DNA of 64,000 bases from an uncultured Alphaproteobacteria bacterium (GCA_950054485.1 CATLPD010000002.1:1-64000); one strand, 5' to 3'. Shown: positions 1 through 64,000, counted from the first letter of the stretch. Notes: generated by a model from the letters alone, not told the origin. Made by a program: numbers and translations.

Positions 1-3000
1 ATGGCCACACCCGGCGCGGATGTCAGTTCCAGCTGTCCGTTGGTGATGTTCGATGCGGTATATGTGATGTCGGTTGCAGCATCATCGGCGTCAGTTCCGG
101 CGAGGACGGCGGCGTCGATGGTGACGGAGGCGCCCTCGAGGATATCGGCCGGGTTGGTGATGGTCAGCTGTGGTGCATCGTTTTGATCAGTGATATTTAT
201 AGTGACGGTAATAGTGTTAGAGTCTTCCACACCATCATTGGCTATAATATCGAGTGTATAGCTTGTTGTGCCGCTTTCGAAATCAAAGTTTCCATCACCG
301 TTAACTGTAATGTTACCAGAGTTGTCGATAAGGAATAATCCTGTCCCTGTGCCCCCTGTGATAGAGTATGTAATAGTGTCAGCGGGCACATCTGCATCTG
401 TAGCTGCATTTATAGTACCAACAGCGTCGGTATCACCAGCTTGTTCTCCGATTGAGAATGGTCCAGATGCCGGTAAAATAGGGGCATCGTTTTCATCTGT
501 GATGTTAACAGTTAATGTTATTGTATTAGAGTTGTCAGTGCCATCATTTGCAACAATATCGAGCGTGTAACTGGTTGTTGTTTCGTAGTCAAAGTTGCCA
601 TTTCCATCGACTGTAATATTACCGGAGTTATCAATCAGGAACAGGCCAGCACCAGACCCCCCAACGATAGAATATGTAATTGTATTGGCTGGAACGTCCT
701 CGTCTGTTGCGGCGCTCACAGTACCTACGGGGTCGGTGTCTACAGCATATTCTCCGATTGAGAAAGGGCCAGAGGCAGGAAGAACAGGCGCGTCATTTTG
801 ATCAACTATATCTATAGTTACAGTTATCGTATTAGAATTTGCCGTACCATCATTCGCGACGATATCAAGAGTATAACTAGTCGTCGTTTCGTAGTTGAAA
901 TTGCTATTACCATCTACGGTAATATTACCGGAGTTATCAATCAGGAACAGGCCAACACCAGACCCCCCAATAATAGAGTAGGTAATCGTGTCGGCTGGAA
1001 CATCTTCATCTGTAGCAGCATTAACAGTTCCGACGGGATCCGTATCAACGGCATGCTCACCAATAGAGAAGGGGCCTGAAGCAGGTAGTACAGGTACATC
1101 ATTTTCGTCAATAATATTGATGGTAACAGTGATAGTGTTTGAGGCTGTTGTGCCATCGTTGGCCACAATGTCGAGTGTGTAACTTGTTGTACCGCTTTCA
1201 AAATCAAAGTTTCCATCACCATCTACTGTGATATTACCAGAGTTATCAATCAGGAATAATCCGGTTCCTGTGCCCCCTACGATCGAGTATGTAATTGTAT
1301 CCGCAGGAACGTCTGCATCTGTTGCCGTAACGGTGCCGACAGCATCTGTATCACCAGCATGTTCACCAATCCCAAAAGGACCAGAGGCCGGTAATACGGG
1401 AGCATCATTTTCGTCGGTAATATTAACGGTTACAGTGACGCTATTAGAATTATCTGTACCATCGTTTGCTATAATGTCCAATGTATAAGATGTAGTCACT
1501 TCGTAATCGAAATTGCCATCACCATCTACTGTAATATTACCGGAGTTATCAATCAGGAATAATCCTGCTCCTGAGCCACCCACGATAGAGTATGTAATCG
1601 TGTCCGCAGGGACATCTTCATCAGTCGCGGCGCTTACGGTTCCAACAGCGTCAGTGTCGCCAGCGTGCTCACCGATTGAGAAGGGGCCAGAGGCGGGCAA
1701 AACAGGAGCGTCATTTTCGTCGGTAATATTAACGGTAACTGTAATCGTATTTGAATCAATTGTTCCATCATTCGCGACGATATCAAGAGTATAACTAGTC
1801 GTCGTTTCGTAGTTGAAATTGCTATTACCGTCTACGGTAATGTTACCGGAGTTATCAATCAGGAATAATCCTGCCCCTGAGCCGCCCACGATAGAGTATG
1901 TAATCGTGTCCGCAGGGACATCTTCATCAGTCGCGGCGCTTACGGTTCCAACAGCGTCAGTGTCGCCAGCGTGCTCACCGATTGAGAAGGGGCCAGAGGC
2001 GGGCAAAACAGGAGCGTCATTTTCGTCGGTAATATTAACGGTAACTGTAATCGTATTTGAATCAATTGTTCCATCATTCGCGACGATATCAAGAGTATAA
2101 CTAGTCGTCGTTTCGTAGTTGAAATTGCTATTACCGTCTACGGTAATGTTACCGGAGTTATCAATCAGGAATAATCCGCTCCCGGAGCCGCCCACGATCG
2201 AGTATGTAATCGTATCTGCAGGGACATCTTCATCAGTCGCGGCGCTTACGGTTCCGACAGCGTCAGTGTCGCCGGCTGTTTCTGCTATAGAAAACGGTCC
2301 CGAAGCAGGAAGAACAGGGGCGTCGTTCTCGTCGGTAATATTAACGGTTACCGTAATGGTGTTTGAATCAATTGTTCCATCATTCGCGACGATATCAAGA
2401 GTATAACTAGTCGTCGTTTCGTAGTTGAAGTTGCTATTACCGTCTACGGTAATATTACCGGAGTTATCAATCAGGAATAATCCTGCCCCTGAGCCGCCTA
2501 CGATCGAGTATGTAATCGTATCTGCAGGGACATCTTCATCAGTCGCGGCGCTTACGGTTCCGACAGCGTCAGTGTCGCCGGCTGTTTCTGCTATAGAAAA
2601 CGGTCCCGAAGCAGGAAGAACAGGGGCGTCGTTCTCGTCGGTAATATCAACGGTTACCGTAATGGTGTTTGAATCAATCGTCCCGTCATTAGCAAGGATG
2701 TCGAGCGTGAAGCTTGTGGGGCCACCTTCAAAATCAAAGTTGCCATTGCCGTCTACGGTAATATTACCGGAGTTATCAATCAGGAATAATCCGCTCCCGG
2801 AGCCGCCTACGATCGAGTATGTAATCGTATCCGCAGGGACATCTTCATCAGTTGCAGCGCTAACGGTTCCGACAGCGTCAGTGTCGCCGGCATTTTCACC
2901 AACAGAGAATGGCCCGGAAGCGGGCAGAACAGGAACGTCGTTTTCGTCGGTAATGTTAATTGTGACAGTACGCGTATTTGAGTCGACTGTCCCATCGTTC

Positions 3001-6000
3001 GCAACGATATCAAGAGTATAACTTGTCGTTCCTCCTTCAAAGTTGAAATTACCATCGCCATTAACTGTAATATTGCCCGAATTATCAATCAGGAAAAGCC
3101 CAGCGCCTGTCCCACCCGTAATAGAATAGGTGATTGTGTCTGCTGGAATATCAGAATCTGTAGCTGTTATTGTACCAACGGCATCTGTGTCGCCCGAATG
3201 CTCTCCAATTGCAAACGGGCCTGTCGCAGGTAATACAGGCGCATCATTTACAGGGGTAACCGTAATAACAAATGTTTCTACAGCAGTTGTGGTCGTTCCG
3301 TCTGTAAGCTGGAAGTCAAAACTAGCCGGAGAACCTTCAGACCCATCGTGTACAAACCGAAGTTTGTTTGATTGTATATCGTTCTGACTAAAGCTCGTAA
3401 TAGCCACTCCAGGCGCAGAGGTTAATTCAAGCTGACCACCAGTAATGGATGTAACATTATAGATTATACTGGGGTTAGATGTGTCCGGGTCACTTGCAGA
3501 TAGACGTGCGGTTGTCATTGCTAGCGTTGCGCCCTCGGCAATTGTGGCACCTGTATTGGTTGTCAGGGCAGGCGGCTCATCTGTATCCGTAATGTTTACG
3601 GTTACTGTAATGGTGTTTGAATTATCGGTTCCGTCATTTGCAACGATATCCAAAGTGTAACTTGTTGTACCGCTTTCGAAATCAAAGTTGCCAAAGCCAT
3701 CAACCGTAATATTACCGCTGTTATCAATTTGAAAAAGGCCGGACCCCGTACCGCCTGTAATGCTGTATGTGATGGTATCAGCGGGTACATCCTCGTCCGT
3801 TGCTGCGCTGATGGTTCCGACAGGATCATTATCACCCGCATTTTCGCCAATCGAGTAGGGGCCGGAAGCAGCGAGCACGGGTGCATCATTAACATCCGTG
3901 ATGTTTATAACAACTGTTTGCTCGTCGAATTTGTTGCCGGGCCCATCATCAGTTGCGCGGATTACCAAGCTGTATGACGTGCTAGACTCATAATTCAGAT
4001 TAGTGTTGTCAATGACAGTAATCTCACCGGTAATTGAGTTTACTTGGAATATTCCATCTGCGTTGCCGCTTTGAATGCTGTATGTGATGTTATCCAGTTC
4101 AGCATCAAAAGATGTCATCGTACCAATGGACGTGTTATTGATCGCGTCTTCTGCAATAGAGAAGGGACCAGCCGGGGCTAAGATCGGATCGGTGTTAACA
4201 ATAACCGTAATCGCCCATGTGTCGGACACTGTTGTAGTACCGTCGGATACGTTAAAATCGAACCCTGCAGTCGTTGTGGGTGTATTATCATGGTCAAAAC
4301 TGATAATACCATAGTCAACGTCCGCCTGCGTAAAAGTCTGCCCAACGCTTAAAGCTGTTCCGGACCGTCTGACGGTACCGTTTGCATAGGCCGTAATCGT
4401 ATATGTGATCTGGTTAATCGAGTTGTCGGGGTCGATTGTTTGCAGGTGCTGCGTAAATATACCTTGATCCGCGCCCTGGGCCATCTCATCACCTGAATTA
4501 TAACGCACGACAGGCGGATCATTTGCACCTGTGTCAACTAAATCAACATTAAGGACATAACTGTTAGATATTGTTGTTGTGCCATCTGACACATTGAAAT
4601 CAAACCCGGCCTGACCATCAGCTGTGTCATCGTGGACGAAGTAAATATAACCGCTATCAATATCAGCTTGGGTGAATGAAGCGACAAAAGCGGATAAATT
4701 TGTATCGTATACGCTGCCATCATCAAGTGTTGTAAGTGTATATACAATATTTGTTGTCGCAGTATCTACATCAGTAACTTCAAGATCGGCATTTGTAATC
4801 TGAACAAAGCTACCTTTTTGGACATAGCCTATTTCATTTGTAGAAACTACGGGCGGGTCATCCCCAGGGTCATCAAAAGGCGTTACGGATATATCAAAGC
4901 GATCTAAAACAATCCAGTTACCATCGGTTAAACGGAAATTAAAACTGGCGTTTGTTGTGTCCGTTCCATCGTGAACGAAATCAACGCGCCCATTATCGAT
5001 ATCGTCTTGAGTAAATGTCTGCCCCAACGTCAAAGCTGTACCATTTAATTCCACATTACCATTCGTAAATCCGACGATCTGATACAAAATTGATGTGTTT
5101 GCTGTGTCGTTATCAAGGGCGTTAAGCTGAGTGTTGCTCAGAGTTAAAGTGTCACCCTCAAGCATGGTGGCGCCGGTATTAAATTCGAGTGTTGGACGAT
5201 TTGTCCATTTTAAGGCCTGGTAGCTCTCAAGGTCTGATATTTCCTGATCAGTAAGGGCGTGGTTCCATTGCCAGATTTCACCGATCCAGCCTTGGAAGTT
5301 GGCGCCATCACCAGGAAAAGATAAGTCTCGCGGATCTAGAGATTGTGCATTAATTCCACCGATACCAATATCAGCTGTGTGGTTGGCCTGCGCCCCCACA
5401 GACTGTAGCGTAATGAAATTTCCACCGTTAACGTTAGATTTAATTTCTCCTGAAGCACCTGCAGTCGAGTCAAAAACCATTATCACGTTATAAACAGTGT
5501 TTTGGGCGATAGCCCCATGGTTCATGACTTTAAATCGGTCCGCACCCCATTCAGATCCTGTATCGTTATAACCTGATACATACAAAAGACCGTCGGCAAT
5601 AGCTACTTGATACCCGCGAATACCCCCGCCTTGCTCATAAATAACCTGAAATGAATTAATATCAGTGCCGGTTTTAAAAGTAAAAGCAAAGCTCTTTTCG
5701 GGAAATGGGCCGTTAGAGTTAATATTTGTCTCATTGTCTATTTCTAATTCATCGTTGCCATCAAAATAGAGGCCGCCTCGTCCTGTACCAAATGCATTAT
5801 CATCATAAATTGGCGCGTTCGAGGATACATCGGCATCGTGCTGACCGCCAGTAGCTCCTGTACCATCAACCCAGTTTGTTACGCTTGCACCATCAGCGGG
5901 CTGATCTCCTAAAGAATAGTCATCATCGCCATCAATATCTTGTGCGTCTAAGTGATATACTTGATTCGGAATAGCTTCTACAGCCGCAAAAATAGCGGCA

Positions 6001-6071
6001 GCATCAAGCATGGTGCGCTTTTCAAGCGCCTGCTGCACCTTTTTAATTTTGCTTTTTTTCTTACCGGCCAT
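1..6071 (-). CDS. Giant cadherin-repeat surface adhesin, LEPR-XLL-like N-terminus (C-terminal part beyond window)
   Basis: An open minus-strand frame of at least 2023 codons starts at the ATG at 6069-6071 and runs off the left edge. The N-terminus has a basic stretch, then LEKRTMLDAAAIFAAVEAIP, which resembles the LEPR-XLL domain that opens many of the largest known bacterial adhesins. Residues about 45-287 form a LamG/jelly-roll-like domain (GWIGEIWQWNHALTDQEI near its end). CSPG/Cadherin_3-type repeats follow at about 290-620, two cadherin repeats at 624-827, another CSPG-type repeat at 830-940, then about ten cadherin repeats of 102-103 residues, each with D-x-N-D-x-P linkers that normally bind calcium. 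A further CSPG-type repeat is cut by the window edge. There is no Sec signal peptide, as expected of proteins exported by a C-terminal signal. The export genes lie directly upstream. The role, calcium-dependent adhesion or biofilm formation, is inferred from the domains. Confidence 0.9.
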   Translation of the reverse strand, partial: MAGKKKSKIKKVQQALEKRTMLDAAAIFAAVEAIPNQVYHLDAQDIDGDDDYSLGDQPADGASVTNWVDGTGATGGQHDADVSSNAPIYDDNAFGTGRGGLYFDGNDELEIDNETNINSNGPFPEKSFAFTFKTGTDINSFQVIYEQGGGIRGYQVAIADGLLYVSGYNDTGSEWGADRFKVMNHGAIAQNTVYNVIMVFDSTAGASGEIKSNVNGGNFITLQSVGAQANHTADIGIGGINAQSLDPRDLSFPGDGANFQGWIGEIWQWNHALTDQEISDLESYQALKWTNRPTLEFNTGATMLEGDTLTLSNTQLNALDNDTANTSILYQIVGFTNGNVELNGTALTLGQTFTQDDIDNGRVDFVHDGTDTTNASFNFRLTDGNWIVLDRFDISVTPFDDPGDDPPVVSTNEIGYVQKGSFVQITNADLEVTDVDTATTNIVYTLTTLDDGSVYDTNLSAFVASFTQADIDSGYIYFVHDDTADGQAGFDFNVSDGTTTISNSYVLNVDLVDTGANDPPVVRYNSGDEMAQGADQGIFTQHLQTIDPDNSINQITYTITAYANGTVRRSGTALSVGQTFTQADVDYGIISFDHDNTPTTTAGFDFNVSDGTTTVSDTWAITVIVNTDPILAPAGPFSIAEDAINNTSIGTMTSFDAELDNITYSIQSGNADGIFQVNSITGEITVIDNTNLNYESSTSYSLVIRATDDGPGNKFDEQTVVINITDVNDAPVLAASGPYSIGENAGDNDPVGTISAATDEDVPADTITYSITGGTGSGLFQIDNSGNITVDGFGNFDFESGTTSYTLDIVANDGTDNSNTITVTVNITDTDEPPALTTNTGATIAEGATLAMTTARLSASDPDTSNPSIIYNVTSITGGQLELTSAPGVAITSFSQNDIQSNKLRFVHDGSEGSPASFDFQLTDGTTTTAVETFVITVTPVNDAPVLPATGPFAIGEHSGDTDAVGTITATDSDIPADTITYSITGGTGAGLFLIDNSGNITVNGDGNFNFEGGTTSYTLDIVANDGTVDSNTRTVTINITDENDVPVLPASGPFSVGENAGDTDAVGTVSAATDEDVPADTITYSIVGGSGSGLFLIDNSGNITVDGNGNFDFEGGPTSFTLDILANDGTIDSNTITVTVDITDENDAPVLPASGPFSIAETAGDTDAVGTVSAATDEDVPADTITYSIVGGSGAGLFLIDNSGNITVDGNSNFNYETTTSYTLDIVANDGTIDSNTITVTVNITDENDAPVLPASGPFSIAETAGDTDAVGTVSAATDEDVPADTITYSIVGGSGSGLFLIDNSGNITVDGNSNFNYETTTSYTLDIVANDGTIDSNTITVTVNITDENDAPVLPASGPFSIGEHAGDTDAVGTVSAATDEDVPADTITYSIVGGSGAGLFLIDNSGNITVDGNSNFNYETTTSYTLDIVANDGTIDSNTITVTVNITDENDAPVLPASGPFSIGEHAGDTDAVGTVSAATDEDVPADTITYSIVGGSGAGLFLIDNSGNITVDGDGNFDYEVTTSYTLDIIANDGTDNSNSVTVTVNITDENDAPVLPASGPFGIGEHAGDTDAVGTVTATDADVPADTITYSIVGGTGTGLFLIDNSGNITVDGDGNFDFESGTTSYTLDIVANDGTTASNTITVTINIIDENDVPVLPASGPFSIGEHAVDTDPVGTVNAATDEDVPADTITYSIIGGSGVGLFLIDNSGNITVDGNSNFNYETTTSYTLDIVANDGTANSNTITVTIDIVDQNDAPVLPASGPFSIGEYAVDTDPVGTVSAATDEDVPANTITYSIVGGSGAGLFLIDNSGNITVDGNGNFDYETTTSYTLDIVANDGTDNSNTITLTVNITDENDAPILPASGPFSIGEQAGDTDAVGTINAATDADVPADTITYSITGGTGTGLFLIDNSGNITVNGDGNFDFESGTTSYTLDIIANDGVEDSNTITVTINITDQNDAPQLTITNPADILEGASVTIDAAVLAGTDADDAATDITYTASNITNGQLELTSAPGVA
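190..3250 (-). repeat. Tandem cadherin-repeat array, about ten units of 306-309 bp
   Basis: The conserved plus-strand block around GAGTTATCAATCAGGAA (coding IDNSGNIT on the minus strand) recurs near 314, 620, 926, 1235, 1541, 1847, 2153, 2459, 2768 and 3077. The period is 306 or 309 bases and stays in frame. Each unit encodes one cadherin domain. Some neighbours are almost identical and others are clearly diverged. Confidence 0.93.
1583..2178 (-). repeat. Two consecutive, essentially identical 306-bp units
   Basis: About 290 bases starting at 1583 match, by eye without change, the 290 bases starting at 1889. This includes silent positions that differ in the other repeats. The next pair (about 2219 and 2525) shares about 145 bases with one difference near 2647. 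This is the footprint of very recent in-frame duplication. Confidence 0.85.
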
Positions 6072-6139
6072 AACTACTACTCACACAAGACTTTAATATT
6101 ATTTTAACAGTTAGCTGTTACTAAAAAGTTAACAAATGT

Positions 6140-8281
6140 TTACAAGTTGATTTCCCGCAGAATAAGCGAGACTAATTCGGTTCCGATTTTTTCGATAAGA
6201 CTTATTGGATCACCCTCTGTAAAAATTATGCCCTGTTTTGTATTGTTTTTAAAGAACTTTTCAGCATTTTTGTCTTCAAGCCTGAAATTTACAATATAGA
6301 GTGGTCTGCGGGATTTTAAAGAGGATGAAGATTTGTCCATATCGGCAGGGATCAGCCCGCCATGAAGTGAAGACAGCTCTGGGTGTGCCAGATCACGCGT
6401 GTCCTTATTCGCGATTTTTATAACTTTAACGCCAACCCCCCTAGCAAAAGCCGTATGCGGATAAAATTGACCTTCATCACTCAAGTTAACGCGACGGATG
6501 TCTTCTTCGTTAACATAGCCTGTAATCGTTACATTGTTATTTTGCACGACGCGGAATAAGGACTCGGTCGTGCTTATCCATCTATTTTGATGTATGGATG
6601 ATTGCAGGTCTTTAATAATACCATCAAAAGGAGCCTTAATCGTCAAGTCTTCTTTCAAGCGATTCAATCCTTCTAAACGAATTTCATACTCTACAATTGT
6701 TTGGTCTATGGTGTGGTCTTCATTTAAAAGCTCGGTACTCGTTTGGATGCGGTCGCGTATTGTCTTGTAATATTCAAGCTGTGTGATCGCTTCTTGAATT
6801 TGGTAATCAATTGTAGGTGATACAAGCGTTGCCAAATTATCACCTTTGCGGACAGCTTGATTGTTTTGAACATTGATCTTCATAATTTTTGCCGGTGCGG
6901 GTGAATAGGCAGAATAATATTCCCCTGCATAAATGATTGCGGGTATGCGCACAGTTGAATTAATGGGCAAGAAAGATAAAACCAATAAGAAGATGGCAAA
7001 CAGAAGGGTAAAGCGTCCGCGGGCGTTTTTGAAGATATCTTCACGCTCCAGATACCAATATGCAACTTCCTTGTATATAGGCAGCGCGATAAACCATAGG
7101 ATTTCGATGGTAAACAAAATCAGCCCCAAAGGCTTGAAGGCCAGGTTATAAACCAGTAAAGCAATACCGAGGTATAAGAAAAACCTGTATATAACCAGCG
7201 CTATACCAAATCCCTGTAAGAAACGCCCCTGACTTGTATCAGAGTGTTCAGGGGGTTCGACCTTCAGGCCGAAAAGAAATTTACGCAGGCGCCATTTCAT
7301 CATGGCTATGGATCGCTCTTGAAGGTTATCAATTCCAATGTAGTCACTCAGAAGATAATAGCCGTCAAATTTCATCAGTGGATTCATATTGATCAGAACA
7401 GAAGCCAGCAGCGAAAGGAATCCGATATAGAATACAAGGTTCTGTAAGAACCCGGGGGGCAGGGTATTCCAGGCCAATAGCGCTATGGCGGAAAGAAACA
7501 TTTCAGCCATTACGCCGGCAGCGGCGATATGCATCCTTTTTTTACGATCATATAGGCGCCAGGCATTGGTCGTTTCCGTATAGAAAATTGGGTACAGAAC
7601 AATAAATGCAACGCCCATCGACGATATAGGGACTTTGTATTTCACCGCGACAAATGCATGCCCCATTTCATGGACCAGTTTGATAAAAATAGTCGAAACC
7701 ATTATCAAAAGGATGCTTTCAGTATTAAAGAAACTGGTGAAAGTTAGAAAAAATTCGTCGATACGCTCCAAAGTGATGAATATAGCCGCTAAAAACAGGC
7801 AGCATGTCGCGATAAAGAAACCTTTAGAAAATAGGGGGGCTACATATGGGTATATCTTTTCAAGACGATGTTGTGGACGAAAAAGCGGCAGACGGAAATA
7901 AAGGTATTTTGTTGTTAACGTCCATAAAGGGTTGGGCTTTTGCTTGTTTTTTTCCTTCTCCAGAAACTGACGAACAGCTAAGTTATGCGAGCCCAATAGC
8001 TTGTTCAGCAGTAAGAAATATATGAATTCGTTTACATCGCTTATTTCAGGTTCTAGGGTTGTTTCCGCTATCAGTCTGTCACGTACCTGCGAGGATGATT
8101 GGCACTTGTCCCATCTTTTCAGGCATTCAAATTCAAACCAGCCAATTTTAAAATAGTTATCAGAGACCGGGTCATAGATCATCCATGTGGGGCTACCATC
8201 CATTTCATGACCGCCTTCATGGATGCTTAAATCTTGTCTGATTTTTGGTAAAAGAAGATCTTCTTCCGGAGATATGGCCAT
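6140..8281 (-). CDS. PqqD-like / M50 site-2-protease-like / HlyD-like fusion membrane protein
   Basis: This 713-residue inner membrane protein joins three modules. Residues about 25-95 resemble a PqqD-type peptide-binding fold (GSPTWMIYDPVSDNYFKIGW). Residues about 150-440 are multi-spanning and carry the M50 zinc signature HEMGH plus the second motif NPLMKFDGYY. Residues about 455-713 are a biotinyl-lipoyl/HlyD-type periplasmic arm with a helical hairpin (EYYSAYSPAPAKIMKINV, then IKAPFDGIIKDL). The gene begins 3 bases after the GAF-HlyD gene and ends 68 bases before the adhesin start, so it is probably co-transcribed with both. M50 enzymes cleave substrates within or near the membrane. Here it may process or gate the adhesin, but that is inference. 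The zinc ligands look intact. Confidence 0.85.
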   Translation of the reverse strand: MAISPEEDLLLPKIRQDLSIHEGGHEMDGSPTWMIYDPVSDNYFKIGWFEFECLKRWDKCQSSSQVRDRLIAETTLEPEISDVNEFIYFLLLNKLLGSHNLAVRQFLEKEKNKQKPNPLWTLTTKYLYFRLPLFRPQHRLEKIYPYVAPLFSKGFFIATCCLFLAAIFITLERIDEFFLTFTSFFNTESILLIMVSTIFIKLVHEMGHAFVAVKYKVPISSMGVAFIVLYPIFYTETTNAWRLYDRKKRMHIAAAGVMAEMFLSAIALLAWNTLPPGFLQNLVFYIGFLSLLASVLINMNPLMKFDGYYLLSDYIGIDNLQERSIAMMKWRLRKFLFGLKVEPPEHSDTSQGRFLQGFGIALVIYRFFLYLGIALLVYNLAFKPLGLILFTIEILWFIALPIYKEVAYWYLEREDIFKNARGRFTLLFAIFLLVLSFLPINSTVRIPAIIYAGEYYSAYSPAPAKIMKINVQNNQAVRKGDNLATLVSPTIDYQIQEAITQLEYYKTIRDRIQTSTELLNEDHTIDQTIVEYEIRLEGLNRLKEDLTIKAPFDGIIKDLQSSIHQNRWISTTESLFRVVQNNNVTITGYVNEEDIRRVNLSDEGQFYPHTAFARGVGVKVIKIANKDTRDLAHPELSSLHGGLIPADMDKSSSSLKSRRPLYIVNFRLEDKNAEKFFKNNTKQGIIFTEGDPISLIEKIGTELVSLILREINL

Positions 8282-8284
8282 CGC

Positions 8285-9688
8285 TTATCCCCCTATGCCA
8301 AAAAGATTTCTCATGGCTATCAATGGGCGTCGGAACAGGTTAAAAAGCAAAATTGTATCTTCCCCGTAAAGCTTGGCATTGCCCGTTAAGCCAATTCGAG
8401 GAATATCCTGAGGGCTCTTTATATTTGCGCGTGCCTTATAGCTTAACAGTCCATCCTCATCAGGGCTTGCCATGTAACTTATGGTGCTGATGTTGGCCTC
8501 ATGCGTCTTAAGAGGTTCAATATTTAAAAAGAAATTTATTTCCGAGGCGCGTTTTAGGTCGATCATGCTTGCTGAAGGTATGCGAACCAGCAACTCAAGG
8601 TCGGAAGCATCTGCAATTGTCATGACGCGCGTACCGGCCTGAACCGGTTGACCGATGATTTCGTTCACGTCCGAAAACAGGACGACACCTGAACGGTCGG
8701 CCTTTATTTCCGACTGCTCCAGCAGTTCCTTGGTGTATTGTAATTCTAGCTGTCTTAATTTTATTTGTTCGCGCAAGACGTTTACTTCGTTACCGCGTGC
8801 GGGATCGCGGAAGAACTCACGCTCGGTCTTCTCAAGCTTTTCACGTGCAGTCAGTAGTTTTTGCTGCGCAAGCGCATATTCATTCTCAAGCTCTGTTCGA
8901 TCAAGAACAAATAATGTCTGTCCCTGCGTGACATTGTCGTTAGGCTCGACCATTACATCTTTTATCATCCCGCTGTAGGGCGATGCGATGACGTGAATAT
9001 CTTTTGACACGACTTCGGCTGGTGCACTTACCGATAATCTTACAGGTAGAAACATCAAAGCCAGCAAGATCAGGAAAATAGCCCCACCGACACTCTTAAG
9101 GGACCGGAGCCTTTTTAACGGAGAAAGAGAAGACCTGTAAATGTAACGTAGTTTTTCGGACAGGGCATCCGATGTATCTTCAATCAAAGCCATTTCAACA
9201 TTGCTGAAGGGCTGTGTACGGTCGACCCATATTCCGCCAAGCACCTGATTTTCGTTATAACAAACTGCCAGTATAATATGCTCTGCAGTCGCTATTTTTT
9301 CTGTAGGCGCCTCCAGATCTTTCCGAACTTTTAAATCCTTTTTATTCAATTGAAAAGCTTTGGCGCCACCTTGGTGATCAAAAAGCTCGGATACGACCTC
9401 TTTTTTATTTAGATTCTCGCTTGCAATGTGCTGACGGATGGTTCGTCCAACTGTTTGTATATATGGGCTGTCTGTAGTGACATCCAACTGTCCGGAAGCT
9501 GATGAAATGTGGATTTTTCCAGCCTTGTATTCCCAGAAAAGGCACTGCCGGTAAGGCACGACATTATAAAGGTCGTTGACGATGTAAAAGCCGATCTGAT
9601 CAAGGCTTTTCTTGTGTCTTAACTGCTTTAGGAAAGACAGAAATGACACAAGGTGCATAACTTCCTTGCTGACTTTTTTATCACTCAC
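8285..9688 (-). CDS. GAF-domain / HlyD-family membrane fusion protein
   Basis: This 467-residue protein has a cytoplasmic N-terminal region of about 190 residues with a GAF-like pattern (YNVVPYRQCLFWEYKAGKIH, later ILAVCYNENQVLGGIWVDRT). One membrane span follows near 205-225 (GGAIFLILLALMFLPV). A HlyD-type adaptor comes next: lipoyl half-motif (VIASPYSGMIKDVMVEPNDN), a charged coiled coil of about 80 residues, second half-motif (IKADRSGVVLFSDV) and a beta-barrel. It overlaps the upstream adaptor gene by 4 bases (ATGA). Joining a small-molecule or protein-sensing GAF domain to an adaptor suggests that export is gated from the cytoplasm. The ligand is unknown, and the GAF call rests on pattern only. 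Confidence 0.8.
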   Translation of the reverse strand: MSDKKVSKEVMHLVSFLSFLKQLRHKKSLDQIGFYIVNDLYNVVPYRQCLFWEYKAGKIHISSASGQLDVTTDSPYIQTVGRTIRQHIASENLNKKEVVSELFDHQGGAKAFQLNKKDLKVRKDLEAPTEKIATAEHIILAVCYNENQVLGGIWVDRTQPFSNVEMALIEDTSDALSEKLRYIYRSSLSPLKRLRSLKSVGGAIFLILLALMFLPVRLSVSAPAEVVSKDIHVIASPYSGMIKDVMVEPNDNVTQGQTLFVLDRTELENEYALAQQKLLTAREKLEKTEREFFRDPARGNEVNVLREQIKLRQLELQYTKELLEQSEIKADRSGVVLFSDVNEIIGQPVQAGTRVMTIADASDLELLVRIPSASMIDLKRASEINFFLNIEPLKTHEANISTISYMASPDEDGLLSYKARANIKSPQDIPRIGLTGNAKLYGEDTILLFNLFRRPLIAMRNLFGIGG

Positions 9689-10887
9689 GGCCGGCCGCCC
9701 AGATTTAAACCGAGAAATCCTGATGTTATATTTAGATCGCCACGACGGAAAGTCGCACGACCGCTCATACCGGGCAGTAATTCTTCCTGATATGTATCAA
9801 GACGCGCGACGACATGTGCCGTACGACTGACGGGATCAATTTCACCATGCACACGTGTGATCGTAGCAGCATAGTTTCTACCGCTTTCGTTCACGTATAT
9901 TTCTGCGGGCGTACCGACATTGATCCACTTCAGCCACTCCGATGGTATCAGAAGTTCTGCTTGCAAAGGCTCTGTTGATCCGATCTGCATCAAAACACGA
10001 CCCGAACGCGATGCCTCGAACGCATTCGCCTCTCTATCCATCACGCGACCATTAAAGGGCGCATATATTGTGCAGCGTCTCTCAACGGCTTGCGCCTGTT
10101 CCAGCAGAGCGCGATTTTGTTCGTTTTGCTCGACGGCGCTTAGGTATTCGACTTCAGACATCGTGTTGTTTTGTTGCAGGCGATCAAGCGCCTCAACCTG
10201 ACGACGTGAAAGCCTGAAGCGCGCCTGCATTTCTGACACACGCGCACGTTCAAAATCGCATCTGTACTCAACCAGGACATCCCCTTCGTTGAACTTTTCG
10301 CCATTGTCAAATGGCATTGATAAAATAACACCGTCCATGCTGCCTGATATAACGGCCGATTTGACCGAAGTCAGAACAGCTTGGACGGTGAGGTTCTCGC
10401 CGAGATTATCCAGTTCCGGGGAATAACTCGGCGATAAAACGTTTGATGTGCTTAAGCTATCAATAGGATCAATGGCGTTTTCAGCCCCTGAAACAGCTTC
10501 ATCATTAAAGTCGACTTGCGTAAATTCTGTTGTGGGGGTATCGCTCGCTTGTTCTTCTGCGTAGTAATCATTAGTGCTTTCCGATATCTGGGTGCTTTCA
10601 TCCGCGCCTTCAAAGGCCTCATCGGTAGAGATGTTCTGGTCTTCATCATCCTCGACATTCAGCCCACCTGATGTCTCGTATATCGGTGCGGCAATTTCCA
10701 CATCGGGCGGGGTTGTGTAATCAGAAAGAATGGACATCTGCGCGGCTGTTTTGACATCCATTGTTTCCACGGGCTGTGTATAAAGCTTTTGCGCCCACCA
10801 TATCCCCAACAGCGTAACACCAAACACAGTAGCTATAACGAAAAAGTTCTTTTTCTTTTTGCTGGTATCTACGGGGCGTTTATCCAT
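9685..10887 (-). CDS. HlyD/AcrA-type periplasmic adaptor with long acidic linker
   Basis: This membrane fusion protein of about 400 residues has an N-terminal anchor (NFFVIATVFGVTLLGIWW). A low-complexity, very acidic and Ser/Thr-rich stretch covers about residues 45-150. A typical RND-style adaptor follows: lipoyl domain (VISGSMDGVILSMPFDNGEKF), hairpin (VEALDRLQQNNTMSEVEYL), second lipoyl half (IYAPFNGRVMDREA) and beta-barrel. I place the start at the ATG at 10887 rather than the GTG two codons upstream, because a G-rich Shine-Dalgarno lies just before it. It overlaps the TolC gene end by 8 bases. It should bridge an inner membrane partner to the TolC-like protein. No RND pump or ABC transporter is adjacent. 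Confidence 0.85.
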   Translation of the reverse strand: MDKRPVDTSKKKKNFFVIATVFGVTLLGIWWAQKLYTQPVETMDVKTAAQMSILSDYTTPPDVEIAAPIYETSGGLNVEDDEDQNISTDEAFEGADESTQISESTNDYYAEEQASDTPTTEFTQVDFNDEAVSGAENAIDPIDSLSTSNVLSPSYSPELDNLGENLTVQAVLTSVKSAVISGSMDGVILSMPFDNGEKFNEGDVLVEYRCDFERARVSEMQARFRLSRRQVEALDRLQQNNTMSEVEYLSAVEQNEQNRALLEQAQAVERRCTIYAPFNGRVMDREANAFEASRSGRVLMQIGSTEPLQAELLIPSEWLKWINVGTPAEIYVNESGRNYAATITRVHGEIDPVSRTAHVVARLDTYQEELLPGMSGRATFRRGDLNITSGFLGLNLGGRP

Positions 10888-12358
10888 TACCACCCCCGAT
10901 ACGTTGCTCTGCTAATGTAAAAAGGTCCAGACGCTTGTAATCGCTGTAATCAAAGCCAATTGAGTTTGCAAAGCGTGCAAAAGTTGAGTGGACAGAGGCG
11001 GCGCTATTCAAATGCTTAAGCTCGGCAATTAAAGCATCCATGCTGATATTTACAAATTCAAGCCCGCCAATTAAACCGACATCCCTACGTTTTTCAAGGC
11101 GCACAGCCTCTGCCGTATATTTTTTAGACAGGCGGTTAAGTGCCGCATAGCGATCGTTGGCATTTTCGTGCAAGCGCTTTGCTATATAAACTTGCGCAGC
11201 CACTGCAGCAATCAGGGCGCGACGACGCGCATCAGCAAGTGCCTGCTGTTGTTTTGCGCGCTCATACCGCGAGGAGAACGTAATAATGTTGTTTATGTTC
11301 TGCGTAAGGGACGCTGTGAGGCTTAACCAGCGATTATCGACAAGAAACTTGTTTTCATCATAATTCGCATTCACCAAAAGATTAAGACCAGGAATTGTTT
11401 CATATATCTGCAGCTTCACGTCGCGCTCAGCGATCTTTTTATTTAGAAGCTCCTCAGCAATTTCAGGACGTTTCTTGAGCGCAAAATCGACGAAATCTTC
11501 AGCGCTCCCTTTAATGTTCATGAAACTGTCAAATTCGAATATATTTTCAGGGTATATTAGAACAAGCGGCTTATCTAAAGGGTATGAAATCAGAGCCTTC
11601 AACTCTATTTCAGCGAGGGAGAACTCCTCGTATATAGACAGCAGACTGGCACGCTTTTCCAGCATCTCGACCTCTGCAGAATGAATGCGACTCTGCTCAA
11701 GGTCCCCCGCACTTCTTGCCGCCTCAAGGTTTTCAAGCTGACGGTCAGATTCTGCATTGATGTCAGCTATGCGACCACCTAATTCACGGCTTACTGCTGT
11801 GCGCCAATAGGCACTATATACATCCATTATGATGTTTTGACGAACCTTTCGGGCGCGCTCCTCTGCAATGATGGCGCGATCAACAGCGGATTTTGAACGG
11901 TATATGCTTAAAACGCTATCCAGAACATTCCAGTTCATCTCCAACAATGACGTAAAGCGGGTAGGCTCTGCTGAAATAGAAGGCTCAAGGGACTGAGTGC
12001 CTGTAATCGTGGATTGGCTGGAGCTGGCCCCGTCATTGTTACGGGTCAGAAAGTCAGCTTTTGCGGTCAAAGAGGGCAGAGCACTCAGCTTTTGCAAATC
12101 AGCATCGCTCATTGCGACTTGATAATCCTTTTCAGCAATTCTCGCATCAAGGTTATATTCCAAAGCGCGGTCAATCGCCCCCTCCAGAGACAGGGATTCA
12201 ACGCCAGCTTCGGGATAGATATCATTCAAATCGTTTCGGATAATTTCAGAAGAGGACATTTGCAATGTTGCAGGCGCATTGCAGCCCACAGCCATAACAC
12301 ATACTGCAAGTAACGCGGGCAATAAACACCCTTTATTTATCAAATTAAATATCTGCAT
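10880..12358 (-). CDS. TolC-family outer membrane lipoprotein
   Basis: This 492-residue protein has a lipoprotein signal peptide (LLAVCVMAVGC, cysteine near residue 26) and two outer membrane efflux protein repeats rich in long amphipathic helices (SLEGAIDRALEYNLDARIAE, later FVDFALKKRPEIAEELLNKK). It would form the trimeric outer membrane tunnel. It is the first gene of the minus-strand cluster. A promoter-like sequence and a palindrome lie just upstream, and a GGGGA Shine-Dalgarno sits 5 bases before the ATG. The family is clear; which substrate uses this tunnel is inferred from the cluster. Confidence 0.9.
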   Translation of the reverse strand: MQIFNLINKGCLLPALLAVCVMAVGCNAPATLQMSSSEIIRNDLNDIYPEAGVESLSLEGAIDRALEYNLDARIAEKDYQVAMSDADLQKLSALPSLTAKADFLTRNNDGASSSQSTITGTQSLEPSISAEPTRFTSLLEMNWNVLDSVLSIYRSKSAVDRAIIAEERARKVRQNIIMDVYSAYWRTAVSRELGGRIADINAESDRQLENLEAARSAGDLEQSRIHSAEVEMLEKRASLLSIYEEFSLAEIELKALISYPLDKPLVLIYPENIFEFDSFMNIKGSAEDFVDFALKKRPEIAEELLNKKIAERDVKLQIYETIPGLNLLVNANYDENKFLVDNRWLSLTASLTQNINNIITFSSRYERAKQQQALADARRRALIAAVAAQVYIAKRLHENANDRYAALNRLSKKYTAEAVRLEKRRDVGLIGGLEFVNISMDALIAELKHLNSAASVHSTFARFANSIGFDYSDYKRLDLFTLAEQRIGGGNG

Positions 12359-12388
12359 TTGTCCCCGGAACTGGGATTTTTTTTAGAT

Positions 12389-12402
12389 AGGCAGAACTGC
12401 CT
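12389..12402. promoter_or_regulatory. Palindrome AGGCAG-AA-CTGCCT in the leader of the adhesin-export operon
   Basis: Perfect 6-bp arms with a 2-base spacer lie between the predicted -10 element and the TolC start codon. It could be an operator or an RNA hairpin in the leader. There is no T-tract after it on either strand, so it is unlikely to be a terminator. Confidence 0.5.
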
Positions 12403-12411
12403 TATATATTC

Positions 12412-12440
12412 ATGTTAAATTATCCGAATCGAAAAAGCAA
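12412..12440 (-). promoter_or_regulatory. Candidate sigma-70 promoter of the adhesin-export operon
   Basis: On the minus strand a TTGCTT -35 (12435-12440) is separated by 17 bases from a TAACAT -10 (12412-12417). This puts transcription start roughly 45 bases before the TolC ATG. Both boxes match the consensus in 4 of 6 positions. Confidence 0.45.
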
Positions 12441-12468
12441 GTCTTTGTTTATAAAATGTTAAATTACA

Positions 12469-12493
12469 AAAGCAGACCCTATGGGCCTGCTTT
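12469..12493 (-). terminator. Rho-independent-like terminator after the DHH gene
   Basis: Read on the minus strand, AAAGCAGGCCC and GGGTCTGCTTT form an 11-bp stem with one G-T pair and a 3-base loop. The end of the stem is a run of four T. It sits 36 bases after the DHH gene stop and before the promoter of the next operon. Confidence 0.65.
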
Positions 12494-12528
12494 AAACTAT
12501 TGGTGTTTTTATTGAAAGGCGGGATGCT

Positions 12529-13455
12529 TCAGCTCATTTCCGAGATAAGTTCTTTGTGAACTTTCTCGCATTCGTCATTGCTAATTTGGCATGTTCCAGC
12601 AGCATGATGTCCGCCGCCGCCATACTTTAGCATTAATGCTCCGACGTTTGTATCCGAGCTACGGTCAAGGATCGACTTGCCGACGGCAAATACGGTATTT
12701 TGTTTTTGGCGACCCCATATAACATGCATGGAAATATTACTGTCAGGGTAGAGTGCGTATATCATAAAGCGGTTTCCGCAATAAATCGTTTCCTCTTCGC
12801 GCAGGTCCAGTACAACAAGGTTATTGTACTGTCTGGTGCATCTTTTGATTTGGTCTTTGAAGAGGGGTTCATGTTCTCTGTAGAGATCTACGCGCTCTTT
12901 TACATCGGGTAACTCCAGAATTTCGTCGATGTTTTGAAATTCGGCACAGTGGTCAATCAGTTGCATCATAAGATCATAGTTAGAGATGCGAAATTCTCTA
13001 AAACGTCCAAGTCCGGTGCGCGCATCCATTAAAAAGCTTAGCAACTCCCATCCTTCAGGGTTTAAAATATCTTCTTTGGAAAATTGTGCTGAATCCGCCT
13101 TGTCTACAGCCGTCATCATTGCCTTAAAGCTTTCGGGAAACTTTTCTGCCCCGCCGTAATAATCATAAACGACGCGCGCCGCTGATGGTGCTTCAGTATC
13201 AATAATATGATTCTTGTAATCTTCTTTGACGCGTGTTTTTTCACTTGAATGGTGGTCAAACACCAGATGTGCGTCCTTGACGTATGGCAAATTGGTTACG
13301 ATATCGCGATCGGTAATGTCAATTGTGCCATCCTGCATGTCTTTCGGATGGACGAATAGAATATCGTCTACTAGCTTGATGTGTTTTAAAAGTACGGCAC
13401 AAACTAGACCGTCCATATCGCTTCTGGTTACAAGTCTGTATTTTTTTTCTGACAT
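12529..13455 (-). CDS. DHH-family phosphoesterase
   Basis: This 308-residue cytoplasmic protein has the DHH superfamily motifs in order: TRSDMDGLVCAVLL (residues 10-23), a conserved Asp region (DRDIVTNLP), the DHH triad itself (VFDHHSSEKT) and a C-terminal DHHA1 domain ending GGGGHHAAGTC. The family hydrolyses phosphodiester or phosphoanhydride bonds, for example in nanoRNA, cyclic dinucleotides or polyphosphate, using Mn2+ bound by these Asp and His residues. The exact substrate cannot be told. It is a single-gene unit with a terminator downstream and a 143-base gap to the next gene. Confidence 0.87.
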   Translation of the reverse strand: MSEKKYRLVTRSDMDGLVCAVLLKHIKLVDDILFVHPKDMQDGTIDITDRDIVTNLPYVKDAHLVFDHHSSEKTRVKEDYKNHIIDTEAPSAARVVYDYYGGAEKFPESFKAMMTAVDKADSAQFSKEDILNPEGWELLSFLMDARTGLGRFREFRISNYDLMMQLIDHCAEFQNIDEILELPDVKERVDLYREHEPLFKDQIKRCTRQYNNLVVLDLREEETIYCGNRFMIYALYPDSNISMHVIWGRQKQNTVFAVGKSILDRSSDTNVGALMLKYGGGGHHAAGTCQISNDECEKVHKELISEMS

Positions 13456-13591
13456 TTTTATTGCCTTCTGTTTAGGAAAAAATTGAATAAGTTCAAAAAT
13501 TATATTCGCATCAAAACTCTAAAAAAACATTAAATTCTTTCGGCAAATTTTCAAGAGTATGTAGAAAAAATGTGATATTAAAAAATAAACA

Positions 13592-13606
13592 CCCCTTTTT
13601 AAGGGG
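13592..13606 (-). terminator. Terminator hairpin overlapping the stop codon of the PP2C-like gene
   Basis: On the minus strand CCCCTT, a 3-base A loop and AAGGGG form a 6-bp stem, followed by TGTTTATTTTTTAA. The stop codon (13599-13601) lies in the loop and stem region. Confidence 0.5.
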
Positions 13607-14510
13607 CTCTTGGCGTGGATTGCCTTTTTGCATTAAAGTCCGTTTTGTTTCCCAGCTTGATGGCTTGTAATGCACTGTCATTTGCGGATGAAATTTCCAC
13701 TGGCTTGGAATAGGATATTTCGCCCATTTTCTGGGCGAATGTAATTTCGACAGATTTTCTGAATAGTTCTATGTCTGCGGGTTTGCCTCCGTTTGCGTCA
13801 AAGACGGCGGTCATATAGTTTCCTTGTGGACTGTCGTGATGGAATGTCTGACTTGTCGCAGATATATTGTCTTTAGATCCGGCCTCAATTCCTATTTCTG
13901 TTACTTTCTTTGCTAAATTTATTGCGTCTTTTGGTGTTTCCAACAAGTACCTGCCAATTTTTTCATGAAATGGCATGTCGCTTTTTTTTAGCTTGTCGCA
14001 GGAATCATATACAGGCACTCCATCGCTACAGCTAAGAATATGCAGTTCCTGTCCGTCTTCCAACTTAACATCGTAAATGTTTGTGGCGTTATCGACATTT
14101 TGATCAGTTTTCCAGCTAAAGGCTTCTCCCAGCCATAATTGCCCATTTTGAACATTCTGAGAGATAATTTCTACGGTGCCTTTGTTTCTATCGACTACAT
14201 AAATGTGCGTTAGGGTATCTCCAACGGTTCCATTAACGACACTTATTTGACCATTGCCGTCAGATTGCACCGAGTTTATCGTCGCGGCAGTGTCAAAATC
14301 TTCTTTAAAGCTCCCCGTAAGCGTTTCTCGTACTAGGTCTTCTTCAATTTTATGGATCAATTGAATCATCTCTTCAGGGGTTTTTACAGCATTGGTGCTG
14401 ATACCTGCAAAAACGCTATCCTGTTGTATGCCGTTGGGCAGAGCGCCTATAAAAGAGCTCTGTTTTTTCAGTCCCTGTGATTGATATGCTGACAAATAAA
14501 CCATGGTCAT
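13599..14510 (-). CDS. Degenerate PP2C (PPM)-like protein, possible pseudophosphatase
   Basis: This 303-residue protein has no signal peptide. Several segments line up with PPM phosphatase motifs: QQDSVFAG near residue 30 (motif I, normally NQD/NED), VVNGTVGDTLTHIYVVDR (the 'GDSRAY' strand), LHILSCSDGVP (the SDG metal-binding motif) and AGSKDNISA (the GS-x-DN motif). The usual motif II DG-x-GG is missing, replaced near residue 40 by unrelated sequence. The protein is therefore either a highly divergent phosphatase or a catalytically dead relative. It is flanked by an IS6 element, and the region is AT-rich compared with the neighbouring housekeeping genes. The family call is by motif order only and is moderately secure. 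Confidence 0.6.
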   Translation of the reverse strand: MTMVYLSAYQSQGLKKQSSFIGALPNGIQQDSVFAGISTNAVKTPEEMIQLIHKIEEDLVRETLTGSFKEDFDTAATINSVQSDGNGQISVVNGTVGDTLTHIYVVDRNKGTVEIISQNVQNGQLWLGEAFSWKTDQNVDNATNIYDVKLEDGQELHILSCSDGVPVYDSCDKLKKSDMPFHEKIGRYLLETPKDAINLAKKVTEIGIEAGSKDNISATSQTFHHDSPQGNYMTAVFDANGGKPADIELFRKSVEITFAQKMGEISYSKPVEISSANDSALQAIKLGNKTDFNAKRQSTPRAP

Positions 14511-14658
14511 ATTATGAAATATAATAATTTAAATAATATTAATTAATGATAATCTCCACTACGCAAAATGAAGGAAAGAAATAAATATGCATGAAATGCA
14601 GATTTCTCTCTACAACTAACTTTTTTCGCCAATTTTAAAAATGGTGTGGCCGTGGTGA

Positions 14659-15572
14659 TGTCAGACTAACGCGAACTTTTCTCCGGATGCTCACTACGTC
14701 AAATATCAGGCAACAAGAATTTCATTCCAGATATTGACTGAAACATTTCTTAAACTTTTAAAATGTGGTCTTTTTTCGATGTGGTGTTGATGGTTAAAAT
14801 GGTTCTGAAACGTGGACTGAATTGCCGTGAATTTTTGCAAAGATCGGGCAAGTCTAAATTTATTCATCATCTTCTCCCGTCGTCGAAAATGCAGGTGCGA
14901 ATTTTCAATTTGATTGTTCTTATATTGCCGCGTTTCATGAATATCCACCATATTTAAATCGCGCATTGCGGCGCGGTAAGATTTCAATTTATCGGTAGTA
15001 ATTTCTTTAGGCCTACCATGATTTCTGACCAGTTTTCTGAGAACTTTTCTAACCGATTTTTTATCTCGGCGTTTTGTAACGAAACAGTCTAAAACCGTGC
15101 CCTCATGGTCGATTACCCGCCATAGGTAATGAAGTTCACCCTTGATTTTGACGAAAACCTCATCGATATGCCAGCGCCAATTTGATGGAGAGTGCGCGCG
15201 TTTTTTCTTGAGCTCTTGCGCAACAATAGGGCCAAGTTTTTCTACCCAATATCGAATGGTTTCATGCGTGATATCAATGCCACGTTCGTGCAAAATATCT
15301 TCAACCTGTCGCAGGCTAAGTGGATATCGAACGTAATACATGATCGCGAGTTTTATGATTTCAGGACTTGATTTGTAATATTTGAATGGATTAATCTTGC
15401 TCATATCTTAACTATACCGTGAAAAAGCAAAAAAACAAAGGCATGGACATTTAGTGGGTTGCCAAGTTTCCATTTAAATGGTCTTCTGTAGCGGGGTTAA
15501 ATTAAAAGGTCAAATTGAGGGCTGAAAGTGCGATTTCTGGAAAAATTCAAAAAAAGCCGTTTTAGTCTGACA
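14659..15572 (-). mobile_element. IS6-family insertion sequence with readable inverted-repeat ends
   Basis: The element of about 914 bp is bounded by 11-bp inverted repeats, TGTCAGACTAA at 14659-14669 and its reverse complement at 15562-15572. It encodes one transposase on the minus strand. I see no 8-bp target duplication: the flanks are CGTGGTGA and AGACCGAA. This fits a copy whose two sides no longer descend from one insertion event, as happens when IS6 elements recombine or delete adjacent DNA. The right end lies inside a pilin-like reading frame. Confidence 0.75.
14706..15404 (-). CDS. IS6-family (IS26/IS240-like) DDE transposase
   Basis: This 232-residue protein is full length for the family and uninterrupted. 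An N-terminal helix-turn-helix region (LRQVEDILHERGIDITHETI) precedes the catalytic core. The DDE triad is visible as WHIDEVFVKI, ITTDKLKSY and NNQIENSHLHFRRRE, the last being the IS6 region where E is followed by a basic helix. It acts on the ends of its own element. Nothing in the sequence suggests inactivation. The stop lies 47 bases from the left inverted repeat, and the start is 158 bases from the right one. Confidence 0.92.
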   Translation of the reverse strand: MSKINPFKYYKSSPEIIKLAIMYYVRYPLSLRQVEDILHERGIDITHETIRYWVEKLGPIVAQELKKKRAHSPSNWRWHIDEVFVKIKGELHYLWRVIDHEGTVLDCFVTKRRDKKSVRKVLRKLVRNHGRPKEITTDKLKSYRAAMRDLNMVDIHETRQYKNNQIENSHLHFRRREKMMNKFRLARSLQKFTAIQSTFQNHFNHQHHIEKRPHFKSLRNVSVNIWNEILVA

Positions 15573-15692
15573 AGACCGAAAGAGCTGCAAACAGTGCAAC
15601 AGCGATGAGTATAAGGAACAGAGCATTTCCGGATTGGTGTTTCATATTTTAAGTATAGGATAAAAATGTGGCGAAAATAAGGCTGAAAATGA
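15405..15692. other. Gene-poor stretch: IS leader plus truncated pilin-like frame
   Basis: From 15405 to about 15561 is the non-coding right part of the IS6 element. It includes a palindromic CCATTTAAATGG at 15470-15481 and no recognisable gene. From 15562 to 15645 is the remnant of a pilin-like gene. From 15646 to 15692 nothing is seen beyond the approach to tRNA-Ser. Confidence 0.6.
15562..15645 (-). pseudogene. Pilin/pseudopilin-like gene truncated by the IS6 element
   Basis: A minus-strand frame of 27 residues begins MKHQSGNALFLILIAVALFAALS and then reads directly into the inverted repeat of the IS, whose TTGTCAGACTAA supplies the last residues and the stop. I recognise the hydrophobic segment as the conserved N-terminus of a family of alphaproteobacterial proteins that normally continue ...ALSYAVTQS for a further 150 or more residues. 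It resembles a prepilin N-terminal helix. The rest of the gene is not found immediately beyond the other end of the IS. It is therefore a 5' remnant. Confidence 0.65.
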
Positions 15693-15782
15693 TGGCGGAG
15701 AGACAGGGATTCGAACCCTGGATGGGCTTGCACCCATGCCGGTTTTCAAGACCGGTGCATTCAACCGCTCTGCCATCTCTCC
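15693..15782 (-). tRNA. tRNA-Ser (anticodon UGA)
   Basis: The minus strand folds as a 90-nt class II tRNA: acceptor GGAGAGA pairing with TCTCTCC, anticodon loop CTTGAAA (TGA at 15748-15746), a long variable arm, GTTCGAATC T-loop, discriminator G and an encoded CCA at 15693-15695. It reads UCN codons, mainly UCA. The stem, loop and variable-arm layout are all as expected. Confidence 0.96.
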
Positions 15783-15917
15783 GCATGAACTGTATAAAAG
15801 CGTGCTATTTTTAACATTACTTGACAAAATTGCAAAGCGATTTTTTCAAAAAATTTATTTGCTTTCCAAAGTTTCAAACATAGCTTATTTTTAGAGTTAT
15901 TATCGACGGGAGCACTC

Positions 15918-16901
15918 ATGAAACGAAGTATCTTTACCGCAATCGCGGCCTTTTTTCTTGTTCTTTTGGCAGGTCAGTCTGCATATTCATCACAGCAAAG
16001 TTTTCAGGGCTGGCTTGACGATACGCGTCAAGAAGCACTGAGAAAGGGAATTAGCCCGCAGATCGTGAACGAGGCCTTGCATTCAGGCCTCAGCCCCATT
16101 CAGCGCATTATCGAGCTGGACCGTAAACAGCCTGAAGGTAAAATCACTTTTGCAACTTATCGTGAACGTATCGTTAATGCGCAGCGTATTGCAAAAGGGC
16201 GTCAGATGATGCGCGAACATGAAGCACTTTTGAATGAGGTCGGCGCCAAATACGGTGTTCAGCCACAATATATTGTTGCATTATGGGGTATTGAAACGAA
16301 TTTTGGCTCGAATACCGGTGGTTTTGATGTCATTAATGCGCTTGCGACTTTGGCGTACGATGGACGCCGCCGTCAATTTTTCACGGACGAGCTTATGAAT
16401 GCGCTGAAAATTCTGGATCAGGGCCATATCAAATATAGCGATATGAAGGGGTCCTGGGCCGGAGCTATGGGGCAGTCGCAATTTATGCCCTCCAGTTTTC
16501 TAGCATATGCGCAGGATTATGACGGTGACAGCCATAAAGATATTTGGAATACAAGGGCTGACGTTTTTGCCTCCGCCGCAAACTATCTATCCAGAAGCGG
16601 CTGGAAGGGTGATGAGCGCTGGGGCCGTCTTGTAGAGCTGCCAAGCAGTTTTTCACGTGATCTGGAAGGTCTGGACGTCAAAAAGTCATTGGCTGAATGG
16701 CAGCGTTTGGGCGTGCGCCGCGCAAATGGCAAGGATTTGCCGATTGTAGAGGGAATGACAGCTTCGGTTGTTCAGCCTGACGGCAAGGGTAATTCGGCGT
16801 ATCTTGTGTATAATAATTATAGGGTCACGATGAAGTGGAATAAATCGACGTATTTTGCAACTTCGGTTGGCCTACTTGCAGATGCCATAGCCGCATATTA
16901 G
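15918..16901 (+). CDS. mltB: Lytic murein transglycosylase, MltB family
   Basis: This 327-residue exported enzyme has an N-terminal signal peptide (FFLVLLAGQSAYS, cleavage near 25). It cleaves the MurNAc-GlcNAc bond of peptidoglycan to give 1,6-anhydro ends. The catalytic glutamate is in ALWGIETNFGSNTGGF (residues about 123-138), followed by the substrate-binding stretch WAGAMGQSQFMPSSFLAYA and a YLSRSGW helix typical of SLT_2/MltB. There is no lipobox, so it is periplasmic rather than lipid-anchored. It is the first gene of a plus-strand run with rlpA (25-base gap) and dacC, all acting on the cell wall. The Shine-Dalgarno is GGGAG. Confidence 0.93.
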   Translation: MKRSIFTAIAAFFLVLLAGQSAYSSQQSFQGWLDDTRQEALRKGISPQIVNEALHSGLSPIQRIIELDRKQPEGKITFATYRERIVNAQRIAKGRQMMREHEALLNEVGAKYGVQPQYIVALWGIETNFGSNTGGFDVINALATLAYDGRRRQFFTDELMNALKILDQGHIKYSDMKGSWAGAMGQSQFMPSSFLAYAQDYDGDSHKDIWNTRADVFASAANYLSRSGWKGDERWGRLVELPSSFSRDLEGLDVKKSLAEWQRLGVRRANGKDLPIVEGMTASVVQPDGKGNSAYLVYNNYRVTMKWNKSTYFATSVGLLADAIAAY

Positions 16902-16926
16902 AATAATAAAAAGATTCGGGGGAACT

Positions 16927-18093
16927 ATGAAGGTCAGGGCTTTTTCAAAACTGCTTTTGGTGGCGGGTGTGACACTAGGGTTATCGGCCTGTGCACAGAC
17001 GGAGTTGGCTTCGCACTATGCCAAGCGTGCATGGAAAGGGCAAAATCCATCAGTGGGTAAATACAAAGTCGGAAACCCCTATACGATCAAAGGTAAAACC
17101 TATTACCCTGAAGAGCGTTTCAGCCATTCCGAAACAGGCCTTGCATCATGGTATGGTCCCGGCTTTAACGGGAAGCTGACAGCAAATGGCGAAATCTATG
17201 ATCAGCACGAACTGACCGCAGCGCATAAAACGTTGCAAATGCCCTCGTTGGTGCGTGTGACTAATTTGGAAAACGGGCGTTCAATTGTTGTGCGCATTAA
17301 TGATCGTGGGCCTTATCATCCGGGGCGCGTTATTGATATGTCGCAGCGCGGTGCGGAATTGCTGGGCTTTAAAAATAACGGAACGGCAAAAGTGCGTCTG
17401 GATGTGCTTGAAAACGAAAGCCGCCAGATTGCAGCTGCGGCAAAAGCCGGAAAAGATACTTCGCGCATTGATGTGGCGAGCCTGAACCGTAAAGGTCGTA
17501 TGCCGATACCCACAAATGAAAGCTTTACACCGCCGACGTTACAAAAACGACAGCAGGTTGCGGTTTTGATGGATGATGCGCGCGCTATTCCGTTGCCGAA
17601 CCCGTCGCCCAAGCCGGAAGTTATTAAAACGGGGAATGCAATTGTGTCTAACACACCACTAGATTTGTCTATCGAGACGATTGAGGTCTCGGAGCTGGAT
17701 GATCTGACGCCCCGTCACCTCGAGCAAAAGGCGATAGGCGAACCTACAACCGAAATGGACTTTTTAAACCAGCTCGATTTTATGAAGGAAACCGGTGTGC
17801 AGGGGCATAGTGACCGTGGACGTTTCGTGCCGGATCCGGTTGTCACCCAAACCGCGGTTCAATCGCATAATTTATATGTACAAGCCGGATCATTCAGCAG
17901 TTATCAGAACGCTGAAAAGCTGGCAACCCGTCTTTCAGATATTGGTGTTGTTAACGTGACGTCGGTGACTGTGGGTGATGCGGAATATTATCGTGTTCGT
18001 GTGGGCCCCATGGAGCGTGTTCAGCAGGCGGATGCAGCCTTGGCAAAGGTGATCAGCGCCGGTCAGAAAGACGCACAAATAATTGTTGATTAG
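16927..18093 (+). CDS. rlpA: RlpA-like septal lytic transglycosylase lipoprotein with SPOR domain
   Basis: This 388-residue protein has a lipoprotein signal (LLLVAGVTLGLSAC). The double-psi beta-barrel RlpA domain covers about residues 75-165, with ETGLASWYGPGFNGKLTANG and IVVRINDRGPYHPGRVIDMS, the conserved surface that cleaves naked glycan strands. A linker of about 120 residues rich in Pro and charged residues follows. A C-terminal SPOR domain (residues about 310-388, NLYVQAGSFSSYQNAEKLA) binds denuded peptidoglycan at the division septum. It sits between mltB and the DD-carboxypeptidase gene, an arrangement common in alphaproteobacteria. The start has a GGGGGAAC Shine-Dalgarno. Confidence 0.95.
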   Translation: MKVRAFSKLLLVAGVTLGLSACAQTELASHYAKRAWKGQNPSVGKYKVGNPYTIKGKTYYPEERFSHSETGLASWYGPGFNGKLTANGEIYDQHELTAAHKTLQMPSLVRVTNLENGRSIVVRINDRGPYHPGRVIDMSQRGAELLGFKNNGTAKVRLDVLENESRQIAAAAKAGKDTSRIDVASLNRKGRMPIPTNESFTPPTLQKRQQVAVLMDDARAIPLPNPSPKPEVIKTGNAIVSNTPLDLSIETIEVSELDDLTPRHLEQKAIGEPTTEMDFLNQLDFMKETGVQGHSDRGRFVPDPVVTQTAVQSHNLYVQAGSFSSYQNAEKLATRLSDIGVVNVTSVTVGDAEYYRVRVGPMERVQQADAALAKVISAGQKDAQIIVD

Positions 18094-18161
18094 ATAATTG
18101 ATTTAAACCGTCCTATTTGATAGGCTTTGACCAGATCAATTCAACCAGAATGGACGGTTTC

Positions 18162-19298
18162 ATGCGACGTATTTTAGCTATTTCTCTAGCTTTGTTTTTA
18201 TGTGTAGGTTTTCAGGTTGCGCATGCTGCAATCGAAGTCACCACGCCTGCCACACATGCCGTCATGATGGATGCCCAGACCGGCGATATCCTTTTTGCCA
18301 AAAACCCTGATGGGCAGATGCCGACATCTTCGATGAGTAAGACGATGACGGTCTATGCAGTATTCAAAGCGATCGAGGAAGGGCGCATATCCCTTGAAGA
18401 TACATTAAAGGTTAGCGAAAAGGCCTGGCGCAAGGGCGGATCAAAAATGTTTGTCGAGGTTAATAGCAACGTTAAGGTTGGCGACCTTCTAAAGGGTGTG
18501 ATTGTTCAATCGGGAAATGATGCGACAATCGTCCTAGCCGAGGGGCTTGCAGGGTCGGAGGAAACATTCGCGCAAAGTATCACGCAGATGGCTAAAGATC
18601 TAGGTATGCAGAATACCAATTTTGTGAATGCAAGTGGCTGGCCGGATGATAACCATTATTCCACGGCGCGTGATCTGGCTATTTTAGCGCAGCATCTTGT
18701 TCAGGATTTTCCTGAGTATTACAAGTACTTTAGCATGAAGGAATTCACCTATAATGACATCAAACAGCCAAACCGCAATCCTTTGCTCTATAAAAACATG
18801 GGTGTTGACGGTATTAAAACAGGCCATACAGAGGCCGGCGGTTATGGTCTTATGGCGTCAGGAGAGCGGAACGGACGACGTTTGATTCTAGTCGTTAACG
18901 GAATGGAAAGCGCGGCGCAACGCGCGAACGAAAGTGCCCGCCTTTTGGAATGGGGCTTTAACAGTTTTGACCGTCTGACACTGTTTAAAAAAGGCGATAC
19001 GGTATCTGAAATCGATATTGTGTTCGGTCAGGAAAAACAGTTACCTGTTACTGTTGATCAGGATGTTGTGGAGACTATTTACAAGCCTCAAAAAGGTGAC
19101 CTGAAAGTGACGGTACAATACCAAGACCCTGTTTATGCGCCTGTTAGCGAAGGTGACAAGGTAGGGGTTTTGAAAGTCATGTTACCGGGTAGCGAGGAAA
19201 AATCATATGATCTTGTGGCGAAAACCGGAATGCGTGAACTCGGCATATTCCAGAAGGTCATGACAAAATTGACCTATATGACACTTGGTAAATTCTAG
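18162..19298 (+). CDS. dacC: D-alanyl-D-alanine carboxypeptidase (PBP5/6-type, S11)
   Basis: It removes the terminal D-Ala from peptidoglycan pentapeptides in the periplasm. The start at MRRILAISLALFLCVGF gives a standard signal peptide. An upstream in-frame ATG at 18150 and a non-ATG start at 18117 would only add residues before it. The three penicillin-binding motifs are present: SSMSK (S-x-x-K with the nucleophile), SGN (VIVQSGNDATIVLAEG) and KTG (DGIKTGHTEAGGYGLM). A C-terminal PBP5-type beta domain follows. The length of 378 residues matches the family. A gap of only 16 bases separates it from tmk, so it is probably one transcription unit. The dacC symbol is by family, not by exact orthology. 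Confidence 0.93.
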   Translation: MRRILAISLALFLCVGFQVAHAAIEVTTPATHAVMMDAQTGDILFAKNPDGQMPTSSMSKTMTVYAVFKAIEEGRISLEDTLKVSEKAWRKGGSKMFVEVNSNVKVGDLLKGVIVQSGNDATIVLAEGLAGSEETFAQSITQMAKDLGMQNTNFVNASGWPDDNHYSTARDLAILAQHLVQDFPEYYKYFSMKEFTYNDIKQPNRNPLLYKNMGVDGIKTGHTEAGGYGLMASGERNGRRLILVVNGMESAAQRANESARLLEWGFNSFDRLTLFKKGDTVSEIDIVFGQEKQLPVTVDQDVVETIYKPQKGDLKVTVQYQDPVYAPVSEGDKVGVLKVMLPGSEEKSYDLVAKTGMRELGIFQKVMTKLTYMTLGKF

Positions 19299-19314
19299 GT
19301 GCTAAAGGATATTC

Positions 19315-19995
19315 ATGCAGCATGGTAAGTTTATAACGCTTGAGGGTGGAGAGGGAACCGGTAAAACGACCCAAATCCAGAACCTGCACAGCTATTTGAC
19401 GCGCCTGGGTATTGATTGCATAGTCACGCGCGAACCTGGCGGAACTGCCGAGGCTGAAAAAATCCGTAATCTATTGGTGCAGCGTGATGGCGGTGATTGG
19501 GACCCTCTCAGCGAAGCGCTTTTACTGTTCGCTGCGCGCCGCGAACATCTTGTGAAAAAGATATGGCCAGCTATGCAAAAGGGTAAATGGGTTATCTCTG
19601 ACCGTTTTGTTGATTCTAGCCGTGTTTATCAGGGGCTGGCCCAAGGGCTTGGCGAGACAGTCATAGAAGGGCTCTATTACATGATCGCAGGCGAATTTGA
19701 ACCCGACCTGACTTTTATCATGGATATCAATCCGGAAGAGGGGTTGAGAAGATCGGGTAAGCAAAATCAAATGTCGCTTGATTTGAATGAAAGTACAGAA
19801 GATCGTTATGAGCGGTTGGGTCTGGGCTTTCATGAAAAGGTACGAGACGGCTTTCTGCATATTGCCAAAACGCACCCTAAACGTTGTGTGATTATTGATG
19901 CGGACCAAACGCCGGATGCTATTTTCGACCAAATGTCTGATGTTTTACAAATTAAATTCGGACTGAAAAAGGCGGTAAAAAGTGGCGCTGTTTGA
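19315..19995 (+). CDS. tmk: Thymidylate kinase
   Basis: This cytoplasmic 226-residue enzyme phosphorylates dTMP to dTDP for DNA synthesis. The Walker A loop is GGEGTGKTTQ (residues 11-20), followed by the TREPGGTAEAE dTMP-binding motif and SDRFVDSSRVYQG, the DR(Y/F) motif with catalytic residues. The gene overlaps holB by 14 bases. The pairing tmk-holB is widespread because both serve replication. There is a TMPK lid region around KQNQMSLDLNES. Nothing is unusual. Confidence 0.96.
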   Translation: MQHGKFITLEGGEGTGKTTQIQNLHSYLTRLGIDCIVTREPGGTAEAEKIRNLLVQRDGGDWDPLSEALLLFAARREHLVKKIWPAMQKGKWVISDRFVDSSRVYQGLAQGLGETVIEGLYYMIAGEFEPDLTFIMDINPEEGLRRSGKQNQMSLDLNESTEDRYERLGLGFHEKVRDGFLHIAKTHPKRCVIIDADQTPDAIFDQMSDVLQIKFGLKKAVKSGAV

Positions 19996-21115
19996 TGAAA
20001 TTGAAGAAGATTTCGATCCGGCCGGCTCTGACGAGGCTATTGAAAAATCAGAGGGTTTAGGAGCGCCGAAAGATAATCTTTTGTCTTTTGGGTGTGAGGC
20101 TGTGGAGCAAACCCTTTTAAAACGGTTTAATGCTGATCGTTTTCCACATGCAATGGTGTTTTCGGGCCCCGAGGGGGTTGGCAAGGCGACTTTTGCCTTT
20201 CGGGTGGCACGATTTTTACTAAGTCAGGAAGCCGCTGGCGGCATGTTCGCAGCCGAGGATATTCCGGCTGAAAGTTTTGATGTTGATCCTTCCAATCCTG
20301 TCGTAAGGCGTGTTTCATCAGGCGGTCACGCTGACCTCATGGTCGTTGGCCGTGTTTATGATGAAAAGAAAGGTTCCGTATCAAACGATATACCTGTCGA
20401 GGAAGTCAGAAAAATAACACCGTTTCTGCGCAAGACATCTTCCGAAGGTGGCTGGCGTGTCGTAATTGTCGATGAAGCGCAACATCTTAACCGTTCCAGT
20501 CAAAACGCCTTGCTGAAGATTTTGGAGGAGCCACCGAAGAAAACAGTTTTAATCCTGATAACAGATCAGGCTGGCAGGTTTTTGCCCACAATTCGTTCAC
20601 GCTGTCAGATATATGACTTTCAGGTTTTGTCTGATGAACATATGAAGTTATTGGCCGAAAAGGCGATGCCTTACGTTTCCGGCGCTGATCGTGATAAACT
20701 GATTTCTTTTTCTGAAGGGCAGATCGGTCGCGCTGTCAGTTTGCACGAATGCGGCGGTGTAGAAATATACAACGATTTGATCGGCTTGTTGGAGAAACTG
20801 CCTAAATTGGATGAGGTTGTTGCTTTCGAACTTTCGGAAAGTTTGGGGCGTGACAAAAAGGCCTTTCCCGTTTTCTCCGAGCTGCTTTTAAGCTGGTTGG
20901 CTAAAATGGCGCGCGCTGGTTTGCGCCCTGCATCAAGTGTTGCAGTTTCCAGTGATGAAGCTGCGGTTATATCCCGCCTGTCACAAATTTATACGACACG
21001 GGACTGGCTGGAACGTTATGATGCGATTAATCGCATTCTGCTTGCGACGGACCGCATACACCTTGACACTAAACAAACGGTATTGGACATTATCTGGACG
21101 CTGGAAAAGGATTGA
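19982..21115 (+). CDS. holB: DNA polymerase III delta-prime subunit
   Basis: This 377-residue AAA+ subunit of the clamp loader helps open and load the beta clamp. Residues about 55-70 hold a P-loop-like FSGPEGVGKATFA. The SRC arginine-finger motif is in TIRSRCQIYDF, after VIVDEAQHLNRSSQNALLK (sensor and Walker B region). Translation starts at a GTG inside tmk (14-base overlap), which fits translational coupling. A C-terminal alpha-helical collar domain follows. The family assignment is firm. Confidence 0.93.
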   Translation: MALFDEIEEDFDPAGSDEAIEKSEGLGAPKDNLLSFGCEAVEQTLLKRFNADRFPHAMVFSGPEGVGKATFAFRVARFLLSQEAAGGMFAAEDIPAESFDVDPSNPVVRRVSSGGHADLMVVGRVYDEKKGSVSNDIPVEEVRKITPFLRKTSSEGGWRVVIVDEAQHLNRSSQNALLKILEEPPKKTVLILITDQAGRFLPTIRSRCQIYDFQVLSDEHMKLLAEKAMPYVSGADRDKLISFSEGQIGRAVSLHECGGVEIYNDLIGLLEKLPKLDEVVAFELSESLGRDKKAFPVFSELLLSWLAKMARAGLRPASSVAVSSDEAAVISRLSQIYTTRDWLERYDAINRILLATDRIHLDTKQTVLDIIWTLEKD

Positions 21116-21117
21116 TC

Positions 21118-22683
21118 ATGACTGACAATAAGAATTTTTACATCACAACGCCGATTTACTACGTAAACGGGGTGCCGCATATTGGAACCTCTTATACATC
21201 AATTGCGTGTGATGTGATGGCGCGTTTCAAGCGTCTCGACGGCTATGACGTTCGTTTTTTAACCGGAACTGATGAACATGGGTTAAAGGTTGCCCAAACG
21301 GCTGAAAGTCAAGGCATGCAGCCAAAAGAGTTTGCAGACAAAATATCCGAATACTTCCGTGAAATGAATACGGTTTTGGGTATCACGAATGATTATTTTA
21401 TCAGGACGACTGATGAAGATCATAAAAGGGCAGCGCAAGCCCTTTGGACCAAGCTTTTGGCCAAGGGTGATATCTATCTTGATAAATATTCGGGGTGGTA
21501 TTCTGTGCGAGACGAAGCCTATTATCAGGAAAATGAAATTGAAACGCGTGAGGATGGAAGCAAAATTGCGATCGCATCAGGCACAGAAGTTGAATGGGTC
21601 GAGGAGGAAAGTTATTTCTTCAAGCTTTCAGCATATCAAGACCGTTTATTGGAATTCTATGAAGGCAATCCGGGTTTTGTAATGCCCAAAGGCCGCTTTA
21701 ACGAAGTCAAAAGCTTTGTATCGGGCGGTTTGAAGGATTTATCTATTTCGCGCAACTCATTCGACTGGGGCATACCGGTGCCTGACGATCCCGCGCATGT
21801 CATGTATGTTTGGATTGACGCCCTGACCAATTATATCACGTACCTGGGTTATCCTGATATGGAAGGCGAAGGGATGAAAAATTTCTGGCCAGCAGACTTT
21901 CATGTTGTCGGTAAAGATATTTTGAGATTCCATGCTATTTTCTGGCCCGCGTTTTTGATGTCAGCTGATATTCCGCTGCCTAAATGTGTCTATGCACACG
22001 GCTGGTGGACGGTTGAAGGGCAGAAAATGTCAAAGTCTGCCGGAAATGTTATTGCGCCGCAAGATCTGGTTGATAATTACGGTTTGGATCAAAGCCGTTA
22101 TTTCATGCTGCGCGAGGTGCCGTTCGGTAACGACGGTGATTTTTCCCGTGCTGCCTTGATACAGCGCATGAATAGTGATTTGGCGAATGCCCTTGGTAAT
22201 CTGGTTCAGCGCACATTATCGATGATCTTTAAAAACTGCGATGCGCAAATTCCGGCACATGGTGATTTTACGAATGAGGATCAAGCAATGTTAAAACTGG
22301 CTGGAACTGAAATGCTAGAAAAGACGCGCAAACATTTGGAAGCAATGTCTTTTCACCGCGCGCTGGAAGATATCTGGTTTGTGATTGGCGAGGCAAATGC
22401 CTACGTTGACGCGCAGGCGCCTTGGGGTTTAAAGAAAACAGACCCTGATCGTATGGGAACAGTTTTATATGTTTTGGCCGAAGTGATCCGTAATCTTGCC
22501 CTGATTATCCAGCCCGTCATGCCGGATGCGGCTGCTAAGATCCTTGATCAGGTTAAAGTTTCAGAAGATGAACGTGAATTTTCATTTATAGGGCAGGGGC
22601 ACCGCCTTAAATCGGGCGTAACAATTGACCAACCGCAAGGAGTGTTTCCACGCTATGTCGAACCCGAGGAGGACGCTGCATAA
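21118..22683 (+). CDS. metG: Methionyl-tRNA synthetase
   Basis: This class I aminoacyl-tRNA synthetase of 521 residues charges tRNA-Met. The HIGH signature appears as PHIGTSYTS and the KMSKS loop as GQKMSKSAGN. The alphaproteobacterial zinc-poor form without a C-terminal tRNA-binding extension fits the length. The ATG at 21118 is preferred to a TTG two codons earlier. It starts just after the holB stop and shares one base of its stop (TAATG) with tatD, so the block holB-metG-tatD-MBL is probably one operon. Confidence 0.95.
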   Translation: MTDNKNFYITTPIYYVNGVPHIGTSYTSIACDVMARFKRLDGYDVRFLTGTDEHGLKVAQTAESQGMQPKEFADKISEYFREMNTVLGITNDYFIRTTDEDHKRAAQALWTKLLAKGDIYLDKYSGWYSVRDEAYYQENEIETREDGSKIAIASGTEVEWVEEESYFFKLSAYQDRLLEFYEGNPGFVMPKGRFNEVKSFVSGGLKDLSISRNSFDWGIPVPDDPAHVMYVWIDALTNYITYLGYPDMEGEGMKNFWPADFHVVGKDILRFHAIFWPAFLMSADIPLPKCVYAHGWWTVEGQKMSKSAGNVIAPQDLVDNYGLDQSRYFMLREVPFGNDGDFSRAALIQRMNSDLANALGNLVQRTLSMIFKNCDAQIPAHGDFTNEDQAMLKLAGTEMLEKTRKHLEAMSFHRALEDIWFVIGEANAYVDAQAPWGLKKTDPDRMGTVLYVLAEVIRNLALIIQPVMPDAAAKILDQVKVSEDEREFSFIGQGHRLKSGVTIDQPQGVFPRYVEPEEDAA

Positions 22684-23480
22684 TGCTGGTCGATAGTCAT
22701 TGCCATCTGGATTTCGATGCTTTTCAAAAGGACGGTGTTCCTTCTGTCGTTGCGCGTGCTCGGGATGCTGGTGTCAATCAAATGTTGACAATTTGTGTCC
22801 GTATATCGCAGTTTGAACGCGTTTTAAAGGCGGCGGAATCCTCGCCTTATCTTGATTGCACAATCGGAACGCATCCGCATTCAGCGGAGGAGCCTGCAGA
22901 GCAGGCCTTCTCAAAAGAAGATATTGTGAAACTTGCGCAAAACCCTAATGTTGTCGGCATTGGTGAAACAGGCTTAGATTACTTTTATGATAATGCGCCG
23001 CGTGATGCACAGCGTCAAAACTTTCAAAAGCATATCGAGGCCGCACTGGAACTGGATCTTCCAATTATCATTCATTCCCGTGATGCGGATGAAGAGATGA
23101 TCGAGATATTAAAAACCCACGGAAAAGGAAAACTACGTGGTGTGATGCATTGTTTTTCTTCGGGCCCTGAATTGGCCAAGGCAGCGCTGGACCTTGGTTT
23201 TTACATTTCCATCTCTGGGATTGTGACCTTTAAAAAGGCTGAAGATCTGCGTGAAATTGTACGATCAATTGTGCCACTTGATCGTTTGCTGGTTGAAACA
23301 GATGCGCCCTATTTGGCGCCAGTTCCCTTGCGTGGACAAACGAACGAGCCTTCATTCGTTGTGCATACCGCAAAGCAGCTGGCAGAATTAAAAAATGTCA
23401 GCGAAGAAGAGCTTGCCATCGCAACAACAAATAATTTCTTTGAATTATTTAAAACCTCCAAACGCCGGGAAGCCGCATGA
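22683..23480 (+). CDS. tatD: TatD-family metal-dependent hydrolase / DNase
   Basis: This 265-residue TIM-barrel hydrolase has metal ligands in VDSHCHLDF (residues 3-11), GETGLDYFYD, IIHSRDADEE and MHCFSS, plus ETDAPYLAPVP at the end. Family members are 3'-5' exonucleases or DNases linked to DNA repair, but the exact substrate is uncertain. It is translationally coupled to metG (TAATG) and overlaps the next gene by 4 bases. The order metG-tatD-MBL hydrolase is common in alphaproteobacteria. Confidence 0.92.
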   Translation: MLVDSHCHLDFDAFQKDGVPSVVARARDAGVNQMLTICVRISQFERVLKAAESSPYLDCTIGTHPHSAEEPAEQAFSKEDIVKLAQNPNVVGIGETGLDYFYDNAPRDAQRQNFQKHIEAALELDLPIIIHSRDADEEMIEILKTHGKGKLRGVMHCFSSGPELAKAALDLGFYISISGIVTFKKAEDLREIVRSIVPLDRLLVETDAPYLAPVPLRGQTNEPSFVVHTAKQLAELKNVSEEELAIATTNNFFELFKTSKRREAA

Positions 23481-24253
23481 CAGGGAAAATAAAAGCGACG
23501 ATTATGGGGTGTGGCGCATCGCTTGGAGTGCCAGCGGCTGGGAATTTTTGGGGTGATTGCAATCCGGATAACCCGAAAAACCTGCGTACGCGATCATCGC
23601 TGCTGTTGCAGAGCGAACAGGCCAATATTCTGGTTGATAGTACGGTGGATGTGCGCCAGCATATGAATACATATGATATAAAACGGCTTGACGGGATTAT
23701 ATACAGCCATGCGCATTCCGATCATATCAACGGAATGGATGATCTGCGCGTCATCAGCTATGTCATGGAGCATCCGATCGAGATTTATGGCGATCATAAT
23801 ACTATTTCCGAGCTACACCGCCGTTTCGATTATGTTTTTCATGGTGGTCACAATGTTTATCGTCCCTTTTTAAAATCGAATGTTATTGATTACGGACCAC
23901 ATCGTATTGGCGATATCAGAATGGATTTATTTAAGCAGGATCATGGCACCTGTGACACGACGGGAATACGCATTAATGATTTTGCCTATTCTGTTGATAT
24001 GGTTGATCTTGATGAAACGGCTTTAAAAACCTTAAAAGGGGTTAAAACCTGGGTTGTAGATGCGGCAGGGTACAAGCGTGAAAAGGCATCAACCCACGCA
24101 CTTTTGGATGATGTTCTGAAGTGGTCGCATGATTTGCAGGTCGAGCAAACCTATCTGGTCGTTCTAACAGGGTTGATGGATTATGATGTTCTGTGTAATG
24201 AGCTGCCGGATAATGTCAGACCGGCCTATGATGGGCTGGTCCTTGAAATTTAG
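23477..24253 (+). CDS. MBL-fold hydrolase (PhnP / RNase Z-like)
   Basis: This 258-residue metallo-beta-lactamase-fold protein has the signature SHAHSDHINGMDDLR (H-x-H-x-DH) near residues 75-89 and later metal-ligand strands QDHGTCDTTGIRI and FAYSVDMVDLDE. It is closest in style to phosphodiesterases such as PhnP. It is the last gene of the metG-tatD unit. Its 3' end overlaps the convergent downstream gene by 4 bases. The substrate is unknown. Confidence 0.88.
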   Translation: MTGKIKATIMGCGASLGVPAAGNFWGDCNPDNPKNLRTRSSLLLQSEQANILVDSTVDVRQHMNTYDIKRLDGIIYSHAHSDHINGMDDLRVISYVMEHPIEIYGDHNTISELHRRFDYVFHGGHNVYRPFLKSNVIDYGPHRIGDIRMDLFKQDHGTCDTTGIRINDFAYSVDMVDLDETALKTLKGVKTWVVDAAGYKREKASTHALLDDVLKWSHDLQVEQTYLVVLTGLMDYDVLCNELPDNVRPAYDGLVLEI

Positions 24254-25329
24254 AATACCGGTTTTCTAAGGTTCTTTTGTTTTAAACTTGCTAGGTTTTC
24301 CGGTTTACCGCCAGTCATCAGATAACCTTCATAATCCGATTTGAATTTCTCGCCACGGCTTTCAACGGCGTCTTCTATAACCTTCATAAACTTCACAAAG
24401 CCAAGGCCTTTGTTTTCTGCTTTTGTAATTTCATTACCGCTGAGGGGAGACATCGGATTTTGAGTATATGTGCCAAGCCCAAATGCAACTTCCGCGCAAC
24501 GGCTTTGATTTCCGTCATCAACTTCGATGTAGATTTTCAGTTTATAGTTATGCAGTTCAACATGAATATCACCAATATCATCCCGCTGCTGTGATAGTGC
24601 GTAATGAAAAGCCTTATAAAGCGGTAGAAAGTATTCTTTTGCTTCGTATGTCAGCTCGGGCGTTTTATCAAAATGTACACGTCTAAAAAATTTATCTCGT
24701 AAAGGCAGTTTTTTATCAACGATTGTTACGCCGCTGTCTTCAAAATTCAGCAATAGCCGGCTGTCTAGTTTTTCGCGCCAGTTTTTATCTACGCCTCCGT
24801 GCGAAGCAATATATCTTTCATATGCAGCTTTATAATCAGGTCCAAGGCGTTCCAGACGCTTCGCAACTTCAGTTTTTACATCTTCCAGGCTTAATCCGGA
24901 TTTTCGGACGCGGTTCAAAACATAGCCATCTTCGTAAAGGCTACATTCAAACTGTGTGACGTCTTTTTCGTGTTTTGATAAGATTGCAGCAAAATTTTCG
25001 CCATATCGTGGTGCCTCGTATGCGGCGTGGCCCATTGATATACGTGTACTTTCAGGTGATGTGTGTGTGAAAATATCAAGATTGCAAACGCCGGCTACGC
25101 TTCTAAGGGCATATGCATATGCGCGTGCAATCGGGCCGATTTCACTGGATGCTTTTATATGACGCAACAATGTATCATGTGAATAGAAGGGGCGGTGTCC
25201 CGCAAGGCCTGCGGCCAGGTCAGACTGTGTTTGTTTAAACCAGTCTGCCGTTTTTTGGCTCATATCCAAGTCTACACCGCAGACGCGGTGTTTTGATAGC
25301 TCTTTATTATCGTTATTTGTCTCAGACAT
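24250..25329 (-). CDS. Hypothetical protein, no recognised domain
   Basis: This 359-residue soluble protein has no signal peptide or membrane span. The N-terminus is hydrophilic (MSETNNDNKELSKHRV). The centre is helical and charged (ERLGPDYKAAYERYIASHGG), and the C-terminal half looks alpha/beta (IHVELHNYKLKIYIEVDDGN). I recognise no catalytic motif. Its codon use and base composition look like the neighbours'. It stands alone, convergent with the MBL gene. It is real judging by length and by its good Shine-Dalgarno-like leader, but the function is unknown. Confidence 0.7.
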   Translation of the reverse strand: MSETNNDNKELSKHRVCGVDLDMSQKTADWFKQTQSDLAAGLAGHRPFYSHDTLLRHIKASSEIGPIARAYAYALRSVAGVCNLDIFTHTSPESTRISMGHAAYEAPRYGENFAAILSKHEKDVTQFECSLYEDGYVLNRVRKSGLSLEDVKTEVAKRLERLGPDYKAAYERYIASHGGVDKNWREKLDSRLLLNFEDSGVTIVDKKLPLRDKFFRRVHFDKTPELTYEAKEYFLPLYKAFHYALSQQRDDIGDIHVELHNYKLKIYIEVDDGNQSRCAEVAFGLGTYTQNPMSPLSGNEITKAENKGLGFVKFMKVIEDAVESRGEKFKSDYEGYLMTGGKPENLASLKQKNLRKPVF

Positions 25330-25401
25330 GAATCACCAATTTTTATTTCCATAAAGTATAGCGATTCATGCCCTAGATTGCAAGGGCTAAATCAAAAATT
25401 A

Positions 25402-28158
25402 TCAGGCTTTTTTATTCGGCGCTTTTGAGGTGCCTGTTTTATTCTCTTTTTTTTCGACAGCCAAGGCCTTTTGCGCGAATTCCTTAATACCCATTGCAAG
25501 GTCCGGAGTTCTCAATATACGCTCGATTTCAGACTTCATGAGGTCCGATTGCGGCTCAACATATTTATTCCACTGCAGGAAAGGCCGCATCAGGCCGGCG
25601 CCCATGCGCGGATTGATGCTGTTTAAGGCAATGATCTGATCGGCAAGGAATCTATACCCCGATCCATCTTCGGCATGGAAGCCCTCGGTGTTACCCATAA
25701 AACCGCCCAACAGTGAGCGCACCTTATTAGGGTTTTCAATATCAAAGGCTTCATGCTGCATCAGCTCGTTAATATTCTCCAGGGCATTCGGGCTTTTAAT
25801 CCCGGCTTTAAGGCGCAGCCAATGATCGATAACATTCTGATCGTCTTTGTATTTGTTGTAAAAGTGATTAAAAGCTTCTTTTGCTTCCGCAGTTTCCGCG
25901 CCGTTAATCTTTGATAAGGCGGATAGGGCAGCAAGGCGCTCTGTCATGTTATCGGTGCTGTCGTACTGCTGTTTCGACTTGTTGATCGCATAGGAATCTT
26001 CTTTCTCAGCAAGATATCCCAGCAAGGCATTATGCAGCGATCGACGTCCGACTTGTGCGGGAACAACATCATAGGTCTCGTTTGCAGGCGCATTGGTTGT
26101 ATCATACAGGTTTTCCATGTGCGCCCTGTTTTTGGCGCGGATCTCTCCACGGGCCAGATCAACAGCCTTTTTCAGTGCGACCGGGTCAGCTTTTCCTGTA
26201 CGGACCTTTTCTTCAACCAGCTCGTTAATTGTTGGCATAGAAAGCATCATCGCAGACAGGGACTTATCACCGTCCATTGCGGTTGTTAACACTTGATCGT
26301 AAGCATCCAGAATTTTCTGATCCAATTGAGGCAAAGGCCCGCCGCGTGAAATTTCGTCTGCCATCTTAAGCAATGCGCGTTTCATCAGCATTTGTGCCGC
26401 GTTGTACCGATTATACCCATCACTATCGTTCGCCATACGGAAGATCAGATCATCATCTGAAATAGGTGTCACAACCTTAACAGGGGCTGAAAACCCACGA
26501 ACGATAGACGGCACAACCGGACCTTCAACATTGGTGAAGACGAATGTCTGTTCTTTATCTTTAAGGTGCAGAACCTTGGTCTTTGCGGCAGCGCTGTTGT
26601 CCTGATCAAGCGTCAGATCAATATCTTTGCCGTCTTTACCAATAAGTCCAACTGAAATCGGCAGATATAAAGGATCTTTATCCTGCTGATCGGCTGTCGG
26701 CGGCGTGCTTTGACGCAGGGTCAATGTATAGGTTTTCGCCTTGGCATCATAACTACCGTCAAATTCAATTTCCGGCGTACCTGATTGACTATACCACTTG
26801 CGGAATTGCGACAGATCAATGCCGGACACATCCTGCATGACATCAATAAAATCATCACACGTAACGGCTTGGCCATCAAAACGGCTGAAATATTCATCCA
26901 TCGCTTTGCGCCAGACGCTATCACCCAGCAAGGTTTTCATCATGCCCAGAACATGTGATCCCTTTTGATAAACGGTCGAAGAATAGATGTTATCAAATTC
27001 CTGCACGAAATCAGGACGGATCGGGTGGGAAGATGGGCCGCTATCCTCGATAAACTGTCCGGCCTCCATCTGGAAGGCATCCTCAATATCCTTGATCGCT
27101 TTGGAATGCATATCTGCGGTAAATTGACGATCACGCAGAACAGTCAAACCTTCTTTGAGCGTCAGTTCAAACCAATCACGAACCGTTACGCGGTTACCGG
27201 ACCAGTTGTGAAAATATTCATGACCGATCACAGCCTCGATATCAATCAGACGTGCATCCGTTGTCGTATCAGGTGTACCGGCTAAAAGGCTGATGTTAAA
27301 GATGTTCAATCCTTTGTTTTCCATGGCGCCCATATTAAAGGCTTTTACCGCGACGATATGGAAGACATCCAGATCATATTCGCGGCCATAGGCATCCTCG
27401 TCCCATTTGAAGGATCGCTTCAGGGATTCCATAGCCCATTCAATTTTATCTTCATAACCGTCTTCAACGAAAATGCGCAAATCAACTTTTTTGCCTGATT
27501 TCGTGGTAAAGCTGTCTTCCATCATATTCAGCTCGCCAGCGACAATCGCGAACAAATAGGCTGGTGTCGGGTGCGGGTTAACCCATGTAATTTGATGGCG
27601 GCCATTACCAAGATCTTTGGTTTTTGTGACGTCGCCGTTTCCGTTACTTAAAAGGGTCGGGAATTTATCCTTATCAGCCTCCAGCGTCGTTGTGAAGGAC
27701 GATAGAATATCGGGGCGGTCAAGATAGTATGTGATGCGTCTAAAGCCTTGTGCTTCGCACTGTGTCGACAAAAGACCTGTTTCTTTATCTCTGTATAGTC
27801 CTTCCAATAATGTGTTAGATGACGGATCAATTTCGTTTTCAACCTCCAGCGTGAAATCGCCTGATGGCGGACGCTTGATAATTAATTCCTTATCCGTGAC
27901 GGTATAGTCCTTGGGGTCCATAGGTTTGCCGTTCAATTTCAAGGAAATCAGCTTCATGCTTTCGCCATTTAAAATCAGCGGGCCGCCAACGTTATTCGAA
28001 GGGTTTGGTGATATGCTAAGCTTTGAGCGCACGACAGTTGCGCTGTCATCCAAATCGAAATGCAGTTCTGTTTTTGGAATAAGATATTCCGGCGCGCGGT
28101 AATCCAGGCGGTTCATTGCTTTTGAATTCGGGTCAAACAGGTAATCTTTCGGTGACAT
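25402..28158 (-). CDS. pepN: Aminopeptidase N (M1 family)
   Basis: This 918-residue zinc aminopeptidase removes N-terminal residues from peptides in the cytoplasm. The exopeptidase motif GAMENKGLN and the zinc motif HEYFHNW (H-E-x-x-H, third ligand E in ELTLKEGLTV about 19 residues later) are both present. The length and the C-terminal helical (DUF3458/ERAP1-like) domain match the gamma/alphaproteobacterial PepN type. It is transcribed divergently from the N-formylglutamate amidohydrolase-like gene. The C-terminus has a Lys-rich tail. The assignment is firm. Confidence 0.96.
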   Translation of the reverse strand: MSPKDYLFDPNSKAMNRLDYRAPEYLIPKTELHFDLDDSATVVRSKLSISPNPSNNVGGPLILNGESMKLISLKLNGKPMDPKDYTVTDKELIIKRPPSGDFTLEVENEIDPSSNTLLEGLYRDKETGLLSTQCEAQGFRRITYYLDRPDILSSFTTTLEADKDKFPTLLSNGNGDVTKTKDLGNGRHQITWVNPHPTPAYLFAIVAGELNMMEDSFTTKSGKKVDLRIFVEDGYEDKIEWAMESLKRSFKWDEDAYGREYDLDVFHIVAVKAFNMGAMENKGLNIFNISLLAGTPDTTTDARLIDIEAVIGHEYFHNWSGNRVTVRDWFELTLKEGLTVLRDRQFTADMHSKAIKDIEDAFQMEAGQFIEDSGPSSHPIRPDFVQEFDNIYSSTVYQKGSHVLGMMKTLLGDSVWRKAMDEYFSRFDGQAVTCDDFIDVMQDVSGIDLSQFRKWYSQSGTPEIEFDGSYDAKAKTYTLTLRQSTPPTADQQDKDPLYLPISVGLIGKDGKDIDLTLDQDNSAAAKTKVLHLKDKEQTFVFTNVEGPVVPSIVRGFSAPVKVVTPISDDDLIFRMANDSDGYNRYNAAQMLMKRALLKMADEISRGGPLPQLDQKILDAYDQVLTTAMDGDKSLSAMMLSMPTINELVEEKVRTGKADPVALKKAVDLARGEIRAKNRAHMENLYDTTNAPANETYDVVPAQVGRRSLHNALLGYLAEKEDSYAINKSKQQYDSTDNMTERLAALSALSKINGAETAEAKEAFNHFYNKYKDDQNVIDHWLRLKAGIKSPNALENINELMQHEAFDIENPNKVRSLLGGFMGNTEGFHAEDGSGYRFLADQIIALNSINPRMGAGLMRPFLQWNKYVEPQSDLMKSEIERILRTPDLAMGIKEFAQKALAVEKKENKTGTSKAPNKKA

Positions 28159-28266
28159 GGTAGCTCCTTACACTTTCTAAATCTGATGACATTAAGAGTA
28201 GTGTGAAAAGGGTTAAATTTCAAATAATGCTTTGACAGATCGGGGCTTTTTTTCTATTGTCCACTT

Positions 28267-29166
28267 ATGCCAAATAAAAAGAAGAAAGACGGTGTTTATA
28301 CTGTTTTCGAGCCAAAGGATGTGAAATCGCCTTTGGTGTTTGACTCTCCGCATTCGGGCCGGACTTATCCAAAGGATTTTGATTATATATGCGATTTTCA
28401 GCTTTTGCGGAGATCGGAAGACCTTCTGGTGGATGAGCTTTTTGCGCCGCTCGCAGATAAAGGTTATCCTTTTTTAACTGCCTTGTTTCCCCGCGCTTAC
28501 ATAGATGTCAATCGTCACTGCCGCAAAATTGACGAGGAATTGATTGAAGTCGAAGAGGTTCCGGGCAAAATAAAGAGGGTCAAAGAGGTTAATGGCACAG
28601 GGTTGATCAGACGCTTTTGTTCCTATACCTCGCCGCAACCCATCTATGACCGTAAGCTGTCTTTGAAAGACGTCTTTAACAGGCTCAGCGGATATTACTA
28701 TCCCTACCATGATCAGCTTTCGGAAATGCTGGAGAAAACACAGAAAAGGATGGGGCAATACGTATATGTAAGCTGCCATTCCCTGCCATCAAAATTCCGT
28801 GACGGCAATGATAATCCATATGATATCTACCTTGGAACGCAAGATGGCGAAAGCTGTGATCAAAGACTTACAGAAGCTTTAAAAAAACGTTTAGAAGAAA
28901 AAGGCTATTCAGTCGCTGTGAACAGTTTTTTCAAGGGTGGTCACAATATTCGGAAATACGGGGTTCCGGCAAAGGGTAAGCATGCCATATTAATCGAGGT
29001 TAATCGCGGCCTGTATGCTGACGAAGATAATTTGCGTAAAGGCAAAAACTTTGACGCTTTCCAAAAAGATATATTGGATATCATGACGGCATTTGATCGC
29101 GATGCCCGGAATATTCTATTCAACGATCCGGGTTACAGACCTCAGCGTCACAAATTCTTCCGCTGA
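28267..29166 (+). CDS. N-formylglutamate amidohydrolase family protein
   Basis: This 299-residue cytoplasmic hydrolase has the FGase motifs VFDSPHSGRTYPKDFD (residues 23-38), YIDVNRHCRKIDEELI, VSCHSLPSKFRDGNDNP and GGHNIRKYGVP. The family deformylates N-formylglutamate in histidine breakdown, but no other hut genes are here, so the true substrate may differ. The last 51 bases overlap the convergent glutathione reductase gene, an unusually long overlap. Confidence 0.88.
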   Translation: MPNKKKKDGVYTVFEPKDVKSPLVFDSPHSGRTYPKDFDYICDFQLLRRSEDLLVDELFAPLADKGYPFLTALFPRAYIDVNRHCRKIDEELIEVEEVPGKIKRVKEVNGTGLIRRFCSYTSPQPIYDRKLSLKDVFNRLSGYYYPYHDQLSEMLEKTQKRMGQYVYVSCHSLPSKFRDGNDNPYDIYLGTQDGESCDQRLTEALKKRLEEKGYSVAVNSFFKGGHNIRKYGVPAKGKHAILIEVNRGLYADEDNLRKGKNFDAFQKDILDIMTAFDRDARNILFNDPGYRPQRHKFFR

Positions 29167-30492
29167 TGTCGGGTGAATACCGATTGTCGCGTCAAAATCA
29201 GCCTTGGTTGCGCCGGCTTTAATGGCAACGCCAATCGCCTGCATCATCTCCGGTGTCTCTAAACCCATCATATGTGCGCCTACAACTTTGTCTGTTTTGT
29301 CGTCGACCAGTAATTTCATGAATGTTCGCTCGTCACGGTTTGCCATCACATATTTCATCGGCCTGAATTCAGAACAATAAACGCGCAGTTTTTTGTATTT
29401 CTTTTTTGCCTCTTCTTCGGTCGGACCGCAGGTCGCGATTGGCGGGTTTGTAAAAACCGCTGTCGGTATATCATCCCAAGATTGGCTGCGGTTCATGCCG
29501 CCGAATAAATTATCTGCCAGAACGTGGCCTTGGGCAAGGGCGGCGGGGGTCAGATTTATGATATCTGTGACATCACCAATCGCATAGATATGATCGACAG
29601 ACGTTCTGAAATGCTCATCCACTTTGACGACGCCTTCAGCATTTGTATTAACGCCAATTTTTTCAAGGCCCAGCCCATCAATGTTCGGTGACCTGCCGAC
29701 GCCGTATAAAACCATATCATAGCAGGTTTGCTTATTGTCTGATGTATTAACCAGCAGTTTGCCGTCTTTGTCTTTTTCGATCGACATGATGCCGGGGGCA
29801 TTATAGACGATATCAATGCCCTGTTTTTCCAGCTCTTTACCGATATGATTGCGCAGGTCCTCATCAAATCCGCGCAAGACTTTATCTCCGCGGTGGAAAA
29901 CCGTTGTGTGTGTTCCAAGACGGTTTAAAACACAGGCAAATTCCAGCGAGATATATCCTGCGCCAATGAAAAGGGCGCGTTCAGGGCGTTCTTTTAAATA
30001 AAAGAATTCATCTGATGTAATGCCATGCTCGCAGCCATTGTGATCCAGCCTGTTGGCTTTACCTCCGGTTGCAATTACAATTTTATCGGCGGTATAGGTG
30101 TCAGGGCCAATTTTAATTGTGTGCGCATCTTCAAATATGGCCTTGCCGTGCAGAACGGTAACGCCTGCATTTTTAAGCATATTCTCGTATATACCGTTCA
30201 GGCGTTCGATCTCGCTGTTTTTAGCTTCGATAAATGTGGCCCAGTTATGTTTGGCCTCCGGAATTGTCCAGCCGTACCCTTTGGCGTCTTTAATATCGCA
30301 TGCAAAATGCGCAGCATAGGTCATCAGTTTTTTGGGGACGCACCCAACGTTCACACAGGTGCCGCCCATGTATTTTTCTTCGGCCAATGCGACTTTTGCG
30401 CCATGTGCGGCTGCGATGCGTGCGGTTCTGACGCCACCTGAGCCGCCGCCAATTACAAAATAGTCAAAATCATAAGTCTTTGAATTTGTCAT
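29116..30492 (-). CDS. gor: Glutathione-disulfide reductase
   Basis: This 458-residue FAD enzyme reduces glutathione disulfide with NADPH. It has the FAD motif IGGGSGGVRTARIAA, the redox disulfide GGTCVNVGCVPKK, the NADPH domain (FIGAGYISLEFACVL, then an arginine in VFHRGDKVLRGF that marks NADPH preference) and the dimer-interface catalytic HPTSAEE near the C-terminus. It diverges from the HAD hydrolase gene. Its last 51 coding bases overlap the end of the amidohydrolase gene on the other strand. Confidence 0.95.
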   Translation of the reverse strand: MTNSKTYDFDYFVIGGGSGGVRTARIAAAHGAKVALAEEKYMGGTCVNVGCVPKKLMTYAAHFACDIKDAKGYGWTIPEAKHNWATFIEAKNSEIERLNGIYENMLKNAGVTVLHGKAIFEDAHTIKIGPDTYTADKIVIATGGKANRLDHNGCEHGITSDEFFYLKERPERALFIGAGYISLEFACVLNRLGTHTTVFHRGDKVLRGFDEDLRNHIGKELEKQGIDIVYNAPGIMSIEKDKDGKLLVNTSDNKQTCYDMVLYGVGRSPNIDGLGLEKIGVNTNAEGVVKVDEHFRTSVDHIYAIGDVTDIINLTPAALAQGHVLADNLFGGMNRSQSWDDIPTAVFTNPPIATCGPTEEEAKKKYKKLRVYCSEFRPMKYVMANRDERTFMKLLVDDKTDKVVGAHMMGLETPEMMQAIGVAIKAGATKADFDATIGIHPTSAEEFVTLRSVTRIVE

Positions 30493-30550
30493 GTTTACCG
30501 AATGTTTAGGGTTGCTATACTACACTTGAAAAGAACTATAAGGATTTATC

Positions 30551-31477
30551 ATGTCAGAAACAACCTATTGTGACGGACTTTATGAGTTAGAACATGCCTA
30601 TGACGGCTTTATTATTGACCAGTGGGGCGTATTGCACCACGGTTTGGAATTATATCCCGGCACAATGCAGGCATTGAATAAGTTGAAAGCCCATAAAAAG
30701 CAGGTTGTTATTTTATCAAATTCCGGCAAGCGTGCAGATTATAATAAAGAACGCTTAAAGGAGCTGGGGATTAAGCCTTCAAGTTACGTTGATATCGTGA
30801 CCGCTGGAGAAGTGGTGTGGCAAGGTCTCAGCACACGCGATTCAGGCGTTTTTGAAGGGCTTGGAGATATCTGTTATCTGATTTCAAGAAATAATGATCG
30901 CGAGATTTTGAAAGGGCTTGATATCGTTGTTACGGATCAAATTGAAGAGGCTGACTTTATTCTGATCACAGGTGTCGATGCGCCTGAAAAAACAATTGAA
31001 TATTATGAACCCGTCCTCAGGAAGGCTGTTGCCAAAGGGCTGCCGGCTATATGTGCAAACCCTGATCTTGTCACGGTTTTTGGCAAGGAGCGCCAAATGG
31101 GACCGGGGGCTGTTGCACAGCGGTATAAAGAATTCGGCGGCGTTGCGCATTTTATAGGCAAGCCGCACAAGCCCATTTTTCAAAAATGTCTGGATGCATT
31201 TAAGGGGATTATTCCATCACGGGTTTTGATGATCGGGGATTCTCTGTACCACGATGTCGCGGGCGCCAAGACCTTGAATCTGGATACGGCTTTTGTGACA
31301 TCTGGCATTCATAGCCAGAACTTTAAAGACAAAATGCCGATTGATCAGAAGATGCGTAATCTGGAGCATTTAACCCAGAACTATGGTGTGCATCCTGAAT
31401 GGGCAATGGACCAATTAATTTGGCAATCGGCAGAGGCCGCCAAGCTTGAAAAAGAGCGTGAAAGTTGGGTCGACTGA
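30551..31477 (+). CDS. HAD-superfamily IIA hydrolase (TIGR01459 type)
   Basis: This 308-residue protein has the HAD motif I variant IIDQWGVLHHG (nucleophile Asp in DQW), motif II VILSNSGKRA and the C-terminal acidic motif MIGDSLYHDVAGA. Members of this alphaproteobacterial group resemble the NagD/pyridoxal phosphatase subfamily with a large cap domain. The substrate is not known. A single gene, divergent from gor. Confidence 0.9.
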   Translation: MSETTYCDGLYELEHAYDGFIIDQWGVLHHGLELYPGTMQALNKLKAHKKQVVILSNSGKRADYNKERLKELGIKPSSYVDIVTAGEVVWQGLSTRDSGVFEGLGDICYLISRNNDREILKGLDIVVTDQIEEADFILITGVDAPEKTIEYYEPVLRKAVAKGLPAICANPDLVTVFGKERQMGPGAVAQRYKEFGGVAHFIGKPHKPIFQKCLDAFKGIIPSRVLMIGDSLYHDVAGAKTLNLDTAFVTSGIHSQNFKDKMPIDQKMRNLEHLTQNYGVHPEWAMDQLIWQSAEAAKLEKERESWVD

Positions 31478-31550
31478 CCTATATCATTAATAGAATTTAA
31501 ACGCTATTAAGCTATGCTTTAGATGTGGAAGTCTAAATAGAGAGGTTCAC

Positions 31551-31742
31551 ATGGATACATACGAAAACCGCCCGGATATTTTTGGTACTGAAAGCACGAT
31601 GTCTGATGCCTTCAGCGAAAAAAGTCATAAACCGATGGATCTGAGGCGCACTCAAGAAATCTTTGACAAAGGTCTTGATGGGCGTACTGAAAGAATGCTG
31701 TTTCGCATTGAAGAGGCACTCAGAAAAGGGCAGGGCGCCTAA
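31551..31742 (+). CDS. Small hypothetical protein
   Basis: This 63-residue protein is hydrophilic and rich in charged residues, and it ends in an amphipathic helix (RMLFRIEEALRKGQGA). A good Shine-Dalgarno (AGAGG) sits 6 bases before the ATG. It overlaps the convergent patatin gene by 4 bases. It has no known domain and no signal peptide. The ribosome-binding site and the clean 73-base gap before it support a real gene. Confidence 0.6.
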   Translation: MDTYENRPDIFGTESTMSDAFSEKSHKPMDLRRTQEIFDKGLDGRTERMLFRIEEALRKGQGA

Positions 31743-32812
31743 TTTAAAGACGCGCCGTCTTCTAATCCTTCAAAGCGGGTACATAATATCGAATAGGCCG
31801 CTTTGATGTCGGGCATTGCGCGCTCAACGGCTGCTTCGCCTTCGGCGATCAGTTCTTCGGCTCTATCAAATTCCATTAATCCAACATGGCCAATACGCGG
31901 CGTAATCAATACATCTGGCGGATCACCGGCAAGGCGAGATCGCGCCAAACGATCTTGAACGATATTCAAAGATGAAACCATCACGCCGAACATACTGGGC
32001 TCGTTTTGTTCGCGTCGGAAAATCCGGCGTGTCATGCCGATCGCATTGGCTTTTAAACCTTGCTCCGGATGCTCATCTGTATTCAAAAGATCAAAGCCCG
32101 CAATGGTTGGAATATTACTGCCGGGGCGTGCCGCCTTACCAATCAAATCGCCGTTCGGGTTAATCGCGATCGTCATGCGCGCTCCCATAGCAAGGCAAGG
32201 GGATACCGGCACCGGGTTTACAAGCGCGCCATCAATCAACCAGTGATTATTCCAGAATACGGGCGGAAATATACCCGGCAGTGAAAATGAGGCGCGCATA
32301 ATATCAACCAGGCGTCCTTTACGCATCCAGACTTCTTTACCCGTCGTTAGATCTGCTGCGATCGCTGTAAAGGGATGTCGTAAGTCTTCAGCCGTGATGT
32401 CGCCAAAATGTTCCTCCATCAGTTTCACAAGGCGTTTTCCGCCAATCATACCGGCGCTTTTAACGCGAAAGTCAAGATATGACAGAACTTTGAAACGTGT
32501 CAGTGAATAGGCCCAATCTTCTAGCTCATCCAAGCGGTCTGATAGATAGGCACCGCCGACAAGTGCACCCATAGATGTTCCTGAAATAAAAGTTGGTTTG
32601 ATGCCGTGACGTTCCAAAGCGCGGATGGCGCCTATATGTGTGAAGCCACGTGCAAGTCCACTGCCAAGCGCAAGCCCAATTCGGGGCAATTGCGCTTCGG
32701 TTTTTCCAGATGCTTTGGTTTTCTGTCCTTCGGGCTCTATTTCAGCGTTGCGATAGCTGTCAGCACCTTGGGACTTCTTTTTTTCTTTTTTATCGTCTTT
32801 GTTGAAAATCAT
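31739..32812 (-). CDS. Patatin-like phospholipase (RssA type)
   Basis: This 357-residue serine hydrolase has the oxyanion loop GSGLARGFTHIG, the nucleophile elbow GTSMG (residues about 80-84) and the catalytic Asp in DGALVNPVP. These match the RssA/patatin family, lipid acyl hydrolases or regulators. The first 45 residues are a Lys-rich, Glu-rich tail (KDDKKEKKKSQ). There is no signal peptide. It is convergent with the small gene and divergent from the ABC exporter. Confidence 0.9.
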   Translation of the reverse strand: MIFNKDDKKEKKKSQGADSYRNAEIEPEGQKTKASGKTEAQLPRIGLALGSGLARGFTHIGAIRALERHGIKPTFISGTSMGALVGGAYLSDRLDELEDWAYSLTRFKVLSYLDFRVKSAGMIGGKRLVKLMEEHFGDITAEDLRHPFTAIAADLTTGKEVWMRKGRLVDIMRASFSLPGIFPPVFWNNHWLIDGALVNPVPVSPCLAMGARMTIAINPNGDLIGKAARPGSNIPTIAGFDLLNTDEHPEQGLKANAIGMTRRIFRREQNEPSMFGVMVSSLNIVQDRLARSRLAGDPPDVLITPRIGHVGLMEFDRAEELIAEGEAAVERAMPDIKAAYSILCTRFEGLEDGASLN

Positions 32813-32900
32813 ATCGGGCTTTCACGAAAATTATCTTTGACCTTTCAGATCATCATCCTATTATACAGCCCTAAATAAACAATGAACAAGAGACTTCTGC

Positions 32901-34673
32901 ATGACGGATGCTGTAAAGCAAGAAAATAGTGCGACAGATAGCCGCGCCCTGATCAGGCGCTTGGCGAAGACTTATCTTAAGCCGTATGTGCCAACGCTTT
33001 CAATCTCTGTCGGTTTAATGGTGATTGCTGCCGCTATGACGGGCGCAATGGCCAAGCTGATGGAGCCTGTGATTGATGATGTCTTTACGGCTCAGGATGA
33101 AAGCATGCTATGGCCTGTTGCCATTGCCGTCTTTCTGACTTTTGCCATTCGCGGTATCGCGACATATTTTCATTCAATATTACTCAGTAAGGTCAGTCAG
33201 CGCATTGTTGCGGATATTCAGAATGATCTTTTCTCGCACATCATGTCACTGGATATGGGCTTTTTTCAGGAATTGAAAACTGGGCAGTTGCTGTCACGCA
33301 TGACGTCGGATGCAACTGTAATGCGTAGTTCTGTTACAGAGACACTGTTGGGGGTGTTTAAAAATTCAATCACTCTGGTTATCTTGGTTGCCGTCATGTT
33401 TTATCAGGACTGGAAACTGGCCTTAATTGCATTGGTGATTTTCCCCATTGTTGCGGGACTGGTTGTGAAGCTTGGGCGTAAGTTACGACATGTTTCATCC
33501 TCAGCTCAAAGTCAGTTGGGCGATCTGGCCACAGACCTGACCCAAGCCTTTCAGGGGGTAAGACATGTCAAAGCCTACGGCATGGTTGATTACGAGAAAT
33601 CCAGAATAAACAACACAGTAGAGCGCATTTATAAACTAACTTTTAAGGGGCTTCGCACCTCTGCGCTGACGACGCCGATCTCTGAAATCCTGAGTGGCCT
33701 CGCAATTGTAACAATTATCATATATGGCGGTTTTCAGGTTATTGCCGGCGAAAGTACAGCGGGTCAGCTTTTCTCGTTCATTACTGCTTTTATGTTGGCA
33801 TACGAGCCTATGAAGCGTTTGGCAAAACTGAATACGATCATGCAAGTTGGCCTATCAGCTGCGGATCGTATATTTAATGTTCTCGATACCAAGCCTAAGA
33901 TTATAGATTACAAAGAGGCGCATGAAATGCGCGCGGATAGCTATACAATCACATTGGATAATATTTCATTCGTATATCCGGACGGAACCGAGGCTCTGCA
34001 TAATGTGAATATTGAAGTACCGGAAGGCAAGACGGTTGCGCTGGTCGGCCCTTCAGGTTCGGGTAAGTCGACAATCATCAATTTGATTCCGCGTTTTTAT
34101 GATGTGGATAAAGGCGCGATCAAAATTGGTGATACAGATATACGTGATATCACTTTGGATTCCTTGCGAAAAAATATGGCACTTGTGAGTCAGGAAGTCA
34201 CAATCTTCAATGATACCGTACTGGACAATATTAAATACGGAACACCAGACGCAACGGTAGAGGACGTTATAAAAGCCGCCAAAGATGCTGCGGCTCACGA
34301 ATTTATTGAGGGCTTGCCAGATGGCTATAACACCGTTGTAGGGGAACAGGGCATTAAGTTATCAGGTGGTCAGCGCCAGCGTGTAGCTATTGCACGTGCA
34401 ATGTTGCGTAATGCGCCGATTCTTTTATTGGACGAGGCAACATCTGCCTTGGACAACCAGTCAGAACGACTCGTGCAAAATGCCTTGGATCGTTTGCAGG
34501 AAGGGCGAACTACGCTGGTCGTGGCCCACAGGCTATCAACGATTATTAATGCTGATATGATTTACGTTCTGAAAGACGGAGAAGTCGTTGAGAAGGGCAA
34601 GCACCAAAAATTATTACTGCAAAAGAAAAGTGTTTACTCCAAGCTATATGGGGTTGAATTCCAGGAAATATAG
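32901..34673 (+). CDS. msbA: ABC exporter, MsbA-like (fused permease-ATPase)
   Basis: This 590-residue half-transporter has six membrane spans in residues about 30-320 and an ATPase with Walker A GPSGSGKST, Q-loop VSQEVTIFND, signature LSGGQRQRVAIARAM and Walker B LLLDEATSALD, plus the H-loop AHRLS. It should work as a homodimer, flipping lipid A-core or another lipid. MsbA versus another lipid or drug exporter cannot be settled by sequence reading. It is the only ABC ATPase in the window and lies more than 20 kb from the adhesin cluster. It is not physically linked to that system. Confidence 0.88.
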   Translation: MTDAVKQENSATDSRALIRRLAKTYLKPYVPTLSISVGLMVIAAAMTGAMAKLMEPVIDDVFTAQDESMLWPVAIAVFLTFAIRGIATYFHSILLSKVSQRIVADIQNDLFSHIMSLDMGFFQELKTGQLLSRMTSDATVMRSSVTETLLGVFKNSITLVILVAVMFYQDWKLALIALVIFPIVAGLVVKLGRKLRHVSSSAQSQLGDLATDLTQAFQGVRHVKAYGMVDYEKSRINNTVERIYKLTFKGLRTSALTTPISEILSGLAIVTIIIYGGFQVIAGESTAGQLFSFITAFMLAYEPMKRLAKLNTIMQVGLSAADRIFNVLDTKPKIIDYKEAHEMRADSYTITLDNISFVYPDGTEALHNVNIEVPEGKTVALVGPSGSGKSTIINLIPRFYDVDKGAIKIGDTDIRDITLDSLRKNMALVSQEVTIFNDTVLDNIKYGTPDATVEDVIKAAKDAAAHEFIEGLPDGYNTVVGEQGIKLSGGQRQRVAIARAMLRNAPILLLDEATSALDNQSERLVQNALDRLQEGRTTLVVAHRLSTIINADMIYVLKDGEVVEKGKHQKLLLQKKSVYSKLYGVEFQEI

Positions 34674-34715
34674 TTTTTCACCTGCGCAATTTACTAAAAA
34701 TATGTTAAAAATGTA

Positions 34716-34744
34716 TTGACATAATATTTCTTTTTTGATACTCT
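34716..34744 (+). promoter_or_regulatory. Promoter of the AAA-protein gene
   Basis: A perfect TTGACA -35 (34716-34721), a 17-base spacer and TACTCT (34739-34744; GATACT two bases earlier is an alternative -10). The gene starts 33 bases further on. This is one of the strongest -35 boxes in the window. Confidence 0.6.
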
Positions 34745-34777
34745 TTTTATTATCAAACAATAAAAAAGGGGTGAAAG

Positions 34778-36733
34778 ATGGAAAACAAACCAGGCAAAAA
34801 TCTGAAAATTTACGATCACATGCAAAACTGGGAGGACGGATTACAAAATCTGGACCACGATCAGATTAAGGCAGCCCTGGAATTTGGCATAGATGCTAAC
34901 AAATATGTTCATGGTTTTCATCCATTAGAAGTCGTGCTGACCCACGCAAATCGTTTAAAAGACAAGATAACCGAGCGTGCTTTGGAATTGCAGGAAAAGC
35001 AAGGTGGTTATGAGGTGAAGGTCGGCCCTGACGGGGAGATTTCAGACAACCTTAACCCCAATGTGGAGTTTAATAAGCACGTGATCGGAATTATTGATCT
35101 TTTGTTAGAACATGGTATGTCCCTGACAAGCCCTATGCCAGGCAGAAGCGGGTCACCAGCTATGACTTATTTCTTAGGTGCTGCAAATGAAACGATTTCG
35201 ACCAAGATCATGGTTGAAGGCATTAAACAGTCAGTAGAAGAAGGAAAGCCATTTAAATTCGATCTGCAAGAAGCGATACAAAAAAGTGTTCCACCTGAAG
35301 ATGCCAATGTAGAGTTGTTTGTCAGAGCAAAAGAGGGCTGCATCAGGCACTTGAACTTTTTACAGGACACACACGCAAGTGTTCGTATGGCCTTAGTTAA
35401 TGGTGAATATGACTTTGTTCGTAAACATGGTGAAGATTTGCAATTCTGGTTGGAGGATTTTCCGATGCCGGACACAGAAACGATTGATTCAGCTTTCCCA
35501 ATTGACGAGGCAAAGCTTGCAAAGCAAAAGTTCAAAAGGGTCAGCAGCCACATTACGGCGAATGGTCAGTCTGTTTTAAGTGAAGCAGAAGAAAAGAAAA
35601 TCTATGCTTCTGCACGTGTTCAAAATCAAGCTTCCCATGATTTCCGCAAGGAAACGGCGAAGGATGAAGACATTGACGATTACATCAAAGTACTGGAAAA
35701 AGAGGATCCGGCAGATATTTTACGTGAATTGGATGACTATGTTGGTTTGGATGAATTCAAGAAAAGCCTAAAGCGTCTATATGTTCGCGTTATTGGTGAT
35801 AAAAGACGTGAAGCTTTGGGATTGCCTGTAGATACACAAAACTATCACACTGCTTTTTTGGGTAACCCGGGAACAGGTAAGACAACCTGTGCGCGTTTTA
35901 AAGCCCGCTTTATGCATGCATTGGATCTATGTGGTCCGAACTATGCCGAGCTGACACGTGATGATATTGTTGGTAAATTTATCGGCCACACTGAAAACCA
36001 GTTAAAAGCGATCTTGGCAAAGTCGGATATCGCCTTTATCGATGAGGCTTATGCTTTGGTCGATGGTTCTAACGATGGTAAAGACTTTGGTAAAAAGGCT
36101 GTTGATACACTGGTTGGAAAGCTTGGGTCTAAGGATGATGATTTCACCCTGTTTGTTGCAGGATATACCGAGCCAATGAAACAGTTCATTGCATCAAACA
36201 AAGGTTTAAAACGCCGCATTAAAGTCTTCGAAGATATGTATGACTTTACGACTGATGAATTGGGCAAAATTCTTGATATCAATTTGAAAAACCAGAATCT
36301 TTCAATTGATGCAGATGCCAAGAAATTCTTGCTAGAGGCGATCGCCAAGGAGCGCGATAGTGATCCTGATAACTTTGGTAATGCCGGTATCGTTGTTGAT
36401 TTGGTACAATCCTTGCCGAACTATGTTGACGAAAGACTTGCACGTGAAGCGGAAGAGGGACTGGATACTTTAGATCTGGAAAGTCTGACCAAACGTTTTG
36501 AAAGCTTCAGCGCAAAAGATCTGTGCGGCATTACACTAGAAGACGTCAAAGGGGCCTTGTTCGCCAGAACAATGACCGAGCAGACAAAGAAAAACGAGCT
36601 TTCTGCTGATAATGATGATGACACCTGGCAGCCTAAAATCGGCTTCCACGCGGGTCTTGGGGCATCAGCGATGATTGCACCGTCAACGGCCGACAGAAAT
36701 CGTGCGATGCGGGCGAAGGCAGCGAAGCTTTAA
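34778..36733 (+). CDS. CbbX/SpoVK-like AAA ATPase with ankyrin-like N-terminal region
   Basis: This 651-residue protein has no signal peptide or membrane span. Residues 1-330 are helical with weak ankyrin-like spacing ([27 protein letters not shown]). Residues about 335-600 are an AAA module of the CbbX type: [15 protein letters not shown] (Walker A), [13 protein letters not shown] (Walker B), [22 protein letters not shown] (sensor and arginine finger) and a helical lid. CbbX re-activates Rubisco by threading it, but no Rubisco genes are present. The target is therefore unknown, and similar proteins elsewhere act on other protein complexes. It is a monocistronic unit with its own strong promoter and ends 4 bases inside the convergent gltA. 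Confidence 0.8.
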
Positions 36734-38028
36734 CGTTTATCCATAGACACATAATCGCGCAGTTCCGGGCCAGTATACAACTGGCGCGGACGCCCGATTT
36801 TCTGCTTTGGCTCTTCGATCATCTCTTTCCACTGGGAAATCCAGCCGACAGTACGCGCTAGCGCGAACAATACCGTAAACATTGATGTCGGAAAGCCGAT
36901 TGCTTTCAAAATAATGCCAGAATAGAAATCAACGTTCGGGAATAATTTACGCTCGATGAAGTACTCATCTTCCAAAGCAATGCGCTCCAGTTCCATCGCC
37001 AGTGCCAATTTCGGATCTTTGATATCCAACTCTTTTAGAACATCGTGACATGATTTGCGCATGACTTCAGCGCGCGGATCATAATTTTTGTAGACGCGGT
37101 GTCCAAAGCCCATCAGGCGGAAAGGATCATCCTTGTCTTTTGCCTTTTCAATGAATTTTGGCACATTTTCAACGGATCCGATCTGATCCAGCATTTTCAA
37201 TACAGCTTCGTTCGCGCCGCCATGTGCAGGCCCCCAAAGGGATGCAATGCCAGATGCGATACAAGCAAAGGGGTTTGCCTGCGACGATCCCGCCAGTCGA
37301 ACAGTTGAAGTTGACGCATTTTGTTCGTGGTCCGCGTGAAGAATGAAGATTTTATCCATCGCATCTGCAATGACGGGGTTGATTTCGTAGGGCTCGCTAG
37401 GAACCGCAAATGTCATGTACAAAAAGTTTTCAGCATAGGTCAGGTCATTTCGTGGATAAACGAAAGGCTGGCCAATTGAATATTTATAGGTCAATGCCGC
37501 CAACGTTGGCACCTTGGCGATAAGACGATGCGCTGCAATTTCACGTTGCTTAGGATCATGGATATCTGTTGAATCATGATAGAAAGCGGATAGGGCACCG
37601 ACGACACCAACCATAATAGACATAGGGTGGGCGTCACGGCGGAAACCGCGATAGAAATACTGCAATTGCTCGTGCACCATTGTGTGGTGGGTGATGCTAT
37701 CGCTAAAGGCATCCATTGCGGCTTTGTTTGGAAGCTCGCCATACAATAGTAAGTAGCAAACTTCTAAATAGTTACTTTTCTCGGCCAGCTCGCCGATTTG
37801 ATAGCCGCGATGTGCTAGCACGCCTTCAAATCCATCGATATAGGTCAGACCTGACTCGCAAGATGCGGTAGATGTAAAGCCTGGATCATATGTGAACATT
37901 CCGGTATCTGCATAAAAAGATCGTATATCAACGACCTTGGGGCCGATTGATCCCCCCAGAACCGGAAACTCATAGGACTTTCCAGATGCATTATCGGTTA
38001 CAGTTACGGTGTTTTTTTTGTCAGTCAT
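36730..38028 (-). CDS. gltA: Citrate synthase
   Basis: This 432-residue type II citrate synthase condenses acetyl-CoA and oxaloacetate at the entry of the TCA cycle. The catalytic histidines are in the HGGANEAVL and [15 protein letters not shown] motifs, and the catalytic Asp is in FPNVDFYSG. The N-terminal beta domain expected of the proteobacterial allosteric type is present. It overlaps the AAA gene by 4 bases at the 3' end. A single gene. Confidence 0.96.
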
Positions 38029-38123
38029 TATCGACCTCTGTGGCTTTAAGATTAAATCGTTTCATTAAAGATAACAATGCCATGGCAGATATCAACCAGA
38101 TAATGAAATCACGCGCAAAAAAC

Positions 38124-38152
38124 TTGACGCTATGAAAAATGTATTATATGTT
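38124..38152 (+). promoter_or_regulatory. Candidate promoter before the 577-residue orphan
   Basis: TTGACG (38124-38129), a 17-base spacer and TATGTT (38147-38152). It lies inside what would be the coding region of a longer reading frame. That argues for the downstream ATG at 38189 as the true start. Confidence 0.55.
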
Positions 38153-38188
38153 AAGTTGAATCAATTAACTGGAAAATTACGGTGTCAC

Positions 38189-39922
38189 ATGGGCCTATTC
38201 GGCAAATCTAAACTCTCTTCCTCAGAGCAGGAGCAACTCAAAGCCTTTAAGCGCACACTTAAATGGCACGGGGAGCTTTATGTTTCCTCTGATATCGCAT
38301 TCTATCTTCAAGGTAAATCCTACGACTATTCTGTAGAGCTTTTGCAAAATTTTGAATATAAATCGGCTGAAACTGTTTTGGCATATTGTCTGAAGTATCC
38401 TATGACGACTACCCAGTTGGACCTGATCTTTAATGATATCATCCAAAAGAAAAAATTAAGCATTACCAGACCGTTAAATGTGAAAATTGAAGGTACGAGT
38501 ATTGCAGTCAGGATTGAAGCCTTGCAAACCTTGCGTAAGTATAAGCAGCTTGTTGAGATTGATTATTCAAGTGTTCTTAATAATGCTGTTTATTACAATC
38601 AAGCTGAAATCGCCAGATATGCCATCAAATATCACCTGCAAGATGGCAAAAAGATGTCTGGATTGAACACTCTGACATATCGTCATATGCCAAAAATTGT
38701 CATGACAGATCTGCCTGATTTGTTCGAGGTATCGGATGTGTCTGAAAAGGATCTATCAAAGCATTTAATCAAAGAATGCTTGCAAGCTTCCGAGGAAAGT
38801 TGGCAACAGATGCTGGATGCGGTAATTGGCAATATTGGTGTTGTCCATTTGAAAACGCTTGAGCCTGCCGAGCTGATTACGGATTGTAAGGATTTGTCGC
38901 GCGTCACATATCTTTTGAAAGAGATGAGAGCTGACGCGGATGTTCTATATCAGGAACAGCGAAAAAGAGCGGTTGAGAGCTATGACTTGGTCGCATTGTC
39001 CAAGCTATTTAAAGGGATAGAATTATCACTTGAAGAAACCGAAGATTTTCAAAAATGCTTAAGTTACAAGCTTATGTATGACGGACATGATGATGTTGTA
39101 AAAGCGGTTTTGGAATATGGCTCTGAATTTTTCACAAACTTTTCAGAAGCTTCACTGAAAGAACATATGCCGAAATTTTGCGGCAAATGCGAAGATGTGA
39201 AAACTCTGGATTTTATTTTGAAGGCTTTTCAAAAACATTCCGCATCATCCGAAATTTTGGAAGATATAGGAGAACATCTTGTTTGTTTTTCAGATAAGGC
39301 GGCACAAATGGGTGTCTTGCTTAACCACACCAAATTTTCACCCGACCTCATGACAGAATGGCTTAATAAAGCAATGGGGTATGATAAATTTCAGGATCTC
39401 TGTAATGTTCTAACCGACCATATGGACGAATTTAATGCGCCGTCCAAAAGTTTTGTTACACGTCTTATTTCCGAACAAAAAATTCCGCTGATTAGGAAGA
39501 TGTCACGTAAAGGGTTTTATTTTCGTGAAATGATGCCGTATGCGATGTCTTGCGCAGGAGCTGAAAAATTAATTGCAGCTTTGAAGGTCATACAGGAGCA
39601 TGAATCGAAAAATGCTTTTCCCTATTGGAAGTCTCAAAACGACCATACGGTCATTGAAGTTTCCTATCATGGTTTAAAAAATGAGGATGAGTTGGTAACT
39701 CTTTGTAATAAATTCAATTTTCGCTCCGGCATGGTTGATCAGACATATGAAACTTTCAAAGGTGGGGTAAAAACCGAAATCGTTCCTGCGGGTTCGGGGG
39801 TTGAATTTGAACGTTTTAATATCGAATACCTGAATGCCGCAGAAAATTATCTAAAGCGGTCGGGCGGTAAAGCTTCTTCGGTAACGCACAAAAAAAAGCC
39901 ATCAGTCTTACCGTCGCGATAA
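38189..39922 (+). CDS. Hypothetical helical-repeat protein
   Basis: This 577-residue protein starts MGLFGKSKLSSSEQEQL. It is almost entirely alpha-helical by composition, with repeated patterns such as VLNNAVYYNQAEIARYAIKY that recall divergent ankyrin or HEAT-like repeats. There is no catalytic motif, signal peptide or membrane segment. The C-terminal 60 residues are Lys and Ser rich. I chose the start after the promoter-like element; an upstream ATG at 38132 would place that promoter inside the gene. The gene is unrecognised. It lies between gltA and comEC, is AT-rich and looks like an accessory insertion. Confidence 0.65.
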   Translation: MGLFGKSKLSSSEQEQLKAFKRTLKWHGELYVSSDIAFYLQGKSYDYSVELLQNFEYKSAETVLAYCLKYPMTTTQLDLIFNDIIQKKKLSITRPLNVKIEGTSIAVRIEALQTLRKYKQLVEIDYSSVLNNAVYYNQAEIARYAIKYHLQDGKKMSGLNTLTYRHMPKIVMTDLPDLFEVSDVSEKDLSKHLIKECLQASEESWQQMLDAVIGNIGVVHLKTLEPAELITDCKDLSRVTYLLKEMRADADVLYQEQRKRAVESYDLVALSKLFKGIELSLEETEDFQKCLSYKLMYDGHDDVVKAVLEYGSEFFTNFSEASLKEHMPKFCGKCEDVKTLDFILKAFQKHSASSEILEDIGEHLVCFSDKAAQMGVLLNHTKFSPDLMTEWLNKAMGYDKFQDLCNVLTDHMDEFNAPSKSFVTRLISEQKIPLIRKMSRKGFYFREMMPYAMSCAGAEKLIAALKVIQEHESKNAFPYWKSQNDHTVIEVSYHGLKNEDELVTLCNKFNFRSGMVDQTYETFKGGVKTEIVPAGSGVEFERFNIEYLNAAENYLKRSGGKASSVTHKKKPSVLPSR

Positions 39923-39962
39923 TTCACTTCAACTTTAACGTGGTCTTTGCCAGGTCTGGAAT

Positions 39963-42035
39963 ATGGTTTTTCTTCAGAACATAGGGGCACTGTTCTTATC
40001 CCAGTACCACAGATGGATTTTGTGGTGCCCTGTCTTTATCGGCTTGGGCGTGGCGCTTTATTTCTCTTTAAAATCAGAACCCTATATTGTTTTCCCGGGT
40101 GCGGGTCTTATTGCTGTTTTTGCCCTTATTGTAGTTTTGTGGCGCTTTTTCTATATAAGGGTAGTACTGATTGCGCTGTTCTGTGTGGTTATGGGGTTTA
40201 CAGCCGGTGTATTAAGGACGCAAAATGTTGGCACCCCCATGTTGCCGGATGAAACGGGCGTTGTAAGTATAAAAGGGGTTGTCCAAAGTGTTGATCATGA
40301 AATTTCAGGCGCGAAGATTCTTTTAGAGGCCCCTAAGATCGAGGGGATTGCTTTAGATCAGACTCCTAGGCTTATCCGCATTAAATTGGCAACGAAATAT
40401 GGTGTGCCTGATACGGGGGATAATGTTCGTCTTCTTGGGGTGTTAATGCCGCCGTCTCAGCCCGTCTCCCCACGATCATACGACTTTCAAAGACATATGT
40501 TCTTTCAGGGTATTGGTGGCACCGGTTATGCCGTGCGGCAGTTCGAGCTGCTTGATAAAGCCCCGTATGAAAAGATAAATAGCGAAAATATGCGCGAGAC
40601 CATCAAATGGCGCATACAAAAGGCGAAAGGCAGTGACGAGGCCAAGGCGATCTTTACAGCGCTACTGACCGGTGAAAGGAAGCTGATACCTGAAAAGGTT
40701 TGGGAGGATATCCGCAAATCCGGTATTGCGCATCTATTGGCGATATCGGGCTTACACATCGGGCTGGTGGCAGGCTTCATATTCTTTATCTTTCGCGCTA
40801 TTTTGGCCGCTATTCCCTATACTGCAATATACTGGCCGGTAAAAAAGGTCAGTGCTTTGGCGGCTTTTGCATCCATTGTTTTTTATTGCTGGTTGGTTGG
40901 TGCGCCTGTATCAGCCGAACGTGCCGTCTTCATGACTGGGATTGTCCTGTTTGCGATCCTTATTGACCGTGTCGCAATCTCACTAAGATTGGCAGCCTTT
41001 GCAGCGGTCATCATCTTGATACTTTCGCCGGAAATGTTATTTACGCCGGGTTTTCAAATGTCATTTGCTGCTGTGGTGGCTTTGATTGCTTTTTACGAAC
41101 AATATGCCCATCATTTTTCAACATCGCTCTACAGGCGTGGTTTGGCTTTTAAAATTGCATCCTATTTTTTGGCGACTTTGATAACGACGGTTATCGCTTC
41201 ATTAGCAACTGCGCCTTTTGCTCTGTTCCATTTTCAACGCGTGGCTTTATTGCCCGGGGTGCTGGCAAATCTGATTGCGGTACCCCTTACAGCATTTTGT
41301 ATTATGCCGATCGGTTTGCTGGCTTTGGTTCTGATGCCATTCGGGCTTGAACAAAGTGTGCTGGGCTGGGGGCATGCTGCGATTGAAGTGATTTTACATC
41401 TGGCAAAAACCACCGCCGATATGGAAGGCAGTTCCCTTAATGCGTCGGCCTGGCCGCAATCGGCTTTGGCGGTAATGGTTTTTGGCGGTTTATGGGCTGC
41501 GATCTGGACAAATAGAATCAGATGGCTTGGTTTTTTTATTATTGCTATCGGTATATTCACGGCAAAGGACTATCGCGCGCCTGATATTCTGATCAGTAGT
41601 GAAGGCAAGTTAATCGCGATTCATGCCGGTGATGGACGTCTTGTTCTTTCAGACAGTAGGGCCGAGCGTTTTGTTAAAAATTCTTGGCACAGTGAATACG
41701 GGCGGTCAGAGAAATCATATTGGCCAGATGACGGGACGATGGAAGAGGTTGGTTTGAAATGCGATTATATGGGATGTGTCTACACCCGTGGCGATTCCCA
41801 AACGACATTTCCGCGCACGCAAATGGCAGCTTATCAAGATTGTATGGATGATAGGTTGGTTATCGCGCCGCAATTTTACGAGCTGCCAAGACTTTGCAAG
41901 AACCTTCAAACAATCACCCGTATCGATATAAAGCACAATGGCGCTTATGCCTTGTATTGGAATGGCCAGGGCTACGATGTTGAAACGACACGTGATGTAC
42001 GCGGAGTGCGCCCTTGGACGAATTACGGACAGTAA
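39963..42035 (+). CDS. comEC: ComEC/Rec2-family DNA uptake channel protein
   Basis: This 690-residue polytopic membrane protein has an N-terminal DUF4131-like part with two or three spans, an OB-like periplasmic region, then the competence domain with GLHIGLVAGFIFFIF and the conserved LLAISGLH. A beta-lactamase-like C-terminal extension is reduced: the last 150 residues keep LIAIHAGDGRLVLSDSRAE but no H-x-H-x-D-H. ComEC forms the inner membrane channel for transforming DNA. No other competence genes are in the window. It is convergent with the trypsin-like gene, 5 bases apart. Confidence 0.9.
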   Translation: MVFLQNIGALFLSQYHRWILWCPVFIGLGVALYFSLKSEPYIVFPGAGLIAVFALIVVLWRFFYIRVVLIALFCVVMGFTAGVLRTQNVGTPMLPDETGVVSIKGVVQSVDHEISGAKILLEAPKIEGIALDQTPRLIRIKLATKYGVPDTGDNVRLLGVLMPPSQPVSPRSYDFQRHMFFQGIGGTGYAVRQFELLDKAPYEKINSENMRETIKWRIQKAKGSDEAKAIFTALLTGERKLIPEKVWEDIRKSGIAHLLAISGLHIGLVAGFIFFIFRAILAAIPYTAIYWPVKKVSALAAFASIVFYCWLVGAPVSAERAVFMTGIVLFAILIDRVAISLRLAAFAAVIILILSPEMLFTPGFQMSFAAVVALIAFYEQYAHHFSTSLYRRGLAFKIASYFLATLITTVIASLATAPFALFHFQRVALLPGVLANLIAVPLTAFCIMPIGLLALVLMPFGLEQSVLGWGHAAIEVILHLAKTTADMEGSSLNASAWPQSALAVMVFGGLWAAIWTNRIRWLGFFIIAIGIFTAKDYRAPDILISSEGKLIAIHAGDGRLVLSDSRAERFVKNSWHSEYGRSEKSYWPDDGTMEEVGLKCDYMGCVYTRGDSQTTFPRTQMAAYQDCMDDRLVIAPQFYELPRLCKNLQTITRIDIKHNGAYALYWNGQGYDVETTRDVRGVRPWTNYGQ

Positions 42036-42040
42036 AGAAA

Positions 42041-42721
42041 TTATATTTTGAAAAGACCCAGCAAATTCTGAAGACCGCTTTTTTTCTTTACCGGTAAAGG
42101 CGCCTTTTTACGAGCCCGCACCACGAAATCCGAGAAATTTGACACAGTCGGTGCCCAAACCTCACCTTGAAATTCAAGACTTTTAATTGATAGGACCGAA
42201 CAAATGTTTCCGTTGGCTAATACGCCAGACCCTGAATAGCCTTTCCTGATGTTCTGGGTTGTAAGATAGACATTATAGCTGCCACCTTTTTCAGTACCTT
42301 TAAACTTTGCTTTTTTTGTGAAGGCTGTTTTTAAAAGGCTATGATCAATGTCGGCCTTTCCTTTGTAACAGCTCAACAGCTGAAATTTATCCTTAAGGTC
42401 AAAACTGGGGCCGTTCTCGTGAAGGGACACATGATTTTTTCCTATAGGCGAGGCCAATCTAATGTAGGCAAGATCCTTGTCTGGATCGACAATCAGTCTT
42501 TCAACCCGCGAATATTCGCCATCCTGATTTTTGATTAGAATAAGTTTGTCCGGCACCTGTTGACCGTTGTCCATCCTTAAGACATGCCAGCAAGTGACAA
42601 GCTCGTTTTCCGATATAAAGGTCCCGCAACCGGTGATTTGAAAGTCAGGTTGATCTGAATAGGGCGCTGCGGCCCCTACAGAGCATGTCGCGCCCAGTAA
42701 TTGTTTTTCATTATCTAACAT
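42041..42721 (-). CDS. Trypsin-like serine protease domain protein, no signal peptide
   Basis: This 226-residue protein looks like one chymotrypsin-fold domain. Histidine is in VTCWHVL (residue about 48), aspartate in DPDKDLAYIRL and serine in GYSGSGVL (G-x-S-G-x). These match the trypsin_2 pattern with an intact triad. There is no N-terminal signal or anchor, so it would be cytoplasmic, unlike the DegP/HtrA proteins, and it has no PDZ domain. The C-terminus is basic (KKKSGLQNLLGLFKI). Its role is unknown. Such signal-less trypsin-like proteins often serve as modules in conflict or regulatory systems, but no partner is recognised here. It stands between comEC and a tRNA gene. Confidence 0.75.
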   Translation of the reverse strand: MLDNEKQLLGATCSVGAAAPYSDQPDFQITGCGTFISENELVTCWHVLRMDNGQQVPDKLILIKNQDGEYSRVERLIVDPDKDLAYIRLASPIGKNHVSLHENGPSFDLKDKFQLLSCYKGKADIDHSLLKTAFTKKAKFKGTEKGGSYNVYLTTQNIRKGYSGSGVLANGNICSVLSIKSLEFQGEVWAPTVSNFSDFVVRARKKAPLPVKKKSGLQNLLGLFKI

Positions 42722-42772
42722 GGCCCCACAATATCACGTTTTTTAACGTTATGTCAAATAATAAAACGAACA

Positions 42773-42800
42773 ATAAAAAACCCCTTCTTGTTAGAAGGGG
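42773..42800 (-). terminator. Terminator of tRNA-Lys
   Basis: Minus strand: CCCCTTCT, a 4-base loop and AGAAGGGG form an 8-bp stem, followed by TTTTTTATT. It lies 11 bases past the tRNA end. Confidence 0.9.
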
Positions 42801-42811
42801 GATTTTAAAAA

Positions 42812-42887
42812 TGGTGAGCCCAGCAGGATTCGAACCTGCGACCGCCTCATTAAAAGTGAGATGCTCTACCGGCTGAGCTATGGGCTC
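42812..42887 (-). tRNA. tRNA-Lys (anticodon UUU)
   Basis: The minus strand gives a 76-nt cloverleaf: acceptor GAGCCCA/TGGGCTC, D-loop AGCCGGTAGAGC, anticodon loop CTTTTAA, T-loop GTTCGAATC and encoded CCA at 42812-42814. It reads AAA and AAG. Confidence 0.97.
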
Positions 42888-42960
42888 ACAAAATAACCTT
42901 AAGGCGTCAGACAAGATTAATACCGATTATCGCCCTGACGGTCAAGTTATAAGTTTAAAT

Positions 42961-43455
42961 TTATTCAGTAAATTTTTGATGAAGAGCATTTTTAATGTCT
43001 TCGGGAACGAATTTTGAGACATCACCGCCAAGACGCGCAATTTCTTTTACAAATCGCGACGATATAAACTGGTATTGATCTTGTGACATTAAAAATACGG
43101 TTTCAATATTGGGGTTCAAGTGATGGTTCATACCGGTCATCTGAAATTCATAGTCAAAATCGGATAGGGCGCGTAAACCGCGCAGGATCATTGTGGCATC
43201 CCGCTTTTCGGCATAATGCATCAAAAGATCATCGAAACCTGTTACTTCAATTTCGATGGGAATGTTCAATTTATCGATTTCAGCCCGTGCCATAGTAACG
43301 CGCTCTTCTAAGGTAAATAGAGGCTTTTTAGCGGGGCCGGGATTGCCGGATATAGCAACAATCATTTTGTCAGCCAATTTTGCCCCACGCTTGATAATAT
43401 CAAGATGGCCGACAGTAATGGGGTCGAATGTTCCAGGGTAAAGAGCGATTTTCAT
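42961..43455 (-). CDS. coaD: Phosphopantetheine adenylyltransferase
   Basis: This 164-residue cytoplasmic enzyme makes dephospho-CoA from 4'-phosphopantetheine and ATP. The nucleotidyltransferase motif T/HxGH is in YPGTFDPITVGHLDII (residues 6-21), and the second motif is ISSRFVKEIARLGGD. The length is standard. It is downstream of a strong terminator and upstream of tRNA-Lys on the same strand. Confidence 0.97.
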   Translation of the reverse strand: MKIALYPGTFDPITVGHLDIIKRGAKLADKMIVAISGNPGPAKKPLFTLEERVTMARAEIDKLNIPIEIEVTGFDDLLMHYAEKRDATMILRGLRALSDFDYEFQMTGMNHHLNPNIETVFLMSQDQYQFISSRFVKEIARLGGDVSKFVPEDIKNALHQKFTE

Positions 43456-43474
43456 GATTAAGCTTTCAAGGTAA

Positions 43475-43507
43475 TAAAAAACGGGAGCCGATTAATCGGG
43501 CTCCCGT
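43475..43507 (-). terminator. Terminator of the small acidic protein gene
   Basis: Minus strand: ACGGGAGCC...GGCTCCCGT is a 9-bp GC-rich stem with a GATTAATCG loop, then TTTTTTATT. It separates the gene from coaD. Confidence 0.9.
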
Positions 43508-43539
43508 AATGTTACTTTAATTCATAATGGAATTGAAGA

Positions 43540-43938
43540 TTAGTATGATGTGTGATCGTCTACTTCGTCAGCAGCGTCATCCATCTCGTCAGCTGTTTCG
43601 CGCATGCCTTCGGCAGTTGCATCACCAGCATCTTCAGCCATTTCTTCCATTCTTTCATCCATTTTCTCGATGTCGTCTTCTTGTGCAACGCCATCTTGTG
43701 CGCCAGCTTCGTGCTGAACGTCTACTTCAGGATATGGAATTGTTACGGTTTTTTCGCCGCTTGTTACGTCTACGTCGACTGTTTCAACGTCAACTGCAGG
43801 CAGTTCGCCTTCTGTCATTTCAACGTCAACGCTTGGCAGTTTTGTTTCGCCGCTTACGTCTACGTCAATAGCCCAGGCCAGACCTGCAACGACTACGGCA
43901 ACAGCCAAACCAGTTAGTACAGCATTAGATGTTTTCAT
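43540..43938 (-). CDS. Small acidic exported protein with repeated VDV segments
   Basis: This 132-residue protein has an N-terminal signal or anchor segment (LTGLAVAVVVAGLAWA). The mature part is strongly acidic. Residues 24-75 repeat short V-D-V units (DVDVSGETKLPSVDVE, then LPAVDVETVDVDVTSGE). Residues 88-132 are a helix rich in Glu, Asp and Met (KMDERMEEMAEDAGDATAEG). It has its own strong terminator. It could be a periplasmic or surface protein binding cations, but this is speculation and no family is recognised. Confidence 0.75.
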   Translation of the reverse strand: MKTSNAVLTGLAVAVVVAGLAWAIDVDVSGETKLPSVDVEMTEGELPAVDVETVDVDVTSGEKTVTIPYPEVDVQHEAGAQDGVAQEDDIEKMDERMEEMAEDAGDATAEGMRETADEMDDAADEVDDHTSY

Positions 43939-44025
43939 TTGTTTTCTCCTTTCACCTACTGTTCATAGTTATATACAACATAAAATGGAAAATGTTCCAC
44001 AAAAAATTATATATTTCGTATTTTT

Positions 44026-46773
44026 TTATTCTTTTTCAGGTGTTTCCGCCGAATTCTTGTCATCCGAGTTAGGGGCATTATCGCCTTCCTCATTTTCATC
44101 CTCGTCTTCACGCACCATAGCAACAGACACGACTTCTTCGCCTTCAGATACACGGAATAGCGTCACACCAAGCGTTTGACGCCCGACAAAGCGGATGTTT
44201 TCGACCGACATGCGGATCAACTGACCGCCATTTGTCACCATCATGATCTGATCGGTATCGTCGACTTTGAAAGAAGCGACGATTTCACCGTTCTTTTTAT
44301 TCAGTTTCATATTGGCGATTCCTTGACCACCGCGGTTAGCTGCGCGGTATTCATAGGCTGATGTCCGCTTGCCAAATCCTTTTGTAGATACGGTTAAAAG
44401 GAATTCTTCGTTCGCGGCCATTTCCTCGAATTTTTCTGTTGTCAGTGCCGTTTCCGCACCTTCCAGAACTTCATCACTGTCCGAATCTTCCTGATTGCGC
44501 ATTTTATTGGCCATCTTTAAGTAGGCAACGCGCTCTTCGGGTGAATAATCGGTGCTGCGGATAATGGATACCGAGACAACTTCATCGCCTTTGGCCAGCT
44601 TCAGTCCACGGACACCGGTTGAATTACGTCCTGCAAAGACACGCAGCTGGTCCAGTTTAAAGCGAATTGATTTACCCTTGCGGCTGGACAGCACGATATC
44701 GTCTTCCTCTGTACATGTGCGTACGCCAATCAGATTTTCATCGTCGCCCAGCTTCATCGCAATCAAACCGTTCGAACGGATGTTCTTAAAGGCCTCCAGC
44801 TTGTTGCGGCGGATTGTGCCATGCGATGTCGCCAGGACAATATCCAGCTCATCCCACGCGTTTTCATCTTCAGGCAACGGCATCACGACTGAAATCTTTT
44901 CGTCTTTTTCCAGCGGCAGCAAATTGATAAAGGCTTTACCACGTGATTGCGGTGACCCTTCAGGTAGGCGATAGACTTTCATCTTGTGCACCATACCTTT
45001 GGATGTAAAGAACAGAACAGGCGTATGGGTGTTCGCGACAAACATATCTGTTACGAAATCTTCGTCTTTGGTATTCATGCCTGTACGGCCTTTTCCGCCA
45101 CGGCGTTGCGCGCGGTATGTAGACAGTGGCACACGCTTAACGTAGCCGGCATGCGTTACAGTTACGACCATGTCTTCTTGTTGGATCAGATCTTCTATAT
45201 CAGCCTCAAACTCGGCTTCTTTCAGTTGCGTACGACGTGGCGTTGCGAATTTTTCCCTGATTTCGATTAATTCATCTTTTAACAGCGTTAAAAGTTTATC
45301 GCGGTTCGCAAGTAATTCCAGATATTCGGCAATTTGATCTGTAATTGATTTTAATTCGTCAGCGATTTTATCGCGCTCTAGTCCTGTCAGGCGGTGCAGG
45401 CGCAGATCCAGAATCGCTTTCGCCTGAATTTCAGACATTTGATATGTATTGTCATCTGAAATCGGATATTCAGGGTCATCAATTAGTTTGATCAATGGCG
45501 CAACAGAATCGGCAGCCCATTTTTTGGCAAGTAATTGCGCGCGGGCGGTTGCCGGATCAGGTGCATTGCGAATCAATGCAATGATTTCGTCGATGTTGGC
45601 GACTGCAACGGCAAGACCTGCCAATACGTGGGCGCGGTCGCGGGCTTTGTTAAGCTCGTATATCGTACGGCGGGTAATAACCTCTTCGCGGAATTCGACA
45701 AAGGCCTGAAGGATTTCTTTCAGGTTCATCAATTCCGGGCGGCCTTTGTTCAGGGCCAGCATGTTACAGCCGAAGGATGTTTGCAGTTGGGTATAGCGGT
45801 ACAATTGGTTCAGTACGATTTCGCCAATCGCGTCCTTTTTAATCTCGATAACAACGCGGACACCATCGCGATCCGATTCGTCGCGCAGGTCGGCGATCCC
45901 CTCGACCTGTTTGTCGCGGGCCAACTCACCGATTTTTTCCATCAGTTTTGATTTGTTAACCTGATAGGGGATTTCGGTAACGATAATGGCTTCACGGCCT
46001 TTACGGATTTCTTCAATCTCTGCCTTGGCACGGTTAATGACTGACCCTTTACCATGATGATAAGCGCCAAGAATACCGTTGCGCCCAAGGATCTGACCAC
46101 CTGTCGGGAAGTCCGGACCAGGAACGATTTCAATCAGTTCTTCGATTGTGATACCGGGATTGTCAACAATTGCACAGGACGCATCAATGACTTCGCCCAG
46201 GTTGTGCGGCGGTATATTTGTCGCCATACCGACGGCAATACCACCAGCGCCATTGACCAGCAAATTCGGAAAGCGTGCAGGCAGGACATTGGGTTCCAGC
46301 GTTGATTCATCATAGTTCGGGTGCCAGCTGACGGTATCTTTATCGATATCATCCAAAAGGCTTTCAGCAGCTTTGTTCAGGCGGGCCTCGGTATAACGCA
46401 TGGCCGCAGGCGAATCGCCATCCATCGATCCAAAGTTACCCTGACCGTCCACAAGTGGCAGACGCAGCGAGAAATCCTGCGCCATACGTACCATAGAGTT
46501 ATAAATAGCACTATCGCCATGCGGGTGATATTTACCCATGACGTCACCGACAATACGGGCAGATTTTTTGTAGGGTTTGCTGGAATCGTAACCGCCTTCG
46601 CGCATAGCGTAAAGAATGCGGCGGTGCACAGGTTTGAAACCATCACGTACATCGGGCAATGCGCGCGAAACGATAACGCTCATCGCGTAATCGAGATAGC
46701 TGCGCTGCATTTCATCTTCAATAGAGATACGTTCAATGTCCGATGGTGGTGGAGTGATATTATCTGTGCTCAC
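44026..46773 (-). CDS. gyrA: DNA gyrase subunit A
   Basis: This 915-residue subunit breaks and rejoins DNA and, with GyrB, introduces negative supercoils. The catalytic tyrosine is in RYTEARL. The first conserved stretch is [20 protein letters not shown]. The quinolone region reads [19 protein letters not shown] at residues 83-101, with Asn where E. coli has Asp87. The C-terminal beta-propeller carries a GyrA box ([10 protein letters not shown]). An acidic tail ends the protein. The start and length are typical. The gene is convergent with coaD-side genes only at a distance and is transcribed divergently from the HEGFH-protein gene. Confidence 0.97.
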
Positions 46774-46891
46774 AGGTAGACCTTTTAATCGTTATTTTAT
46801 GATAGCTCGCGACATTTTTAGCACTTTTGCGGGCCGCATACAAATTAAAAACAACTTGCAGTAAATGGCTGAAATATGGTAATATTTTCTT

Positions 46892-47968
46892 ATGAAAAAT
46901 AAGGTTTCTGCGAGCTTTGCAGATATGCAATCAATCAAGAAGGCTAATCGCGTACTTTTTAATGAAATTCTGCGAATAAAGCAGCATGCGCCTTATTTCG
47001 GCGGCGCTGTCATTGACTGGTTGAAAGATAATGAAGTCGAGGTCATCTTTGACCGCTCCCTAAACGTGTTTGGAATGTGCACATATGCTGATGGAAAACC
47101 AACCTTGCATATTAACCCTGAAAACCCTGAAATGTTTAACGAGATGATTTTTCATGAAGGCTTTCACGCCATACAGCTATCAACAGGTAAATTTCATGCA
47201 ATATATAATAAGTCTTTAGAAGAAAGCATGATCGATCTGTTTTCAATGGAGGCTGGTGCAATTTCTTTTGCCGCCATGGGACAATATGAAATGCGGCTTA
47301 ACGGTGAGCGCAATGCGTTTGAAGTCCGCAAGTCATATAGTAAACATGAAAGAGGTATGAATGAGGTATATAGAGGCTTCGAGCAATCCTATCAAAGTGC
47401 CGGTCATGAGATCACAGATGTAATTGAGCGCCTGAAGGTTGCCGGTAAACAGACCTTTGCGGATACATTTAAAAATCCCGTTCTAATAAATGATTACATG
47501 AATACTTATCTTAGCATGTTCGCTGATTTCATGAATCAGTTCTCGATGTTCAGTGGACTATATTGTTTTGATCGTGTTGACCCGCTTTTATCAGGCATTT
47601 TGCCTGATGGGGATAGCCTGAGCGAGACTTTCAACAAACAGACAGCTATGAACGATACTTATTCAACCATGGCGGGTCTAAAAGATGCCGTTGCTTGGCT
47701 GGAATATAACCGTATCAGTAAGAACGCAGGAAAGTTTCATTTTTCGAAGGTTAAAGCTGCGAAAGATCGTCTCGTTGAATATAATAATCCGTATCGCGAT
47801 ATACCGTACGAAGCTTTCGAAACAGCCTTTCTGGGAAACCTTTGTCAGCCAGATGCAAAGCAAAAAACAATTAAAGAAATTCTTGATATCCTCAGCGGTG
47901 ATCAAATCGCGCATCAATTGCACTTCGATTTTTCCAAGCCGTTTCCTTCAAAAAGATCAAATCCTTAA
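46892..47968 (+). CDS. HEGFH metallopeptidase-like protein (DUF6782-like)
   Basis: This 358-residue soluble protein has one clear feature: MIFHEGFHAIQLSTGKF near residue 90, an H-E-x-x-H zinc-peptidase motif. About 20 residues later comes SLEESMIDLFSMEAGAI, which could supply a glutamate third ligand. I recall a domain family called DUF6782, described as a putative metallopeptidase, with this pattern; I could not check it. There is no signal peptide, so any activity is cytoplasmic. The remaining sequence is helical and not recognised. It stands alone between gyrA and hppA. Confidence 0.65.
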   Translation: MKNKVSASFADMQSIKKANRVLFNEILRIKQHAPYFGGAVIDWLKDNEVEVIFDRSLNVFGMCTYADGKPTLHINPENPEMFNEMIFHEGFHAIQLSTGKFHAIYNKSLEESMIDLFSMEAGAISFAAMGQYEMRLNGERNAFEVRKSYSKHERGMNEVYRGFEQSYQSAGHEITDVIERLKVAGKQTFADTFKNPVLINDYMNTYLSMFADFMNQFSMFSGLYCFDRVDPLLSGILPDGDSLSETFNKQTAMNDTYSTMAGLKDAVAWLEYNRISKNAGKFHFSKVKAAKDRLVEYNNPYRDIPYEAFETAFLGNLCQPDAKQKTIKEILDILSGDQIAHQLHFDFSKPFPSKRSNP

Positions 47969-48096
47969 CAGGTTCATCCTTCGTTCCAAGCTTATGAAAA
48001 CGCTGGGCGTTTTATGAAATTTTTTCGTTGGGAATCAAAAGGAACTCTGCTATCACTTTTCTGTTAAGTGGAAAATAACTCTAAGGAAAAAACAAA

Positions 48097-50190
48097 ATGG
48101 AAACATCTATTTGGGTTGTCGGATGTGGTGTTTTGGCTTTGCTATACGGCTGGTTAGTCGGTGCAAAAGTCATGCGCGCCAAAGAAGGCAATAACAAAAT
48201 GAAATCCATTGCATCTGCGATTCAAGAAGGTGCAAAGGCTTATCTAAACCGCCAGTACAAAACAATTGGTTTTGTTGGCGTTATCGTAGCAGTTCTTCTG
48301 GGCTGGCTCATGAATATCGAAGTCGCTGTCGGCTTCCTTATTGGTGCGATCCTGTCCGGTTTGGCCGGCTACATTGGTATGAACGTCTCTGTCCGTGCAA
48401 ACGTACGTACAGCACAAGCTGCCCGTCAGGGGCTGCAACCGGCTTTGAACGTTGCCTTTAAATCAGGTGCCGTAACAGGTCTTTTGGTTGTTGGTCTGGG
48501 TCTGCTGGGTGTTGCGATGTACTACTACGGTCTTCTGGCGCGTGACTATGAAACACGCGAGATTCTGGAAGCATTGGTTGCTTTGGGCTTTGGTGCATCA
48601 TTGATTTCAATCTTTGCCCGTTTGGGCGGCGGTATCTTCACTAAAGGTGCGGATGTTGGTGCTGACCTGGTTGGTAAGGTTGAAGCAAACATGGCCGAAG
48701 ACGATCCAAGAAACCCAGCCTGTATCGCAGATAACGTTGGTGACAACGTCGGTGACTGTGCCGGTATGGCAGCTGACTTGTTCGAGACATATGCTGTAAC
48801 AATCGTTGCAACCATGTTGATCGCAGCCAGCCTGTTCGCTGGTGAAACTATGAGCCTGATGATGGAACTGCCACTGATGATTGGTGCGCTGTGTATCGTT
48901 GGTTCGATTGCCGGTACGTTCTTTGTACGTCTGGGCAACAGCACAAACATTATGGGCGCGCTTTACCGCGGCTTTATCGTAAGTGCTTTGGTTTCTGCCG
49001 GTCTGATCTATTACATCATCAAAACACAAATCGGCCTTGATGAAGGTATCGATTTTGCAAACGGTACAGTCTCAACAGGTCGTGACCTGTTATATTGTGC
49101 ATTTGTTGGTTTGGGTGTAACAGCTTTGCTGATCTGGATCACAGAATATTATACATCAACAGAATACCGTCCGGTACGTGAAGTGGCCCGTGCATCTGAA
49201 ACAGGTCATGGCACAAACGTAATCGCGGGTCTTGCCGTTTCTATGGAAGCGACAGCTCTGCCGGTTCTGGTTATCTGTGGTGGTATCTTCCTGGCCTTCG
49301 GTTATGCCGGTCTTTACGGTATTGCTTTGGCTGCAACAACAATGCTGGCACTGGCCGGTATGGTTGTCGCTCTGGATGCTTACGGCCCGGTAACAGATAA
49401 CGCTGGTGGTATTGCTGAAATGTCAAACATGCCTGAAAAAGTACGTGTGACAACTGATGCTCTGGATGCTGTCGGTAACACAACCAAAGCCGTAACAAAA
49501 GGTTACGCGATCGGTTCTGCCGGTCTGGCTGCTCTGGTTCTGTTTGCGGCCTTTACGGAGGAACTGGCATACTACTTCCCGGCGATTGAAGTTGAATTCC
49601 CGCTGGACGAGCCGTTTGTAATCATCGGCCTGTTCATTGGTGGTTTGCTGCCGTATCTGTTCAGTGCTATGTGTATGACAGCTGTTGGACGCGCTGCGGC
49701 TTCAATCGTGATTGAAGTACGTCGCCAGTTCAAAGAAATCAAAGGCATCATGACAGGTAAAGGTAAGCCTGAGTATGGTAAAGCCGTTGACTTGCTGACA
49801 CGCGCTGCGATCAAGGAAATGATCGTCCCATCACTTCTGCCGGTTCTGGCCCCAGTTGGTCTGTTCCTGTTGGTATGGTGGTTGGATGATAACCTTGTAT
49901 CTGCATTCCAGGCAGTCGGCGCAATGCTGGTCGGTACAATTGTAACCGGTCTGTTCGTTGCGATCTCTATGACATCTGGTGGTGGCGCATGGGATAACGC
50001 CAAAAAGTACATCGAAGAAGGCCATTTCGGAGGCAAGAACTCTGAAGCGCACAAAGCGGCCGTAACCGGTGATACCGTTGGTGACCCCTATAAGGATACA
50101 GCAGGTCCAGCTGTTAACCCATTGATTAAGATCACAAACATTGTTGCGATCTTATTGGTGGCCGTTGCAGCACGCATGCTGACCCAGTAA
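48097..50190 (+). CDS. hppA: K+-independent proton-translocating pyrophosphatase
   Basis: This 697-residue inner membrane pump of about 16 spans couples pyrophosphate hydrolysis to H+ export. The signature [11 protein letters not shown] with [20 protein letters not shown] near residue 200 binds Mg-PPi. Residue context [16 protein letters not shown] (Lys after GNTT) marks the K+-independent class, whose K+-dependent counterpart has Ala there. The ribosome-binding site AAGGA lies 10 bases ahead. A strong terminator follows. Confidence 0.95.
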
Positions 50191-50210
50191 GTCACAACTG
50201 ACTAAAAATC

Positions 50211-50244
50211 AAAGCCCCGTTCATTGCGAGCGGGGCTTTTTTTT
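50211..50244 (+). terminator. Terminator of hppA
   Basis: AAAGCCCCG and CGGGGCTTT form a 9-bp stem with an 11-base loop, followed by eight T. Confidence 0.93.
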
Positions 50245-50258
50245 ATTAGAAAACCCTA

Positions 50259-50287
50259 TTGACATATTGTGAATCTTGGTTTATTTT
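50259..50287 (+). promoter_or_regulatory. Promoter of the following orphan gene
   Basis: TTGACA (50259-50264), a 17-base spacer and TATTTT (50282-50287). The start codon at 50324 is about 30 bases after the expected transcription start. Confidence 0.6.
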
Positions 50288-50323
50288 CATAAGAATCAAC
50301 TTATTTATGTAAAAAGATATGTC

Positions 50324-50746
50324 ATGAAAGCATTTATTGGAAAAAATTTGAAGCTTGCTGGTTATCAAGTTACGAAAAATAATAACGGCGAACTTACCGA
50401 AACATTCGCAGTTTTTGCTAAAAAAGATGTCGATGTCGAAAATCTGCCGGAGCTGAGTATGTGTGACTTGTTACAAGGCAAGGATCAGCCTTATTTCTCG
50501 GTATATTCAGCAAATCTAATTAATTTAATCTTGGCGGCTACCATAGAGGATATGAGCCATGCAGGTTATAAAGGCCAGGTGAAAGAATTTGAGAATGTCA
50601 TGAATAACTTCTCTAAAGAGGAGTTACAAGAAATCTTGATGAATATAACGAAGCTGGATGTGTCTAAAGTTCAAACGCCTAATGGAGCAGATATCAGCAT
50701 TTACTTGCCTGTGACCGGAGCTAAGCCGCAAGTTAAGTTAAAGTAA
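50324..50746 (+). CDS. Hypothetical small cytoplasmic protein
   Basis: This 140-residue protein starts MKAFIGKNLKLAGYQVTKNN. It has no signal peptide, membrane segment or known motif. The N-terminal half looks like beta strands (TETFAVFAKKDVDVENLPEL) and the middle is helical (LINLILAATIEDMSHAGYKG). I chose the ATG at 50324 rather than an upstream non-ATG start, because the promoter leaves about a 30-base leader. It is monocistronic and AT-rich compared with hppA upstream. The function is unknown. Confidence 0.65.
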   Translation: MKAFIGKNLKLAGYQVTKNNNGELTETFAVFAKKDVDVENLPELSMCDLLQGKDQPYFSVYSANLINLILAATIEDMSHAGYKGQVKEFENVMNNFSKEELQEILMNITKLDVSKVQTPNGADISIYLPVTGAKPQVKLK

Positions 50747-50837
50747 TTTTGCATTTGATAAATGGATCGCTTAGGGTTTGAATTTTATAAGAACGCCCGC
50801 CTTCTAGGGCTCTTGAATTTAAGGCTGAGAGTGTTTC

Positions 50838-51500
50838 TTACTTAAACCTCTGATTAAATCTATCTAAATGAGATTTATTGATTGCAGCCATTTTATTTTT
50901 TTCCGTGAATATATTTTTGTACCATGGGGCGTTAAGCATATTGCCTTTTTCGTCATAAAAAGCCTTTTCAGAATTGTATGTTGGCCGCTTGTAAAGATCG
51001 TAATAAAGAACTGTTTCATCGTCACTCTTAATACGATCTTTCACCTTGGAGAATATACTTGATAGGTTAGGCGCTTTGGCTTTAACTGCTTTTCTAATGG
51101 GCATAGTTTTGTGTTTTGCAAATCCCAGGGGGCCAAGCATTAGAAATTCATAGATGTCTTTTGCGTCATCATTTGAAGAATTTAAAGCTTTCTTTCGTGC
51201 GATGTAGATCAGGGGCGGGGGCGGGGGATCCAATGGGTCACTATAAGATAAAACACCGTCAATGAATTCTTCTTGTTTCTCGGCTGTGATGTCAATTGTG
51301 GCGCCATAAGAAATCAATAGCGTTACAAGGGGAAAGTTTTCATTTTCTATGGCCCAGTATAGTGGGGCGGCACCACCAAAATCAAAATTCTTGTAGTTAG
51401 GGTTAGCGCCACTTTCCAATAAAGTTTTTATTTCGGAGAGGTCGGCATATTTATTACTGCTTTGTTTCCAAAGTTTTTTATTGAGTTCGAACTGGTTCAT
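50838..51500 (-). CDS. Ankyrin-repeat protein
   Basis: This 220-residue protein begins MNQFELNKKLWKQSSNKY. Ankyrin units are visible: DLSEIKTLLESGANPNYKNF, then AAPLYWAIENENFPLVTLLI followed by SYGATIDITAEK. A Pro-rich stretch (DPLDPPPPPLIYIARKKA) and a basic C-terminus (NKSHLDRFNQRFK) follow. I chose the third in-frame ATG, which has an AAAGGCG Shine-Dalgarno at the right distance; two upstream ATGs lack one. Ankyrin proteins mediate protein binding, and the partner is unknown. It is divergent from the LysR regulator. Confidence 0.75.
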   Translation of the reverse strand: MNQFELNKKLWKQSSNKYADLSEIKTLLESGANPNYKNFDFGGAAPLYWAIENENFPLVTLLISYGATIDITAEKQEEFIDGVLSYSDPLDPPPPPLIYIARKKALNSSNDDAKDIYEFLMLGPLGFAKHKTMPIRKAVKAKAPNLSSIFSKVKDRIKSDDETVLYYDLYKRPTYNSEKAFYDEKGNMLNAPWYKNIFTEKNKMAAINKSHLDRFNQRFK

Positions 51501-51568
51501 TTTCATCGCCTTTATTTGGTTTCTATCAGGGAGACATGACATAAAACTAAGTTATAAAAAACACTTTC

Positions 51569-51599
51569 TTTTGCATAACGATTATGCAAAAATGCATAA
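51569..51599. promoter_or_regulatory. LysR-type operator with three heptamer half-sites
   Basis: TGCATAA (51572-51578), TTATGCA (51582-51588) and TGCATAA (51593-51599) alternate in orientation. The first two form the 10-bp-arm palindrome TTTTGCATAA-CGA-TTATGCAAAA. They occupy the gap between the divergent ankyrin and LysR genes and abut the LysR start codon. This geometry fits autoregulation and possible control of the ankyrin gene. Confidence 0.7.
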
Positions 51600-52477
51600 T
51601 GGACAGGATAAATTTAAATGATTTTGTATATGTTTTGGCTTTGTTGCGGGGCGGAACATTGACACGGGCCGGAGAGATACTGGATGTAAATTACACCACA
51701 GTTGCCCGTAATATTAAAAAAATTGAAGAATTTGCAAACGTTAAATTATTTAAAGAGGGAAACGGCAGATATGTCCCGACAGAGCTGACGTGCTTATTAA
51801 TGTCGGATTTAGAGCAAATGGAAGAGACCTTTAAGAATTTAAAAGATAAACTGGCAAAGTTTCACAAAGCCAATAATGAAAAGATAGTCATTACCTGCCC
51901 AAGTTCTGTAGCACAATATCTGGTATTGCCATTGTTTGACGAATTTAGAAAGATTTATCCTGGCATAGAACTCGTGATTTCAGGAAACTCCGATTTAGTA
52001 GACTTAAATTGTGGAAGCGCAGATATTGCATTGCGTGTCACGAATGACCCACCCGAGAATTTAATTGGATATAAAGTGGGTACAATCACACGGGCTGTTT
52101 ATTGTTCACAACACTATTATAACAATCATTTCACGGCGAAAGACGTAGCGTTAACAATTTTATCGCCCTTAAAAACAGATAGTGAAGTTGAAGAAGCCTT
52201 GAACATTAAAGGGAGTGTAGGCCCGAACTATATCAACCTTGACGGCATGAAAATTATGCAGACCTCCATAGAGGCTGGCTTGGGTATAGGTGCTCTACCT
52301 TGTTATATTGGCGATAACATGCCGGGCCTTGTTAAGATACCTGACAGTAACTTAAAAACCGAATATGATTTCTGGATTCTTAATCACCCTGCGGACAAGA
52401 AATCATCCAGCCTTAAAAATTTCAAATCCTTTTTCATTGATAAAATGAGAACGAAAAGGGATCTGTTTGTGAAATAG
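51599..52477 (+). CDS. LysR-family transcriptional regulator
   Basis: This 292-residue regulator has an N-terminal winged helix-turn-helix (GGTLTRAGEILDVNYTTVAR, residues about 18-37) and a type 2 periplasmic-binding-like effector domain (ITCPSSVAQYLVLPLFDEF at about 98-116). The start MDRINLNDFVYVL is the usual LysR N-terminus. An ATG 15 bases upstream lies inside the operator and is rejected. No Shine-Dalgarno is visible, so the message may be leaderless or nearly so. The divergent ankyrin gene is the natural target candidate. The ligand is unknown. Confidence 0.88.
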   Translation: MDRINLNDFVYVLALLRGGTLTRAGEILDVNYTTVARNIKKIEEFANVKLFKEGNGRYVPTELTCLLMSDLEQMEETFKNLKDKLAKFHKANNEKIVITCPSSVAQYLVLPLFDEFRKIYPGIELVISGNSDLVDLNCGSADIALRVTNDPPENLIGYKVGTITRAVYCSQHYYNNHFTAKDVALTILSPLKTDSEVEEALNIKGSVGPNYINLDGMKIMQTSIEAGLGIGALPCYIGDNMPGLVKIPDSNLKTEYDFWILNHPADKKSSSLKNFKSFFIDKMRTKRDLFVK

Positions 52478-52481
52478 TGTT

Positions 52482-52970
52482 TTAATTGTTGCCGGACTGG
52501 GCCTTGTTGGCTGACCCGCCGACACCGTTGAATCTACCGATATTACCAACCAGTTGCTGCAGGACTGTAAATTCTTTACCGGCTGTCGGTGTTTCGCGAT
52601 CCACAAAATCAACATTCTGCGCCATATCCGGGTTTAACTGCTGAACATCCGTCAAAACACCATTCTCGTCGAAATCGACTTGAACCAATTTGCGCTCGGT
52701 AATCTCGTATTTGAAAACGCCCATACGCTCGGAAGTATGGCCGGCATAATACCAGGTCTCGCCAAGGTCTTGTTTATTAAACGGGGCAACGAATGTGGGT
52801 GGCCCCCAGGCTTGAGTAACGTCGTACTGCGTTGTCACATTGGGCTGCACTTGCTGCAGTTTGCTGTCTGATACGATATTACCGCGTGTATTTACGCTGG
52901 GTGTGCAGGCAGATGTCAGGATAACCCCCGCAATTGCGACACTACAAACAAGCCATTTTTGTTTTTTCAT
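52482..52970 (-). CDS. bamE: Outer membrane assembly lipoprotein BamE
   Basis: This 162-residue lipoprotein of the beta-barrel assembly complex has a signal peptide and lipobox (VAIAGVILTSAC). The SmpA/OmlA domain contains VTTQYDVTQAWGPPTFVAPF and ETWYYAGHTSERMG. It stabilises BamA-BamD in the outer membrane. The C-terminal 25 residues are Gly, Asn and Ser rich. It is convergent with the LysR gene, 4 bases apart, and divergent from the exonuclease gene. Confidence 0.92.
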   Translation of the reverse strand: MKKQKWLVCSVAIAGVILTSACTPSVNTRGNIVSDSKLQQVQPNVTTQYDVTQAWGPPTFVAPFNKQDLGETWYYAGHTSERMGVFKYEITERKLVQVDFDENGVLTDVQQLNPDMAQNVDFVDRETPTAGKEFTVLQQLVGNIGRFNGVGGSANKAQSGNN

Positions 52971-53039
52971 GAATTTGCTCTTGTTCTTAAATGATTTCTC
53001 TGTCTTAATTTATACCAAATTATACAGAAAGGAAAGAAC

Positions 53040-53639
53040 ATGTCGAACACAGTTGTGATCGTAGATACGGAATTTACCAGTTGGGAAGGCGCTTTGGAAA
53101 ATAATTGGGGTGAAGATTGGCAACATCGCGAAATCATCCAGATATCAGCAATGAAAATTGATAAAAACACGCTGGAGGTCAAGGATACATTTGATCGTCT
53201 GGTTTTGCCGGAAATAAACCCTCTATTGTCCGATTTTATCGTTGATTTTACGGGGATCACAAATGAAAAAGTACAGTTGGAAGGTATCCCGTTTGAAGAA
53301 GCCTTTGAAAAGTTTACCAACTTTGTTGATAACGATATGGTCTGGTGCTATGGCTGGGATGGGGAGGTTTTTGAAGAAAACATTCATCTGATCGGTCGTT
53401 GCGAATGGCACGAAACATTGAAATTCCAGACTTTGCACCCATATTTCAAGGCGCAGGGCGTTGATACATCCAAAATCAATTCCGGCAAGCTCGCGAATTA
53501 TTTCGGTGTCGATATCGAGATCCATGAACATAACGCGATGGATGATGTGACATCGATTGTTGCCGCCCTATATCACCTTAAGGAGAAAGGGCAGTCGATG
53601 CCTTTTGATCAGGATGAATATTTGAAAAAGGCAGGATAA
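53040..53639 (+). CDS. DEDD-family 3'-5' exonuclease
   Basis: This 199-residue exonuclease of the RNase T/DnaQ fold has motif I VIVDTEFTSWEG (D-x-E near residue 8). Motif II lies around the DMVWCYGWDGEVFEENI stretch, and motif III is EHNAMDDVTSIVAAL (H-x-x-x-x-D). The Shine-Dalgarno AAAGGAAAG is strong. It shares one base with the DUF177 gene (TAATG), so the two are coupled. The substrate, RNA or DNA, is not determined. Confidence 0.85.
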   Translation: MSNTVVIVDTEFTSWEGALENNWGEDWQHREIIQISAMKIDKNTLEVKDTFDRLVLPEINPLLSDFIVDFTGITNEKVQLEGIPFEEAFEKFTNFVDNDMVWCYGWDGEVFEENIHLIGRCEWHETLKFQTLHPYFKAQGVDTSKINSGKLANYFGVDIEIHEHNAMDDVTSIVAALYHLKEKGQSMPFDQDEYLKKAG

Positions 53640-54199
53640 TGACACACCCCAAGAAAAATCCGGATATTGAATTTTCACGCCCTCTTGCGATTCAGGACAT
53701 ATCCGAACAGCAGCCTTTAAATAAATCGATTAAGGCAGATCAGGAAGAACAGGAAGCGCTCGCCGAGCGTTTCGACCTGATCGAAATGTCAGGCCTGACG
53801 GCTGAACTGACCCTGAAACGTGAAATGGCTGGGCATATGGTTCGCGTTGACGGGCATTTTAAGGTTGATGTCGTTCAAAAATGCGTTGTCACGCTGGAGC
53901 CGGTGCCGGATAGCTTAGATGCCAAGTTTGAGGCGTTTTTTACAGACATCAAACCCCCGACGTCGATTGTGGACGAAGTTGAAATGAAATCCGAAATAGA
54001 TGATCCCGAATTTGTACAGGATGGGGTTATTGATTTGGGCGAGCTGGTGGCACAATATATCGCGCTGGAACTTGATCCATACCCGCGCAAGGGCGATGTG
54101 CATCACGATCTTACAGATGATGATCTGCCGCCCGAGCAGGTAGAGAAAAAAGGCAAGACCCATCGCCCATTTGAAGTTTTGAAGGATTTGAAGAAATAA
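53639..54199 (+). CDS. yceD: DUF177/YceD family protein
   Basis: This 186-residue protein is usually encoded just before rpmF, as here (131 bases). It has the conserved MVRVDGHFKVDVVQKCVVTLEPV, with the Cys of the family, and an acidic centre ending GVIDLGELVAQYIALELDPY. In E. coli YceD is linked to 23S rRNA accumulation, and the same role is likely here. The acidic, soluble, all-beta/helix layout fits. Confidence 0.88.
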   Translation: MTHPKKNPDIEFSRPLAIQDISEQQPLNKSIKADQEEQEALAERFDLIEMSGLTAELTLKREMAGHMVRVDGHFKVDVVQKCVVTLEPVPDSLDAKFEAFFTDIKPPTSIVDEVEMKSEIDDPEFVQDGVIDLGELVAQYIALELDPYPRKGDVHHDLTDDDLPPEQVEKKGKTHRPFEVLKDLKK

Positions 54200-54329
54200 A
54201 ATCAAAGAATCCTTGCCAAAAAAGCGAAATCAGGTTAAAAACGGCCTTGAATTTTTGCGGCTGTTCGGTTATGTATACCATTGAACTTAATAACGGCGGC
54301 AGTAACGTCAAAACGAAATAGGTGTTAAA

Positions 54330-54509
54330 ATGGCAGTTCCAAAGAAGAAAACTTCGAAATCAAAACGCAACATGCGTCGTTCGCATCACGCATTGTCTAA
54401 CCCATCATATGTGGAAGACAAAAACACAGGCGAATACGTACGCCCACACCACGTTGACCTGAAAACAGGTATGTATCGTGGTAAGCAAATTATCGACATT
54501 ACAGAATAA
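54330..54509 (+). CDS. rpmF: Ribosomal protein bL32
   Basis: This 59-residue protein begins [20 protein letters not shown], the canonical bL32 N-terminus, and ends [11 protein letters not shown]. It is a structural protein of the 50S subunit. A GGTG-like ribosome-binding site lies just before the start. The gene lies in the alphaproteobacterial order DUF177-rpmF-plsX-fabH. The zinc-binding cysteines of some bL32 forms are absent, so this is the C-minus type. Confidence 0.97.
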
Positions 54510-54536
54510 TCCTGATAAAATAGGATCGTAAAAGAG

Positions 54537-54562
54537 GGCAGGCGAAAATCTGCCTTTTTTTG
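54537..54562 (+). terminator. Terminator after rpmF
   Basis: GGCAG, an 8-base loop and CTGCC, followed by seven T. The short stem suggests partial read-through into plsX. Confidence 0.75.
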
Positions 54563-54584
54563 TCTTGTCTTTATTCTGCGAAAG

Positions 54585-54596
54585 GTCTGATCAGAC
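54585..54596. promoter_or_regulatory. Perfect 12-bp palindrome before plsX
   Basis: GTCTGATCAGAC lies between the rpmF terminator and the GTG start of plsX, two bases ahead of the start codon. It could be an operator for a fatty-acid regulator or chance. Confidence 0.4.
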
Positions 54597-54597
54597 A

Positions 54598-55683
54598 GTG
54601 TCAAAAATAATCACAATATCACTGGATGCGATGGGCGGCGATGACGCGCCCGAAATAGTTATTGATGGGGCTGCAAAAGCAGCGCATGAACTTTCGAATG
54701 TTCGCTTTGTCATTGCGGGTGACGAAGGTAAAATCGGGCCGCTGATTTCCAAACACAAAGTTTTAAAAAATATATCAGAGGTTATTCATACACCAGACGT
54801 GGTAACAGCTGATATGAAGCCGTCCGTTGCATTGCGTCAGGGGCGGAATTCCAGCATGCGCCTTGCAATCAACGCTGTAAAAGACGGCAAGGCTGATGCG
54901 ATTGTCTCGGCGGGTAATACGGGTGCCTTAATGGCGATTGCGAAATTTGTTCTTAAAACCTTGCCGGGGGTTACGCGTCCCGCAATTGCTTCGATCATGC
55001 CGACGGTTAAAAAAGGCAAAGGCGTTGTCTTCCTTGATCTTGGCGCTAATTTGGAATGCTCATCCCGCAATCTGGTAGAATTCGCTGTACTCGGCTCTGT
55101 TTATTCGCGTTTGATTGCTAATCAGGACCGGCCAAAAGTTGGTATTTTGAATATCGGCTCCGAAGAAATGAAAGGGCACGAAACCCTGCGCGAGGCAGCC
55201 GATATCCTTGAAGGGCACCTGCAAGATGCAGAATATACAGGCTTTGCCGAAGGTACAGATATCCATAAAGGTGATCTGGATGTAATCGTTACAGATGGTT
55301 TCACGGGAAACGTTGCCCTGAAAACGGTGGAGGGCACAGCGAAGATGATCGCCCATATGGTCAAAGATTCTTTTAAAACCTCGCCCTTGGCTTATTTGGG
55401 GCTGCCGTTCATTTTTCCGGCCTTTAAAAAATTGAAATCACGTATGGATCCGCGCCTTTATAACGGCGGTATGTTTTTAGGCCTGAAAGGGTTATGCGTT
55501 AAAAGTCACGGCGGTACAGATGCGGTTGGTTTTGCTAATGCCATCATGGTCGCTTATATGTTGGCCGAAAAAAACTTCAACCATCATGTGGCAGATGTTC
55601 TTAGCCGAATGGTTCACGATGATCCGGACTCCGAGATCGAAGTTGAAGACGATCTTTCTCCACAGCGTGCGGAGGAAGGCTGA
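54598..55683 (+). CDS. plsX: Acyl-ACP:phosphate acyltransferase PlsX
   Basis: This 361-residue peripheral membrane enzyme makes acyl-phosphate from acyl-ACP for phospholipid synthesis. It begins SKIITISLDAMGGDDAP, the diagnostic PlsX N-terminus, and has SAGNTGALMAIAK and GLCVKSHGGTDAVGFANA. The start is a GTG at 54598, because the family start is this residue and there is no ATG nearby. A start at 54565 would add a non-homologous leader. It overlaps fabH by one base. Confidence 0.95.
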   Translation: MSKIITISLDAMGGDDAPEIVIDGAAKAAHELSNVRFVIAGDEGKIGPLISKHKVLKNISEVIHTPDVVTADMKPSVALRQGRNSSMRLAINAVKDGKADAIVSAGNTGALMAIAKFVLKTLPGVTRPAIASIMPTVKKGKGVVFLDLGANLECSSRNLVEFAVLGSVYSRLIANQDRPKVGILNIGSEEMKGHETLREAADILEGHLQDAEYTGFAEGTDIHKGDLDVIVTDGFTGNVALKTVEGTAKMIAHMVKDSFKTSPLAYLGLPFIFPAFKKLKSRMDPRLYNGGMFLGLKGLCVKSHGGTDAVGFANAIMVAYMLAEKNFNHHVADVLSRMVHDDPDSEIEVEDDLSPQRAEEG

Positions 55684-56642
55684 TGCACTCCAAGATTATT
55701 TCAGCTGGTCACTATTTGCCCGAAAAAGCTTTATCAAACAAAGAATTAGAATCTCTGGTTGATACATCGGATGAATGGATTCGCCAGCGCACGGGTATAG
55801 AAAAACGCCATATAGCGGCAGAAGATGAGAAAACATCGGATATGGCGGTCAAGGCGGCTGAAATGGCGCTGAAAAATGCGGGGCTAAAGGGCTCTGATAT
55901 TGACGCCGTGATTTTGGGCACAACAACGCCAGACAGGACATTTCCTGCGACGGCGGTGACGGTGCAGGATAAAATCGGCATGGGCGACCATGGCTTTGGC
56001 ATGGATGTTCAGGCGGTTTGTTCCGGTTTTATATACGCGCTATCGGTGGCGGATAATTTTATCAAGGCTGGACAAATCAAGCGCGCGCTAGTGATTGGGG
56101 CCGAAAAATTTTCAAATCTTTTGAACTGGGATGATCGCACAACCTGTGTACTGTTTGGTGACGGGGCCGGCGCGGTGATCATTGAGGCGACCGAAGATGC
56201 CAATACAGGCATTCTATCGACGCACCTGCATTCGGAAGGGGCGCAGCGCGATATTTTGTGCACAGATGGCGGGGCAGGCTCTACAAAGACAACGGGGCAC
56301 GTCACGATGAACGGCCAGGAAGTCTTTCGTCATGCTGTATCACGCATGAGCGAGGTTGTGGCAGAGGCGCTGAAGGCCAATAACATCACAGCCAATGACA
56401 TAGACTGGTTAATCCCCCATCAGGCGAACAAGCGCATTATTGATTCTACGGCCAAGAAGATGAAACTGCCGCCGGAAAAGATTGTTTTAACGGTTCAAGA
56501 TCACGGCAACACATCAGCCGCATCCATCCCTCTTGCGTTTTCTACGGCGTGGAATGATGGACGCGTGAAAAAAAACGATCTGATTTTGATGGAGGCGATG
56601 GGCGGCGGTTTAACCTGGGGTGCGGCCTTAATTCGCATCTAG
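55683..56642 (+). CDS. fabH: 3-oxoacyl-ACP synthase III
   Basis: This 319-residue condensing enzyme starts fatty-acid synthesis by joining acetyl-CoA and malonyl-ACP. The catalytic triad is visible: Cys in DVQAVCSGFIYAL, His in WLIPHQANKRII and Asn in DHGNTSAASIPLA. The start ATG overlaps the plsX stop. The length is standard. Together with plsX it feeds lipid synthesis. Confidence 0.97.
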   Translation: MHSKIISAGHYLPEKALSNKELESLVDTSDEWIRQRTGIEKRHIAAEDEKTSDMAVKAAEMALKNAGLKGSDIDAVILGTTTPDRTFPATAVTVQDKIGMGDHGFGMDVQAVCSGFIYALSVADNFIKAGQIKRALVIGAEKFSNLLNWDDRTTCVLFGDGAGAVIIEATEDANTGILSTHLHSEGAQRDILCTDGGAGSTKTTGHVTMNGQEVFRHAVSRMSEVVAEALKANNITANDIDWLIPHQANKRIIDSTAKKMKLPPEKIVLTVQDHGNTSAASIPLAFSTAWNDGRVKKNDLILMEAMGGGLTWGAALIRI

Positions 56643-56753
56643 TTCATCAATCACTTTAAAAGCATCGCTTTAACCAAAATTTTATAACTCCATATTAAAA
56701 CTGCATTTTCCTGTTTCTTCATTCTTGACGAAACGGTTTTGAATCATTAGTTT

Positions 56754-56759
56754 TATAAT
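56754..56759 (+). promoter_or_regulatory. Candidate -10 element of ihfA
   Basis: A perfect TATAAT lies 21 bases before the ihfA start, but no good -35 box is found 16-18 bases upstream. A TTGACG sits 23 bases away, which is too far. Activator-dependent start is possible. Confidence 0.35.
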
Positions 56760-56780
56760 TGCAATCAGAGAGGAAAATCG

Positions 56781-57086
56781 ATGAATAACACAATCACCAG
56801 ATCGGATCTTGGCCGCGCCGTATATCAGGCTGTCGGATTATCTCAAAGCGAATCAAATCAACTTGTCGAACAGGTTCTGGAAGAAATTTCCAATGCCTTG
56901 GTTGAAGGTGATGTTGTTAAAATTTCTTCTTTCGGAACTTTGTCGGTTCGCAAAAAGTCAGAGCGTATTGGCCGCAACCCCAAAACGGGGGAAGAGGTTC
57001 CAATCACACCACGTCGCGTTCTATCTTTCCGCCCAAGTAATGTGCTTAAAGACAGAATCGATAATGGCGTCAAATCGCAATCATAA
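56781..57086 (+). CDS. ihfA: Integration host factor alpha subunit
   Basis: This 101-residue DNA-bending HU-family protein begins [20 protein letters not shown] and carries the arm with [20 protein letters not shown]. It forms a heterodimer with IhfB and bends DNA at specific sites in replication, recombination and transcription. The Shine-Dalgarno AGAGAGGA is strong. It precedes the merR gene by 27 bases. Confidence 0.95.
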
Positions 57087-57113
57087 ATATTTTAATCAAG
57101 GGGAAGTTATTTC

Positions 57114-57581
57114 ATGCATTCTAAAAATGTAAAAACTGCGTCAAACCAGAAATCAACAGCAGATAAAAAATCGGCTGCAGCATTCCGTACAATCAGCGAA
57201 GTTGCGGAAGAACTGGATGTACAGCAGCATGTTCTACGTTTCTGGGAAACCAAATTTTCACATGTTAAACCTATGAAACGTGGCGGCGGTCGTCGTTTTT
57301 ACAGACCAGAAGATGTTGAACTGTTAAAAGCAATTCACACTTTGTTATATCAGGAAGGATATACCATCAAAGGTGTTCAGAAACTGCTTGCAGGATCAAA
57401 GAACAAGGTTCTTGAAAAGTTGAACGAACTTGATGATAACGAGCCACTACTGCAAGCTGATGTCAAAGCGCAAGAAGAAGAGGCTGCAGTTGCAAAGCCT
57501 GTTATCAAGTCCGAGCAAAAGCAGGAATTGAAAGACATGCTGGAAGAGCTGAAGTCTTTGCGTTCAATGCTCCACGCTTAA
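57114..57581 (+). CDS. MerR-family transcriptional regulator
   Basis: This 155-residue protein has the MerR helix-turn-helix ([20 protein letters not shown], residues about 24-43) with the wing [15 protein letters not shown], then a coiled-coil dimerisation helix. The C-terminal part has no cysteine metal-binding site, so it is not a metal sensor of the classic kind. In alphaproteobacteria it commonly follows ihfA. The effector is unknown. Confidence 0.92.
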
Positions 57582-57647
57582 AACCTGATTTTTATGATAT
57601 TTTAACCTTTTTTCTATAGCGCCATATATGGAAAAAAGGGGTTCTTG

Positions 57648-58564
57648 ATGAAAAAAATTAAGTTCAGGCACAAAAAAAGGCTTTTAAAAAAAAATCTGCG
57701 GGTGTTTTTGCTAAAGGGTTGACTGGTGCTGCATTGTTGTGGGGAGCAACAAATTACTACGCGCCCAATCTGGAATTGGACGATAAGGCGTCAGATAAAT
57801 TTGAGGAAGTCTTTAGTGGAAATCCTTTGAGCGCCAAAGCAATGGGACTTTTTTCGTCTGAACCAAACTTAGAAGATTTGGATGTTTATGCTGGAAGTGA
57901 AAATGTCGAGTTTTTAGGAAATGAGGCACATTCAAAGCCTATATCACGCTCCACATATGCAAATCAGTGGTATGCTGTCATGGGACGGTATGAGGCATAC
58001 ATGAATGTATCTGAAAATCGTGCTTTTATGAATGATTGGTATAGTCAGTTAGACCATTTAAAAAATAAATCTCTTGAAGAACAAGCTGCTGGTGTGGATG
58101 GCTTAGTAGATGAGTTGGTTACATACGAATTTGATGAAGATACATACAATCAAGGTGATTATTGGGGGACACCTGTTGAAACAGCCTATCTCAGGCAGGG
58201 CGATTGTGACGATTTTGCAATTTTAAAATATTTTTCATTGCGGTATTTGGATGTGCCTGCGGAGCGCATGTATTTAATCGGTGTGGCTACAGATAATGGC
58301 AACACTTTAAACCATATGACATTGATGATAGATGTGGAGGATCGAGGGGTCTCAGACTTTCTGAGGGGTCTTGTCGGGGTTAAACCGCAAGTCAATTGGA
58401 CAATTTTAGACAATGACGGAAGTCCACAAGGTCGATTGATAGAAGAAGATCGAACAAATTTTACGCCATTTTTTGCTCTAAATGAAACGGGTTTTTGGTC
58501 GATATCTGATCAAAGTACGGTATGGAAACCTAAACCACGCACTACTAATCCTAATTTGTCTTAA
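57648..58564 (+). CDS. BTLCP transglutaminase-like cysteine protease, frame broken at an A9 run
   Basis: A strong Shine-Dalgarno (AAGGGG) sits 6 bases before the ATG at 57648. That frame reads MKKIKFRHKKRLLKKN and meets TGA at 57720. The protein continues in the -1 frame from 57695: SAGVFAKGLTGAALLWGATN, a plausible membrane anchor, then a domain of about 270 residues. The transglutaminase-like triad appears as LRQGDCDDFAILK (Cys), NTLNHMTLMI (His) and a following Asp (DVED). The two frames would join if one A were added to the run at 57686-57694. Options are a sequencing error, transcriptional slippage or phase variation. The family, DUF920/BTLCP, is alphaproteobacterial and its substrates are mostly unknown. 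Confidence 0.8.
57686..57694 (+). other. A9 homopolymer, candidate slippage site
   Basis: Nine consecutive A in the sixth to seventh Lys-codon region. One extra A, or a -1 ribosomal slip, joins the ATG frame to the BTLCP frame. Confidence 0.6.
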
Positions 58565-58624
58565 TTTTTCAATTGCATTTTTCAAGGGGCATTGGTAGGA
58601 CTATCACTGCCATTTATTTTTTTT

Positions 58625-58701
58625 CGGAACGTGGCGTAGTCTGGTAGCGCGCTCGCCTGGGGGGCGAGAGGTCGTGGGTTCGAATCCCGCCGTTCCGACC
58701 A
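58625..58701 (+). tRNA. tRNA-Pro (anticodon GGG)
   Basis: A 77-nt cloverleaf with acceptor CGGAACG/CGTTCCG, anticodon loop CTGGGGG, T-loop GTTCGAATC, discriminator A and encoded CCA. It reads CCC, and CCU by wobble. Confidence 0.97.
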
Positions 58702-58850
58702 TTAATTTATTCTGCTTAAAATGAAACTAAACTAGTTCTTGAAATGTATGAATTTAGAGCGGCATGGAATTTCAGTGAATATCTTTTTTGCCGTTGCGAC
58801 CTTATTTTATTATTTTAATACTTTAATTTTTATTTGTTTGGAGAAAATCG

Positions 58851-59171
58851 ATGTCTTGTATTGTACATGTTGCCTTACCTAACACACCTGAATGTCGTAG
58901 AATATGTAACATAGCATTGGAAAAGCGCTTGGCTGCGGCCGCACATTTTTACGAAAATACAACGACTGCCTACTGGTGGGAAGGCTCAATTCGTGAATCT
59001 AAAGAGTTGATCGTGGCTTTTATTACAACTGACTTTAAATACAACGCGCTATCGGAATATATCCTATCCGAACATCCATACGAAGTACCATGCATTATGA
59101 AGGTTGATATGGATTGTGCGCACATGCCGTTTCTGGACTGGATACACAAATCTACAACGACTTCTGATTGA
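58851..59171 (+). CDS. cutA: CutA-like divalent cation tolerance protein
   Basis: This 106-residue protein has the CutA1 hallmarks: ALEKRLAAAAHFYENTTTAYWW with the YWWEGSI motif and HPYEVPCIMKV near the C-terminus. CutA forms a very stable trimer. Copper tolerance has been proposed but its biochemical role is unclear. One odd point is the AAAAH in place of the more usual AAC near residue 33. It is monocistronic, after tRNA-Pro. Confidence 0.9.
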   Translation: MSCIVHVALPNTPECRRICNIALEKRLAAAAHFYENTTTAYWWEGSIRESKELIVAFITTDFKYNALSEYILSEHPYEVPCIMKVDMDCAHMPFLDWIHKSTTTSD

Positions 59172-59174
59172 TGG

Positions 59175-59477
59175 TTAACTTTCGTCATCTGATGTTACGG
59201 TTTCGGCGCAGATATTTAAATCAGTTCCGGGATCGTTTTGGCAGTTCAAGCCGCATGAAAAATGCCCATTTACCCAAGACCTCTCGTCGAGTGTTTTAAG
59301 TGCAGCCACTCGGCAGTCTTCTAGGTTTTTGTACGGTCCTTGTTCTTGCGCATTTATTTCATATATATCTTCATACACATAGGCTGTCCAATATTTTTGG
59401 AACGGAGACCATCCGAAAAAATAGGCGCAGAGTAAATATATAATTATAATATTGATTAAATGTATAAAAATTTTCAT
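59175..59477 (-). CDS. Small single-span membrane protein with cysteine-rich tail
   Basis: This 100-residue protein begins with a hydrophobic span (INIIIIYLLCAYFF) that can serve as an anchor or an uncleaved signal. The exported part has four cysteines (EDCRVA, FSCGLNC, NICAE) that could form two disulfides. The leader has a GGGAG-like Shine-Dalgarno. No family is recognised. It is convergent with cutA. Confidence 0.6.
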   Translation of the reverse strand: MKIFIHLINIIIIYLLCAYFFGWSPFQKYWTAYVYEDIYEINAQEQGPYKNLEDCRVAALKTLDERSWVNGHFSCGLNCQNDPGTDLNICAETVTSDDES

Positions 59478-59585
59478 GAGAAAACTCCCTAATTCATATT
59501 ATAAAACAAAAGGTTAAACGGCTTGAGGTACTATGATACCGTTGTAATAACATACTGTTTTTTATTGATTTTCTTTAATTACTTG

Positions 59586-59613
59586 TTGACAGTTTGTTTG
59601 TATAAGTTATAAA
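59586..59613 (+). promoter_or_regulatory. Promoter of rplM-rpsI
   Basis: TTGACA (59586-59591), a 16-base spacer and TATAAA (59608-59613). The leader of about 50 bases before rplM fits a ribosomal-protein operon. Confidence 0.7.
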
Positions 59614-59670
59614 TCACACCAGATAAAGAATCGCCCGTGGTGGGTGAAACGATAAAATAAGGAAAAAACA

Positions 59671-60129
59671 ATGAAAACCTTCTCTTTAAAGCCGGCTGAT
59701 GCCGAAAAGAAATGGTTTGTAATTGACGCGGAAGGCGTTGTTCTGGGCCGTTTGGCAAGCCAGATCGCACTGCGCCTGCGTGGAAAGCACAAGCCTGAAT
59801 TTACACCGCATGTAGATTGTGGTGATAACATCATCGTGATTAACGCTGATAAGGTAAAACTGACCGGTAAAAAACGCGATCAGGATATCTTTTTCTGGCA
59901 CACAGGATACCCAGGCGGTATCAAGCAGCGCAGCAAAGGTCAAATTCTGGAAGGTGAACATCCAGAACGCGTTGTTATGAAAGCTGTTGAACGTATGATG
60001 CCACGCGGTCCGCTAGGCCGTCGTCAAATGACAGGCCTGCGCGTATTTGCGGGTACGGAACATACACATGAAGCGCAAAAACCGGAAGTTCTGGATATTG
60101 CTGCGTTGAACCCAAAGAACAAACGATAG
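59671..60129 (+). CDS. rplM: Ribosomal protein uL13
   Basis: This 152-residue 50S protein has the standard motifs [19 protein letters not shown] and [18 protein letters not shown], ending [12 protein letters not shown]. It is 15 bases before rpsI, the universal rplM-rpsI pair. The Shine-Dalgarno is AAGGA. Confidence 0.98.
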
Positions 60130-60144
60130 GATTAAGGATATATA

Positions 60145-60681
60145 ATGGCTGAAGATAAAGAAAAGAAGTCACTGGCTGATCTGAAATCTGCTGTAAAGGA
60201 AAATGAAGCAGAGACAAAGAAAGCCACAACAAAATCAGATGCTAAGGCAGATTCTAAAGAAGACAAGCCTGCAGAGCCTCAGATTGATCAACATGGCCGT
60301 GCCTATGGTACCGGTCGTCGTAAAAGCGATTGTGTTGCCCGCGTTTGGGTTAAGCCAGGTTCTGGCAAAATCACAGTTAATAAAAAAGATGTCGAGCAAT
60401 ATTTTGCACGTCCGACACAGCGTTTGATCTTAAAGCAACCGCTGGAAGCTGTTGACCGCACATCACAATTCGACATTATCTGCACCGTATCTGGCGGTGG
60501 TCTGTCAGGTCAGGCTGGTGCGATCCGTTTGGGTATTGCGAACGCTTTGGTTAACTACGAACCAGGTCTTCGTCCGACACTTAAAAAGGGCGGCTTCCTT
60601 ACACGTGACAGCCGCGTTGTCGAGCGTAAGAAATACGGTAAAGCGAAAGCGCGTCGTTCATACCAGTGGGCGAAACGCTAA
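60145..60681 (+). CDS. rpsI: Ribosomal protein uS9 with acidic N-terminal extension
   Basis: This 178-residue 30S protein carries a uS9 core ([20 protein letters not shown] from residue 51, [19 protein letters not shown]) and the C-terminal tail [10 protein letters not shown] that contacts tRNA. About 45 extra residues at the N-terminus are rich in Lys, Glu and Ala, as in many alphaproteobacterial uS9 proteins. A terminator follows. Confidence 0.97.
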
Positions 60682-60709
60682 TAAAAATTTGCTTTTGCAA
60701 AAAATTTTT

Positions 60710-60740
60710 AAAGCGCTGGAGAAATCCGGCGCTTTTTTTT
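60710..60740 (+). terminator. Terminator of rplM-rpsI
   Basis: AAAGCGCTGG, a 6-base loop and CCGGCGCTTT (one G-T pair) form a 10-bp stem, followed by a T-run. Confidence 0.92.
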
Positions 60741-60799
60741 ATGATGGTCTTGGACGTATAAGAAAACAAAGAGCTTCGGAAGCATTAAAGGGGTAATAA

Positions 60800-62422
60800 A
60801 TGGTTTTTTCAGATAAGAATAATAAAAGCTTATTAGAGGGCGGACTTGGAGAATTTCAGGCTAAACAGGATAAAAGCTCCTTTCAATTGAAAAAGCCTCA
60901 GCTTTCAAAGAAACAGCAAAAAGAAAATCTAAGACATGAAAGAGCGATTGAACTTGATATCGTACAGGCTCTTAATCTGGTTACGACTAAAGGGCAGGGG
61001 GCAGTATTAAAAGCACTTTTGGAAGTGCACAACAGATATCCAAGATCACATAAACCTTTATTTCAAATCGGTTTGATTCAGATGTCACAAATGGACTATC
61101 ACGGTGCGGAAGGAATTATGGCTGAGGCCTATAATCGTGCGCCTTTAGAGCCTGAAGTTATTATACATTTGGCAACAGCGCAAATTATCCTAGGGAAAAC
61201 GGAAGAAGCTGAGGCGCATATCAAGAACTTGTTGCAGATCAACTCCAACCCTAGGACTTTGATTGCCGCCGCAAACCTTTCCCGGATGATGGGGAATAAA
61301 AAAGAAGCCATTGCAAAAGTTAAAGAGGCACTGGAAGTGGATCCTGATCATATCCACGCTATGGCGATTTTATCCGACCTGACAGGTCCGAAAACAGATG
61401 ATCCTTTATTTAAAAAGTTGAAAAAGATATCGCAAAATGGACAGAAAGTCTCTAAAGAGTACATGACTATGGTCCATTTTTCTCTCGCTCGTGCTCTTTT
61501 TAAAATGAAAGACTATAAAACATCATTTTACCACTATCATCGTGGTAATCAGATTAAAGCTAAAATGGTGCCATACTCTGAAAAAAACATGAAGAGGTCT
61601 GCAGAGCAAGCAGAAGAAATTTTTTCTATTTTTTCCGCGGAAACTATGAAAAAACTACGCAAACAAAGTACGAATAAAGATAGAAAGCCCGTTCCTATCT
61701 TTATTGCTGGAATGCCGCGCTCGGGTACAACATTGGTGGAGCAAATCATCTCGATGAATCCTGATGTTGCATCAGGTGGCGAAATGAGTGAATTCGTTAA
61801 GTCGGGCCAAATTGAGGGCACAAGCGGTCACGATTTTTCATCACGACTTGAGGCAGCTAAAGAGGCTGAAAACTTTAACAAAACGGGCAAGGTTTATTTA
61901 GATAGGCTTAAGAAAATTTACCCATATGCCGGCTATGTGACTGACAAAATGCCATTCAATTACATTTGGGCAGGTTTGATTTCATTGGCTTTGCCACAGG
62001 CTAAGATTGTCATTATGAAACGAAATCCGATGGACTGCGGCCTATCTATATATCGGCAAAACTTCAGTGCACAAACGCCATGGTATAATGATTTAAAAGG
62101 TATTGGTCAGGCTTACAAGGTTTTTAATAAATATCTCAATTATTGGCAAGAGGCCTTAGGTGATAAGGTGTTTGTTCTGGATTACGATAAGCTCGTTGTA
62201 TCGCCGGAAAAAGAATTACGCGCCTTGATAAAGTATTTAAATTTTGAATGGTCGGATGAGTATCTTCAGTTCCATGAGTCGGGCGGGCGTGTTACTACGG
62301 CAAGTATTGAGCAGGTGCGGAACGAGATTAATAAAGGATCATTGGAGTTGTGGAAGAATTTCGAGGAAGAACTTGAGCCGCTTTATAATGAAGTCAAGCA
62401 TTTGATGTCTTCAGAAAAATGA
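60800..62422 (+). CDS. TPR-repeat sulfotransferase
   Basis: This 540-residue cytoplasmic protein has about 220 residues of TPR-like helices (RAPLEPEVIIHLATAQIILG, LIAAANLSRMMGNKKEAIAK). A sulfotransferase domain follows, with the 5'-PSB loop FIAGMPRSGTTLVEQIIS and the 3'-PB motif IVIMKRNPMDCGLSIYRQNF. The family transfers sulfate from PAPS to proteins, lipids or glycans. The acceptor is unknown. Its end overlaps the gamma-carbonic anhydrase gene by 4 bases, suggesting co-transcription. Confidence 0.88.
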   Translation: MVFSDKNNKSLLEGGLGEFQAKQDKSSFQLKKPQLSKKQQKENLRHERAIELDIVQALNLVTTKGQGAVLKALLEVHNRYPRSHKPLFQIGLIQMSQMDYHGAEGIMAEAYNRAPLEPEVIIHLATAQIILGKTEEAEAHIKNLLQINSNPRTLIAAANLSRMMGNKKEAIAKVKEALEVDPDHIHAMAILSDLTGPKTDDPLFKKLKKISQNGQKVSKEYMTMVHFSLARALFKMKDYKTSFYHYHRGNQIKAKMVPYSEKNMKRSAEQAEEIFSIFSAETMKKLRKQSTNKDRKPVPIFIAGMPRSGTTLVEQIISMNPDVASGGEMSEFVKSGQIEGTSGHDFSSRLEAAKEAENFNKTGKVYLDRLKKIYPYAGYVTDKMPFNYIWAGLISLALPQAKIVIMKRNPMDCGLSIYRQNFSAQTPWYNDLKGIGQAYKVFNKYLNYWQEALGDKVFVLDYDKLVVSPEKELRALIKYLNFEWSDEYLQFHESGGRVTTASIEQVRNEINKGSLELWKNFEEELEPLYNEVKHLMSSEK

Positions 62423-62928
62423 AGCTAATCAAATACAAAGGCATATTTCCAGATATTCATGCTTCTGTTTTTATAGCTGATGGTGCGCAAGTGATTGGCG
62501 ATGTTAAAATTGGGCCCAATTCGTCCATATGGTTCAACTGTGTTGTCCGGGGGGATGTAAATAATATTATCATCGGTCAAAATACCAACATACAAGATAA
62601 TTCGGTTATTCATGTGTCAAGCACGGGGCAGGGCACCTATATCGGCGACAATGTGACCGTGGGGCATCAGGTTATACTACATGCCTGCACCATTGATGAT
62701 GAAAGCTTTATCGGTATGCAGGCCTGTATCATGGATGATGTGCGGGTGCATAAACATGCCATGGTTGCGGCGGGGGCTTTGGTTACGCAAGGTACGGTTA
62801 TTCCTTCAAATGAATTATGGGGCGGGCGCCCGGCTAAAAAAATGCGGGATTTAAGACCAGAAGAAATAGAAAATATTAAACATTCTGCGCAACACTATGT
62901 TAGACTGTCCAAAAGCTATAGTGAATAA
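62419..62928 (+). CDS. Gamma-carbonic anhydrase-like hexapeptide-repeat protein
   Basis: This 169-residue left-handed beta-helix protein has hexapeptide repeats and the three zinc histidines in NSVIHVSS (after QNTNIQD), VGHQVILHA and the conserved C-terminal helix. It resembles the gamma-CA family (CaiE/YrdA-like), some members of which hydrate CO2. Whether it is active cannot be told. It is coupled to the sulfotransferase gene (ATGA overlap). Confidence 0.88.
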   Translation: MKLIKYKGIFPDIHASVFIADGAQVIGDVKIGPNSSIWFNCVVRGDVNNIIIGQNTNIQDNSVIHVSSTGQGTYIGDNVTVGHQVILHACTIDDESFIGMQACIMDDVRVHKHAMVAAGALVTQGTVIPSNELWGGRPAKKMRDLRPEEIENIKHSAQHYVRLSKSYSE

Positions 62929-62939
62929 AGGGGAAGTTC

Positions 62940-63182
62940 ATGAAAAAAGCAATAATTCTGGCAACTGTATTCATAGGCCTTGCCGTCGCCGGGTGCAGTG
63001 AAACCGGCTATTATCGATATTCTGCCCCTTATACCTATGACCCTAGTGATCCAGATTACACAACGATTTTGAACGTCCCTGAAAACAGGCAATATTTTGA
63101 TGTTTATGAATGGCGTTACACAGATCATGCCCCGGCCAATTACGGTAACGATTCCGTCATTGTTTTTCCTGTGAATGACTAA
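62940..63182 (+). CDS. Small lipoprotein, unknown
   Basis: This 80-residue protein has a lipoprotein signal (ATVFIGLAVAGC) and a mature part rich in Tyr, Asp and Pro (YYRYSAPYTYDPSDPDYT). A GGGGAAG Shine-Dalgarno lies before the start. It has no known family. It is 11 bases after the gamma-CA gene and may belong to the same unit. Confidence 0.75.
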   Translation: MKKAIILATVFIGLAVAGCSETGYYRYSAPYTYDPSDPDYTTILNVPENRQYFDVYEWRYTDHAPANYGNDSVIVFPVND

Positions 63183-63246
63183 AAAGCTTCTGGCTTGTAG
63201 GGCTTATATTTGCTATAAATAGATTATAGCAATCACGGGGCCAATT

Positions 63247-64000
63247 ATGCACAATCCACTTCGAATCGCCGTTGCGGGACTGGGGACAGTCGGTTCATCT
63301 GTTGTGCGCATTATTCAAAATGAAAAATTATCCCTTTTTGATAAGGCGGGTTCCGATCTTGTTGTTTCTGCCGTATCCGCGCGCGACAAGAACCGCGACC
63401 GTGGTGTCGATCTGGCAAATATCGATTGGCACGATGATGCAAAAAATCTGATACAGGACAATATAGATATTTTGGTTGAGGTCATCGGCGGCGCAGATGG
63501 TGTCGCGTATGACATTGTGAAGGCAGCCTTGGGAAAAGGAATATCGGTTGTAACCGCGAACAAGGCTTTACTTGCGGTACATGGCAGCGAGCTTGCACAG
63601 CTTGCTGAACAGAATAACGCCCACCTTAAATACGAGGCAGCCGTTGCTGGCGCAATCCCTGCAATTAAGGCAGTACGGGAAGGCTTGGCAGCAAACCAAA
63701 TTACCAGTATCTACGGGATATTGAATGGGACGTGTAATTACATTTTAACGCAAATGCGCGAGACGGGCGGTAGCTTTAACGAGATCCTCAAGGAGGCACA
63801 AGACAAAGGCTATGCCGAGGCTGACCCTTCGTTTGATATTGATGGCGTAGATACGGCCCACAAAACGGCTTTATTGGCTGCGGCCGCATTTAATATGGCT
63901 CCTGATTTCAACCATATACCGACACGCGGCATTCGTCATGTGACCTCGACTGATATATGTTACGCTGAAGATCTGGGCTATAAAATCAAACTTTTGGGTG
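63247..64000 (+). CDS. hom: Homoserine dehydrogenase (N-terminal part, cut by window end)
   Basis: The first 251 residues are present. The NAD(P)-binding motif is IAVAGLGTVGSSVV (residues 7-20), and the catalytic region begins with GILNGTCNYILTQM and GYAEADPSFDIDGVDTAHK. The enzyme reduces aspartate semialdehyde to homoserine for threonine and methionine synthesis. The start has a GGGG ribosome-binding site. The rest lies beyond the window. Confidence 0.95.
   Translation, partial: MHNPLRIAVAGLGTVGSSVVRIIQNEKLSLFDKAGSDLVVSAVSARDKNRDRGVDLANIDWHDDAKNLIQDNIDILVEVIGGADGVAYDIVKAALGKGISVVTANKALLAVHGSELAQLAEQNNAHLKYEAAVAGAIPAIKAVREGLAANQITSIYGILNGTCNYILTQMRETGGSFNEILKEAQDKGYAEADPSFDIDGVDTAHKTALLAAAAFNMAPDFNHIPTRGIRHVTSTDICYAEDLGYKIKLLG

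Follow-up and report, generated by a model that had tools for sequence, protein, structure and literature searches.

Type I protein export requires an ABC ATPase, an adaptor and TolC. The window, which is the whole stretch of 64,000 nucleotides analysed here, features at its left end five tightly packed minus-strand genes (3-12358) that encode a TolC-like protein, an adaptor, a GAF-HlyD fusion, an M50-HlyD fusion and a giant adhesin, and there is no ABC gene inside this five-gene cluster. The locus raises the question of how the giant adhesin would reach the cell surface. The features of the cluster are as follows.

12469-12493, minus strand: terminator-like hairpin of the preceding DHH-family gene, the upstream limit of the cluster (11 pairs, T-rich tail)
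10880-12358, minus strand: TolC-family outer membrane protein, 492 aa, with a lipoprotein-like N-terminal signal (Pfam OEP, 96.5 bits)
9685-10893, minus strand: HlyD/RND-type periplasmic adaptor, 402 aa, with one N-terminal membrane segment and an acidic linker (TIGR01730, 108.6 bits, above cut-off)
8285-9688, minus strand: GAF-HlyD fusion, 467 aa (predicted GAF fold, Z 14.5; adaptor part, Z 16.9 to MacA)
6140-8281, minus strand: M50-HlyD fusion, 713 aa (Pfam M50 in 50/50 members; adaptor part, Z 16.3 to MacA)
7658-7672, minus strand: HExxH motif of the M50 domain, residues 204-208 (H204, E205 and H208 invariant in 50 sequences)
7361-7384, minus strand: NPxxxxDG motif of the M50 domain, residues 300-307 (N300, P301, D306 and G307 invariant in 50 sequences)
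3-6071, minus strand: giant cadherin/Big adhesin, first 2,023 aa, open at the contig end (ORF and Pfam cadherin)
5997-6026, minus strand: N-terminal tag LEKRTMLDAA, adhesin residues 16-25 (motif common to giants in 37/80 loci)

Neighbouring genes of the cluster overlap by 14 and 4 bases or are separated by gaps of 3 and 68 bases. The coordinates, this spacing and the Pfam matches to OEP, HlyD and cadherin domains agree with an earlier note on this DNA, which had described five tightly packed minus-strand genes. Its statement that the cluster has no ABC ATPase also holds, and the nearest ABC-exporter frame in the window (32901-34673, plus strand) is of a generic kind and lies ~20 kb away. The promoter-like site that the note had placed at the start of the cluster was not recovered, as the scan gives no minus-strand promoter and a promoter count no higher than that of shuffled sequence; the scan does give the terminator-like hairpin of the preceding gene. 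A gene for an IS240/IS6-type transposase lies near the cluster (14706-15404).

The left edge of the window is a contig end, the window being bases 1-64000 of contig C2, and contig C4 very probably carries the continuation of the adhesin. At the very end of C4 (L021:12129-15002), an in-frame stretch of 957 aa shares the adhesin repeats and is the sole other adhesin match in the genome. The ends of C2 and C4 do not overlap and a stretch of undefined length is missing between them, so that the adhesin would comprise at least 2,980 aa (2,023 + 957, with the C4 join presumed). The adhesin stop on C4 is followed by an SDR dehydrogenase and other genes, and no ABC exporter was found near these probable downstream neighbours. 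The earlier suggestion that an ATPase might be encoded beyond the left edge, to be checked by reading the sequence to the left, is thus not borne out by the probable C4 continuation. Additionally, neither the window adhesin nor its C4 part contains RTX repeats, which are common but not universal in type I cargo.

A scan of GTDB genomes produced 80 loci from alpha-, gamma- and beta-proteobacteria, Nitrospira and Desulfobacterota, many of which are MAG contigs. At the 62 loci with at least 4.5 kb upstream, to which neighbour counts were restricted, the M50 gene is accompanied by GAF-HlyD in 62/62, by the adaptor in 59/62 and by TolC in 54/62, counts that depend on our own ORF calling and profiles and in which antisense frames in GC-rich DNA mask some genes. 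TolC, the HlyD-type adaptor, GAF-HlyD and M50-HlyD are a conserved module. Three adaptor-like proteins for one substrate, which had been remarked on as unusual, are the normal state of this family. Twelve other sampled genomes of the order have a clear M50-HlyD gene, and in the order-level neighbourhoods (n=11) the other module genes adjoin it within the limits set by contig ends and ORF calling; six of these eleven also have an adjoining tagged giant. The M50 protein was found in 69 of 397 sampled Pseudomonadota genomes, about one in six. In Micavibrio sp. DHS20C02 (L057) two tandem tagged giants precede one module. No clear tagged giant was found near the module in the stretch examined in G049, G020 and G019 (L039/L056, L040/L041 and L052/L053), whose cargo may be unlinked to the module. 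A second M50-HlyD group, at about 340-370 bits, is present in G222, G306, G316, G463, G121 and G142 and is possibly a related system with other cargo.

The module is also found in enterobacteria. An M50 protein at 99-100% identity is encoded on E. coli, Citrobacter and Hafnia plasmids and on a few E. coli chromosomes, and a match is present in 24 of 5,426 complete E. coli genomes. The near identity of these sequences in three genera suggests recent transfer. The giant, TolC, the adaptor, GAF-HlyD and M50-HlyD occur together in the three E. coli records examined, and the E. coli giant is a DUF4347-type protein of 4,459 aa with LESRQLFDGA near its start. No type I secretion system (T1SS) ATPase (LssB, PrtD or HlyB) was found on a 69-kb E. 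coli plasmid. Complete five-gene units were observed on E. coli plasmids and on a chromosome (L137, L138, L143, L144).

In the GAF-HlyD protein a GAF domain, predicted to be cytosolic, is followed by one membrane segment near residues 194-224 and then by an adaptor domain. Its model (mean pLDDT 90.6, built with 40 sequences) contains a GAF fold that matches 3ci6 over 151 residues at 3.0 A, next to the MacA-like adaptor part. Pfam GAF has no match in the window copy and matches 4 of 40 family members; the domain that the earlier note had read from the sequence is clear in the predicted fold. The M50-HlyD protein features a candidate PqqD-like N-terminal domain, a multi-helix M50 (S2P-type) domain and a C-terminal adaptor domain, and its model was built with 50 sequences (mean pLDDT 90.6). 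In the window copy the Pfam M50 match (25.7 bits) is slightly under the cut-off, and all 50 family members match. The invariant HExxH and NPxxxxDG motifs sit in the helical middle of the model, and the M50 region matches the site-2 protease MJ0392 (3b4r) by sequence (E 1.1e-4). Because adaptor matches fill the list in the fold search with the whole model, that search addresses the adaptor part. The first 100 residues are predicted to form three strands followed by three helices, like PqqD, and the sequence match is weak (1/24 members, E 0.0078), with no match to the PDB by sequence. The earlier assignment of a PqqD-M50-HlyD fusion is therefore confirmed for M50 and HlyD, and its PqqD part is kept here as a weakly supported candidate.

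The giants share an N-terminal tag with the consensus LE-x-R-x-x-[LFY]-D-[AG]. A search for frames of at least 300 aa with LE-x-R-x-[hydrophobic]-[LFY]-D-[AG]-small in the first 250 residues found a tagged giant in 37 of the 80 loci, where shuffled sequence gives an expectation of 0; at loci with no visible tag the giant often leaves the upstream end of the DNA examined. RTX repeats are almost absent from the giants of relatives. The tag resembles LEPR-XLL by eye, and an NCBIfam search with the adhesin N-terminus gave no LEPR-XLL match at E 10. A shared C-terminal tag was also considered and rejected, as cross-validated profiles recovered mostly close relatives.

The pairing of tag and module was examined in the 397 Pseudomonadota genomes with an M50 threshold of about 500 bits. 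M50 was found in 69 genomes, DUF4347 in 85 and both in 63 (Fisher p 7e-47, n=397), and at the genus level 34 genera have both, 3 M50 only, 18 DUF4347 only and 177 neither (p 4e-24); these p-values are a guide only, since shared ancestry persists. A DUF4347 giant is thus present in 63/69 M50-positive genomes and 34/37 genera. The tag was found in 26 of 28 DUF4347 loci from genomes matching the M50 profile and, in full, in 0 of 13 control regions (L205-L217) that encode DUF4347 proteins in genomes scoring under the M50 threshold, one of which (L213) is perhaps incomplete at its start. Four of the control giants start with Sec-like signals, one type combines a Sec-like start with a C-terminal anchor, several have RTX/T1SS-like ends and two adjoin an ABC exporter and an HlyD-like gene. 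The control giants, from genomes with no clear module, lack the full tag. The DUF4347 core thus occurs with differing export signals, of which the LE-x-R tag goes with the module. Two control giants carry LE-x-R-LL-x-S, which has no D, and the one in G238 has a distant M50 relative as a neighbour; tag and module may extend further than counted. At this G238 locus (L206) the giant has LEPRLLFSA and adjoins distant relatives of both M50-HlyD and GAF-HlyD.

We consider it rather probable that the four module proteins (TolC, the adaptor, GAF-HlyD and M50-HlyD) build a single export machine across the envelope for tagged giant repeat adhesins, which would operate with no ABC ATPase of its own. At the sequence level this rests on a conserved gene set, on a tag that occurs together with the module, on the conserved protease motifs and on the predicted GAF and adaptor folds. 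Export, the function that we infer, would begin on the cytosolic side, where the candidate PqqD-like domain of M50-HlyD would probably recognise the tag. The M50 membrane domain, as the protease, would then act on the tag, probably by cutting it. The three adaptor-like proteins would join TolC through a mixed ring of their HlyD parts, and the adhesin would travel to the surface, the GAF domain being a putative cytosolic switch. The modules of G049, G020 and G019, which have no clear tagged giant nearby, and a Vibrio protein that combines LEPR-XLL with RTX weigh against this reading. A bolder proposal, which we put forward tentatively and judge somewhat short of probable, is that this is a separate secretion class in which an S2P-type protease-adaptor fusion replaces the energised pump, reads the LE-x-R-x-x-x-D tag and passes giants to TolC without an ABC ATPase.

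The module could alternatively supply TolC, adaptors and a processing protease to ordinary type I secretion with an ABC ATPase encoded elsewhere. This genome does have two LssB/LapB-type ATPases and a further exporter pair, and 17 of the 30 genomes tested have such an ATPase over the cut-off, in a search that covered the LssB, PrtD and HlyB families with curated cut-offs; most module genomes, this one included, also have T1SS ATPases. Each LssB/LapB-type ATPase here, however, lies beside its own TolC-like and adaptor-like genes, and the cargo is almost free of RTX. Moreover, two module-bearing genomes that are complete or nearly so, Nitrospira sp. UBC2 (G056) and G155, gave no LssB, PrtD or HlyB match over the cut-off. 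In G089 the scores are no more than intermediate, and the ATPase type varies among the remaining complete or near-complete module genomes, which argues against one obligate T1SS ATPase; a generic ABC exporter beyond the three searched families could serve the module. The earlier note had proposed a survey of family co-occurrence and of the ATPase neighbourhood, and had held that an ABC transporter always present in relatives would make this an ordinary type I system. The survey, in addition to the conserved module, returned a full-length ABC exporter near 1 of the 80 loci (L122, a few kb away, by comparison with the ABC exporters of this genome), and the other ABC matches near the loci are short ATP-binding proteins; relatives thus do not always include an ABC exporter. 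We regard a type I system with a distant ATPase as unlikely, and of the two options originally offered, the gene set, the tag and the genomes with no T1SS ATPase over the cut-off speak for a different machine for export or display. The two LssB/LapB-type operons are located on contigs C6 and C4 (L022, L023), and the C6 operon follows a large repeat protein.

A two-step route is given a similarly low probability. Here, Sec would move the giant across the inner membrane, the tag region would be an odd signal or anchor cut by M50, and the adaptors and TolC would complete export. S2P proteases cleave membrane segments, and the stretch that follows the tag has moderate hydrophobicity, which in the window adhesin almost reaches that of the Sec-type controls. 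The median hydrophobicity of the tagged proteins is nevertheless below that of the controls, the tag itself contains E, R and D, and plain Sec-like DUF4347 giants are found where no clear module is seen. It is very improbable that the module plays no part in exporting the giant and merely acts as a sensor or trimming device for a surface protein that leaves the cell by other means. The protease and the GAF sensor would suit such a role, as would a module in which no energy source was found, but a TolC with three proteins of the adaptor type is export equipment, and the presence of the N-terminal tag follows that of the module. The preferred reading of one export machine for tagged giants is classed here as a variant of TolC-based export, because no ABC ATPase of the type I kind was assigned to it in the searches made, yet it shares the outer parts of type I systems.

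Several known systems invite comparison with the module. Type I systems that secrete giant adhesins (LapA/LapBCE, BapA class) likewise have a TolC-family channel, an HlyD-type adaptor and a neighbouring giant repeat adhesin, whereas the module cluster has no ABC ATPase gene, almost no RTX and an N-terminal tag, and it adds two adaptor fusions with GAF and M50 domains. The predicted adaptor folds match MacA and EmrA of tripartite efflux (MacAB-TolC, EmrAB-TolC, AcrAB-TolC), but the inner-membrane partner would be an M50 domain fused to an adaptor in place of an ABC, MFS or RND pump. Site-2 proteases such as MJ0392 share HExxH and NPxxxxDG with the module protein, which differs in its fusion to an adaptor and in being encoded with TolC and a giant cargo. 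The daptide M50 protease (NF041824) has a related M50 region, although the match of 152 bits is far under the cut-off of 300 bits and the gene neighbourhood differs. LEPR-XLL giants carry an LE-x-R motif at the N-terminus as well; a published giant Vibrio protein with LEPR-XLL also carries RTX, unlike the module giants, which have almost none. The IncHI RSP proteins are large Ig-like surface proteins of enterobacterial plasmids that have been reported to exit via a TrhC-dependent type IV system, and this route was rejected for the module giants as a different system. In P. tunicata the BapP cluster includes ABC genes of its own, and M. aeruginosavorus was reported to have an ordinary T1SS. No published description of the four-gene module was found in the open literature searched, which excludes most subscription papers and bioRxiv.

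Since tag and module go together, the question can be tested directly, and there are compact versions with five genes. If giants are exported without an ABC ATPase, an accepted rule of TolC-based protein export would fall, and many giants of undefined route, of the DUF4347 and LEPR types, would gain an export route.
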